Shown here: in pieces, positions 1-35,437 of the stretch | Position numbering within the stretch: position 1 is the first letter of the stretch | Layout: the number at the start of each line of letters is the position of its first letter | Assembly: GCF_011045165.1 (NCBI RefSeq) | Contig: NZ_JAAKZI010000036.1 | Span: forward strand, 1-35,437 | Reading direction: 5' to 3' | Length of the DNA: 35,437 nt | Origin: Arthrobacter silviterrae | Lineage (GTDB): Bacteria; Actinomycetota; Actinomycetes; Actinomycetales; Micrococcaceae | Program-made: the position numbers and the translations under genes | The notes under the pieces: model-generated | Database searches by the model: none | What the model was told of the DNA's origin: nothing | What the model saw: the letters and a program-made list of their open reading frames with translations, nothing else

Positions 1-99
1 CTGGTCACCTGCGGCCGGCCTTTGAGGCGCGATGCCACAGCTGTTTGGCTGAATTACGCCATCATGTTTCCTAATAGAAAACAAAAAGGTCCGATTTGA

Positions 100-112
100 G
101 CACTTTAAGTGC
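100..112. promoter_or_regulatory. Short palindrome upstream of the permease gene
   Basis: GCACTTTAAGTGC is a perfect inverted repeat around a central T, lying about 150 bases before the permease start. It could be an operator for the permease/DadA pair. No regulator gene for that pair is visible in the window. The rest of 1-263 is non-coding and shows no other clear signal. Confidence 0.25.
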
Positions 113-263
113 GCTTGCCCAAAATTCGCTGATGGATTCTGGGGAAATGGCCAACCGACACCCTGTACGCACCGCCATAGGCTGAAGCGTCCCCGTGAGC
201 CAGCTCACGGAAGCCCCGCGGCAGGGTTGCCGCGGCGGGGCAGTCCAACAGGAAGTAACGCCA

Positions 264-1688
264 TTGCACACAGATCAACTTTCCAAGACGCTTAAACCGC
301 GGCACCTGTCCATGATTGCCATTGCCGGCGTGATCGGCGCCGGCCTGTTTGTGGGTTCCGGTGCCGCCATCCAGCAGGCGGGCCCCGGAATCCTGGTGGC
401 CTACGCAGCCGCCGGAATTGTGGTCATCCTGGTCATGCGGATGCTGGGGGAAATGGCTGCGGCCAACCCCGAGACGGGCTCCTTCTCCACCTACGCCGAC
501 AAGGCGCTGGGCCGCTGGGCCGGATTCAGCATCGGCTGGCTGTACGCCTGGTTCTGGATCATTGTGCTGGGGGTGGAGGCCACCGCTGGCGCGGCCATCA
601 TGCACCGCTGGGTGCCCGGGGTGGACCAGTGGGTCTGGGCGCTGATCCTCATGGTCCTGCTGACCCTGACCAATGTGGCGTCCGTGAAGTCCTATGGCGA
701 GTTTGAATTCTGGTTTGCCTCCATCAAGGTGGCCGCCATCATCTTGTTCCTGCTCCTGGGCGTGGTGGCCATCCTTGGATTCATGCCCGGCGTCGCAGCT
801 CCGGGCCTGCACAACCTGACGGGCAACGGCGGCTTCTTCCCGAACGGGCCCGGCGCCGTCCTGGCGGGCATCCTGGTGGTGGTGTTTTCCTTCTTCGGCG
901 CGGAAATTGCCACCATTGCTGCCGGCGAGTCTGAGGATCCAGTGGACGCCGTCAAGAAGGCCGTGAAGTCCACTGTGTGGCGGATCCTCATCTTCTACAT
1001 CGGCTCCATCGGCATCGTGGTGACCCTGCTGCCCTGGAATGACGCCTCGGTGGCCAAGAGCCCCTACGTTGCTGTCATTGAACTGTTCGGCATCCCCGGC
1101 GCCGGCACCATCATGGACATCGTGGTCCTGACCTCCGTGCTGTCCTGCCTCAACTCCGGCCTGTACACCGCCAGCCGCATGCTGTTCTCCCTGTCCACTC
1201 GGGGCGATGCGCCCAAGTCATGGCGCAAGATTTCCAAGCGCGGCGTCCCCGCCTCAGCCGTGCTGGCCTCCACCGTTGTTGGCTTTATCACCGTGGGCCT
1301 GAACTACCTGGCACCGGATTCGGTGTTCCTGTTCCTGGTGAACACCTCGGGCGCCATCGCCTTGTTTGTGTGGCTGGTGATTGCCATCTCGCAACTGATC
1401 CTGCGCCGCCGGATGGGAGCCGCGGCCAAGGACCTGGCCCTGAAGATGTGGCTGTTCCCGTACCTGACGTGGCTGTCCATCATCACCATTTCGGTGCTGC
1501 TGGTGGGCATGGTGATTGTGGCGGACACCCGCGAGGCGCTGCTGCTCTCCACCGGGCTGGCCGCCGTCGTGGTTGCCATCGGCGTGTACCGCTACCGCAA
1601 GGGCGGCAGCGCGCATGACGGTGCCGCGCCTGCGGCCGCAGGGGAGCCGACGGCGGAACTCGTGGAGGATGCCCAGTCCCGCGCCTGA
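264..1688 (+). CDS. APC-family amino-acid permease (GABA/aromatic/D-Ala type)
   Basis: This is a cytoplasmic-membrane secondary transporter of the amino acid-polyamine-organocation superfamily, importing amino acids with protons. The protein has about 12 hydrophobic segments. It carries the family's first-helix signature GVIGAGLFVGSG at residues 22-33, after a short basic cytoplasmic tail (LKPRHLSMIAI), and the ETGSF/GE motifs of the second and third helices. Length (474 aa) is usual for the AAT family. I chose the TTG at 264 because AGGAAG lies eight bases upstream; an in-frame GTG at 195 gives 23 more residues but has no ribosome binding site. The next gene, 97 bases on, encodes a DadA-like dehydrogenase, so an alanine, D-alanine or similar substrate is plausible. 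Substrate specificity cannot be read from the sequence. Confidence 0.85.
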   Translation: MHTDQLSKTLKPRHLSMIAIAGVIGAGLFVGSGAAIQQAGPGILVAYAAAGIVVILVMRMLGEMAAANPETGSFSTYADKALGRWAGFSIGWLYAWFWIIVLGVEATAGAAIMHRWVPGVDQWVWALILMVLLTLTNVASVKSYGEFEFWFASIKVAAIILFLLLGVVAILGFMPGVAAPGLHNLTGNGGFFPNGPGAVLAGILVVVFSFFGAEIATIAAGESEDPVDAVKKAVKSTVWRILIFYIGSIGIVVTLLPWNDASVAKSPYVAVIELFGIPGAGTIMDIVVLTSVLSCLNSGLYTASRMLFSLSTRGDAPKSWRKISKRGVPASAVLASTVVGFITVGLNYLAPDSVFLFLVNTSGAIALFVWLVIAISQLILRRRMGAAAKDLALKMWLFPYLTWLSIITISVLLVGMVIVADTREALLLSTGLAAVVVAIGVYRYRKGGSAHDGAAPAAAGEPTAELVEDAQSRA

Positions 1689-1785
1689 GCCGCCACGCAC
1701 GGATTCCTGTCCCGGCGGCACGGGCGATACGCTGGGACCAGCGCCGGCGCCAAAGATGCCGGCCGAGCCAATAGGAGTGTGAGTC

Positions 1786-3045
1786 GTGGTCAGTGCAATG
1801 GCGCCTGGGCATGTGGTTGTTGTCGGTGCGGGGATCATCGGATTGTCCACCGCCTGGTACCTGCAGGAGCAGGGCATTGAAGTGACCGTGGTGGACCGCG
1901 GCGGCGTTGCCAGCGGCTCCTCCTGGGGCAACGCCGGCTGGCTGACCCCCGCACTGACGCTGCCCCTCAGCGAGCCGTCCGTGCTCACCTACGGGCTCAA
2001 GGCCATGCTGGACCCGGCCTCCCCGCTGTACATTCCCTTCTCCGCGGACCCGTCGCTGCTGAAGTTCCTGGCCGGCTTTGCCCGCAACTGCACGCCCGGC
2101 AAGTGGCGTGCCGCCATGGGGGTCTTTGCCGAAGTGGGCCACACGGGCCTGGACGCCTTTGATGAAATTGCGCAGGCTTCGGGGCCGGGGGCCGAGCCAA
2201 CGCACCCGGCCAACCCCTTCCTGACGGGCTTCGCAAGCCTCGCCGACCGCGACGCGCTCGTCAAGGAATTCAACGTGATCCGTGAAACCGGCGGCAGCGT
2301 GGACTACACGCTCATCTCCGGTGAGCAGCTGCGCGAACTGGAGCCCACCCTGGGCCCCGGCGTGGCGGCCGGCATTGAAATCAGCGGCCAGCGCTACATC
2401 AACCCGCCGGCGTTCATGGATTCGCTGGCCGAATCCGTCACGTCGCGCGGTGCCACCATCACGGGCGCCTTCAACGTGGTGGACATCCGCGACACGGGCA
2501 CCGGCGTTGAGGTGATTGGCTCCGAGGGCCGCTCCCTGAAGGCCGACGCCGTTGTCCTCGCCACGGGTGCGTGGCTGGGTACGCTCGCCCGCAAGTTTGG
2601 AGTCAAGCGCGTGGTCCAGGCCGGCCGCGGGTACAGCTTCACGGTGGTGCCGGAGGCCATGCCCAGCCACCCGATTTACTTCCCCACGCAGCGAGTGGCC
2701 TGCACCCCGCTGGGGGACAGGTTCCGGGTGGCCGGCATGATGGAATTCCGCGACGCCGACGCGCCCCTGGACCCGCGCCGCATCAAGGCCATCGTGGAGG
2801 CCGCCTCACCCATGTTCACGGGCATCAACTGGGAGGACCGTGCCGAGGAATGGGTGGGCGCCCGCCCCTGCACCACGGACGGCTTCCCGTTGATTGGCGC
2901 CTCCCGGTCGCCGCGGGTGCATGTGGCCGGCGGCCACGGCATGTGGGGCATCGCCCTGGGCCCGCTGACCGGCAAAATGGTCGCCGCGGGATTGACGGGC
3001 ACCGAGGCGACGGCCATCATGCGCCACTTCAACCCGCTTCGTTGA
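1786..3045 (+). CDS. dadA: FAD-dependent amino-acid dehydrogenase, DadA-like
   Basis: It probably oxidises a D-amino acid to the 2-oxo acid and ammonia at the inner face of the membrane, passing electrons to the quinone pool. The N-terminus has the dinucleotide-binding fold with VGAGIIGL (G14, G16, G19) ending in an acidic VVDRG strand. The C-terminal GARPCTTDGFPLIG and HVAGGHGMWGIALGP segments are typical of the DadA/DAO fold (Pfam DAO). Length (419 aa) matches DadA. The GTG start at 1786 is supported by AGGAG eight bases before it. The gene follows the amino-acid permease in the same direction, suggesting uptake plus catabolism of one amino acid. Related enzymes act on glycine, sarcosine or hydroxyproline, so the substrate is not proven. 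It ends 43 bases from the convergent LacI gene. Confidence 0.8.
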   Translation: MVSAMAPGHVVVVGAGIIGLSTAWYLQEQGIEVTVVDRGGVASGSSWGNAGWLTPALTLPLSEPSVLTYGLKAMLDPASPLYIPFSADPSLLKFLAGFARNCTPGKWRAAMGVFAEVGHTGLDAFDEIAQASGPGAEPTHPANPFLTGFASLADRDALVKEFNVIRETGGSVDYTLISGEQLRELEPTLGPGVAAGIEISGQRYINPPAFMDSLAESVTSRGATITGAFNVVDIRDTGTGVEVIGSEGRSLKADAVVLATGAWLGTLARKFGVKRVVQAGRGYSFTVVPEAMPSHPIYFPTQRVACTPLGDRFRVAGMMEFRDADAPLDPRRIKAIVEAASPMFTGINWEDRAEEWVGARPCTTDGFPLIGASRSPRVHVAGGHGMWGIALGPLTGKMVAAGLTGTEATAIMRHFNPLR

Positions 3046-3088
3046 CCCGTTGCGTTGACCCGGGCGGCGGCGCCGCGTTCCGGCTAGC

Positions 3089-4126
3089 TTAGCCCTTGCC
3101 GGGCGGCGGCGCCGTGCTGCCGCGCACCGTCAGCGTGGGCGTAAAGGTGGTGCTGGCCGGCTCCCCTGCCTCCGCAGCGGCATTGGGCGCGCGGTTGAGC
3201 AGTTCCTTCATCTGCGCCCAGGCCTGCTCGCCAACATCCTGGATGGGCACGGTTGCCGTGGTAAGCGGCGGGGTGGTGTAGCGGGCAAAGGGGATGTCAT
3301 CGAAGCCGGTGACGGACAGGTCCTCCGGCACCCTGATGCCGCGTTCATTCAGGGCGCTGAGCAGGCCCATGGCCGTGAGGTCGTTGAACGCCATGATGCC
3401 CGTGGCCCCGGAGGCCAGCACGTCGCCGGCAGAACTGTGCCCGTCTTCAAACGTTGAGCCGTTGGAGAAAACCTGCACTTCAATGCCGCTGTGTGAGGCC
3501 TTGAATGCATCCAGCCCGGCCAGGCGGAGGCGGTGGGAGGAACTGCTGGCTGGTCCCGCAACGTAGGCGAGCCGAGTGTGCCCCAGCCCCACCAGGTGGG
3601 CGGCCAGGTCCTGGATGCCCCGGCCGTAGTCCACAATCACGCTGGGGCTGCCCGTGGCGTTGGTGGCCCGGTTGACCAGCACCAGCGGGTGCAGCGACGG
3701 TGCCAGCTCCTCCAATTCGGCAGCGCCCATGCGAGGCGCGCACAGCACCACGCCGTCACACCGCCGTCGTGCCTCCCCAGCGAGGATGGCTTCCTCGCTG
3801 GAGACTTCGGAGGAGTCCGCGATCAGCACGCGATAGCCGTCCTGTGCCGCAGCCCGGCTGACACCGCGCAGCACGCCCTGGAAGGTGGGGTTGCCCAGGT
3901 CCGGCACCACCACGCCAATGGTGTCCGTCTTGCCGCGCGCCAAGTTGCGCCCCGTGGGGTTCGGCTGGTACTTCAGCTCGCTGGCTGCGATCCTCACGCG
4001 CTCGGCAATCTGGGCGTCCACGGTCTGGTTGCCATTCATGACCCGGGAAACCGTGGCGAGGGAAACCCCCGCCCTGGCCGCAACATCGGAGATGCCTGTG
4101 CGGGTGGTCCGTACTCGCTTGGCCAA
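3089..4126 (-). CDS. LacI-family transcriptional regulator (uronate/pectin operon)
   Basis: This is a DNA-binding repressor with an N-terminal LacI helix-turn-helix (ISDVAARAGVSLATVSRVMNG, about residues 11-31) and the hinge motif YQPNPTGRNLARG. A periplasmic-binding-protein-like effector domain follows, starting at IGVVVPDLGNPTF. The TTG at 4126 is preferred (345 aa): AAGGAG sits five bases upstream and the protein then begins MAKRVRTTRTGI, as in many LacI proteins. Longer in-frame starts would add a tail of no known kind. It is divergent from the uronate-catabolism operon. The perfect-armed operator at 4229-4248 lies between the two genes, so it probably represses both itself and that operon. 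The inducer is unknown; a uronate or pathway intermediate is likely. Confidence 0.9.
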   Translation of the reverse strand: MAKRVRTTRTGISDVAARAGVSLATVSRVMNGNQTVDAQIAERVRIAASELKYQPNPTGRNLARGKTDTIGVVVPDLGNPTFQGVLRGVSRAAAQDGYRVLIADSSEVSSEEAILAGEARRRCDGVVLCAPRMGAAELEELAPSLHPLVLVNRATNATGSPSVIVDYGRGIQDLAAHLVGLGHTRLAYVAGPASSSSHRLRLAGLDAFKASHSGIEVQVFSNGSTFEDGHSSAGDVLASGATGIMAFNDLTAMGLLSALNERGIRVPEDLSVTGFDDIPFARYTTPPLTTATVPIQDVGEQAWAQMKELLNRAPNAAAEAGEPASTTFTPTLTVRGSTAPPPGKG

Positions 4127-4228
4127 TGGGTCTCCTTGGGATTGAGGGCGCCGGGACAGGGAGCCCCGTTGAAAAGAGGCGCTCCTTGACTCCGTGCCCA
4201 GAGTGTTGATACAAAGCATATAACGGAT

Positions 4229-4248
4229 TGAGAAAACGCTTTCTCAAT
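4229..4248. promoter_or_regulatory. LacI-type operator, intergenic 4127-4345
   Basis: TTGAGAAAACGCTTTCTCAA has 8-base perfect arms around ACGC, the central-CG palindrome typical of LacI-family sites. On the minus strand it is followed by an AT-rich stretch (TTATATGCTT) that could serve as the -10 region of the divergent lacI gene. The same core recurs at five other regions in this window. Confidence 0.75.
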
Positions 4249-4345
4249 CATTCCCCAAAATGTCCGTCGCGGCAAAGCAGAAGTTCCACGGCGCCGGGGG
4301 CAGGCCCATTCCCAATGCAGCAACAGTGAAAGGCAGTGCAAGATC

Positions 4346-5788
4346 ATGAGCAACCTTGCGACGTCCACGCCAGCCCCGTCAGGGGATGTGCCCACGGCCC
4401 CGGCCGCGAGGGCCCGCCTGGTCCTTGTCGGCACCGGGTCCCGTGCCGAAATGTACGTCCGGGCCATCCTGGGTGCACACGCAGACGTGGCCGAACTGGT
4501 GGCCGTCAGCGACGCCAACCCCGGCCGCGCCGGGCACTACCTGGCGCTCGCTGCAGAGCTTGCCGCGGCACGGCCGGCGGCAAGCGGCGATGTTGCCGGG
4601 GCGCCCCTGGACAGCTTTGACCCGTCCCGGCTGGCTGCCTACATCCAGGACAACGCCATTGACCGCGTCATCATCACCACCCCCGACTACACGCACGCGG
4701 ACTACATCGTCGAGGCACTCACAGCAGGCGCCGACGTCGTGGTAGAAAAGCCGCTCACCATCGACGTGGACGGCTGCCGACGCATCAACGCTGCCATCGC
4801 GGAGACCGGCCGAAACGTAGTGGTCACGTTCAACTACCGCTATTCGCCGCGCAACAGCGCCCTGAAGGAAATCATCCAAAGCGGGGCGATCGGCAAAGTC
4901 ACCAGCATCGACTTCAGCTGGATGCTGGACACCGTCCACGGCGCCGACTATTTCCGCCGCTGGCACCGCGAAAAGAAGAACTCCGGGGGCCTGCTCATCC
5001 ACAAGGCCTCGCACCACTTTGACCTGGTCAACTGGTGGATCGGAGACTCCCCTTCCCGCGTCTACGCCTCCGGCGGCCTGCGCTTCTACGGTGCGGAAAA
5101 CGCCGCCGCCCGCGGACTGGGCGAACGCCCGGCGCGCGGAACGGTGGACCGGGATGTCCGCGACCCGTTCGCCCTGGACCTGCGCGAGGACGACAAATTA
5201 CGCGCCCTGTACCTCGACAACGAAAAGTTTGACGGCTACCTCCGCGACCAGGACGTGTTCTCCGCCGGCATCACCATCGAGGACAACCTGGCCCTGACAG
5301 TGGATTACGACGGCGGCCCCACCCTCAGCTATTCCCTCAACGCCCACAGCCCCTGGGAAGGCTACCGGGTGGCCGTCAACGGCACCGAGGGCCGGGCCGA
5401 GCTTGAGGTGGTGGAGCGCGCGGCAGTGCACAACAGCACCGACACCAAGAACGTGGTGGACCCCAGCGCCACCCCCGTCGAGGAAGAAGATTCCGTGCGC
5501 CGCAATGGCGAACGGCTGGTGGTCCAGCGCCACTGGGAGGCAGCCCGCGAGGTGCCAATCGTCAACGGCGAGGGCGGCCACGGCGGCGGCGACGTGCTGC
5601 TGCTTTCGGACCTGTTCAACGGCCCCGGCGAGGACCCGCTGGGCCGCCCCTCCGGCTTCCTCGACGGCCTGCGCGCCGTGGCCGTGGGCATCGCCGGCAA
5701 CGAATCCCTCGCCACCGGCCAGGCCATGCGCATCCCGGAGCTGGGACTGGGCGCCAAGCTGTCCAGGCTTTCGGGGAAGGGCGCCTGA
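4346..5788 (+). CDS. Gfo/Idh/MocA-family NAD(P)-dependent oxidoreductase
   Basis: It is a cytoplasmic sugar or polyol dehydrogenase-type enzyme. The N-terminal Rossmann fold has LVGTGSRAEM (residues 28-36) as the nucleotide loop, TTPDYTHAD, and the family's VVVEKP motif with the conserved Lys at 135. The second domain carries GGLLIHKASHHFDLVNWW, which supplies the usual catalytic-region Lys and His. At 480 aa it is longer than the common 330-390 aa members, mostly in the C-terminal half. It is the first gene after the divergent LacI operator and lies three bases before the SDR gene. The substrate is not identifiable. It may oxidise or epimerise a sugar acid that feeds the downstream pathway, or it may be an alternative galacturonate/glucuronate dehydrogenase. 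Confidence 0.8.
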   Translation: MSNLATSTPAPSGDVPTAPAARARLVLVGTGSRAEMYVRAILGAHADVAELVAVSDANPGRAGHYLALAAELAAARPAASGDVAGAPLDSFDPSRLAAYIQDNAIDRVIITTPDYTHADYIVEALTAGADVVVEKPLTIDVDGCRRINAAIAETGRNVVVTFNYRYSPRNSALKEIIQSGAIGKVTSIDFSWMLDTVHGADYFRRWHREKKNSGGLLIHKASHHFDLVNWWIGDSPSRVYASGGLRFYGAENAAARGLGERPARGTVDRDVRDPFALDLREDDKLRALYLDNEKFDGYLRDQDVFSAGITIEDNLALTVDYDGGPTLSYSLNAHSPWEGYRVAVNGTEGRAELEVVERAAVHNSTDTKNVVDPSATPVEEEDSVRRNGERLVVQRHWEAAREVPIVNGEGGHGGGDVLLLSDLFNGPGEDPLGRPSGFLDGLRAVAVGIAGNESLATGQAMRIPELGLGAKLSRLSGKGA

Positions 5789-5791
5789 ATC

Positions 5792-6727
5792 ATGGTGAAA
5801 GTGCTCATCACAGGGGGCTCCGGGCGCCTGGGACGCAGCGTGGTGACGGGCTTCGCCGCGGCCGGACACAGCGTAGTCTCCGTGGACCGCGAGCCCCTGC
5901 CCGCCGATCCTGCATTTGGGCGCGTGGCCCAGGAATCCGTTGACCTGCTCGACGCCGGCGCCGTGGGCGAGGCCATGCGCCGGCACGCCCCGGATGCCGT
6001 CATCCACCTGGCGGCCATTGCGGTCCCGTTCAGCGCACCGGAGGCGGTGATCCTCAAGACCAACACCATGCTGGCGTTCAACGTTATCCAGGCCGCCACC
6101 GACCACGGCGTGGGCAGGATCATCACCGCTTCCAGCCCCACCGTGCTGGGCTACGGCAACCCCGCCGGCTGGCTGCCGGCAAGCTTCCCGTTGGACGAGC
6201 GCACCGCACCGCAGCCGTGGAACGCCTATGCGCTCTCCAAGCTGGTGGCCGAACAGGTCCTGCAAATGTTTGCTGCCGCCCACGGGGACGCCATCCGCTA
6301 CGCCGCCTTCCGCCCCTGCTATGTCATCTCCCCCGAGGAGTGGCAGGGCGCCCCCACCCAGCAGGGCCACACACTGGCCCAGCGCCTGGCCGATCCGGCC
6401 CTGTCGGCGCCTGCCCTGTTCAACTACGTTGACGCCCGCGACGTGGCCGACTTCCTGGCCGTGCTGCTGGAGAAGATGGATTCCATCGAGAACGCCCAAA
6501 CGTTCTTCGTGGGCGCCGCGGATGCCCTCGCCGTCGAGCCCCTGGCCACCCTGATGCCCGGATTCCTGCCGGGCAGCAGGGAACTGGCCGCCGGCCTGAC
6601 GGGCAGCAGCCCCGCCTTTTCCATTGCCAAGGCGGAAGAACTCTTGGGCTGGACGCCGCAACGCAGCTGGCGCACCGAGCTCACCGACACCACCACCGCG
6701 GACTTTGTCGCCGCCGACTCACACTAG
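5792..6727 (+). CDS. NAD-dependent epimerase/dehydratase-family protein, probable uronate dehydrogenase
   Basis: This extended SDR has GGSGRLG at residues 8-14 for NAD binding, TASS at 112-115 and the catalytic pair Tyr146/Lys150 in NAYALSK. The segment layout (HLAAIAV, ITASSPTVLGY, YALSK, then a FRPCYVISPEEW stretch) resembles bacterial uronate dehydrogenases as I recall them. Those enzymes oxidise D-galacturonate or D-glucuronate to the aldaro-lactone. The call rests mainly on context: the next three genes complete the oxidative uronate pathway to 2-oxoglutarate, and only a first oxidation step is missing. A UDP-sugar epimerase is a less likely alternative. The ATG lies three bases after the preceding stop; a GAAGG about 12 bases upstream is a weak ribosome binding site, so translation may be coupled. 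Confidence 0.7.
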   Translation: MVKVLITGGSGRLGRSVVTGFAAAGHSVVSVDREPLPADPAFGRVAQESVDLLDAGAVGEAMRRHAPDAVIHLAAIAVPFSAPEAVILKTNTMLAFNVIQAATDHGVGRIITASSPTVLGYGNPAGWLPASFPLDERTAPQPWNAYALSKLVAEQVLQMFAAAHGDAIRYAAFRPCYVISPEEWQGAPTQQGHTLAQRLADPALSAPALFNYVDARDVADFLAVLLEKMDSIENAQTFFVGAADALAVEPLATLMPGFLPGSRELAAGLTGSSPAFSIAKAEELLGWTPQRSWRTELTDTTTADFVAADSH

Positions 6728-6737
6728 GAGACCCACC

Positions 6738-7661
6738 ATGAATTTCGAAGGCGTTCTTTTCTTCCCCGTCACCCCGTTCACGCAGGACGGCCGCGTCGAT
6801 GTCGGGCTGCTCAAGGAGCACATCGCCTCCCGCCTGCCGTTCAGCCCCGGCGCCGTCTTCCCCGCCTGCGGCACGGGTGAGTTCCATGCGCTCAGCCTGG
6901 CCGAGGTGGGCACCGTGGTGCGGGCCGCCGTCGAGGTTGTGGCTGGCGCGGTTCCCGTGATTGCCGGAGCCGGCGGCCCGCTGGGGCACGCCTTGGACGT
7001 GGCCCGCGCCGCTGAGGACGCCGGCGCGGACGCTCTCCTGGTGCTGCCGCCGTACCTGGTGGGTGCCCCTGTTGCCGGCCTGGCGGCCTACATTGAGGCC
7101 GTCGCCGCTGCCAGCACGCTGCCGGTGATCGTCTACCACCGCGCCAACGCCAAGTTCACCGCCGCGGCCATGGTGCAGCTCGCCGCGAACCCCAAGGTGA
7201 TCGGCTTCAAGGACGGGATCGGCGACGTCGGCCTGGCGCAGGAAATCGTCTCCGCCGTCGGCGCCACGGGCCGCGACGATTTCCAGTTCTTCAACGGGCT
7301 GCTCACCGCTGAACTGTCCCAGGGCGCCTACCGCGGGCTGGGCATGCCGCTGTACTCCTCGGCCGCCTTTGCCATGGCCCCGGAAATCGCCACCGCCTAC
7401 TACCGCGCCTACATGGACGGCGACGACGCCCGCCGCGCCGAACTGATCGAGGGCTTCTACGCGCCCCTGGTCCGCCTGCGCGACGAAACGCCCGGCTTCG
7501 GCGTCTCCCTCATCAAGACAGGGCTGCGGCAGGCCGGGCTGGCCGTGGGGTCCGTCCGCCCGCCGCTGGTCGATCCCACCGCCGAGCAGGAGGCCCGCCT
7601 GGCCGCCATCCTGGCCAAGGGACACGAGCTCGCCGCCAGCCACGCGCTGGCCAGCGCTTGA
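6738..7661 (+). CDS. kdgD: 5-dehydro-4-deoxyglucarate dehydratase (DHDPS/NAL superfamily)
   Basis: KdgD dehydrates and decarboxylates 5-keto-4-deoxy-D-glucarate to 2-oxoglutarate semialdehyde, CO2 and water. The 307-aa protein is a (beta/alpha)8 barrel. It has the Schiff-base lysine in GFKDG (Lys158), the tyrosine of VIVYH (Tyr133) and a GTGEF loop (45-49), and its N-terminus MNFEGVLFFPVTPF is typical of KdgD. The ATG at 6738 has GGAG seven bases upstream; an in-frame start at 6624 would overlap the preceding gene and has no support. It stands between the uronate dehydrogenase-like gene and the enolase-superfamily gene, as expected for one pathway. Other aldolases of this superfamily are possible, but the neighbouring semialdehyde dehydrogenase favours KdgD. 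Confidence 0.85.
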   Translation: MNFEGVLFFPVTPFTQDGRVDVGLLKEHIASRLPFSPGAVFPACGTGEFHALSLAEVGTVVRAAVEVVAGAVPVIAGAGGPLGHALDVARAAEDAGADALLVLPPYLVGAPVAGLAAYIEAVAAASTLPVIVYHRANAKFTAAAMVQLAANPKVIGFKDGIGDVGLAQEIVSAVGATGRDDFQFFNGLLTAELSQGAYRGLGMPLYSSAAFAMAPEIATAYYRAYMDGDDARRAELIEGFYAPLVRLRDETPGFGVSLIKTGLRQAGLAVGSVRPPLVDPTAEQEARLAAILAKGHELAASHALASA

Positions 7662-7674
7662 TGCCGGCCGCCTG

Positions 7675-8757
7675 ATGGGCGCCAAGATCACAGCCCTGCA
7701 CACGCGCCTGCTGACAGTCCCGCTGCGCCGCAGTTGGGGGGCGGAGGCTCCGCAGAACCACGTCATTGCCACCACGGTGGAAACGGACGACGGCGGCACC
7801 GGTCACGGGTTTTCCTGGACACCGACCATTGGCCCCCAGGCCGTGCGCGCGCTGCTGGAGAATGACATCGCCAGCTTTGCCGTGGGGCTGCCGGCCAATC
7901 CGGAACCGCTGTGGGACGCCCTGTGGCTGCGCCTGCACGAGGCTGGCGGCGGCGGACTGACCACCATCGCCATGGCCGGGCTGGACCTGGCGCTCTGGGA
8001 CCTGGCCGCCCGCAATGCCGGTGTTTCGGTGCCGGCATTGCTGGGCCAACGGCACGAATCCGTGGAGGTCTACGGCTCCGGCGTCAACCTGCACTACAGC
8101 CTCGAGGAGCTGGTGGCGCAGGCCCAGCGCTGGGTCGCCGCCGGGCATTCCGCCGTCAAGATCAAGGTGGGCAAGCCGGACATCGCCGAGGACGTGGAGC
8201 GCGTGGCCGCGGTCCGCAGCGTCATCGGCCCGGACCGCGCACTGATGATCGACGCGAACCAGCGCTGGGACCTGCCCACCACCATCAGGGCGCTGTCCCG
8301 GCTGGAACAGTTCAACCTGCACTGGCTGGAGGAGCCCATCCGGGCCGACGACCTCTGGGCCTACCGGCGGCTGCGCAAGCATTCGCCCGTGCCCATCGCC
8401 CTGGGCGAGAACGTTCACACCATCCAGCGCTTCCGCGACTTCATCGACGCGGAGGCGGTGGACATCATCCAGCCCAACATTGTCCGGGTGGGCGGCATCA
8501 CCCCGTTTCGCCGCATTGTGGAGCTGGCCCGCACGCACAGCATCGCCGTGGCGCCGCACCTGCTGCCGGAGCTTTCCGGGCAGCTGGCGCTGACCTTGGC
8601 CAATCCGGTGGCAGTGGAGGACGTGGAAGACGCCTCCTTTGAACGGCTTGGCATCCTGGCCGGGCAGTCCCCGGTCAGCATCAGCAACAGCCGGCTCACC
8701 GGCACCGGCCGGCCAGGTCTGGGCCTGGAATTCGTAGACAGTGTCATCCCCAACTAA
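7675..8757 (+). CDS. Mandelate racemase/muconate lactonizing-family enzyme (aldarolactone cycloisomerase or aldarate dehydratase)
   Basis: This enolase-superfamily enzyme has 360 aa. Its catalytic set is complete for the mandelate-racemase subgroup: K162-I-K164, D193 (DAN), E219 (EEP), E245 (GEN) and H295 (APHLLPE). As I recall mandelate racemase numbering (164/166/195/221/247/297), every one is offset by exactly two. The subgroup abstracts a proton alpha to a carboxylate with Mg2+ bound by D193, E219 and E245. In this operon the expected reaction is conversion of galactaro- or glucaro-lactone (or the open aldarate) to the 3-deoxy-2-keto-hexarate used by KdgD. It starts 13 bases after kdgD with no good ribosome binding site. 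L-rhamnonate dehydratase is an unlikely alternative because rhamnose is phosphorylated here. Confidence 0.8.
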   Translation: MGAKITALHTRLLTVPLRRSWGAEAPQNHVIATTVETDDGGTGHGFSWTPTIGPQAVRALLENDIASFAVGLPANPEPLWDALWLRLHEAGGGGLTTIAMAGLDLALWDLAARNAGVSVPALLGQRHESVEVYGSGVNLHYSLEELVAQAQRWVAAGHSAVKIKVGKPDIAEDVERVAAVRSVIGPDRALMIDANQRWDLPTTIRALSRLEQFNLHWLEEPIRADDLWAYRRLRKHSPVPIALGENVHTIQRFRDFIDAEAVDIIQPNIVRVGGITPFRRIVELARTHSIAVAPHLLPELSGQLALTLANPVAVEDVEDASFERLGILAGQSPVSISNSRLTGTGRPGLGLEFVDSVIPN

Positions 8758-8770
8758 AGGACCCCTTTTC

Positions 8771-10222
8771 GTGCAGACCGCAACGCAAGACCTTCAAGAG
8801 CTGACCGCCGCCGCCCATGGCGCGGCCGGGGCTGCTGCAGCCGCCAGCGACGCCGTGCGCGCCTCCTGGCTGCTGGCCATCGCCGACGCCCTCGACGCCA
8901 ACGTGGCGGAGCTGGTGGAGATTGCCGATTCTGAAACCCGCCTCGGCTCCGTCCGGCTCACCGGCGAGGTGGCCCGCACCACCGGGCAGCTGCGGCTGTT
9001 TGCCCGCGTCATCACGGAGGGCTCCTACCTCGAAGCCGTGATCGACCACGCCAACCCCGCCGCCACGCCGCCGTCGCCCGACTTGCGCCGCATCCTGCGC
9101 CCCGTTGGCCCGGTGGCCGTGTTCTCGGCGTCGAACTTCCCCTTCGCCTTCTCCGTGGCCGGCGGGGACACCGCCTCGGCCCTGGCCGTGGGCTGCCCCG
9201 TGATCGTCAAGGCGCACTCAGGCCACCTGGAGCTGTCCAGGCGCACCGCGGAGATTGTCTCGCAGGCATTGGCCGACGCCGGTGCTCCCGCCGGCCTGTT
9301 CGCCCTGGTCGCCGGCCGCGAGGCGGGAACCGCGCTGGTGCAGGACCCGCTCATCAAGGCCGTGGGCTTCACCGGCTCCATCCCGGGCGGGCGCGCCCTG
9401 TTCGACCTGGCCGTGTCCCGCCCCGAACCGATCCCGTTCTACGGCGAACTGGGCAGCCTGAACCCCGTGGTCATCACGCCCGGCGCGCTGGCTGCCCGCG
9501 GCAGTGCCCTGGCATCCGGGCTGGCGGCGTCCTTCACGATGGGGGCCGGGCAGTTCTGCACCAAGCCCGGCCTGGTGTTCATCCCGGCCGGAAGCGCATT
9601 TGGTGCCGAACTGGCCGCAGCCTGCGCGGGCAAGGCTGCCGCGCCGATGCTGACCGACCGCATTGCCGCGGCGTTCCCGGGCGGGCTTGCCGGCCTGGCC
9701 GCACAGCCCGGCGTCGAGGTGCTCAGCGGGACAGTGGAACAGGACGCGGAAACGGACGGGGCCTCCGCCGTCGTTCTTTCCACCACGGTGGCAAATGTCA
9801 TTGCGCATCCGGCGCAGCTGCTGGAGGAGTGCTTTGGGCCGGCCACGCTGCTCATTGAATACGGCTCGGAGGCGGAGCTGTTCGCTGCGTTGGCCCTGGT
9901 TCCCGGGAGCCTCACGGCCACCGTCCACGCCGAGGACGGCGAGGACATTGCGGCGTTGGTGGAGCAGCTGAGCGGGCTGGCGGGGCGCGTATTGTTCGGC
10001 GGCTGGCCCACCGGCGTTGCCGTGAACTGGGCGCAGCAGCACGGCGGCCCGTACCCGGCCACCACCTCGCTGTTCACGTCGGTCGGTGCCACGGCCGTGC
10101 GCCGCTTCCAGCGCCCCGTGGCGTACCAGGACGCACCGGAGGCCCTGCTGCCGGAGGCGCTGCGCGAGGACAACCCGCTGGCCATTCCGCGCCGCGTGGA
10201 CGGCACCCTCCGCCTAGCCTAA
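8771..10222 (+). CDS. 2-oxoglutarate semialdehyde dehydrogenase, NAD(P)-dependent aldehyde dehydrogenase
   Basis: It should oxidise 2,5-dioxopentanoate to 2-oxoglutarate, the last step of the oxidative uronate pathway. The ALDH fold is complete: oxyanion Asn122 in ASNFPF, the general base Glu226 in YGELGS and nucleophile Cys263 in GQFCTKPG. The GTG at 8771 is preferred (483 aa) because AAAGGA, overlapping the stop of the previous gene, lies nine bases upstream. A start at 8741 would overlap that gene by 17 bases. Sequence style (FSVAGGDTASALAVGCPVIVKAHSGH) matches the KGSADH group rather than betaine or benzaldehyde dehydrogenases. It is the last gene of the operon and faces a repeat cluster and a convergent gene. 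Confidence 0.88.
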   Translation: MQTATQDLQELTAAAHGAAGAAAAASDAVRASWLLAIADALDANVAELVEIADSETRLGSVRLTGEVARTTGQLRLFARVITEGSYLEAVIDHANPAATPPSPDLRRILRPVGPVAVFSASNFPFAFSVAGGDTASALAVGCPVIVKAHSGHLELSRRTAEIVSQALADAGAPAGLFALVAGREAGTALVQDPLIKAVGFTGSIPGGRALFDLAVSRPEPIPFYGELGSLNPVVITPGALAARGSALASGLAASFTMGAGQFCTKPGLVFIPAGSAFGAELAAACAGKAAAPMLTDRIAAAFPGGLAGLAAQPGVEVLSGTVEQDAETDGASAVVLSTTVANVIAHPAQLLEECFGPATLLIEYGSEAELFAALALVPGSLTATVHAEDGEDIAALVEQLSGLAGRVLFGGWPTGVAVNWAQQHGGPYPATTSLFTSVGATAVRRFQRPVAYQDAPEALLPEALREDNPLAIPRRVDGTLRLA

Positions 10223-10242
10223 GCCCCGCCGCCCACCCATTC

Positions 10243-10366
10243 CGACCCTCGGTTGCAATCGGGGCGTTTCGAGCGGACCCTCGGTTGCAACCGGGGCACT
10301 TACTTCCGATGCTCGGTTGCAAAAGTGCGGGAGCGATCACCAAAACAGCCCCGATTGGAACCGAGC
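10243..10366. repeat. Cluster of three direct and one inverted copy of a ~20-bp repeat between convergent genes
   Basis: The unit CTCGGTTGCAA plus (T/C)CGGGGC appears at 10248-10265 and 10280-10297, with a partial copy (CTCGGTTGCAAAAG) at 10312-10325. An inverted copy (GCCCCGATTGGAACCGAGCG) lies at 10348-10367. The inverted copy can pair with either full copy to form a long stem, so the transcript of either flanking gene could end in a hairpin. This could be a REP-type element or a bidirectional terminator. It fills most of the 180-base gap 10223-10402, which has no other feature. Confidence 0.75.
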
Positions 10367-10402
10367 GTCTGGGTGCGCGGAGGGCTGCAGCGCCCGGCAA
10401 TC

Positions 10403-11497
10403 CTAAAGCTGCAGGGTTGCCGGGCGGTGGATGCCGTTGACCGGCACCGACGGCCAGCGAGGGTCCATGCTCAGCGGGCGGATGCCACCGGCACCGAGCA
10501 GCACGGTGTCCTCGATCTTCACTCCGGGCGCCGACGGGTTCCACGTGAACGGCTGGTTGAGCGCCACGGTGTCGGTGACAGCGTCCGTGGCGCGGGGGTC
10601 GCGCCCCGCATATCCGGCGGGACCGCCCTGGTGGTGCAGGGTCCACTGATTCGGCCCGAAGCCGTGCCGGCCGTAGGCCACACGAATCTCCGCCAGGATG
10701 TCCCGGATGGCCGCGCCGGGAACGGTAGCGGCGAAAATGTCGGCTTCGACCTTGGCAATCCTGGCCTCGGCGTCCAGCTCGGTCGGGGTGCCGGCGTCGA
10801 ACCTCACCCATCGGGTCACGTTGGCAACCATCCCATCGCGGCGTGCGCACACTACAGCCATGGCCCGGCGTCCCAGTGCGCCGCCGGTCGGCAGCGGATG
10901 GCGGAAATCCACCCGGGAATCACCGTTGGCCAGCAGCACCAGGGGGTCCGCGCCGGCCGCAACGATGCGCTCCGCCAGCGCAGCCGCAAGCTGCCGTTCG
11001 GTGGTTTGCGGCGTGGACATGGACAGGACATCGGTCAGGAGCTCGGCTGACTCCCGGCACAGCTGCTCGAATCGTCCCAGTTCGCCGGGCAGCAGCGAAC
11101 GGCGCGCCAGGCGCAGCGGCACTGCCAGTTCCGCCTCGGAAGCAGGGGAAACGCCGGGCCCGAACCAGGCGGCCACATCGGCAAGGGAGCCGTACCAAGG
11201 CACCTCGTGCAGGGTGACGCCGTCGGGAATTTCCTCAGCGGCCAGCCGCCCGGCTTCGTTGTTGAACGTGACGAGGTGGTCGCCGTCGTGCGTGACCAGC
11301 ACGGCCGCGATCGGGTCCCCGGCCAGGCTGATGCCCACGCGGCTGCCGTCCAGGTACCAGGTGAGGGCGGTGTGGCTGGTCAGCAGCACCGAGTCCCGCC
11401 CGGCCGCGGCCAGGATGTCAAGGACCCTGGCGCGCTTGGCGGCCCGGTCGGCGGCCTTCCGGCCCGTGTGGTTTCCGGCGACGGCCAGCGATGTCAT
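10403..11497 (-). CDS. M24-family (creatinase/aminopeptidase P-like) protein lacking several metal ligands
   Basis: The 364-aa protein has the two-part architecture of M24B peptidases: a creatinase-like N-terminal domain followed by a pita-bread C-terminal domain. The usual metal-ligand motifs are altered. Where the family has D..(10)..DITR it reads VVCARRDGMVANVTR, so both Asp appear lost. The IEPG glutamate is replaced by WNPS. The last KIEDTVLL glutamate and an HHQGG motif remain. It is therefore unlikely to be a normal dinuclear-metal aminopeptidase; a different hydrolase, lyase or binding role is possible. The ATG at 11497 overlaps the upstream stop as ATGA, with AGGAG just before it, showing translational coupling to the DUF6807 fusion gene. 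An ATG at 11512 is possible but has no ribosome binding site. Confidence 0.75.
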   Translation of the reverse strand: MTSLAVAGNHTGRKAADRAAKRARVLDILAAAGRDSVLLTSHTALTWYLDGSRVGISLAGDPIAAVLVTHDGDHLVTFNNEAGRLAAEEIPDGVTLHEVPWYGSLADVAAWFGPGVSPASEAELAVPLRLARRSLLPGELGRFEQLCRESAELLTDVLSMSTPQTTERQLAAALAERIVAAGADPLVLLANGDSRVDFRHPLPTGGALGRRAMAVVCARRDGMVANVTRWVRFDAGTPTELDAEARIAKVEADIFAATVPGAAIRDILAEIRVAYGRHGFGPNQWTLHHQGGPAGYAGRDPRATDAVTDTVALNQPFTWNPSAPGVKIEDTVLLGAGGIRPLSMDPRWPSVPVNGIHRPATLQL

Positions 11498-13503
11498 TTG
11501 GCTCCTGTCCATTGCGTGATCTGTTCATCCGTGGCGATGCCGTCTGCAATGGTGACGGCCACCGTGCGGGTCAGGGATTCCCCTGGTTGAAGAACGACGG
11601 CGGTGTCCCAGGCAAGTGCCGACCCCACCCCGGGATAGCCCGCAGAGCGGACAAACCAGGGGTCGTCCGCTTCCGGCGGGGCTGTGAAGACGAGGGTGGC
11701 GGGCCCGCCGGCAAACTCTCCGGACCACGCCAGCCACGGGGCCCGGCTGCCGTGGACTGCATCCTCGCCTGCGGCGGACACGGTGCGGATGACAGCATTT
11801 TCCACGGGTGGCAGGCGCCAGAAGAAGCCGCCATAGCCACCTGCCTCACGGCCATTGGATCCGGGACTGCCCAGGCTGACCGGCGCGGAACCGGCCGGGG
11901 TGAGGCTGAATGACACGCTCAGTTCCCATGCGGCGCCGTCGAGAGCCTGCCAGGACCAGGTACGGATCTCTCGCAGGATTTCGGAGCCGTCCGGGCCCGT
12001 CCACAGCAGCTCCTCCGCTCGTGTTGCCCCCGTGTCGCGGGAAGAGATCCGCACAATCCGTCCGTGGTCCGGGCGCCACACGTAGCCGGCACTCTCCCGC
12101 CGGTACGTGCGTCCGCCCCAAAAATTCACGCCGTTGACATCCTGCAGGGCCACGCCAGCGCCGAGGTGCCACACGTGGTCAAGGGGCATGGCGTCCGTGA
12201 CGATGACGCCGGCCAGTGTGGTGACGGGATGAAGGTAGGGGCGCGGTGAAAGCGTGCGCACCACGCTGCAGCCGCTGATTTCCCGGGCAACCTCGATGCC
12301 GGAAACCACCATGGTGTCCGTCGCCTCGGCGGGCCACGCCCAAGGCGCGCCAATTTCACTGAAGGTGGCTTGCGCCGCCGTCGCCCGCTGGATCCAGGCG
12401 CCGATGCCAGCCACGACAGGGTGCGCGGCCGCGCCCGCGCCCACCCACTCAACATGTTCGCTGGGGATGGGTGAGGGGTCCGGGGCGGTGCGCACGGCTT
12501 CCAGCACGCGCATGAACGCACCGCTGTTTTCCAGCGAGCTCAGAAGGGGCGTGCCGCTGGCGCGGTGGGCCAGCAGGTTCTCTAGCAGGTCGGCGCGAGG
12601 GTGCGTCTCCCGCGTGATGCCTGCGTCCGTGGTGATTTCCAGGACGTCCGTGGTGTAGTGAAAAACGGCCGTGCCGGCGGTCCCGTGGACGGTAACGAAC
12701 GGTTCCAGCTGCTCCGGCGCGCACACCGTCAGGGCGCTGACGACGGCGGGACCCTCCTTGGGCGTGATGCGCACCGCGGAGGTGTCGTCGCCTTCGATGT
12801 CGTGGGCGCGGTAGAGGTCGGTTTCCACGGTAGCGATGGCGTCCGCAGAGTGAATTCCGGCGATGTGCAGGGCGGTGGCGACGGCGTGGGCCAGCGGGTT
12901 GGTGGTGACCCCATCCACCACGTCGACGCCGTTGATGGTGCGTTTTCCGGCCCAGCGCGAGCGCTGGTAGTAGGCCTTGTCGCGCAGCCACAGGCCGGTG
13001 GCGGAATAGCCCCGGATGGTGCCAAGCGTGCCGTTTTCGATGGCCTGCGCCAGGACCGGCAGGGCCAGGGAGCCCAGCGACTGGAAGCCGACCTGCACCG
13101 CCCGCCCGGCCGCGCCCGCAGCCTGGCGGAGCTCCTCGAACTGCTCGAGGGATGCGGCAGTGGGCTTCTCGAGGTAGACGTCAGCGCCGGCGGTCAGGGC
13201 GGCCAGCGCTAGGGCGGCGTGCGTCTGGATCGGCGTGGCGATGATGACCACATCCGGGTTGATGCCGGCGCCCAGCAGTTCGTCGAGGTTGTGGAACACC
13301 TCCACGCTGACGGCCAGGCGGCCGGGCTCCGGCGGGTTCGGGTCCGCCACGGCCACCAGTTCCAGCGCGCCTGCCTTTTCAAGCCGGTCCAGGTTGGCCA
13401 GATGGTGGACGCCAAAGCCATGCACGCCCACCAGCGCAATGCGGGGGATCCCGGCGCCTGTGCCGTCGGACGCCGCGGCCGCGGCCTGTTCCGTGGTGAC
13501 CAT
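11494..13503 (-). CDS. Fusion of Gfo/Idh/MocA oxidoreductase and DUF6807 (PmoA-like) domain
   Basis: The 669-aa protein has two parts. Residues ~20-345 are a Gfo/Idh/MocA oxidoreductase with an NAD loop (RIALVGVHGFGVHHL, 21-35), ATPIQTHA and the EKP motif (112-114). Residues ~375-665 are a beta-rich region with SGCSVVRTLSPRPYLHPVTTLAGV, HVWHLGAG and GVNFWGGRTY, which I recognise as the DUF6807/PmoA-like family found in carbohydrate loci. The domain order suggests a two-step enzyme on one sugar derivative, but no reaction is known to me for the C-terminal part. ATG 13503 is preferred (AAGGA nine bases upstream); longer starts would run through the operator. Two LacI-type sites precede it, and the M24-like gene overlaps its end by four bases. 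Confidence 0.8.
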   Translation of the reverse strand: MVTTEQAAAAASDGTGAGIPRIALVGVHGFGVHHLANLDRLEKAGALELVAVADPNPPEPGRLAVSVEVFHNLDELLGAGINPDVVIIATPIQTHAALALAALTAGADVYLEKPTAASLEQFEELRQAAGAAGRAVQVGFQSLGSLALPVLAQAIENGTLGTIRGYSATGLWLRDKAYYQRSRWAGKRTINGVDVVDGVTTNPLAHAVATALHIAGIHSADAIATVETDLYRAHDIEGDDTSAVRITPKEGPAVVSALTVCAPEQLEPFVTVHGTAGTAVFHYTTDVLEITTDAGITRETHPRADLLENLLAHRASGTPLLSSLENSGAFMRVLEAVRTAPDPSPIPSEHVEWVGAGAAAHPVVAGIGAWIQRATAAQATFSEIGAPWAWPAEATDTMVVSGIEVAREISGCSVVRTLSPRPYLHPVTTLAGVIVTDAMPLDHVWHLGAGVALQDVNGVNFWGGRTYRRESAGYVWRPDHGRIVRISSRDTGATRAEELLWTGPDGSEILREIRTWSWQALDGAAWELSVSFSLTPAGSAPVSLGSPGSNGREAGGYGGFFWRLPPVENAVIRTVSAAGEDAVHGSRAPWLAWSGEFAGGPATLVFTAPPEADDPWFVRSAGYPGVGSALAWDTAVVLQPGESLTRTVAVTIADGIATDEQITQWTGAK

Positions 13504-13530
13504 GCGCAAAGTCCTTCTGGTTGCTGATGT

Positions 13531-13549
13531 GCCAAACGCTTTCCCTGGC
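13531..13549. promoter_or_regulatory. Second LacI-type site before the DUF6807 fusion gene
   Basis: GCCAAACGCTTTCCCTGGC contains the AAACGCTTTCC core of the window's shared operator within GCCA/TGGC arms. It lies just downstream of a possible minus-strand -10 (TACAGT, 13553-13558), a position expected to block transcription. Confidence 0.5.
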
Positions 13550-13559
13550 TTCACTGTAG

Positions 13560-13578
13560 CTGAGAAAGCGTTTTCTTG
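13560..13578. promoter_or_regulatory. LacI-type operator before the DUF6807 fusion gene
   Basis: CTGAGAAAGCGTTTTCTTG matches, on the minus strand, the GAGAAAACGCTTTCTC core seen at 4229-4248 and 21378-21397. It sits immediately upstream of a TACAGT -10-like hexamer for the minus-strand gene pair. Confidence 0.65.
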
Positions 13579-13702
13579 CATCAACGACGCGGGGTTGCTG
13601 GTGCCCGGACGCGGCGGAGGATGCCGCTACGGACAAATGATCCCGATATATCGGGCTCATTTATCCGTTTCGACATCGTGGGCGCTCGCCGGCCCGCGGC
13701 AG

Positions 13703-14710
13703 CTACCCGGCAGTGCTCGCCCGCACCACCAGCTCGGGCCTGAATACCACCGATCTCGGCTTGGCTTCCGGATCCTCAAGCTGCTCAGCCAGCAGTTCCA
13801 CGGCGGTGCGGCCTATGAGGGCCGTGGGCTGCCGGATGGAGGTCAGGGCCACCACGGCTGATGCTGCGAAGTCGATGTCGTCGTAGCCCACCAACGCCAT
13901 GTCCTTGGGGATTCGCAGGGTGTGCAGCATCGTTACGGACTGCATGACGCCCAGGGCCAGGAGGTCGTTGGCGCAGAACAGCCCGTCGGGAAGGGCGGCG
14001 CGGTCGCGGGACACCAGTTCGTCCCCGACACTCCGGCCAGCCAGCACCGTCAGGTCGCCCGCCTGCAGCACTTCCAGCGTGGCGCCGGCTACCTCGGCCA
14101 CGGCCTGGGCGGCGCCGGCCAGGCGGTCCCGGACCTGGTGGAAGTGCTGCGGTCCGGCCACAAACGCAATGTGGCGCCGGCCCAGGTCCAGCAGGTGCTT
14201 CGTGGCCAGGTACCCGCCGGAGGTGTCGTCAACGGAAACGGAGCTGAATTCGCCGGTGCCGGCCGGGCTGTCCACGAGGACCACCTTGGTGCCCCGCCCG
14301 GCCAGGGCTGCCAGCCGCTTGCCAATGTCGCCAGTGGGGGAAATGAGGACACCCTGCACCCTTTGCTCCTCAAAAAGGTCAATGTAGTGCAGCTCGCGTT
14401 GTGGGTCGTGCCCACTGTTGCCCAGCACGACGGCGTTGCCCCCTTCTGCTGCAGCATCCTCGGCCGCCCTGGCCAGGGAGGAGAAGAAGGGGTTGCCGAT
14501 GTCCAGCACAATGAGCCCGATGCTTCGGCTTTGTCCGGCCCGCAATTGCCTCGCCACGTCGTTGCGCACAAATCCGAGTTCCGCGATTGAGTTCAGGACG
14601 CGGCCGCGCGTCTTCGCTGCCACCCTGTCCGGATAGTTCAGGACGTTGGACACCGTTCCCACAGCCACCCCGGCATGGCTGGCGACGTCCTTGATGCTTG
14701 TTGCGCGCAT
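13703..14710 (-). CDS. LacI-family transcriptional regulator, probable rhamnose operon repressor
   Basis: This 335-aa LacI protein starts with the DNA-binding domain at residue 1 (SIKDVASHAGVAVGTVSNVLNYPDRV). The hinge (FVRNDVARQLRAGQSRSIG) and a sugar-binding-type effector domain (IGLIVLDIGNPFFSSLARAAEDAA; late motif ALVGYDDIDFAASAVVALTSIRQP) follow. The ATG at 14710 has GGAG about seven bases upstream and gives the canonical LacI N-terminus; the frame is open far upstream across rhaM but without meaning. It is divergent from rhaM-rhaI-rhaD-rhaB, and the intergenic region carries candidate operators. It therefore most likely controls rhamnose use, with L-rhamnose or rhamnulose(-phosphate) as a plausible inducer. 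Confidence 0.9.
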   Translation of the reverse strand: MRATSIKDVASHAGVAVGTVSNVLNYPDRVAAKTRGRVLNSIAELGFVRNDVARQLRAGQSRSIGLIVLDIGNPFFSSLARAAEDAAAEGGNAVVLGNSGHDPQRELHYIDLFEEQRVQGVLISPTGDIGKRLAALAGRGTKVVLVDSPAGTGEFSSVSVDDTSGGYLATKHLLDLGRRHIAFVAGPQHFHQVRDRLAGAAQAVAEVAGATLEVLQAGDLTVLAGRSVGDELVSRDRAALPDGLFCANDLLALGVMQSVTMLHTLRIPKDMALVGYDDIDFAASAVVALTSIRQPTALIGRTAVELLAEQLEDPEAKPRSVVFRPELVVRASTAG

Positions 14711-14730
14711 GGTCGTTCTCCGCTTCCGCG

Positions 14731-14757
14731 CTTGGTGGGAAAACGTATCCCGCCAAG
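14731..14757. promoter_or_regulatory. Operator-like palindrome before the second lacI gene
   Basis: A 27-base near-perfect inverted repeat with CTTGG/CCAAG outer arms and GGGA/TCCC inner arms surrounds AAACGTA. It lies 21 bases before the minus-strand lacI start, so it probably mediates autoregulation. The centre resembles the AAACG core of the shared operator, but the arms differ. Confidence 0.6.
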
Positions 14758-14763
14758 CGGTGG

Positions 14764-14793
14764 TTGACATTGCTTCTGACTCGAGTGTACTTT
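14764..14793 (+). promoter_or_regulatory. Promoter of the rha operon
   Basis: TTGACA (14764-14769) and TACTTT (14788-14793) are separated by 18 bases and resemble a primary-sigma promoter. The two palindromes at 14792-14817 start directly at the -10 end, where a repressor would block transcription. Confidence 0.6.
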
Positions 14794-14817
14794 GAACCGT
14801 ATCAATGAATCGATTCA
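14792..14817. promoter_or_regulatory. Tandem operator-like palindromes of the rha operon
   Basis: Two adjoining sites, TTGAACCGTATCAA (14792-14805) and the perfect 12-base palindrome TGAATCGATTCA (14806-14817), both have a central CG as in LacI-family operators. They differ from the GAGAAAACGCTTTCTC sites elsewhere, which suggests a dedicated regulator, most simply the adjacent LacI protein. Confidence 0.65.
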
Positions 14818-14833
14818 AAGGAATTGTGACCCA

Positions 14834-15193
14834 ATGCGTGTTTGTTTCCGCTCCGCAGTTGAACCGCGGCACTTGCACGAGTACCGGCGCAAGCATGCGC
14901 AGGTGTGGCCGGAAATGCTGCGGGAGCTGAAAAAGGCCAGCTGGAACAACTACACGCTGCACTTGGGCGATGACGGGCTCCTCATCGGCATCGTCGAGTG
15001 CGACAGCCTGGACGCCGCCCGGGCCCGCATGGCCCTGACCGAGGTCAACGGCAGGTGGCAGGCGGAAATGGCAACACTGTTTCCGCCGTCGGACAGCAAG
15101 CCCGATGACGGATTCATGGTGATGGATGAAGTGTTCAACCTTGAAAACCAGCTGGCCGCCGCCGGCAACTACAGCGAAGGAACAAAGCAATGA
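14834..15193 (+). CDS. rhaM: L-rhamnose mutarotase
   Basis: RhaM interconverts the alpha and beta anomers of L-rhamnose so that the isomerase receives its preferred form. The 119-aa protein is a ferredoxin-like fold slightly longer than the E. coli enzyme (104 aa). The Y17-R-R-K-H21-A-Q-V-W-P-E segment matches the EEYQRRHNPIWPEL region of E. coli RhaM, containing the active-site Tyr and His. NNYTLHLG and ECDSLDAARARMA continue the fold. ATG 14834 is chosen because it gives the conserved MRVCFRSAV start and AAAGGAA lies ten bases upstream. Its stop overlaps the rhaI start as ATGA, so the two are translationally coupled. Confidence 0.92.
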   Translation: MRVCFRSAVEPRHLHEYRRKHAQVWPEMLRELKKASWNNYTLHLGDDGLLIGIVECDSLDAARARMALTEVNGRWQAEMATLFPPSDSKPDDGFMVMDEVFNLENQLAAAGNYSEGTKQ

Positions 15194-16356
15194 CGGATAT
15201 GGCAGCGGCCCTTGACCGCCTCGATGAGCTGGCCCTCGAAGTCCCTTCCTGGGCCTACGGAAATTCAGGCACCCGCTTCAAGGTATTTGGCACCCCGGGC
15301 ACGCCGCGGACCATCGAGGAAAAGATTGCCGATGCTGCCAAGGTCAACGAACTGACCGGCCTGGCGCCGCTGGTTGCACTTCACATCCCGTGGGACAAGG
15401 TGGATGACTATGTGGCCCTGAACGCCTACGCAAAGGATCTTGGCGTGGGCCTAGGCACCGTCAATTCCAACACCTTCCAGGACGACATCTACAAGTTCGG
15501 CTCCCTGACCCATGTTGATGCAAAAGTCCGCCGCCAGGCCATCAACCACCACCTTGAGTGCATCGACGTCATGGACGCCACAGGATCCCGCGACCTGAAG
15601 ATCTGGCTGGCCGATGGCACCAACTACCCCGGACAGGGCGACATCCGCGGCCGCCAGGACCGCCTGGCTGAGTCCCTGGCGGAGATCTACGCCCGCCTGG
15701 GCGAAAACCAGCGCATGGTCCTGGAGTACAAGTTCTTCGAGCCCGCTTTTTACCACACGGACGTCCCGGACTGGGGCACCTCCTATGCCCACACCCTGGC
15801 ATTGGGCGAGAAGGCCAAAGTCTGCCTGGACACGGGCCACCACGCTCCCGGCACCAACATTGAGTTCATCGTGGCCCAGCTGCTGCGCCTGGGCAAGCTG
15901 GGCTCCTTCGACTTCAACTCCCGCTTTTACGCAGACGATGACCTCATTGTGGGTGCCGCCGATCCCTTCCAGCTGTTCCGCATCATGTGCGAGGTGATCC
16001 GCGGCGGCGCCCTGGAACCGGCCAGCCAGGTGGCATTGATGCTGGACCAGTGCCACAACCTCGAGGAAAAGATTCCGGGGCAGATCCGTTCGGTGCTCAA
16101 TGTGCAGGAAATGACTGCCCGCGCCCTCCTGGTGGACCGGGCCGCCCTGGCTGAAGCCCAGAACGAAGGCGACGTCCTCGGCGCCAACGCCATCCTCATG
16201 GACGCCTTCTACACCGACGTCCGCCCCGCGCTGGCCGACTGGCGCGAGTCCCGCGGGCTGACCGCGGACCCGCTGGCCGCCTACGCCGCCAGCGGCTACC
16301 AGAAAAAGATCAACGACGAGCGCGTGGGCGGCACCCAGGCAGGATGGGGCGCCTAG
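15190..16356 (+). CDS. rhaI: L-rhamnose isomerase
   Basis: It converts L-rhamnose to L-rhamnulose in the cytoplasm. The 388-aa protein is a TIM-barrel sugar isomerase of the RhaI type known from Pseudomonas stutzeri and actinobacteria, not the longer E. coli RhaA type. Recognisable segments include IWLADGTNYPGQGDIRGR, VLEYKFFEPAFYHTDVPDWG, VCLDTGHHAPGTNIEF and GSFDFNSRFYADDDL, which hold the acidic and His residues that bind the divalent metals. The start overlaps the rhaM stop (ATGA). The gene is followed after two bases by the aldolase/dehydrogenase fusion, all in the rhamnose operon. Confidence 0.93.
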   Translation: MTDMAAALDRLDELALEVPSWAYGNSGTRFKVFGTPGTPRTIEEKIADAAKVNELTGLAPLVALHIPWDKVDDYVALNAYAKDLGVGLGTVNSNTFQDDIYKFGSLTHVDAKVRRQAINHHLECIDVMDATGSRDLKIWLADGTNYPGQGDIRGRQDRLAESLAEIYARLGENQRMVLEYKFFEPAFYHTDVPDWGTSYAHTLALGEKAKVCLDTGHHAPGTNIEFIVAQLLRLGKLGSFDFNSRFYADDDLIVGAADPFQLFRIMCEVIRGGALEPASQVALMLDQCHNLEEKIPGQIRSVLNVQEMTARALLVDRAALAEAQNEGDVLGANAILMDAFYTDVRPALADWRESRGLTADPLAAYAASGYQKKINDERVGGTQAGWGA

Positions 16357-16358
16357 CC

Positions 16359-18455
16359 ATGAAACAAGCACCAAGCACGACGCCGGCACCCGCCACCGCG
16401 CCGTCCGGCACCGACATTGTGGGCCAGCTGATTGACCGCTCCAACCGCCTGGGCGCGGACAAGCGCAACACCAACTTTGCGGGCGGCAACACCTCCGCCA
16501 AGGGCACCGCCACCGATCCCGTGACAGGGGAGGATGTGGAACTGCTGTGGGTCAAGGGCTCCGGCGGGGACCTCGGAACCTTGCAGGAATCGGGCCTGGC
16601 CGTGCTGCGGCTGGAACGCCTCCGGGCACTCGTCAATACATACCCGGGCGTGGAGCGCGAGGACGAGATGGTGGCGGCCTTCGACTACTGCCTGTTCGGG
16701 TTGGGAGGTGCCGCGCCGTCGATTGACACCGCCATGCACGGCCTGGTCGACGCCTCCCACGTGGACCACCTGCACCCGGACTCCGGCATCGCGATCGCCA
16801 CGGCCGCCGACGGCGAGGCATTGACGGCGAAGATCTTCGGATCCAAGGTTGCCTGGGTGCCGTGGCGGCGCCCCGGCTTCCAGCTGGGCCTGGACATTGC
16901 TGCCATCAAGGACAACAATCCCGAGGCCGTCGGCACCATCCTGGGAGGCCACGGCATCACCGCCTGGGGCGATACGAGCGAAGAAGCCGAGGCCAACTCG
17001 CTGTGGATCATTGAAACCGCTGAAGCGTACATTCAGGCCAACGGCCGCAAGGACCCGTTCGGTGCAGGACTGCCCGGCTACGGTGCACCGCCCCAGGCCG
17101 AACGCCGCGCCAAGGCGGCAGCCCTGGCACCCGTCATCCGCGGACTCGCGTCCACGGACAAGGCCGCCGTCGGCCACTTCAGCGACGACCCCGCCGTGCT
17201 GGACTTCCTCGCCTCGGCCGAACACCCGCGCCTGGGCGCCCTGGGAACCAGCTGCCCCGACCACTTCCTGCGGACCAAGGTCAAGCCACTCATCCTGGAC
17301 CTCCCCGCGGACGCCTCCGTGGAGGACTCCATCGCGCGGCTGAAGGAACTCCACACCGCATACCGCAAGGACTACGCCGCCTACTATGACCGCAACGCGG
17401 TTTCGACGAGCTCAACCAGCGAGTGGCCCGCCATGCGCGGCGCGGACCCGGCCATCGTGCTGGTGCCGGGCGTGGGCATGTTCTCCTACGGCGCCAACAA
17501 ACAGACCGCACGGGTCGCCGGGGAGTTTTACCTCAACGCCATCAACGTCATGCGCGGCGCCGAGGCGCTGTCCAGCTACGCGCCCATTGATGAGGCGGAG
17601 AAGTTCAGGATTGAGTACTGGGCGCTGGAGGAGGCCAAGCTGGCCCGCCTGCCCAAGCCCAAGTCGCACGCCACCCGCATCGCCCTGGTGACCGGCGCGG
17701 CGTCGGGCATTGGAAAGGCCATTGCCACGCGACTGGCCGCGGAAGGCGCCTGCGTCGTCATCGCGGACCTGAACCTGGAAGCGGCCCAGGCCGTCGCGGA
17801 CGGACTGGGCGGGCCGGACACGGCCATCGGCGTGCAGGTCGACGTCACTGATGCTGCTGCGGTTGCCGCCGCCGTAGACGCGACCGTGCTGGCCTTTGGC
17901 GGGCTGGACCTGGTGGTCAACAACGCCGGTCTGTCGATATCCAAGCCGCTGCTGGAAACGACAGAAAAGGACTGGGACCTGCAGCACGACGTCATGTCCA
18001 AGGGCTCCTTCCTGGTCTCCAAGGCAGCCGCAAAGGTGCTCATCGAACAAGACATGGGCGGGGACATCATCTACATCTCCTCCAAGAACTCCGTGTTAGC
18101 CGGGCCCAACAACATCGCGTACTCCGCCACGAAGGCGGACCAGGCCCACCAGGTGCGCCTGCTCGCCGCCGAACTGGGCGAGTACGGCGTCCGCGTCAAC
18201 GGCATCAACCCCGACGGCGTGGTCCGCGGCTCCGGCATCTTCGCCGGCGGCTGGGGCGCCAAGCGTGCCGCCGTGTACGGGGTGGACGAGGAAAAGCTGG
18301 GCGAATACTACGCGCAGCGGACCCTGCTCAAGCGCGAGGTGCTGCCGGAAAACGTGGCCAACGCCGCCGCCGTGCTCACCTCCGCCGAGCTGTCCCACAC
18401 CACGGGCCTGCACATCCCCGTCGACGCCGGCGTGGCAGCAGCCTTCCTGCGATGA
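16359..18455 (+). CDS. rhaD: Bifunctional rhamnulose-1-phosphate aldolase/L-lactaldehyde dehydrogenase (class II aldolase-SDR fusion)
   Basis: This 698-aa fusion does two steps: cleavage of L-rhamnulose-1-phosphate to DHAP and L-lactaldehyde, then NAD-dependent oxidation of lactaldehyde. Residues ~1-430 are a class II aldolase/adducin domain with zinc-type histidines in DASHVDHLHPD and GGHGITAWG. Residues ~435-698 are a short-chain dehydrogenase with TGAASGIG, VNNAG, ISSKNS and the YSATK catalytic motif. The first ATG after the rhaI stop (16359) is used; ATG 16344 would overlap rhaI by 13 bases. The peptide AVSTSSTS, just after YYDRN, is encoded by a 22-base dispersed-repeat-like sequence at 17399-17420, suggesting an in-frame repeat insertion between structural elements. 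The stop overlaps rhaB. Confidence 0.9.
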   Translation: MKQAPSTTPAPATAPSGTDIVGQLIDRSNRLGADKRNTNFAGGNTSAKGTATDPVTGEDVELLWVKGSGGDLGTLQESGLAVLRLERLRALVNTYPGVEREDEMVAAFDYCLFGLGGAAPSIDTAMHGLVDASHVDHLHPDSGIAIATAADGEALTAKIFGSKVAWVPWRRPGFQLGLDIAAIKDNNPEAVGTILGGHGITAWGDTSEEAEANSLWIIETAEAYIQANGRKDPFGAGLPGYGAPPQAERRAKAAALAPVIRGLASTDKAAVGHFSDDPAVLDFLASAEHPRLGALGTSCPDHFLRTKVKPLILDLPADASVEDSIARLKELHTAYRKDYAAYYDRNAVSTSSTSEWPAMRGADPAIVLVPGVGMFSYGANKQTARVAGEFYLNAINVMRGAEALSSYAPIDEAEKFRIEYWALEEAKLARLPKPKSHATRIALVTGAASGIGKAIATRLAAEGACVVIADLNLEAAQAVADGLGGPDTAIGVQVDVTDAAAVAAAVDATVLAFGGLDLVVNNAGLSISKPLLETTEKDWDLQHDVMSKGSFLVSKAAAKVLIEQDMGGDIIYISSKNSVLAGPNNIAYSATKADQAHQVRLLAAELGEYGVRVNGINPDGVVRGSGIFAGGWGAKRAAVYGVDEEKLGEYYAQRTLLKREVLPENVANAAAVLTSAELSHTTGLHIPVDAGVAAAFLR
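17399..17420 (+). repeat. 22-bp REP-like sequence inside the aldolase-SDR gene
   Basis: The 22 bases begin GGTTTCGACGAGCTCAACC and resemble the short GGTTTCGAC(A/G)(A/G)GCTC(A/G)ACCACC elements I recall as common in Arthrobacter genomes. It reads in frame as VSTSSTS. A related copy in the opposite orientation (16 of 22 bases alike) is at 18466-18487. Confidence 0.45.
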
Positions 18456-19942
18456 CCGGGCATCCGGTGGTCGAGCCTGTCGGGACCAAAGCGGCCCGGC
18501 TGTTTGCGGCGGTCGACATCGGGGCGTCCTCCGGCCGGGTCATTGTTGGCAGGGTATCGGACACGGTGCAGCTGGACGTGGTCCACCGCTTCCCCAACGG
18601 CGTCACGGCGCGCAACGGCAACCTGTTCTGGGACTTTGACGGACTGTTGGCCGAGGTCTTCACGGGCCTGGGCAAGGCGGCGGCCCACGCGGCTGCCCTG
18701 GGCGGACCCATTGAAAGCATTGGCATTGACACCTGGGCGGTGGACTACGGCCTGGTCGACGAAGAAGGCACCATGGCCGGCCCGCCGTACAGCTACCGGG
18801 ACGGCCGGGGCGCTGTGCAGGTGGCCCGCGTCCACGGCCTGCTCGGCCCGGACCGGCTGTACGAAACCACAGGCCTGCAGCACCTGCCGTTCAACACGAT
18901 CTTCCAGTTGGCCTCCGAGCCGGATCTCACCGGCCGGCAGGCCCTCCTGATCCCGGACCTGATCGCGTTCGCCCTCACCGGCGTCCGCCGCACCGAGTCC
19001 ACCAACGCCTCCACCACGGGGCTGTTCGACGCCGTGGCAGGGGAGTGGGCCACGGAATTCATGCAGGCGCTTCACCTGCCCGCACGCCTGTTCCCGCCGC
19101 TGATTGAGCCCGGTGAAACCATCGGCACGCTCCTCCCGGCCGTCGCGGCCCTCACGGACCTCCCGCCCGGCACCAAAGTGGTGGCTGTCGGCTCGCACGA
19201 CACCGCCTCCGCTGTGGCCGCCGTTCCCGCAACGGGCCCCAACTTTGCGTACATCTCCTCCGGCACGTGGTCGCTGGTGGGTGTTGAGCTCCGCGCGCCC
19301 GTCCTGACCGAGGCCAGCCGCCGGGCCAATTTCACCAACGAACGCGGCGTGGACGGCACCATCCGGTACCTCCGAAACGTGGGTGGTCTCTGGCTGCTCA
19401 GCGAGTGCATGCGTACGTGGGCGCAGGAAGCGCACGACGCCGGGTCCCCGGCCAGTGCGGCCGGCCTCCCTGCGCTGTCCCTGGAGGAACTGCTGGCCGC
19501 GGCCGCAGCCGAACCCGCCGGCGGGCCGCTCATTGACGTGGACGCCGAGAACTTCATCGCCCCGGGTGACATGCCCAACCGCATCCGTGCCGCCGTCAAG
19601 GCAACGGGAGGGACCCTGGAGACCCGACCCGCCGCCGTCGTGCGGTGCATTCTGGACAGCCTCGCGGCAGCCTATGCTCGCACAGTGCGGGAGGCATCGG
19701 CCTTGTCCGGGCAGTCCGTGGACGTCATCCACATTGTGGGCGGCGGCTCGCAAAACAAGCTGCTGTGCCAGCTGACGGCCAATGCCACGGGACTGCCTGT
19801 CATCGCCGGCCCGGTGGAGGCGACGGCACTGGGCAACATCCTGATCCAGGCCCGGGCCGCCGGCGCCGCGCCCGCCACGCTGACGGAGCTGCGGGCCATG
19901 GTGGCCGCCAGCCATCCGGGCGTGCAGTACTTGCCCCGCTGA
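18452..19942 (+). CDS. rhaB: Rhamnulokinase (FGGY family)
   Basis: RhaB phosphorylates L-rhamnulose at C1 with ATP, supplying the aldolase. The 496-aa protein has the two-domain FGGY fold. AVDIGASSGRVIVG near the N-terminus is the phosphate-1 loop, DTWAVDYGLV and YRDGRG follow, and VAVGSHDTASAVAAVP and YISSGTWSLVGVE are the characteristic rhamnulokinase segments. HIVGGGSQNKLLCQLTA is the adenosine motif. The ATG overlaps the aldolase stop as ATGA. The first ~17 residues before FAAVDIG are partly encoded by a REP-like sequence (18466-18487) and may not be conserved. A perfect 17-bp hairpin follows the stop, ending the operon. Confidence 0.93.
   Translation: MTGHPVVEPVGTKAARLFAAVDIGASSGRVIVGRVSDTVQLDVVHRFPNGVTARNGNLFWDFDGLLAEVFTGLGKAAAHAAALGGPIESIGIDTWAVDYGLVDEEGTMAGPPYSYRDGRGAVQVARVHGLLGPDRLYETTGLQHLPFNTIFQLASEPDLTGRQALLIPDLIAFALTGVRRTESTNASTTGLFDAVAGEWATEFMQALHLPARLFPPLIEPGETIGTLLPAVAALTDLPPGTKVVAVGSHDTASAVAAVPATGPNFAYISSGTWSLVGVELRAPVLTEASRRANFTNERGVDGTIRYLRNVGGLWLLSECMRTWAQEAHDAGSPASAAGLPALSLEELLAAAAAEPAGGPLIDVDAENFIAPGDMPNRIRAAVKATGGTLETRPAAVVRCILDSLAAAYARTVREASALSGQSVDVIHIVGGGSQNKLLCQLTANATGLPVIAGPVEATALGNILIQARAAGAAPATLTELRAMVAASHPGVQYLPR
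18466..18487 (-). repeat. 22-bp REP-like sequence at the start of rhaB
   Basis: Starting GGTGGTCGAGCCTGTCGGG on the plus strand, it is the reverse-complement type of the element at 17399-17420. It encodes VVEPVGT in the N-terminal extension of rhamnulokinase, before the conserved fold begins. Confidence 0.4.
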
Positions 19943-19952
19943 GCCAAACGGC

Positions 19953-19990
19953 AATAGGGCGGGCGCCGGAATCCCGGCGCCCGCCCTATT
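19953..19990. terminator. Bidirectional terminator between rhaB and the binding-protein gene
   Basis: AATAGGGCGGGCGCCGG pairs perfectly with CCGGCGCCCGCCCTATT around the loop AATC (17-bp stem). It lies between two convergent genes, with T-rich bases at the plus-strand 3' end (TATTTG) and A-T-rich ones on the other side. It probably serves both. Confidence 0.85.
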
Positions 19991-20021
19991 TGTGGGACGG
20001 AGCCAGAACTCGAACGCTGCG

Positions 20022-21329
20022 CTACTTCGCCGCGGAGCTGATCAATCCCTCGGCTTCGGCCTTGAATTCCTTCGCAGCGACGGCGGGCGTCTTGCGGTTG
20101 AACAAGACGTCATCCACGTAGCGCAGCGAGACGTTTGCGAGCGTGCCCGTGCCCACCGGCGGGACGGCCGGCGTCCAGGAGACCTCCGGCTCGATCGCCT
20201 TCAGGAAGTCCCCGGCCGACTTGTCCGCCGGCTTGAGCAGCGGCGTGATGGCTTCCTGGAGCTTGGGGTTGGACGGGAAGCCGCGGTCGGTCAGCTGCAC
20301 TTTGGCCGCGTCGACGTCGTTCATGAGGTAGTTGATGAACTTGGCGACCTCGCCGGCATGCTTGGTCCGGGCGGACGCGGACCAGAACATGGACGGCTTG
20401 AAGTACATGGACGCTTTCGCGGCCGAGCCGGCAACACTGGGCACGCGCAGGATCTTGATGTCGTCTCCCGTGGCCTTGGCCAGCGCACCTACCTGGTTCG
20501 TCCACCACCACGACATGGCCAGCTGGCCGGTGCCAAAAAGGGTCTGCTCGACGGCTGCGGTGGCATCCTCGGAGTTCTGCGAGGCTGAAGGCCCCGCCTT
20601 GGCATCACGCTGCTTGATGAGGCGCTCGTAATACGCCTGGAGGGTGCCCTCCGTAAAGCCGAGCTTGCCGTCCGCTGTGTAGAGGTTTTCACCATTCTGG
20701 CCAAACCACACTGTCAAGGCAGCTTCCGTGCCGCCGTAGGCCGCGCCGAAACTCTTGGGCACCTTGGCGGCAACTGCGGCGGCCGTGCTGATGTAGTCGT
20801 CCCAGGTCCAGGTCGTGTCGTCCGGAATGGCCACCCGGGCTTCCTTGAAGAGGCGGGTGTTGGCCATGATGACGTACGCGTTCTGGCCGGTGCTGATCCC
20901 GAATTGCTTGCCGCCCACCTGGCCGGACTTCAGCGCTTCCGGAGTGAGGCCGCTGGTGTCGATTGCCTTTTGTCCGGCCAAGTCCAAAAGCGCACCGCGG
21001 CCGCCATATTCGGCAATGTACTGCTGGTCCATCTGAATGATGTCCGGCATGTCGTTCCCCGCAGTCTGGGTTGCCAACTTGTCCCAGTAACTGCTCCACA
21101 CCCCGGGCTCGGCACCGACCTTGATCTTGGGATTGGCCGCGGTGAAGGCAGTGATCAGCTTGTCCGTGCTGGCATTGCGCACGTCATTGCCCCACCACGT
21201 GAAACGGAGGGTGGTGGTGCCGTCTGCACTGGTGCCCGAGTTTCCCTTGCCGCAGGCACTCAGAAGGCCCAGGGCGGCAACGCCCAATGCTGCGTGCCCC
21301 AGTTGGCGGCGGCTCATGTGAATAGTCAT
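20022..21329 (-). CDS. ABC transporter sugar-binding lipoprotein (family 1 SBP), first of two paralogues
   Basis: It is an extracellular lipoprotein that captures a sugar and delivers it to an ABC permease pair. The signal peptide carries a twin-arginine-like MSRRQLGHAALG start and ends in lipobox LSAC with Cys26. The mature 410 residues show the SBP_bac_1 pattern: LRFTWWGND, ITAFTAANPKIKV, SSYWDKLATQTAGNDMPDI and TWTWDDY. It is clearly related to the binding protein at 23498-24796. ATG 21329 (435 aa) has AAGGA about ten bases upstream. It has its own promoter with a LacI-type operator at the transcription start. It is transcribed away from the permeases, and the second paralogue suggests use of the same permeases. 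Confidence 0.88.
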   Translation of the reverse strand: MTIHMSRRQLGHAALGVAALGLLSACGKGNSGTSADGTTTLRFTWWGNDVRNASTDKLITAFTAANPKIKVGAEPGVWSSYWDKLATQTAGNDMPDIIQMDQQYIAEYGGRGALLDLAGQKAIDTSGLTPEALKSGQVGGKQFGISTGQNAYVIMANTRLFKEARVAIPDDTTWTWDDYISTAAAVAAKVPKSFGAAYGGTEAALTVWFGQNGENLYTADGKLGFTEGTLQAYYERLIKQRDAKAGPSASQNSEDATAAVEQTLFGTGQLAMSWWWTNQVGALAKATGDDIKILRVPSVAGSAAKASMYFKPSMFWSASARTKHAGEVAKFINYLMNDVDAAKVQLTDRGFPSNPKLQEAITPLLKPADKSAGDFLKAIEPEVSWTPAVPPVGTGTLANVSLRYVDDVLFNRKTPAVAAKEFKAEAEGLISSAAK

Positions 21330-21377
21330 TGACCCTGCTTCCTTGCATGTTGAACTTCCGGAGGTTGGCATCAAAAC

Positions 21378-21397
21378 TGAGAAAACGCTTTCTCTGA
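21378..21397. promoter_or_regulatory. LacI-type operator of the first binding-protein gene
   Basis: TGAGAAAACGCTTTCTCTGA shares the GAGAAAACGCTTTCTC core with 4229-4248. It lies directly downstream of the minus-strand -10 and covers the expected transcription start. Confidence 0.75.
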
Positions 21398-21403
21398 AAC
21401 GTT

Positions 21404-21432
21404 ATTATTCTTCATTCCCCGGGCCGCGTCAA
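21404..21432 (-). promoter_or_regulatory. Promoter of the first binding-protein gene
   Basis: On the minus strand, TTGACG (21427-21432) and AATAAT (21404-21409) are 17 bases apart, a good primary-sigma promoter. This gene is therefore probably transcribed separately from the hydrolase genes upstream on the same strand, at least under induction. Confidence 0.6.
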
Positions 21433-21462
21433 GGGTTCGCGTGATGCAGGCCACAGGAAGTC

Positions 21463-22272
21463 TCACGGCCAGTGGTGGCCGTCCAGCCAGCGGGCACACA
21501 GCTCCGGCCAGGCGCTGGCCCCGGGCTGCTCGCCCGCCAGGCCCAGGCCGTGGCGCCCCGTGGGGAAAACGTGGAGTTCGCGCGGGATCCCGGCCCGGGC
21601 CAGGGCGCGGGCGTAGGACAGGGAATTTTCCGCCGGGACAGCGCCGTCGTCGGCCGTGTGCCACAGGAACGCAGGGGGAGTGGCACCGTCCACGGCCAGG
21701 TCAGCGGACAGGGCCTCCCTGGTGGACAGCGCCGCGTCCGGCCCCAGAAGTGCCTCGACCGAGCCGGCGTGGACGCCCCGCACCATGGAGATGACAGGAT
21801 AGGCCAGCACGGAAAGGTCCGGCCGGTCCATTGCCGCGCCGGGAGGGCCTTCGCTGCCAGCTCCCGTGGAAAGCATCGCAGCCAGGTGTCCGCCGGCGGA
21901 GAACCCGGCCACGCCTATCCGTGCCGGGTCAACACCCAGGCCGGACCCGCCTGAGCGCAGCCAGGCCAGCACAGCCCGGGCTTCCCGGAGCGGACGGGGG
22001 TGCAGCGGGCCGCCAGGATGGTCCGGGGCAACGCTGTAGTGAAGCACGACGGCGTTGATCGCCAGGGTGTTAAGCCACCGGGCCACCGGGGCCCCCTCGT
22101 GGTCGGCGTGGCGGAGGTATCCGCCGCCTGGAAGCACCATGAAGACGGGCCTGCCGGCCAGCACCGGCGGGCAAAAGGCCTCCAGCCGGGGCCGGCTTGG
22201 TTGGGCAGCGCCGGAAGGTCCCCGCTCACGCAATTCCACCCGGTTGTCCAGGATCGTGTAGTGCCGGTTCAT
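21463..22272 (-). CDS. Alpha/beta hydrolase, probable carbohydrate acetyl/feruloyl esterase
   Basis: This 269-aa serine hydrolase has the esterase/lipase-type HGGG-like oxyanion strand FMVLPGGGYLRHA (residues 44-55) and the nucleophile elbow GFSAGG (Ser125). Late motifs HTADDGAVP and GRHGLG supply the Asp and His of the triad. The small BD-FAE/acetylxylan esterase-like size and the absence of a signal peptide suggest an intracellular deacetylase or esterase acting on imported, decorated pectic sugars. ATG 22272 overlaps the preceding stop as ATGA, so translation is coupled to the second hydrolase gene. Substrate is inferred from context only. Confidence 0.8.
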   Translation of the reverse strand: MNRHYTILDNRVELRERGPSGAAQPSRPRLEAFCPPVLAGRPVFMVLPGGGYLRHADHEGAPVARWLNTLAINAVVLHYSVAPDHPGGPLHPRPLREARAVLAWLRSGGSGLGVDPARIGVAGFSAGGHLAAMLSTGAGSEGPPGAAMDRPDLSVLAYPVISMVRGVHAGSVEALLGPDAALSTREALSADLAVDGATPPAFLWHTADDGAVPAENSLSYARALARAGIPRELHVFPTGRHGLGLAGEQPGASAWPELCARWLDGHHWP

Positions 22273-23393
22273 GCCAATGCCCCAGCCAGGAAGGCCAAGG
22301 CTTCCCGCTGCATGCCGGCGCTGAATTCGTGTCCCGCGGGCCAAAAACTGCCTGTGTAGGCGCCGCCATGGAGGCCCGCCAGGATCCGGTCAGCCTCCCG
22401 CATGCCCGTCTCGGGGAAGAGAGGGTCGTCGATGCCGTACTGCACCAGGAACTTCTCCGCGCCGGCCAGTGCCGTGAGGGATGGCCAGTCGCCCAACAGG
22501 GACAGCCCAGGGGTCTGCAGCAGCCACGAATGGGCGTCCAGGTAGGCGGGGACGAGCGATTCGAAGGTGGTCATCATGGCGGTCACCACGTAGCTGCGGA
22601 TGGCGGGGGAGAGTGCGGACAGGACAAGCGCCCGCCCTCCGCCGCCCGAGAATCCCAGGCAGCCCAGCCTTTCCGGGTCCACGCCGGGCAATGCGGACAA
22701 AACGGAGAGTGCGGCCAGGTCGTCGTGGGCCGCGGTGCCGGCCAGGCTGGTGCCAAGCAATCCCGCGGCCTTGGCCACCGTTTCCTCGTGGAAGGCTGCG
22801 GCGGCGTTGTATTCCTCGGCTGGGGAGGGCTGCCTGCCTTCTTCCCGCCACTGCGCGCGGCGGCCCTCCATGGCTGCGGCCGTCCGCCAGGGCGGATCGC
22901 CAAGGTTGAAGCGGCGGCTGCCCCACCCGAAGGTGTCATGGGCCAGCACGGCAAAGCCGTCGCGGGCCAGCTCCGTGGCGAGGGCCAGGCCGCCGTACAG
23001 ATCGTGCCGGCCGGGATCAGGGGCGGACACACGCGGTTCGCATCGCCCTGGCGGGAAGTCCACCAGCCGGCTGGCGCCCGTGTACTTGTTGCCGGCATGG
23101 CAGTGCAGGGCCAGCACCCCGGGCAGCGGGCCGGTGTCGCCGGACGGTTTCACCAGCCACGCCCGTGTGGCCGGGCCGAAGCCCAACTGCCAGCCAAGCT
23201 GGGAGGTGGTGACGCCGCGGTGCGTGTCCTCCCAGTCCACCGTCACCGGCAGCTTCGGCGGGGGAGCGGGCACGCCCAGTGCGGCCGCGAGAGGGCCGGA
23301 GGCCTCGGGAACGGCTGCCGTCTGCTGGCTCCGGACATAGCCGGGCCAGTCCTCGTAACCGGGGATGGCACTGGGCCGCTGGGTTGCTTTCAT
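22269..23393 (-). CDS. Alpha/beta hydrolase, dienelactone hydrolase/acetyl-esterase-like
   Basis: The 374-aa cytoplasmic protein has a long N-terminal region (PGYEDWPGYVRS...) followed by a hydrolase core. The core contains VLALHCHAG (oxyanion strand, 93-101), HDTFGWGSRRF (152-162) and the nucleophile LGFSGGGGRA (Ser249). YGIDDPLFP and WPAGHEF give the probable catalytic Asp and His. It looks like the large alpha/beta hydrolases (DLH/AXE1-like) found beside pectin and xylan genes. ATG 23393 is used; a TTG at 23405 adds four residues. It follows the second binding-protein gene after a strong hairpin and is coupled to the next hydrolase. Acetyl or methyl ester removal from galacturonate or rhamnose oligomers is a reasonable but unproven role. 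Confidence 0.75.
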   Translation of the reverse strand: MKATQRPSAIPGYEDWPGYVRSQQTAAVPEASGPLAAALGVPAPPPKLPVTVDWEDTHRGVTTSQLGWQLGFGPATRAWLVKPSGDTGPLPGVLALHCHAGNKYTGASRLVDFPPGRCEPRVSAPDPGRHDLYGGLALATELARDGFAVLAHDTFGWGSRRFNLGDPPWRTAAAMEGRRAQWREEGRQPSPAEEYNAAAAFHEETVAKAAGLLGTSLAGTAAHDDLAALSVLSALPGVDPERLGCLGFSGGGGRALVLSALSPAIRSYVVTAMMTTFESLVPAYLDAHSWLLQTPGLSLLGDWPSLTALAGAEKFLVQYGIDDPLFPETGMREADRILAGLHGGAYTGSFWPAGHEFSAGMQREALAFLAGALA

Positions 23394-23421
23394 GGCGTCT
23401 TTCAACGATGTAATTTTTGAG

Positions 23422-23462
23422 CCAAGTGACCGGGCACCCGATTTGGGTGCCCGGTCACTTGG
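23422..23462 (-). terminator. Hairpin after the second binding-protein gene
   Basis: An 18-bp perfect stem (CCAAGTGACCGGGCACCC with its complement) around a 5-base loop lies 35 bases after the binding-protein stop and before the hydrolase genes on the same strand. There is no U-tract on the minus strand. It may act as a partial terminator or stabilise the binding-protein mRNA, giving it more product than the hydrolases. Confidence 0.75.
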
Positions 23463-23497
23463 TGCGGATGGCTACGTAGTGTACTTGCTTGCCGCGC

Positions 23498-24796
23498 CTA
23501 CTTGTCGAGGTTGAGGTTGACTTCCCCGACGAACTTTTTTGCTGCCGCTTCCGGGGTGGCCTTTTCGAACAAGACGTCAGTCATGTTGCGGTTCAGCACC
23601 TCCATCGTGGCCGAGGAGCCAGCCGGGAACGGGGTGGGCGGGGTCAGCTTCATCTCGGCAACTCGGTCCAGGTAGGCCGCTTCCTTGGTCTGGTTTGCAT
23701 TGAGGAGCGGCTTGACGGCGGCGCGGACGTCGAGGTTGGCAGGCATCCCGCGGTCGCTCTTGATCAGCTTGCCGGCGTCGGGGCTGTTGACCAGGAAGCT
23801 GAGGAACTTGGCCGTGGCCTTGGGGTATTTGGTCTTCGCGGAGATGCCGTACTCCATTGAGGAACGCAGCCAGGCCCCTCCCTTGACGGACTCGCTGGGC
23901 AGCTTGGCGATGACCAGGTCCTTGGAGGAGTAGGAATTGAGCTGGTTGCTCCAGGAGATCTTCATGGCCTGCTTGCCCTGGCCCATAAGGGTTTGTTCGG
24001 GCTGCGCGGAGACGTCCTCGACCACCTGCGAGGCGGCCGGCGAGCCGCCGGACTTTTGCAGTTCCAGGTCCATCTTCATCCAGTCGGCAACGCGTGATTC
24101 GCTGATGCCCAGCTTCTTGCCGTCCTCGGCGTAGAGCGGTTCGCCGCCCTGCCGGGCCCAGACGGCCAGGAAGGAGTCGTTCGCCATGGGGGTGGTGCCG
24201 AAGGTGCCCTTGGGGGAGCCCTTCGTGATCTTGGCCGCGATGTCCTGGTATTCGGCCCAGGTCCAGGTGTCATCGTTCGGAAGCTCCACTCCGGCCGCCT
24301 TGAAGACCGCCGGATCCAGGACCATGGACATCGAGTTGACGCCGGCTGTGATGGTGTACTGCTTGCCCTTGATCTGGCCCAGGTCCACCGTGCCCGGGGC
24401 GAACTTGGAAGTGTCAATTTCGCCCTTGACCTTTTCCAGGTCCATCAGCACGCCGCGGCTGGAGTACTCGCTCGGGTAGGAGCCGCTCATCGCCAGGATG
24501 TCCGGGGTGTCCCCGCCTGCCACCTGGGTGGCCATCTTGTCCCAGTAGGAGCTGAACTCGGTGCTTTCACCCTTGACCTTGATGCCGGGGTTGGCTGCCT
24601 CAAAGGCCTTGATGACAGCCATGGTGGTCTTGGCGCGTGCATCGTTGCCCCACCAGGCAAAGCGGATGGTGACGGGGTTGTCTGCGGTGCCTTCCTGCTC
24701 GGGGGTGTTGGCCTTGCCGCACCCTGTCAGCAGCAGCGATGCTGCCATGAGTGCCGATGTTGCCGCGATCCAGGGCTTCTTGAGTTGAAACACCAT
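23498..24796 (-). CDS. ABC transporter sugar-binding lipoprotein (family 1 SBP), second paralogue
   Basis: A Sec-type lipoprotein signal (FQLKKPWIAATSALMAASLLLTGC, Cys26) precedes a 406-residue extracellular solute-binding domain. IRFAWWGNDARAKTT, IKAFEAANPGIKV, SSYWDKMATQVAGGDTPDI and TWTWAEYQ are close to the protein at 20022-21329, so both probably bind related sugars. ATG 24796 has GAGAGG seven bases upstream. It is divergent from the permease genes across a 374-base region with four operator copies, the usual layout of an inducible sugar ABC system. A pectic saccharide such as a rhamnose-galacturonate oligomer is the likely ligand given the neighbours. Confidence 0.9.
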   Translation of the reverse strand: MVFQLKKPWIAATSALMAASLLLTGCGKANTPEQEGTADNPVTIRFAWWGNDARAKTTMAVIKAFEAANPGIKVKGESTEFSSYWDKMATQVAGGDTPDILAMSGSYPSEYSSRGVLMDLEKVKGEIDTSKFAPGTVDLGQIKGKQYTITAGVNSMSMVLDPAVFKAAGVELPNDDTWTWAEYQDIAAKITKGSPKGTFGTTPMANDSFLAVWARQGGEPLYAEDGKKLGISESRVADWMKMDLELQKSGGSPAASQVVEDVSAQPEQTLMGQGKQAMKISWSNQLNSYSSKDLVIAKLPSESVKGGAWLRSSMEYGISAKTKYPKATAKFLSFLVNSPDAGKLIKSDRGMPANLDVRAAVKPLLNANQTKEAAYLDRVAEMKLTPPTPFPAGSSATMEVLNRNMTDVLFEKATPEAAAKKFVGEVNLNLDK

Positions 24797-25170
24797 TGTT
24801 CAACCTCTCGGTAGATGTTCTTGGGGGTGCCCGGCAGCCGTGTGCGCCGAGTCACAGAAAACGCTTTCCCACAAACTAGCAAAGGAAGTGTGTCGGGTCA
24901 AGAAAACGTTTACCGACATTTTTCGAAACCCGCCGCGCCACGGTTGCACCGAGGGTTGGACGAGAAGACGGGAAAGCGTTTTCTCAATTCTGGCCGCAAT
25001 GACTGTACAGATTCCGAGAAAACGTTTACTTTGGAGTAAGCACTCTGGAATTTGTGGCGTGGCTCTCCTCCCGGGCAGCCCGCGAAACAACCCGCCGCCC
25101 CAGTTTCCAGCCCCATTACTTGAGCCACCAACCAAGAATTATCCACTATTGAACAAGCGAGGAGGTTAGC
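24797..25170. promoter_or_regulatory. Divergent transport-gene control region with four LacI-type sites
   Basis: No protein-coding gene is seen in these 374 bases. Operator-like sites occur at 24855-24871 (CAGAAAACGCTTTCCCA), 24899-24915 (CAAGAAAACGTTTACCG), 24969-24987 (GGGAAAGCGTTTTCTCAA core) and 25015-25033 (CGAGAAAACGTTTACTTTG). The minus-strand promoter is TTGACC (24896-24901), 17 bases, TAGTTT (24873-24878). One operator overlaps its -35 and another follows its -10. On the plus strand, TACAGA at 25006-25011 is a possible -10 between the other two sites. Confidence 0.7.
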
Positions 25171-25254
25171 ATGACGGCCCATCACACAGGCGGCACATCC
25201 GCCGCCAGCCCCATGCAGGACGCCAGGACCGCAGTGAAAGGGGTGAGCCCGTGA
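25171..25254 (+). CDS. 27-aa leader ORF translationally coupled to the permease gene
   Basis: An ATG at 25171 follows a very strong ribosome binding site (GAGGAGG, five bases upstream) and opens a 27-codon frame starting MTAHHTGGTSAAS. Its stop TGA overlaps the GTG of the permease (GTGA at 25251-25254) in a different frame. The peptide has no hydrophobic segment or recognised motif. The better ribosome binding site belongs to this ORF, so it may be a translated leader that feeds ribosomes to the permease. Alternatively it may be the remains of the permease's original start after a frameshift. Too short for homology judgement by eye. Confidence 0.45.
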   Translation: MTAHHTGGTSAASPMQDARTAVKGVSP

Positions 25255-26195
25255 GCGCCCTGGGTGAACTCTCCAAAATGAAGCGCCGCACCGGGCCGAA
25301 GTCAGCCGCTGAAAAACGCGACGATCGCCGGGACAACAAGGCCGCCTACATCTTCCTGCTGCCATGGCTGGTGGGGCTGCTGTTCATCACGGTGGGCCCC
25401 ATGCTTGCCTCCCTGTACCTGTCCTTCACCGACTACAACCTGCTTCAGTCACCCAACTGGATCGGCCTGGACAACTTCGCCCGCATGCTCCGGGACACCC
25501 GGCTGCACAACTCCCTGGGCGTCACGTTCACCTACGTCCTAGTGGGCGTGCCCATCCAGCTGGCCATCGCCCTGCTGATTGCCATGGTCCTGGACCGGGG
25601 TATCAGGGGCCTGCCGTTCTACCGTTCCGTGTTTTACCTGCCGTCCCTGCTGGGCGGTTCTGTGGCCATCGCCATCCTGTGGAAGCAGATGTTCGGCACC
25701 ACCGGACTGGTCAACCAGCTCCTCGCCATGGTCGGCATTCACGGGCCGGGGTGGATTTCCGATCCCAAGACGGCCCTGGGCTCCATCATCTTGCTGCACG
25801 TGTGGACCTTCGGTGCCCCCATGATCATCTTTCTGGCCGGCCTGCGCCAGATCCCGGTCATGTACTACGAGGCGGCCGACGTCGACGGGGCCTCACGGTG
25901 GCAGAAATTCAGGAACATCACCATTCCGCTCCTGAGTCCCATCATCTTCTTCAACCTGGTGCTGCAGATCATCGGTTCGTTCCAGTCGTTCACGCAGGCG
26001 TTCATCGTTTCCGGCGGCAGCGGGGGTCCCTCCGACTCCACCATGTTCTTCACGCTGTACCTCTACCAAAAGGGTTTCGGCCAGTTCGACATGGGCTATG
26101 CCTCGGCCATGGCGTGGGTGCTGCTCATCATCATCGGCGCGTTCACCGCCGTCAACTTCATCGCCTCAAAGTTCTGGGTGTTCTATGACGACTAA
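25251..26195 (+). CDS. ABC transporter permease, sugar type (MalF/UgpA-like)
   Basis: This 314-aa inner-membrane subunit has six predicted helices after a basic cytoplasmic N-terminus. The first helix begins YIFLLPWLVGLLFITVGPM. The EAA loop that contacts the ATPase is YYEAADVDGASRWQKFRNITIPLLSP. The GTG start at 25251 has AAGGGG seven bases upstream and overlaps the stop of a 27-aa leader ORF. It forms a heterodimer with the next gene's product. No ATP-binding subunit is encoded in the window, so a shared MsiK/MsmX-type ATPase elsewhere is expected, as usual for actinobacterial sugar importers. Confidence 0.92.
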   Translation: MSALGELSKMKRRTGPKSAAEKRDDRRDNKAAYIFLLPWLVGLLFITVGPMLASLYLSFTDYNLLQSPNWIGLDNFARMLRDTRLHNSLGVTFTYVLVGVPIQLAIALLIAMVLDRGIRGLPFYRSVFYLPSLLGGSVAIAILWKQMFGTTGLVNQLLAMVGIHGPGWISDPKTALGSIILLHVWTFGAPMIIFLAGLRQIPVMYYEAADVDGASRWQKFRNITIPLLSPIIFFNLVLQIIGSFQSFTQAFIVSGGSGGPSDSTMFFTLYLYQKGFGQFDMGYASAMAWVLLIIIGAFTAVNFIASKFWVFYDD

Positions 26196-27126
26196 CCTGC
26201 AGACGCTGCCCGGCTCCTCCGAAAACGTGGAGGCGCCCGGTACGCCCAAGAAGCACCGCACGCCGCGGGAATCGCGCGGCACGCTTTCATTTAGCCGCAG
26301 GGCCCGCACCAAGGCCCTGGGCAAACATGCGGTCCTGATCATCACGGGTGCCGTCATGATCTACCCCCTGCTGTGGATGCTGGTCTCCGCCATGAGGCCC
26401 AATGACCTGATCTTCAAGGATCCGGGACTGTGGCTGAGCCACCTGGACATGAGCAATTACAAGAACGGCTGGTCTGCGCTGACGCATCCCTTCGGCCACT
26501 ACCTGCTCAACTCCGCCATCGTTGTCCTGGGCTCCATCGTGGGCAACCTGGTGTCCTGCTCCATGGCTGCCTATGCCTTCGCACGGCTGAAGTTCACGGC
26601 CAGCAAGCTGTTCTTTGGCATCATGCTGCTGACCATCATGCTTCCGTTCCACGTGGTCATTGTGCCCCAGTACGTCATGTTCTCCCAGATTGGCTGGGTC
26701 AACACCTTCTGGCCTCTGATCGTGCCCAAGCTGCTCGCCACGGACGCATTCTTTGTGTTCCTGATGGTCCAGTTCATCCGCGGCATTCCCAAGGACCTGG
26801 ACGAGGCAGCCCGCATTGACGGTGCCGGCCACCCCCGCATCTTCCTGCGCGTGATCCTGCCGCTGATGGTCCCGGCACTGGCCACCACCACCATCTTCAC
26901 GTTCATCTGGACCTGGAACGACTTCTTCGGCGCCCTGATCTACCTGACGGACCCGGACATGTTCACGGTCCCCGTTGCCTTGCGCGCCTTCGTGGACTCG
27001 CAGGCCGGCACCAGCTGGGGGTCCCTGTTTGCCATGTCGATCGTGTCCCTGGCACCGGTGTTCCTCGTGTTCCTGTTTGGCCAGCGCTACCTGATCAAGG
27101 GCATCGCGACCACCGGAATCAAGTAA
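26185..27126 (+). CDS. ABC transporter permease, sugar type (MalG/UgpE-like)
   Basis: This 313-aa membrane subunit has a polar N-terminal tail of about 60 residues, six helices and the EAA motif LDEAARIDGAGHPRIFLRVILPLMVP. The C-terminal FGQRYLIKGIATTGIK is typical of the MalG/UgpE group. The ATG at 26185 overlaps the end of the first permease gene by 11 bases; the much longer upstream frame is antisense-free noise inside that gene. Together with the first permease and one or both binding lipoproteins it makes the import channel. A strong terminator follows 35 bases after its stop, separating it from the GH28 gene. Confidence 0.92.
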   Translation: MTTNLQTLPGSSENVEAPGTPKKHRTPRESRGTLSFSRRARTKALGKHAVLIITGAVMIYPLLWMLVSAMRPNDLIFKDPGLWLSHLDMSNYKNGWSALTHPFGHYLLNSAIVVLGSIVGNLVSCSMAAYAFARLKFTASKLFFGIMLLTIMLPFHVVIVPQYVMFSQIGWVNTFWPLIVPKLLATDAFFVFLMVQFIRGIPKDLDEAARIDGAGHPRIFLRVILPLMVPALATTTIFTFIWTWNDFFGALIYLTDPDMFTVPVALRAFVDSQAGTSWGSLFAMSIVSLAPVFLVFLFGQRYLIKGIATTGIK

Positions 27127-27160
27127 CCGCTGGGGTGCCTGGCGCACCCCTCCCAAGATT

Positions 27161-27202
27161 CAGTGGCGAAGCGCGGCAGGACCGCGCTTCGCCACTGATT
27201 TT
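27161..27202 (+). terminator. Rho-independent terminator after the permease genes
   Basis: CAGTGGCGAAGCGCGG pairs perfectly with CCGCGCTTCGCCACTG around CAGGA (16-bp stem) and is followed by ATTTT. Confidence 0.85.
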
Positions 27203-27267
27203 AAAGGCACGGCCCTGCCAGGCCCGCCTTGACACCCACCATTGAAAACCCTGAACGAGGAGCAATA

Positions 27268-29697
27268 GTGAGACTTAGAACAATAGCGGGTTTTTCCGCC
27301 GCCGTGGCGGTGCTTGCTGCCACCCTGGCCACCCCGCCGGCCCTGGCCGCATCGCACAACGAAGCCCCCACGGTTATGCACGGCAGCGTTGCCGCGCGGC
27401 CCGCGGCACCGGAATCATTGAGGATTCCGGCACTGGCCTTCGACGAATCCACCGTTTCCCTGGTCTGGAACAAGCCGGAGGCATACCAGGACATCGTTGA
27501 CTACCACGTGTACCAGGACGGCCGCCTGATCGGATCGGCCAGCAAGACCACGGGTTCGGCGTCGCTGCCGTACATCGACGCGTTTTATGCCGACCGCTCA
27601 AACGCGGCCCAAGTGAAGGTGGTCATGAACAACTTCACCGTCACGGGCCTCTCACCGGACACCAAGTACCGCTTCACCGTGCGCGCAGTGGACTCACGCG
27701 GCGTGGAATCTGTGGACAGCAAGGCCGCAGCCCAACTAACGGCAAAGCTGCCGGTGGTCTTCAACGTCAGCGACTACGGCGCCGTCGGCGACGGGAAGAC
27801 CCTCAACACCGAGGCCATCCAGCGCACCATCGACGCTGCCACACCCGGCGCCACGGTGCTCATCCCCGAAGGGACGTTCAAGTCCGGCGCCCTGTGGCTC
27901 AAGAGCAACATGACGTTCAAGGTCGCAGCCAACGGCACCCTGCTGGGCTCCGAAAACGCCGCCGATTATCCCTGGAACTACCGCCTCTACGACTACTCCA
28001 CCGATGAGCGGTTCTATTCGCTCATCAACGCCCAGACCTTTGACGGCACGGCCCTGGAGAACATTCGAATCGTGGGCCCGGGCACCATCGACGGCAACGG
28101 CTGGAAGCAGGCGGGCCTCGATGCCGAAGGCTTCCCCGTCTCAACCAAGAGCAGCTCCACCACGGTGAACGAAAACGGCATCCTGGCAGCGGCACAGGTG
28201 AAGCTGGCGGCGGAACTCGGCAGCCCCGCCCCGTACCCCACGCGCTCCAACCTGATCACGCTGCGCGGGGTGACCAACGCCTACTACGGCGGCTTCACGG
28301 CACTGAACCCCTCCAACCACACCCTGGTCAACCTGGACAGCAACAATGTCACGGTCAACGACGTAAAGCTGCTGACCTTTGACGACAACAACGCCGACGG
28401 GATCGAATTCGCCCATGGCGACGGCCTCACCGTCTACAACACGCTCTTTGACACGGGGGACGACTGCATGAACTTTGCGGCCGGCCTGGGCCAGCAGAGC
28501 GTCAACGAAAAGTCCACGAAGAACGCCTGGATATTCAACAACTACTTCCGCGAGGGCCACGGGGCAGTGGTGGCGGGCAGCCACACCGGCGCCGTCATTG
28601 AAAATGTCACGGCGGAGGACAACGTGCTGAACAAGACGGAGGTGGGCCTGCGCATGAAGACGAACCCCACCAACGGCGGCGGCGCGCAGAATTTCCTGTT
28701 CCGCGACAACGCCATGAAAAACATCGCCAAGGAAGCGTTCATCTTCACCTCCGAATACTCCGACGCCAACGCAGCCATTTCGGTGGAACCGGCCACCCAG
28801 ATGGCATACTTCCGCAACATCCGGGTGGAAAACGTCACGGTGGACGGGGTCAAGAAGGAGTCCATCAAGGTGGTGGGAACCGCCGCGCAGTCCCACCAGG
28901 GCATCCACTTCAGCAACGTCCGTTTCATCAAGGGCACCAAGACCAACATTTCCTTCCTTGAGGACAGCAGCTTCACCAACGTGGTCTTCGACAATGTGGC
29001 CGAGCCCTGGGTGGTCACAAGCTCCAAGGGCCTGTCCTTCCCCGGCGCCACCACCGCCACGGCGGTATCGGACGACGCCGGCCAGGCACCGACATGGCCG
29101 GCCCACGCCGGGCTGCAGGCAGTTCCGGGCCAGTCCGGCGTCGAGCTTGCCTGGGAGGCCGCCACGGACAACCGCGCCGTGAGCGCCTACCGTGTGTTCG
29201 CCAATGGGCGGCTGGCCCTGACGGTCCCGGCAACGGCCACTTCGGCGGCGCTCACCGGATTGGCGCCCAAGCTCGGCTACGACCTTGAAGTGAGGGCCTA
29301 CGACGCCACCGGCAACGCCAGCACCCCGCTCACGGCCAAGGTCAAGACCACCGGCGCCAAGGACAAGGACGCGCCTGTGGTCCCCGCCGGTGCGGACGCC
29401 ATCACCGTCCGCAATGTCAGCGGTGCCACGGGCAGCACGTGGGCAGCCGTCCAGTGGCAGCCGGCCACGGACAACTACGGGGTGGACAGCTACCTCATCA
29501 CCGTCAATGGCAAGAAGGCCCTGACCGTCCCCGCGGACCAGACCTCCGCCACCATTGGCGGGCTGGCCCCGGATGCGGTGTCCGTCATCGGCATCACCGC
29601 CATCGACGCCACCGGGAACTCCACCAACTACCCGGGCACGCTTACCGTGGCCACGCCGGCCAATCCGCAGCACCCCACGGACCCGCGGCTGAAGTAG
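27268..29697 (+). CDS. Secreted GH28 polygalacturonase/rhamnogalacturonan hydrolase with three FN3-like modules
   Basis: This 809-aa enzyme hydrolyses alpha-linked galacturonate chains outside the cell. Residues 1-27 are a Sec signal peptide ending PPALA. An N-terminal FN3-type module (~35-165) precedes the beta-helix GH28 domain (FNVSDYGAVGDGKTLNTEAI onward, ~170-590), as in exo-polygalacturonases. The GH28 signatures are present: N375-A-D377, D398-D399, G430-H431-G432 and R462-M-K464. Two tandem FN3-like modules (~620-800), each with ATDN, LTVPA and DATGN(A/S)(S/T), form the C-terminus. There is no LPXTG or transmembrane anchor. The GTG at 27268 has GAGGAG five bases upstream. Its place beside rhamnose and uronate genes favours action on rhamnogalacturonan or homogalacturonan. 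TTGACA at 27229 may belong to its promoter. Confidence 0.9.
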   Translation: MRLRTIAGFSAAVAVLAATLATPPALAASHNEAPTVMHGSVAARPAAPESLRIPALAFDESTVSLVWNKPEAYQDIVDYHVYQDGRLIGSASKTTGSASLPYIDAFYADRSNAAQVKVVMNNFTVTGLSPDTKYRFTVRAVDSRGVESVDSKAAAQLTAKLPVVFNVSDYGAVGDGKTLNTEAIQRTIDAATPGATVLIPEGTFKSGALWLKSNMTFKVAANGTLLGSENAADYPWNYRLYDYSTDERFYSLINAQTFDGTALENIRIVGPGTIDGNGWKQAGLDAEGFPVSTKSSSTTVNENGILAAAQVKLAAELGSPAPYPTRSNLITLRGVTNAYYGGFTALNPSNHTLVNLDSNNVTVNDVKLLTFDDNNADGIEFAHGDGLTVYNTLFDTGDDCMNFAAGLGQQSVNEKSTKNAWIFNNYFREGHGAVVAGSHTGAVIENVTAEDNVLNKTEVGLRMKTNPTNGGGAQNFLFRDNAMKNIAKEAFIFTSEYSDANAAISVEPATQMAYFRNIRVENVTVDGVKKESIKVVGTAAQSHQGIHFSNVRFIKGTKTNISFLEDSSFTNVVFDNVAEPWVVTSSKGLSFPGATTATAVSDDAGQAPTWPAHAGLQAVPGQSGVELAWEAATDNRAVSAYRVFANGRLALTVPATATSAALTGLAPKLGYDLEVRAYDATGNASTPLTAKVKTTGAKDKDAPVVPAGADAITVRNVSGATGSTWAAVQWQPATDNYGVDSYLITVNGKKALTVPADQTSATIGGLAPDAVSVIGITAIDATGNSTNYPGTLTVATPANPQHPTDPRLK

Positions 29698-29704
29698 CAC
29701 GGTT

Positions 29705-29754
29705 CGCCGTGGCGGTGCCTGCGTCCGCAATGTGACGCAGGCGCCGCCACGGCG
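29705..29754 (+). terminator. Terminator after the GH28 gene
   Basis: A 21-base stem with one G-T pair (CGCCGTGGCGGTGCCTGCGT arm, 29705-29725, with 29734-29754) and an 8-base loop is followed by ATTTGT. It separates the catabolic locus from the DAHP synthase leader. Confidence 0.8.
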
Positions 29755-29756
29755 AT

Positions 29757-29786
29757 TTGTCGCCGGGGCTGGGGGCGGTTTACAGT
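29757..29786 (+). promoter_or_regulatory. Leaderless promoter of the DAHP synthase leader peptide
   Basis: TTGTCG (29757-29762), 18 bases, TACAGT (29781-29786). The leader ATG begins six bases after the -10, so transcription probably starts at the ATG itself. Confidence 0.55.
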
Positions 29787-29792
29787 ATTGCC

Positions 29793-29852
29793 ATGACAAA
29801 GCGTTGGTATGCGTATTTTTCGTTGGCTCTGGAGGGGCCCGCGTCTAACTGA
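29793..29852 (+). CDS. Aromatic-rich leader peptide of the DAHP synthase gene
   Basis: A 19-codon ORF encodes MTKRWYAYFSLALEGPASN. Four of five consecutive residues are aromatic (W, Y, Y, F), covering all three end products of the pathway that DAHP synthase starts. A leaderless promoter places the transcript start at its ATG, and the message then folds into several hairpins before the aroG-type gene. This is the arrangement of ribosome-mediated attenuation: ribosome stalling at WYAYF when aromatic amino acids are scarce would change the downstream fold. A similar leader is known upstream of a DAHP synthase gene in Corynebacterium glutamicum, as I recall. Confidence 0.75.
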   Translation: MTKRWYAYFSLALEGPASN

Positions 29853-29944
29853 CACGCATCCAACTTTCCTTCAGAGCCAACAGGACAGAGAAATTTTTCT
29901 CTGTCCTTCGCCATTTCCAGGCGGGTTTCTGAAAAGGGGCCCGC
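29822..29944 (+). promoter_or_regulatory. Attenuator hairpins between leader peptide and DAHP synthase
   Basis: GTTGGCTCTG (29822-29831, inside the leader ORF) pairs perfectly with CAGAGCCAAC (29872-29881). Next, AGGACAGAGAAA (29882-29893) pairs with TTTCTCTGTCCT (29896-29907) around TT. A third pairing is GCGGG (29921-29925) with CCCGC (29940-29944). GGGGCCCGC occurs both in the leader ORF (29834-29842) and at 29936-29944, so alternative pairings with the GCGGG are possible. The ribosome on the leader codons would cover the first arm. Confidence 0.65.
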
Positions 29945-29970
29945 TGCCGCCAGCACAAAGGACCCGCCCC

Positions 29971-31095
29971 GTGAGCATCACAGCAACAGCAGCCAAATCC
30001 ACCACCGCAAACCTGCGCGTCAGCCACTTCACCGCGCTCCCGTCACCCGCCGAACTGGAAGCGGCGCTGCCGCTGGACGCAGTGGCCGGGACCGCCGTCG
30101 AACGCGGCCGCGACCAGGTCAGGGCCGTCATGGACGGTGTCGATGACAGGCTCCTGGTGATCGTGGGCCCCTGCTCCATCCACGACCCCGCGGCCGGGCT
30201 GGACTACGCCCGCCGCCTGGCCGCGACCGCGAAGGAGCACGAAGAGGACCTGCTGATTGTTATGCGGGCCTACTTCGAAAAGCCGCGGACCACCGTTGGC
30301 TGGAAGGGCCTGATCAACGATCCGCTGCTGGACGGCAGCCACGACGTGGCAACCGGGCTGGGCCTGGCGCGCAAGTTCCTGCTCGACGTTGCCGCCCTGG
30401 GGCTGCCCACCGGCACTGAATTCCTCGAGCCCATCAGCCCCCAGTACACGGCGGACCTGATCTCCTGGGGCGCCATCGGTGCCCGCACCACCGAGAGCCA
30501 GATCCACCGCCAGCTCACGTCTGGGCTGTCCATGCCCGTCGGCTTCAAGAACGGGACCGACGGCGGCCTCCAGGTGGCGCTCGACGCGTGCCAGGCGGCC
30601 AGCGCACCGCAGTCGTTCCTCGGCATTGACGGCGGCGGCCGGGCGTCACTGGTCAGCACGGCCGGCAACCAGGACACCCACATCATCCTCCGCGGCGGGC
30701 GGAAGGGCCCCAACTACTCCGCCGTCGACGTCGAAACCGCCTCCAGCGCTGCCGCGGACGCAGGAATCAACCCGCGCCTGATTGTCGATGCCAGCCACGC
30801 CAACTCCGGCAAGAGCCACCACCGCCAGGCCGAGGTGGCGCTGGCCATCGGCGCCCAGCTGGAGGCCGGCGGCGCCTCCTCCAACGCCATCGCCGGCATC
30901 ATGCTGGAGAGCTTCCTGGTGGGCGGGGCGCAAAATCTGGACGTGGACCAGGTGGCGGCCGGCACCGCCTCCCTGACGTACGGGCAGAGCGTGACGGACG
31001 CTTGCATGGAGTGGGATGTCACGGCCGATGTCCTGGCAAACTTGGCCCGCAGCTCCCGTGCCCGCCGCCTCCGCGGCACGCAGGACGCGGCCTGA
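29971..31095 (+). CDS. aroG: 3-deoxy-7-phosphoheptulonate (DAHP) synthase, class I
   Basis: It condenses phosphoenolpyruvate and erythrose-4-phosphate to DAHP, the first committed step of the shikimate pathway. The 374-aa protein is the class I alpha type (AroG/AroF/AroH), with VGPCSIHDP, EKPRTTVGWKGLINDP, GARTTESQIHRQLTSG, VGFKNGTDG and IVDASHANSGK. These contain the metal-binding Cys, His and Asp residues and the phosphate-binding lysines and arginines. The GTG at 29971 has AAAGGA eight bases upstream; an in-frame start at 29809 would run through the leader ORF and hairpins. The exact isoenzyme letter is not determinable. Regulation by aromatic amino acids is expected through the 5' leader and possibly by feedback. 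Confidence 0.93.
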   Translation: MSITATAAKSTTANLRVSHFTALPSPAELEAALPLDAVAGTAVERGRDQVRAVMDGVDDRLLVIVGPCSIHDPAAGLDYARRLAATAKEHEEDLLIVMRAYFEKPRTTVGWKGLINDPLLDGSHDVATGLGLARKFLLDVAALGLPTGTEFLEPISPQYTADLISWGAIGARTTESQIHRQLTSGLSMPVGFKNGTDGGLQVALDACQAASAPQSFLGIDGGGRASLVSTAGNQDTHIILRGGRKGPNYSAVDVETASSAAADAGINPRLIVDASHANSGKSHHRQAEVALAIGAQLEAGGASSNAIAGIMLESFLVGGAQNLDVDQVAAGTASLTYGQSVTDACMEWDVTADVLANLARSSRARRLRGTQDAA

Positions 31096-31217
31096 GCCGG
31101 CCGGGGAAAATATCCCAACCACAACTACCACTTTGGCCCCATCTGCCCTTAGAGTTAGCGCATGGGGTGGCGGGTGCCGCCGGCGGCACCGGACAGTGAA
31201 ATGGAAACCAAGAGGCT

Positions 31218-31454
31218 ATGGCGCAGGGGCAAAATTTCTCCAACGTGAACTTCCTGACGGTTCAGGAAGTGGCGGAGCTGATGCGTGTCTCCAAGATGAC
31301 CGTCTACCGCATGGTCCATGCCGGTGAACTTCCCGCCGTCCGCTTTGGCAGGAGCTACCGCGTGCCGCAGAATGCCGTGGAGGCAATCCTGAAGTCGACC
31401 GTGGCGGACAGGGCGGAGTCCGAGGGGAACCCCGGTTCGGCGCATACCGGCTAG
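31218..31454 (+). CDS. Excisionase/BldC-type helix-turn-helix DNA-binding protein
   Basis: This 78-aa protein is a single MerR-like/excisionase winged helix: FLTVQEVAELMRVSKMTVYRMVHAGELPAVRFGRSYRVPQNAVEAIL. It has no effector domain, so it binds DNA alone or as a multimer. Proteins of this kind with nearly the same core are conserved in actinobacteria directly upstream of the small ribosomal protein bS22, as here. The ATG at 31218 has only AGAGG two bases upstream, which is too close. A GTG at 31245 overlapping the stop of a possible upstream ORF is an alternative start, but it would cut off the NFSN segment before the helix-turn-helix. Confidence 0.85.
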   Translation: MAQGQNFSNVNFLTVQEVAELMRVSKMTVYRMVHAGELPAVRFGRSYRVPQNAVEAILKSTVADRAESEGNPGSAHTG

Positions 31455-31487
31455 AGGCGGTACCCTAGGAAAGATCCATTTTCGGCT

Positions 31488-31542
31488 TTGACCGATTCCT
31501 GCGATCGGTCAACCTAATCGTTTCTGGCCCCAATCGGGGCCA
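31488..31542 (+). promoter_or_regulatory. Two hairpins in the leader of the bS22 gene
   Basis: TTGACCGAT (31488-31496) pairs with ATCGGTCAA (31504-31512), and TGGCCCC (31525-31531) pairs with GGGGCCA (31536-31542) around AATC. Both precede the bS22 ribosome binding site. They could be a terminator plus regulatory stem, or an autogenous ribosomal-protein leader. Confidence 0.45.
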
Positions 31543-31566
31543 ACTATGTAGTTTGTGAGGACTTCC

Positions 31567-31665
31567 ATGGGTTCAGTTATTAAGAAGCGCCGCAAGCGGA
31601 TGGCGAAGAAGAAGCACCGCAAGCTGCTTCGCAAGACTCGTCACCAGCGCCGCAACAAGAAGTAA
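31567..31665 (+). CDS. 30S ribosomal protein bS22 (AURKAIP1/COX24-domain)
   Basis: A 32-codon ORF starts [19 protein letters not shown] and continues [13 protein letters not shown]. It is extremely basic, with 22 of 32 residues Lys, Arg or His. It matches from memory the conserved actinobacterial small-subunit protein bS22 of mycobacteria, which differs at only a few positions. GAGGA lies five bases before the ATG and a strong rho-independent terminator follows. Such genes are often missed because of their length. It lies next to the excisionase-type regulator gene, the usual actinobacterial neighbour. Confidence 0.92.
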
Positions 31666-31682
31666 ATCTTCTTTGCAGCAAG

Positions 31683-31714
31683 CGCCCGTTCACCCAAGGT
31701 GGACGGGCGTTTTT
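31683..31714 (+). terminator. Rho-independent terminator after bS22
   Basis: CGCCCGTTCACC pairs with GGTGGACGGGCG (one G-T pair) around CAA, followed by TTTTT. It stands between bS22 and the convergent HAD gene. Confidence 0.9.
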
Positions 31715-31721
31715 GTTGGTG

Positions 31722-32534
31722 CTACTTGCGCCGCATGGACGCAATGCCCTTCCACAGGCCATACACAATGCCGGCGCCCGTGGCGGCCTGCAGCCCCATG
31801 GTGGCCGCGCGGCGCCCGGAGCGGTAGTCGTAAATGGGCCAGTTGTGGTCACGCGCATGACGGCGGAGCCGGGCGTCGGGGTTGATCGCCACCGGGTTCC
31901 CCACGGCCGTCAGCAACGGGATGTCGTTGTAGGAATCGCTGTACGCCCAGCAGCGCGAAAGGTCCAGGCCCTGCGCCAGCGCCAAATCCCGCACGGCGCG
32001 GCCCTTGGCGGCCCCGTGCAGGATCTCCCCCACCAGCCTGCCGGTGTACACGCCGTCCTGGATTTCAGCCACAGTGCCGAGCGCCCCGGTCAGCTTGAGC
32101 CGTGCGGCAATGACGCCGGCCACCTCCACGGGCGTTGCCGTCACCAGCCAGACCTGCCGGCCCTTTTTGAGGTGCTCCTGGGCCAGCGCCTTGGTGCCCG
32201 GCCAGATCTTCGAGACGATCATCTCGTCATAGACTTCCTCGCCCAGCTGCTGGACAAACTCGGCGCTGATGCCGGCTGCCAGCTTTTGGGCCGAGTCCTG
32301 CACGGAGTGGACGTCGTTCATGTTTTCGCCGCGCAGGATGAACTTGGCCTGCTTCCACGCGAAGCCCGCGGCGTCCCGGAGCGTGAATGCCTTTTTCTGG
32401 TACATCTTCCGGGCCACATGGAACAGGCTGGCGCCCTTCATCATGGTGTTGTCCACGTCGAAGAATGCGGCCTCGCCCTGGCGTTGCACAGTTGTCGAGG
32501 CGGCCTCGGCACTGTCGGTAGTCACGTCGGGCAT
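31722..32534 (-). CDS. HAD-IB family phosphatase (SerB-like)
   Basis: This 270-aa haloacid-dehalogenase phosphatase has the nucleophile motif FFDVDNT (Asp26, Asp28). The motif II region is VTATP, the lysine probably lies in AAKGRAVRD and the metal motif is YSDSYND. The C-terminus has a short hydrophobic, basic-ended stretch (GAGIVYGLWKGIASMRRK). Members of this HAD-IB group hydrolyse phosphate esters such as phosphoserine or lysophospholipid phosphates; the substrate is unknown. TAGACT, six bases upstream of the ATG on the minus strand, is a good -10, and there is no ribosome binding site, so the mRNA is probably leaderless. It is divergent from the glutaredoxin-like gene. Confidence 0.88.
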   Translation of the reverse strand: MPDVTTDSAEAASTTVQRQGEAAFFDVDNTMMKGASLFHVARKMYQKKAFTLRDAAGFAWKQAKFILRGENMNDVHSVQDSAQKLAAGISAEFVQQLGEEVYDEMIVSKIWPGTKALAQEHLKKGRQVWLVTATPVEVAGVIAARLKLTGALGTVAEIQDGVYTGRLVGEILHGAAKGRAVRDLALAQGLDLSRCWAYSDSYNDIPLLTAVGNPVAINPDARLRRHARDHNWPIYDYRSGRRAATMGLQAATGAGIVYGLWKGIASMRRK

Positions 32535-32540
32535 GGAACG

Positions 32541-32546
32541 AGTCTA
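32541..32546 (-). promoter_or_regulatory. -10 element of the leaderless HAD gene
   Basis: TAGACT on the minus strand ends six bases before the ATG at 32534, predicting a transcript that begins at or next to the start codon. Confidence 0.5.
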
Positions 32547-32650
32547 GTCAATCCTGCCAGCACCTGCCCGCCCCGCCGCACGGCCCGCGGTTAACAGTGG
32601 GGGAATTCTCGTTCCGGACTCCGCAAGTGGAGCCCCGCCGCCACCCTGCG

Positions 32651-32656
32651 TACGGT
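32651..32656 (+). promoter_or_regulatory. -10 element of the leaderless glutaredoxin-like gene
   Basis: TACGGT ends six bases before the ATG at 32663. No Shine-Dalgarno sequence is present. Confidence 0.5.
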
Positions 32657-32662
32657 TGGACT

Positions 32663-32953
32663 ATGAATCCCGTACCCGAAGGCGCACCGGCCCCGGCACC
32701 CCGGCTTGAACTGCTGACCCGCGAAGGTTGCCACCTGTGCACCGCGGCCCGGGAGGTGGTCGCCGCCGTGGCGGACGACGTCGGCCTCCCGTGGCAGGAA
32801 ACCACCATCGACGGCGACCCCGCCCTCACCGCCCGCTACGGGGAGGAAGTGCCGGTGGTGCTGGTCGACGGCGTGCCGCGGGACTTTTGGCAGATCGACC
32901 CAGTGCGCCTGCGCTCTGTCCTGGGCCGGGCCATGGGCGGCGCCGGGGCATAG
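32663..32953 (+). CDS. Glutaredoxin-family/DUF836-like thiol protein
   Basis: The 96-aa protein has a thioredoxin-fold core, LELLTREGCHLCTAARE, with redox motif C23-H-L-C26. The cis-Pro segment is EVPVVLVDG and the C-terminus FWQIDPVRLRSVL. It is shorter than classical glutaredoxins and fits the DUF836/glutaredoxin-2-like group. Role is a cytoplasmic thiol-disulfide exchange protein; the partner is unknown. ATG 32663 is chosen because a TACGGT -10 lies six bases upstream and the residues encoded by a longer frame (from 32597) are not conserved-looking. It lies just upstream of the redox-sensing repressor gene rex, a common actinobacterial order. Confidence 0.85.
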   Translation: MNPVPEGAPAPAPRLELLTREGCHLCTAAREVVAAVADDVGLPWQETTIDGDPALTARYGEEVPVVLVDGVPRDFWQIDPVRLRSVLGRAMGGAGA

Positions 32954-32995
32954 CACCTGCCGGGGCGTAGCACCTGGCCCCGGGGATGGGCGGCT

Positions 32996-33024
32996 TTGGC
33001 GAAGCACCGGCCACGTCATACAGT
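32996..33024 (+). promoter_or_regulatory. Promoter of rex
   Basis: TTGGCG (32996-33001), 17 bases, TACAGT (33019-33024). Transcription would begin near 33031, giving a leader of about 75 bases. I see no clear Rex operator in the region. Confidence 0.5.
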
Positions 33025-33107
33025 GGATGGAGGCTGTTCCGTGGATCAAGGCGACACGAGTCCTCCCGTCCAGGGGCGGCCATTGCAACAGAACTTGGAG
33101 CATGACC

Positions 33108-33806
33108 GTGACACCAGTGCAGATTCCGGACCAGCCGGCGGCCGAACCGGCCCGCCAGCTGCCGCCCGCCACGGTGTCACGGCTGACGCTGTACCTGCGC
33201 ACCCTCAACGGCCTGCTTGCCGAAGGCGTGGACCAGGTCTCCTCCGAATCCCTGGCCGAGTCCGCCGGCGTCGGCTCCGCCAATGTCCGCAAGGACCTCT
33301 CCTACCTGGGCTCCTACGGCACCCGCGGCGTGGGGTACGAGGTGGCCAACCTCAGCCGGAAGATCGCCCAGGCCCTCGGCCTGACGCATGAATGGCGTGT
33401 GGCCATCGTCGGCGCCGGAAACCTGGGCCGGGCACTGGCCCGGTACGCGGGCTTTGAAACGCGCGGTTTTGACGTGGTGGCACTGTTGGATGCCGACCAA
33501 ATGGTGATTGGCAATGAGATCGGCTGGCTGCGCGTCAGTGACGTCGCGGAGCTGGAGCCGGTGCTGGAAAAAACCCGCGCCAACATGGTGGTGCTGGCGC
33601 TGCCGGCCGGCGTGGCGCAGTCAGTGTGCGACCGCGTGGTGACAGCAGGCGTCCACAGCATACTCAGCTTTGCCCCCGTGGCGCTGTCCGTGCCTGATTT
33701 TGTCAACCTGCGCAAGGTGGATATGGCCACCGAACTGCAGATCCTGGCCTACCACGCCCAGCGCCTGCAGGTGCCCGGGCTGGAAGAGGACCGGCCCAGC
33801 GCCTGA
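33108..33806 (+). CDS. rex: Redox-sensing transcriptional repressor Rex
   Basis: Rex senses the NADH/NAD+ ratio and represses respiratory and fermentative genes when NADH is low. The 232-aa protein has an N-terminal winged helix (ATVSRLTLYLRTLNGLLAEGVDQVSSESLAESAGVGSANVRKDLSYLGSYG, split across ~20-72). A Rossmann domain follows with VAIVGAGNLGRALARY (~98-113), LLDAD and the C-terminal swapped helix region. Start: GTG 33108 has GGAG seven bases upstream; ATG 33102 is too close to it but would add only two residues. It follows the glutaredoxin-like gene. In many actinobacteria rex is followed by hemA; here a convergent membrane protein gene follows instead. Confidence 0.93.
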   Translation: MTPVQIPDQPAAEPARQLPPATVSRLTLYLRTLNGLLAEGVDQVSSESLAESAGVGSANVRKDLSYLGSYGTRGVGYEVANLSRKIAQALGLTHEWRVAIVGAGNLGRALARYAGFETRGFDVVALLDADQMVIGNEIGWLRVSDVAELEPVLEKTRANMVVLALPAGVAQSVCDRVVTAGVHSILSFAPVALSVPDFVNLRKVDMATELQILAYHAQRLQVPGLEEDRPSA

Positions 33807-33831
33807 GGCCCTTTCGCCTGGACCGGCCGGC

Positions 33832-34581
33832 TCAGGCCCCGCTGCCGCGCTGGGGCCCCTTGGCAAAATAGTCCCTGGCCGGCGGGCGCAACAAAATGAC
33901 GACGGCGACTATCCCCAGCAGGATGCGCGCGATGGAATAGTACGAATACGCCACACCCTCGGGCACCATCACGATGGAGACCACGGCCAGGACCAGGGAC
34001 AGGGTGCGTGCCCAACGCCTGCCCTTGCGAACGGCCCAGGCCATCCAAAAGTAGAACCCCACCGCAACGGCCTGGAACACGGCCAGCATGGCGGCAACGA
34101 CATTGATCAGGGTTTGTGCGGGGATGCCGGCGGCGGCCTGCGGGTTGCTGGCCAGCGACTGCTCCACCACGCTGCGGATCATGTCCTGTCCCGACGGCAT
34201 GCCCATGGCCACCAACCACAACACAAGGGCCAGCGCCTGGAGTGCACCGGCAGCCATGATCAGCCGGCTGGCCAGGACCACGCGGCGGGGCGGTGCATAG
34301 TGGGATCCCGTGGGCAGGGGGCCGGAGCCGCGGTGCGTGAAATTGGTGTTCTGGTAGCCGGGGCCCTGCGGGGAACCCTGGTAGCCGGGGTACGCGGAGG
34401 CGGGCGGCAGCGCGGAGGCGGTGCCGGCGTCGTGCGGGGGAGTGGCCGGATCTGTAGGCTGCGGCGGCTGCCACCCGGCGGGGGCGTACTGGCCGTACCG
34501 GGGGACGCCCGGGGCAATCTCGCCGTAGTGGCCGGGACCGGGGGTGGGCCGCTCTTGAGGCTGTTCGTCAGGAGTGGTCAT
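33832..34581 (-). CDS. Membrane protein with proline-rich N-terminal region
   Basis: The 249-aa protein has a disordered, Pro/Gly/Tyr-rich N-terminus (residues 1-105) and then about four transmembrane helices (LIMAAGALQALALVLWLVAM, LINVVAAMLAVFQAVAVGFYFWMAWAV, TLSLVLAVVSIVMV, SIARILLGIVAVVILL). Basic loops (RKGRRWAR) suggest a cytoplasmic N-terminus. No enzymatic motif is visible. AGGA lies nine bases before ATG 34581. It resembles the upstream gene at 34686-35420 in design, so the two may be related paralogues of an uncharacterised actinobacterial family. Function unknown. Confidence 0.85.
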   Translation of the reverse strand: MTTPDEQPQERPTPGPGHYGEIAPGVPRYGQYAPAGWQPPQPTDPATPPHDAGTASALPPASAYPGYQGSPQGPGYQNTNFTHRGSGPLPTGSHYAPPRRVVLASRLIMAAGALQALALVLWLVAMGMPSGQDMIRSVVEQSLASNPQAAAGIPAQTLINVVAAMLAVFQAVAVGFYFWMAWAVRKGRRWARTLSLVLAVVSIVMVPEGVAYSYYSIARILLGIVAVVILLRPPARDYFAKGPQRGSGA

Positions 34582-34616
34582 GGGAGGGGTCCTTTTCAGT
34601 GGCTGCCGGCGGCAGG

Positions 34617-34663
34617 CGAAGAGGCCGCGCCGGGTATGTTTTAACCCTACGCGACCTCTTGCT
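34617..34663 (-). terminator. Possible hairpin between the two membrane-protein genes
   Basis: AAGAGG (34619-34624) pairs with CCTCTT (34655-34660), with further pairing of GCG and GGGT to CGC and ACCC inside. The stem is imperfect and a T-rich stretch sits in its loop. It may end the upstream transcript. Confidence 0.35.
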
Positions 34664-34685
34664 TGGGAACTACCTCCAAGGCAAT

Positions 34686-35420
34686 TCAGGCGATGCCGCG
34701 CGCCCTGGCGTTGAGCCACGCGGAGGATTCCGGCAGCCACATCAACACCGTGGCGACGATGCCGAGCAGGCCGGATCCGCCGCCCAGGAATGCCAGGACG
34801 ATGCTCAGCACGGCAATCACGGACAGGGCCATGCGGGCCCACTGCATTCCTTCCTTGAGCTTCATGATGCAGACCAGCACCGCGGCGATGAGGACCAGCG
34901 CAATGATGGAGACGATGATTCCCTTGACCCCGCCGGCGCGCATGGCCGCCCCGGAGCCGGGAATCGTGATGCCAAAGAGGCTGTTGTCCTGTGCGCCGAG
35001 GGCAATGAGGGAGAAAATGAGCCCGAGGACAGTGAACAGCAGCCAGATCCCGGCCGTGACCAGCCAGATGATGTACGAGACCTTCAGCAACTGAGGCAGC
35101 TGCCCGGTGCTGAACAGTCCGGCGAAGCCATTGGCCGGCATGACACCCTTCATGTCCTTGGGCCAGTCGGCGGGCATTTGGAAGGACGTGTCGCCAGCCG
35201 GCTTTTGCGGCTGCTGCTGGTACGGCGCCTGCTGTTGGTAGGGCTGCTGCTGGTAACCGGGCGGAGGGGCCTGGTAACCCGGCTGCTGGTAGCCGGGAGG
35301 CGGCGCCTGGTAGCCGGGATTGGGGTTTTGTGGAGCATTTTCAGGCTGTGAACCGGAACCGCCAACGGGCGGTTGCGAGCCGGATTGCTCGGGACCTGGA
35401 TACTCATTAGGGGTGCTCAT
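34686..35420 (-). CDS. Membrane protein with Pro/Gln/Tyr-rich repeat N-terminus
   Basis: The 244-aa protein starts with a low-complexity region (about residues 30-75) built of YQAPPPGYQQ-type repeats. The C-terminal half has about four hydrophobic helices (YIIWLVTAGIWLLFTVLGLIFSLIAL; GIIVSIIALVLIAAVLVCIM; two more near the end). Tails of this type are common on actinobacterial membrane proteins and may bind partners. No catalytic motif is seen. On the minus strand TAGTGT lies seven bases before the ATG at 35420, and no ribosome binding site is present, so the mRNA is probably leaderless. It precedes the similar gene at 33832-34581. Confidence 0.82.
   Translation of the reverse strand: MSTPNEYPGPEQSGSQPPVGGSGSQPENAPQNPNPGYQAPPPGYQQPGYQAPPPGYQQQPYQQQAPYQQQPQKPAGDTSFQMPADWPKDMKGVMPANGFAGLFSTGQLPQLLKVSYIIWLVTAGIWLLFTVLGLIFSLIALGAQDNSLFGITIPGSGAAMRAGGVKGIIVSIIALVLIAAVLVCIMKLKEGMQWARMALSVIAVLSIVLAFLGGGSGLLGIVATVLMWLPESSAWLNARARGIA
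35215..35320 (-). repeat. Tandem codon repeats encoding the Pro/Gln/Tyr-rich tail
   Basis: Repeats of the sequence for YQAPPPGYQQ and YQQQ(A)P(Y) follow each other with small changes on the minus strand. They are degenerate, in-frame tandem repeats within the membrane-protein gene and may vary in number between strains. Confidence 0.6.
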
Positions 35421-35427
35421 AGCAGAC

Positions 35428-35433
35428 ACACTA
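35428..35433 (-). promoter_or_regulatory. -10 element of the leaderless membrane-protein gene
   Basis: TAGTGT on the minus strand ends seven bases before the ATG at 35420. The -35 would lie outside the window. Confidence 0.45.
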
Positions 35434-35437
35434 GCCC

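Follow-up and report, generated by a model that had tools for sequence, protein, structure and literature searches.

The class I DAHP synthase gene of Arthrobacter silviterrae is preceded by a real, strongly conserved RNA element that is probably a switch read by the ribosome. It can with good confidence be regarded as a leader-peptide (ribosome-stalling) attenuator of this gene, in which a stall at Phe/Tyr codons would release one RNA strand (B') to another (D). The strand pairings are supported by sequence comparison; the ribosome masking, the response to starvation, the polarity and the read-out are inferred. If this is true, the entry step of aromatic amino acid synthesis in many actinobacteria would be under one ribosome-read RNA switch. 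The element was found in a 35,437-nt stretch of DNA, which was analysed as a whole and is called the window below.

Organization of the leader region

The features of the region are listed in Table 1. The GTG start of the DAHP synthase was picked by its Shine-Dalgarno (SD) sequence, and its reading frame stays open back to an ATG at 29809.

Table 1. Leader region and DAHP synthase gene in the window
Feature	Position	Strand	Remarks
Promoter-like TTGTCG (29757-29762) and TACAGT (29781-29786)	29757..29786	+	Read from the sequence; 18-nt spacer; start predicted at or near leader ATG
Leader ORF MTKRWYAYFSLALEGPASN, 19 aa with W-Y-A-Y-F	ATG 29793 to TGA 29850-29852	+	In 102 of 102 family genomes with the gene
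Strand A GTTGGTATGCGT	29803..29814	+	Trp/Tyr codons; pairs with A'
Strand B GTTGGCTCTGGAGG	29822..29835	+	Within leader ORF; pairs with B'
Strand A' ACGCATCCAAC	29854..29864	+	Directly 3' of the stop codon
Strand B' CCTTCAGAGCCAAC	29868..29881	+	Switch strand; pairs with B or D
Hairpin C	29882..29907	+	11 bp and 4-nt loop, then CTTCGCCATTT
Strand D GGCGGGTTTCTG	29920..29931	+	Pairs with B' or D'
Strand D' GGGGCCCGC	29936..29944	+	Pairs with D; also matched to the SD region in most other genera
SD-like AAAGGA of DAHP synthase	29957-29962	+	Sequence; 8 nt before GTG 29971
Class I DAHP synthase, 374 aa, GTG start	29971..31095	+	NF009395 and TIGR00034 above curated cut-off

The 198-nt leader RNA has a folding energy of -79.4 kcal/mol (z = -4.75), and none of 200 shuffled sequences was as good. 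B:B' is the strongest pairing within the leader, with 14 bp including one G-U, while A:A' consists of 11 bp with one bulged base and D:D' makes a third stem. A preliminary description of this DNA, made from the letters alone, had noticed a 10-bp pairing with the leader ORF; pairing with the leader is confirmed, the strongest one having the 14 bp just given. Its perfect 12-bp hairpin is hairpin C, although this folds with one pair fewer, as given in Table 1. Its third stem with duplicate segments was also found: GGGGCCCGC occurs at 29834-29842 and again at 29936-29944, but the duplication is incidental, being common to only 7 of 102 genomes (four of genus g1, that of the window, and three of g10). 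The duplicate was therefore ruled out as a conserved feature; what the genomes preserve is the D:D' pairing. The stem that had been labelled a hexamer, AGGACAGAGAAA, is a 12-mer. No Rfam 15 family matched the window at the gathering score, and a permissive search gave a single match, on the antisense strand, at chance level (E = 3.5).

The DAHP synthase gene is directly followed by a gene for a small DNA-binding protein of the excisionase/HTH_17 type (31218-31454). Further downstream, the ORF at 31567-31665 encodes a short basic protein, which we take to resemble a small ribosomal protein of the bS22/AURKAIP1 type, and is followed by a hairpin and a T-run as judged by eye. Upstream of the leader, the region from 4346 to 29697 carries genes for the use of sugar acids and pectin, with Gfo/Idh/MocA, enolase-like, aldehyde dehydrogenase, rhamnose isomerase-like, FGGY kinase and GH28 polygalacturonase (with fn3) types.

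Conservation of the leader ORF

DAHP synthase was present in 102 of 245 genomes of the family Micrococcaceae, belonging to 15 of 32 genera, and the 500 nt upstream of the gene were collected from all 102 (30 loci and 72 regions). A leader ORF with W-x-A/S-x-F is present in every one of them. The codons CGT, TGG, TAT, GCG, TAT, TTT, GCT, CTG and GAG are each identical in 100 to 102 of the 102 genomes, third positions included. The leader Tyr positions are TAT in 202 of 204 cases and the Phe position is TTT in 101 of 102; in 30 complete downstream DAHP synthase genes, TAT makes up 1 of 155 Tyr codons and TTT 11 of 216 Phe codons. In all 102 genomes, a short ORF that is predicted to be translated thus bears codons of amino acids of the pathway upstream of a pathway gene, as is characteristic of attenuators.

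The TACAGT hexamer of the window ends 6 nt 5' of the leader ATG, exactly as the preliminary description had it for the 19-aa ORF, and the generic sigma-70 promoter scan did not list the TTGTCG/TACAGT pair. Each of the 102 genomes has a TAnnnT hexamer before the leader ORF, at a distance of 6 nt (57 genomes), 7 nt (41) or 8 nt (4), and an SD-like motif precedes the ORF in just five. Because of this spacing and the rarity of SD-like motifs, the leader mRNA is likely leaderless and probably begins at the leader ATG. The earlier view, in which a class I DAHP synthase gene is preceded by a leaderless aromatic leader and by RNA that can fold in alternative ways, is thus supported, leaderlessness being probable. 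Leader ORF and RNA structures, on whose conservation that view had been made to depend, are conserved in related genomes, the ORF in 102 of 102.

The same conservation bears on two other explanations. The R and A residues that stand among the aromatic codons hardly vary (100 and 101 of 102), as would be expected if the peptide RWYAYFxxALEGP itself stalled the ribosome and sensed a free aromatic metabolite. Such a peptide arrest of the ribosome, sensing a free aromatic metabolite, is known from TnaC. We consider it improbable for the present leader, in which third codon positions are invariant too and the L, E, G and P codons coincide with strand B or with a self-hairpin of B. Leaders of other families, moreover, retain Y-x-x-F and B with different peptides, and in the leader of genome G123 (L020) a 1-nt insertion behind WYAYF, possibly a sequencing error, shifts the frame and alters the peptide but keeps strand B intact. 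More improbable still is a metabolite riboswitch or a protein-binding site that overlaps a short ORF by chance: it would account for the nucleotide conservation outside the pairings (part of A and the tail after C), but not for the rare in-frame aromatic codons, the stop codon and the -10 hexamer spaced as for a leaderless mRNA, which all 102 genomes have; no Rfam family matches.

Comparative support for the alternative pairings

Pairs were counted in 53 distinct sequences, at most six per genus, picked for diversity from 105 (the 102 family genomes, genomes G349 and G544, and L057 from Candidatus Avipropionibacterium). With B:B', C and D:D' taken together, 91.9% of the cells were paired, compared with 38-61% in slid controls. 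Both sides had changed in 99 cells (14 in B:B', 61 in C and 24 in D:D') versus 25.6 in shuffles, which ignore the relatedness of the sequences, and 0 of 500 shuffles were as high. B:B' alone was paired in 97.7% of cells, and hairpin C was the best covarying helix, its 61 cells falling in six of eight pairs. The alternative combination, B':D with C, was paired in 83.2% of cells, with 76 doubly changed cells versus 19.2 in the same type of shuffle (0 of 500 as high). These 76 were divided between C (61), B':D (9) and a misplaced mini-hairpin helix (6); the folds suggested this CGCC/GGCG mini-hairpin between C and D, and the columns scored for it were out of place (32% paired). B':D by itself was paired in 90.0% of cells, a value lowered by genera g1, g18 and g23 being partly out of register at D, and its nine cells are the thinnest covariation among the switch pairings. 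When pairs with a change on both sides were counted, 8 and 13 of 500 shuffles were as high for B:B' + C + D:D' and B':D + C, respectively, which is barely beyond chance, and for further pair types 80 and 388 of 500 were.

Single columns illustrate the pairings of B', with some changes extending across B, B' and D. Of 53 rows, 45 read T/A/T at columns 39 (B), 96 (B') and 161 (D), seven read T/A/C or T/A/G, and L057 reads C/G/C. Columns 94 (B') and 163 (D) read C/G in six g7 rows and two of five g8 rows, T/A in 21 and T/G in 10; 12 rows are unpaired and two have gaps.

The native pairing energy was also set against the energy of strand pairs recombined between genera (102 genomes of 15 genera, 20,000 permutations, floor 5e-5), with strand D assigned under a gap limit. 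Four pairings were significant in this swap test: B:B' (-22.69 versus -22.38, p = 3e-4; 11 of 15 genera better both ways), B':D (-12.96 versus -12.41, p = 1.5e-4; 8 of 15), D:D' (-17.0 versus -13.0, p = 5e-5; 15 of 15) and D':SD (-11.5 versus -8.7, p = 5e-5; 12 of 15). The small gains for B:B' and B':D are explained by these strands hardly varying. The D':SD matching fails in g1, g26 and g30 and is marginal in g10. The other pairs were null in the swap test, namely D:SD (0.19), D':CDS (0.23), D:CDS (0.93), B':SD (0.97), B':D' (0.70), B:SD (0.99) and B:D' (0.28). Strand D can pair with the SD region, at -16.8 kcal/mol in the window and -13.7 to -23.0 in g10, and this pairing was rejected as a common mechanism since it was no better than the genus swaps.

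A:A' complementarity exceeded that of dinucleotide shuffles (p ≤ 0.05) in 91 of the 102 genomes. For B':D, the mean fraction of shuffles as good was 0.044 over 102 genomes, with weak values in g1 (0.127), where the D assignment took part of D' in six genomes, and in g23 (0.089). Taken together, the comparisons give good support to a strand switch in which B' would pair with B or D, and D with D'. B:B', B':D and D:D' would be mutually exclusive and one of them lies within reach of a stalled ribosome, as in attenuators. A chance origin of the element was rejected by the z value of the fold, the leader ORF in 102 of 102 genomes and the swap tests.

Position of the aromatic codons and folding with a masked ribosome

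The Phe codon ends exactly 6 nt before the GCTC of strand B in 101 of the 102 family genomes. The same spacing was found in 39 of 51 leaders outside this set, which are not independent (L066 is from Micrococcaceae, L057, L190 and L191 have RWYAYF, and L059 and L215 are identical in their upstream DNA); six of the rest are without GCTC, two without Phe and four have other distances. Among the 43 of these leaders having both Phe and GCTC, a Tyr codon stands three codons earlier in 40 (TAT in 38), and Phe is TTT in 41. The Trp codon, unlike Phe and the Tyr three codons before it, moves or is absent in leaders outside the family. The former proposal that the ribosome stalls on Trp, Tyr and Phe codons alike is thus not supported in that form, since only Phe and this Tyr hold a fixed place more widely.

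The leader was also folded with the nucleotides under a stalled ribosome masked. With the Phe codon in the A site, B:B' fell from a mean of 9.4 to 0.7 expected pairs and B':D rose from 2.6 to 7.2. The second Tyr codon gave intermediate values (B:B' 4.0, B':D 4.3), and with Trp or the first Tyr codon B stayed free (B:B' 13.1 and 13.3). Since a pause at these two codons leaves B free, they would not act like the Phe codon, although they are conserved. The default fold varied by genus: g7, g20 and g31 favoured A:A' with B':D, and g1, g8 and g10 favoured B:B'.

Comparison with known leader-peptide attenuators

An aroR-aroF leader-peptide attenuator of Corynebacterium glutamicum was reportedly described by Neshat et al. 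in 2014. In the genomes studied here, its locus (L237, genome G697) was recognised by an exact 27-base primer match. It has MFAARFYFMSGSGASPRQLAISCAT before aroF; the Phe codons are followed by GGCTCCGG and the stop codon by CCGGAG, and then comes a hairpin with TTTTTTGTTT after it. As in the Micrococcaceae, a short aromatic leader ORF (F-Y-F in aroR) precedes a class I DAHP synthase (NF009395/TIGR00034); TAAGGT stands 8 nt before the leader ATG, and the layout is similar by eye. In contrast to the Micrococcaceae element, which has D and D' and no U-tract, the aroR hairpin has a T-run. At the C. glutamicum locus, B:B' (p = 0.33) and D (p = 0.8) were no better than shuffles, and covariance model R1, built from the present leaders (see below), did not match it at E ≤ 10. 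By analogy, the Micrococcaceae element likely works like aroR, and the two could not be placed in one RNA family. The C. glutamicum attenuator is also treated in the accessible part of PMC4046766. According to the part available of a review (PMC11802643), the Phe-Tyr-Phe leader of aroR responds to limitation of Phe but not of Tyr, and the control is called transcriptional; the excerpt available of PMC7356990 speaks of translational control by Phe and Tyr. C. glutamicum aroR was the sole actinobacterial case with a reported response found in the literature searched.

Other leaders can be likened to the Micrococcaceae one by their descriptions only. PMC6429828 (in part) reports two candidate uORFs that share with it the Phe and Tyr codons and the link to shikimate genes; they were found from five genomes, whose phyla are Firmicutes, Proteobacteria and Synergistetes according to the accessible text of PMC8632094. 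The uORFC-13-1 motif upstream of aroF in Acholeplasma, described in the same text of PMC8632094, comprises a uORF with at least one Phe codon and an additional base-paired part; it differs in having an RBS, preceding an apparent intrinsic terminator and belonging to a different phylum. The trp, leuA and ilvB leaders of Actinobacteria have regulatory codons before biosynthetic genes, and several are leaderless (PMC1262725, PMC8079986 and PMC10272879, each in part). The trp terminators of the 2005 survey (PMC1262725) have U-tracts, unlike the present element, and the portion of it that is accessible reports no conserved structures before other amino acid pathway genes.

Leaderless short ORFs also occur in mycobacterial attenuators, if with other codons. 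Those with polycysteine ORFs were reportedly described by Canestrari et al. in 2020. In them, the rate of elongation sets downstream expression (PMC9031893, available portion); the short ORF is likewise leaderless, and by its description there the attenuator differs in using cysteine and in the genes it precedes.

In the literature searched, most subscription journals being outside the search, the leader peptide motif was not found, nor was a description of the Micrococcaceae element. The principle is known from aroR-aroF of C. glutamicum, and the structure is a new, terminator-poor variant. It may, tentatively and at somewhat below even chances, represent a leader RNA family undescribed in that literature and spread over several actinobacterial families. 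In such a family a leaderless Tyr/Phe leader would be combined with a strand-swap chain (A:A' or B:B', B' to B or D, D' to D or SD) that relays the position of the ribosome to the RBS of DAHP synthase without a terminator, and the position of the codons within the fold would help to freeze the rare TAT and TTT.

Proposed mechanism, polarity and read-out

In the reading that we prefer, the mRNA would start at the leader ATG and ribosomes would translate RWYAYF by way of TAT and TTT codons that are rare in DAHP synthase genes. When charged tRNA-Phe is short (or, more weakly, tRNA-Tyr, through the second Tyr codon), the ribosome would pause with the codon in its A site and cover B. B' would then pair with D, and D:D' would be prevented. 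Free translation would allow B:B' to form and leave D to D'. The read-out could be either translation initiation, with D' masking the SD region, or a stop of transcription at or after hairpin C or D:D'. This Phe/Tyr-stall reading is preferred because of the masked folds and of the response to Phe, and not Tyr, reviewed for C. glutamicum aroR. That B':D is the on state is only slightly favoured: 12 of 15 genera show matching of D' to the SD region, and on the simple reading of this, B':D would be the off state. In the window's own genus, g1, both the translational and the transcriptional read-out are hypothetical.

The opposite polarity is possible, though we hold it rather doubtful. A pause at the Trp/Tyr codons would cover A, so that A:A' fails, B:B' and D:D' form and the SD is free (on); during free translation A:A' and B':D would form and D' would bind the SD region, with translation off. 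The D':SD matching, significant next to its null controls, and the A:A' complementarity both favour it, although the former is unsupported in g1, g26 and g30 and marginal in g10. Computed folds of g7 agree as well, with 14.0 expected pairs for A:A', 8.1 for B':D and 7.1 for D':SD when no ribosome is present, and with 13.1 for B:B', 6.5 for D:D' and 3.0 for D':SD under a Trp stall. However, this polarity leaves unexplained both the fixed spacing from Phe to B and the Phe response reported for C. glutamicum (PMC11802643, in part), and the modelled mean SD accessibility does not follow it. The computed accessibility showed no consistent shift with ribosome position: for stallY1 minus none the mean was -0.008, with a rise of more than 0.1 in 4 genomes and a fall of that size in 7, and for stallF it was +0.04 (22 genomes up, 12 down). 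A consistent unmasking of the SD by the stalled ribosome was thus not seen.

Classical transcription attenuation, in which C or D:D' would terminate (as a weak intrinsic or Rho-dependent terminator) unless a stalled ribosome prevents it, is a possibility to be taken seriously, if one we would not bet on. The order B:B', B':D, D:D' is that of a classical 1:2, 2:3, 3:4 attenuator, the C. glutamicum locus has its hairpin with TTTTTTGTTT at the position of C, a Mycobacterium leader (L059) has TTTTCGTTTTTC behind hairpin C, and one of the two partly available accounts of aroR cited above (PMC11802643, against PMC7356990) is in its favour. In the 8-nt tail after C, however, 53 of 101 genomes have no more than 3 T, 34 have 4 and 14 have at least 5, and a scan for terminators found none on the sense strand. 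Behind D' there is no U-tract and T is rarer still, since 99 of 102 genomes have 3 or fewer among 8 positions, so that the doubt raised about it in the preliminary description was right. C is compatible with the alternative pairings found, and hence nothing seen would switch it. A switchable hairpin with a U-tract, as in transcription-terminating attenuators, was not found in the leader, and the tail composition does not support C or D' as a canonical intrinsic terminator.

Should the Phe/Tyr-stall reading hold, the element would be a natural system, with a partner-changing strand, in which codon stalling is converted to a change of expression without an intrinsic terminator. It would also let one ask which aromatic amino acid is really sensed. 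In the engineering of such bacteria for aromatic products, the switch may be a limit that has been overlooked.

Distribution outside the Micrococcaceae

A pattern scan of 394 class-level genomes found leader DNA in five, three of them of the family and the others G349, which belongs to a different family of the order, and G544, which lies outside it; in both of the latter the leader lies directly before DAHP synthase. Covariance model R1 was made from 43 of the 53 sequences (113 positions) and run on the window and 89 loci. At E ≤ 0.01, 40 of these 90 sources, of which the window, L190 and L191 were in the model, matched on the sense strand at the leader, and none of 17 non-actinobacterial sources matched at E ≤ 10. 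R1 gave one match in the 4.29-Mb genome that contains the window. Among 246 class-level genomes searched with stricter filters, 23 had one match each (E ≤ 0.001), and in every case the DAHP synthase match followed at a distance of 58-172 nt. These were 19 genomes of family group f27, two of the Micrococcaceae, one of group f42, and G349; group f11 had none.

Leaders elsewhere read RWYRRFTAAPGRAG, RRYRYFAQAPGGAG or RAYWRFIVAPGGAS. A leaderless aromatic ORF was found at 11 of 27 class-level loci (1 of 540 shuffles), at 46 of 79 further loci (6 of 1580 shuffles) and at 18 of 20 additional loci, for which no shuffles were run; none was found in 12 loci of family group f24. In the 51 leaders outside the 102-genome set, with the overlaps mentioned above, p ≤ 0.05 was reached for B:B' in 42 and for B':D in just 21.

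Several related or similar leaders were noticed. Class I DAHP synthases of Mycobacterium, Dietzia and f27 (several loci among L059-L085 and L192-L228) have a sister leader, ..YWRFI.APGGA / RRYRYFAQAPGGA, whose B/B' layout is the same. At Sorangium and Polyangiaceae loci (L097 and L105), the short ORFs MRSGRFEFWFGYWRPRERRLGPTC and MASRRFFWFGYWRAETAATGSSL start some 160 and 176 nt before the DAHP synthase match and are possible independent aromatic leaders in Myxococcota; they failed the -10 spacing test. Finally, an actinobacterial MAG and a Rubrobacter MAG (L069 and L084) bear the leaders FYERFYYR and FHERFYYRF before DAHP synthase.
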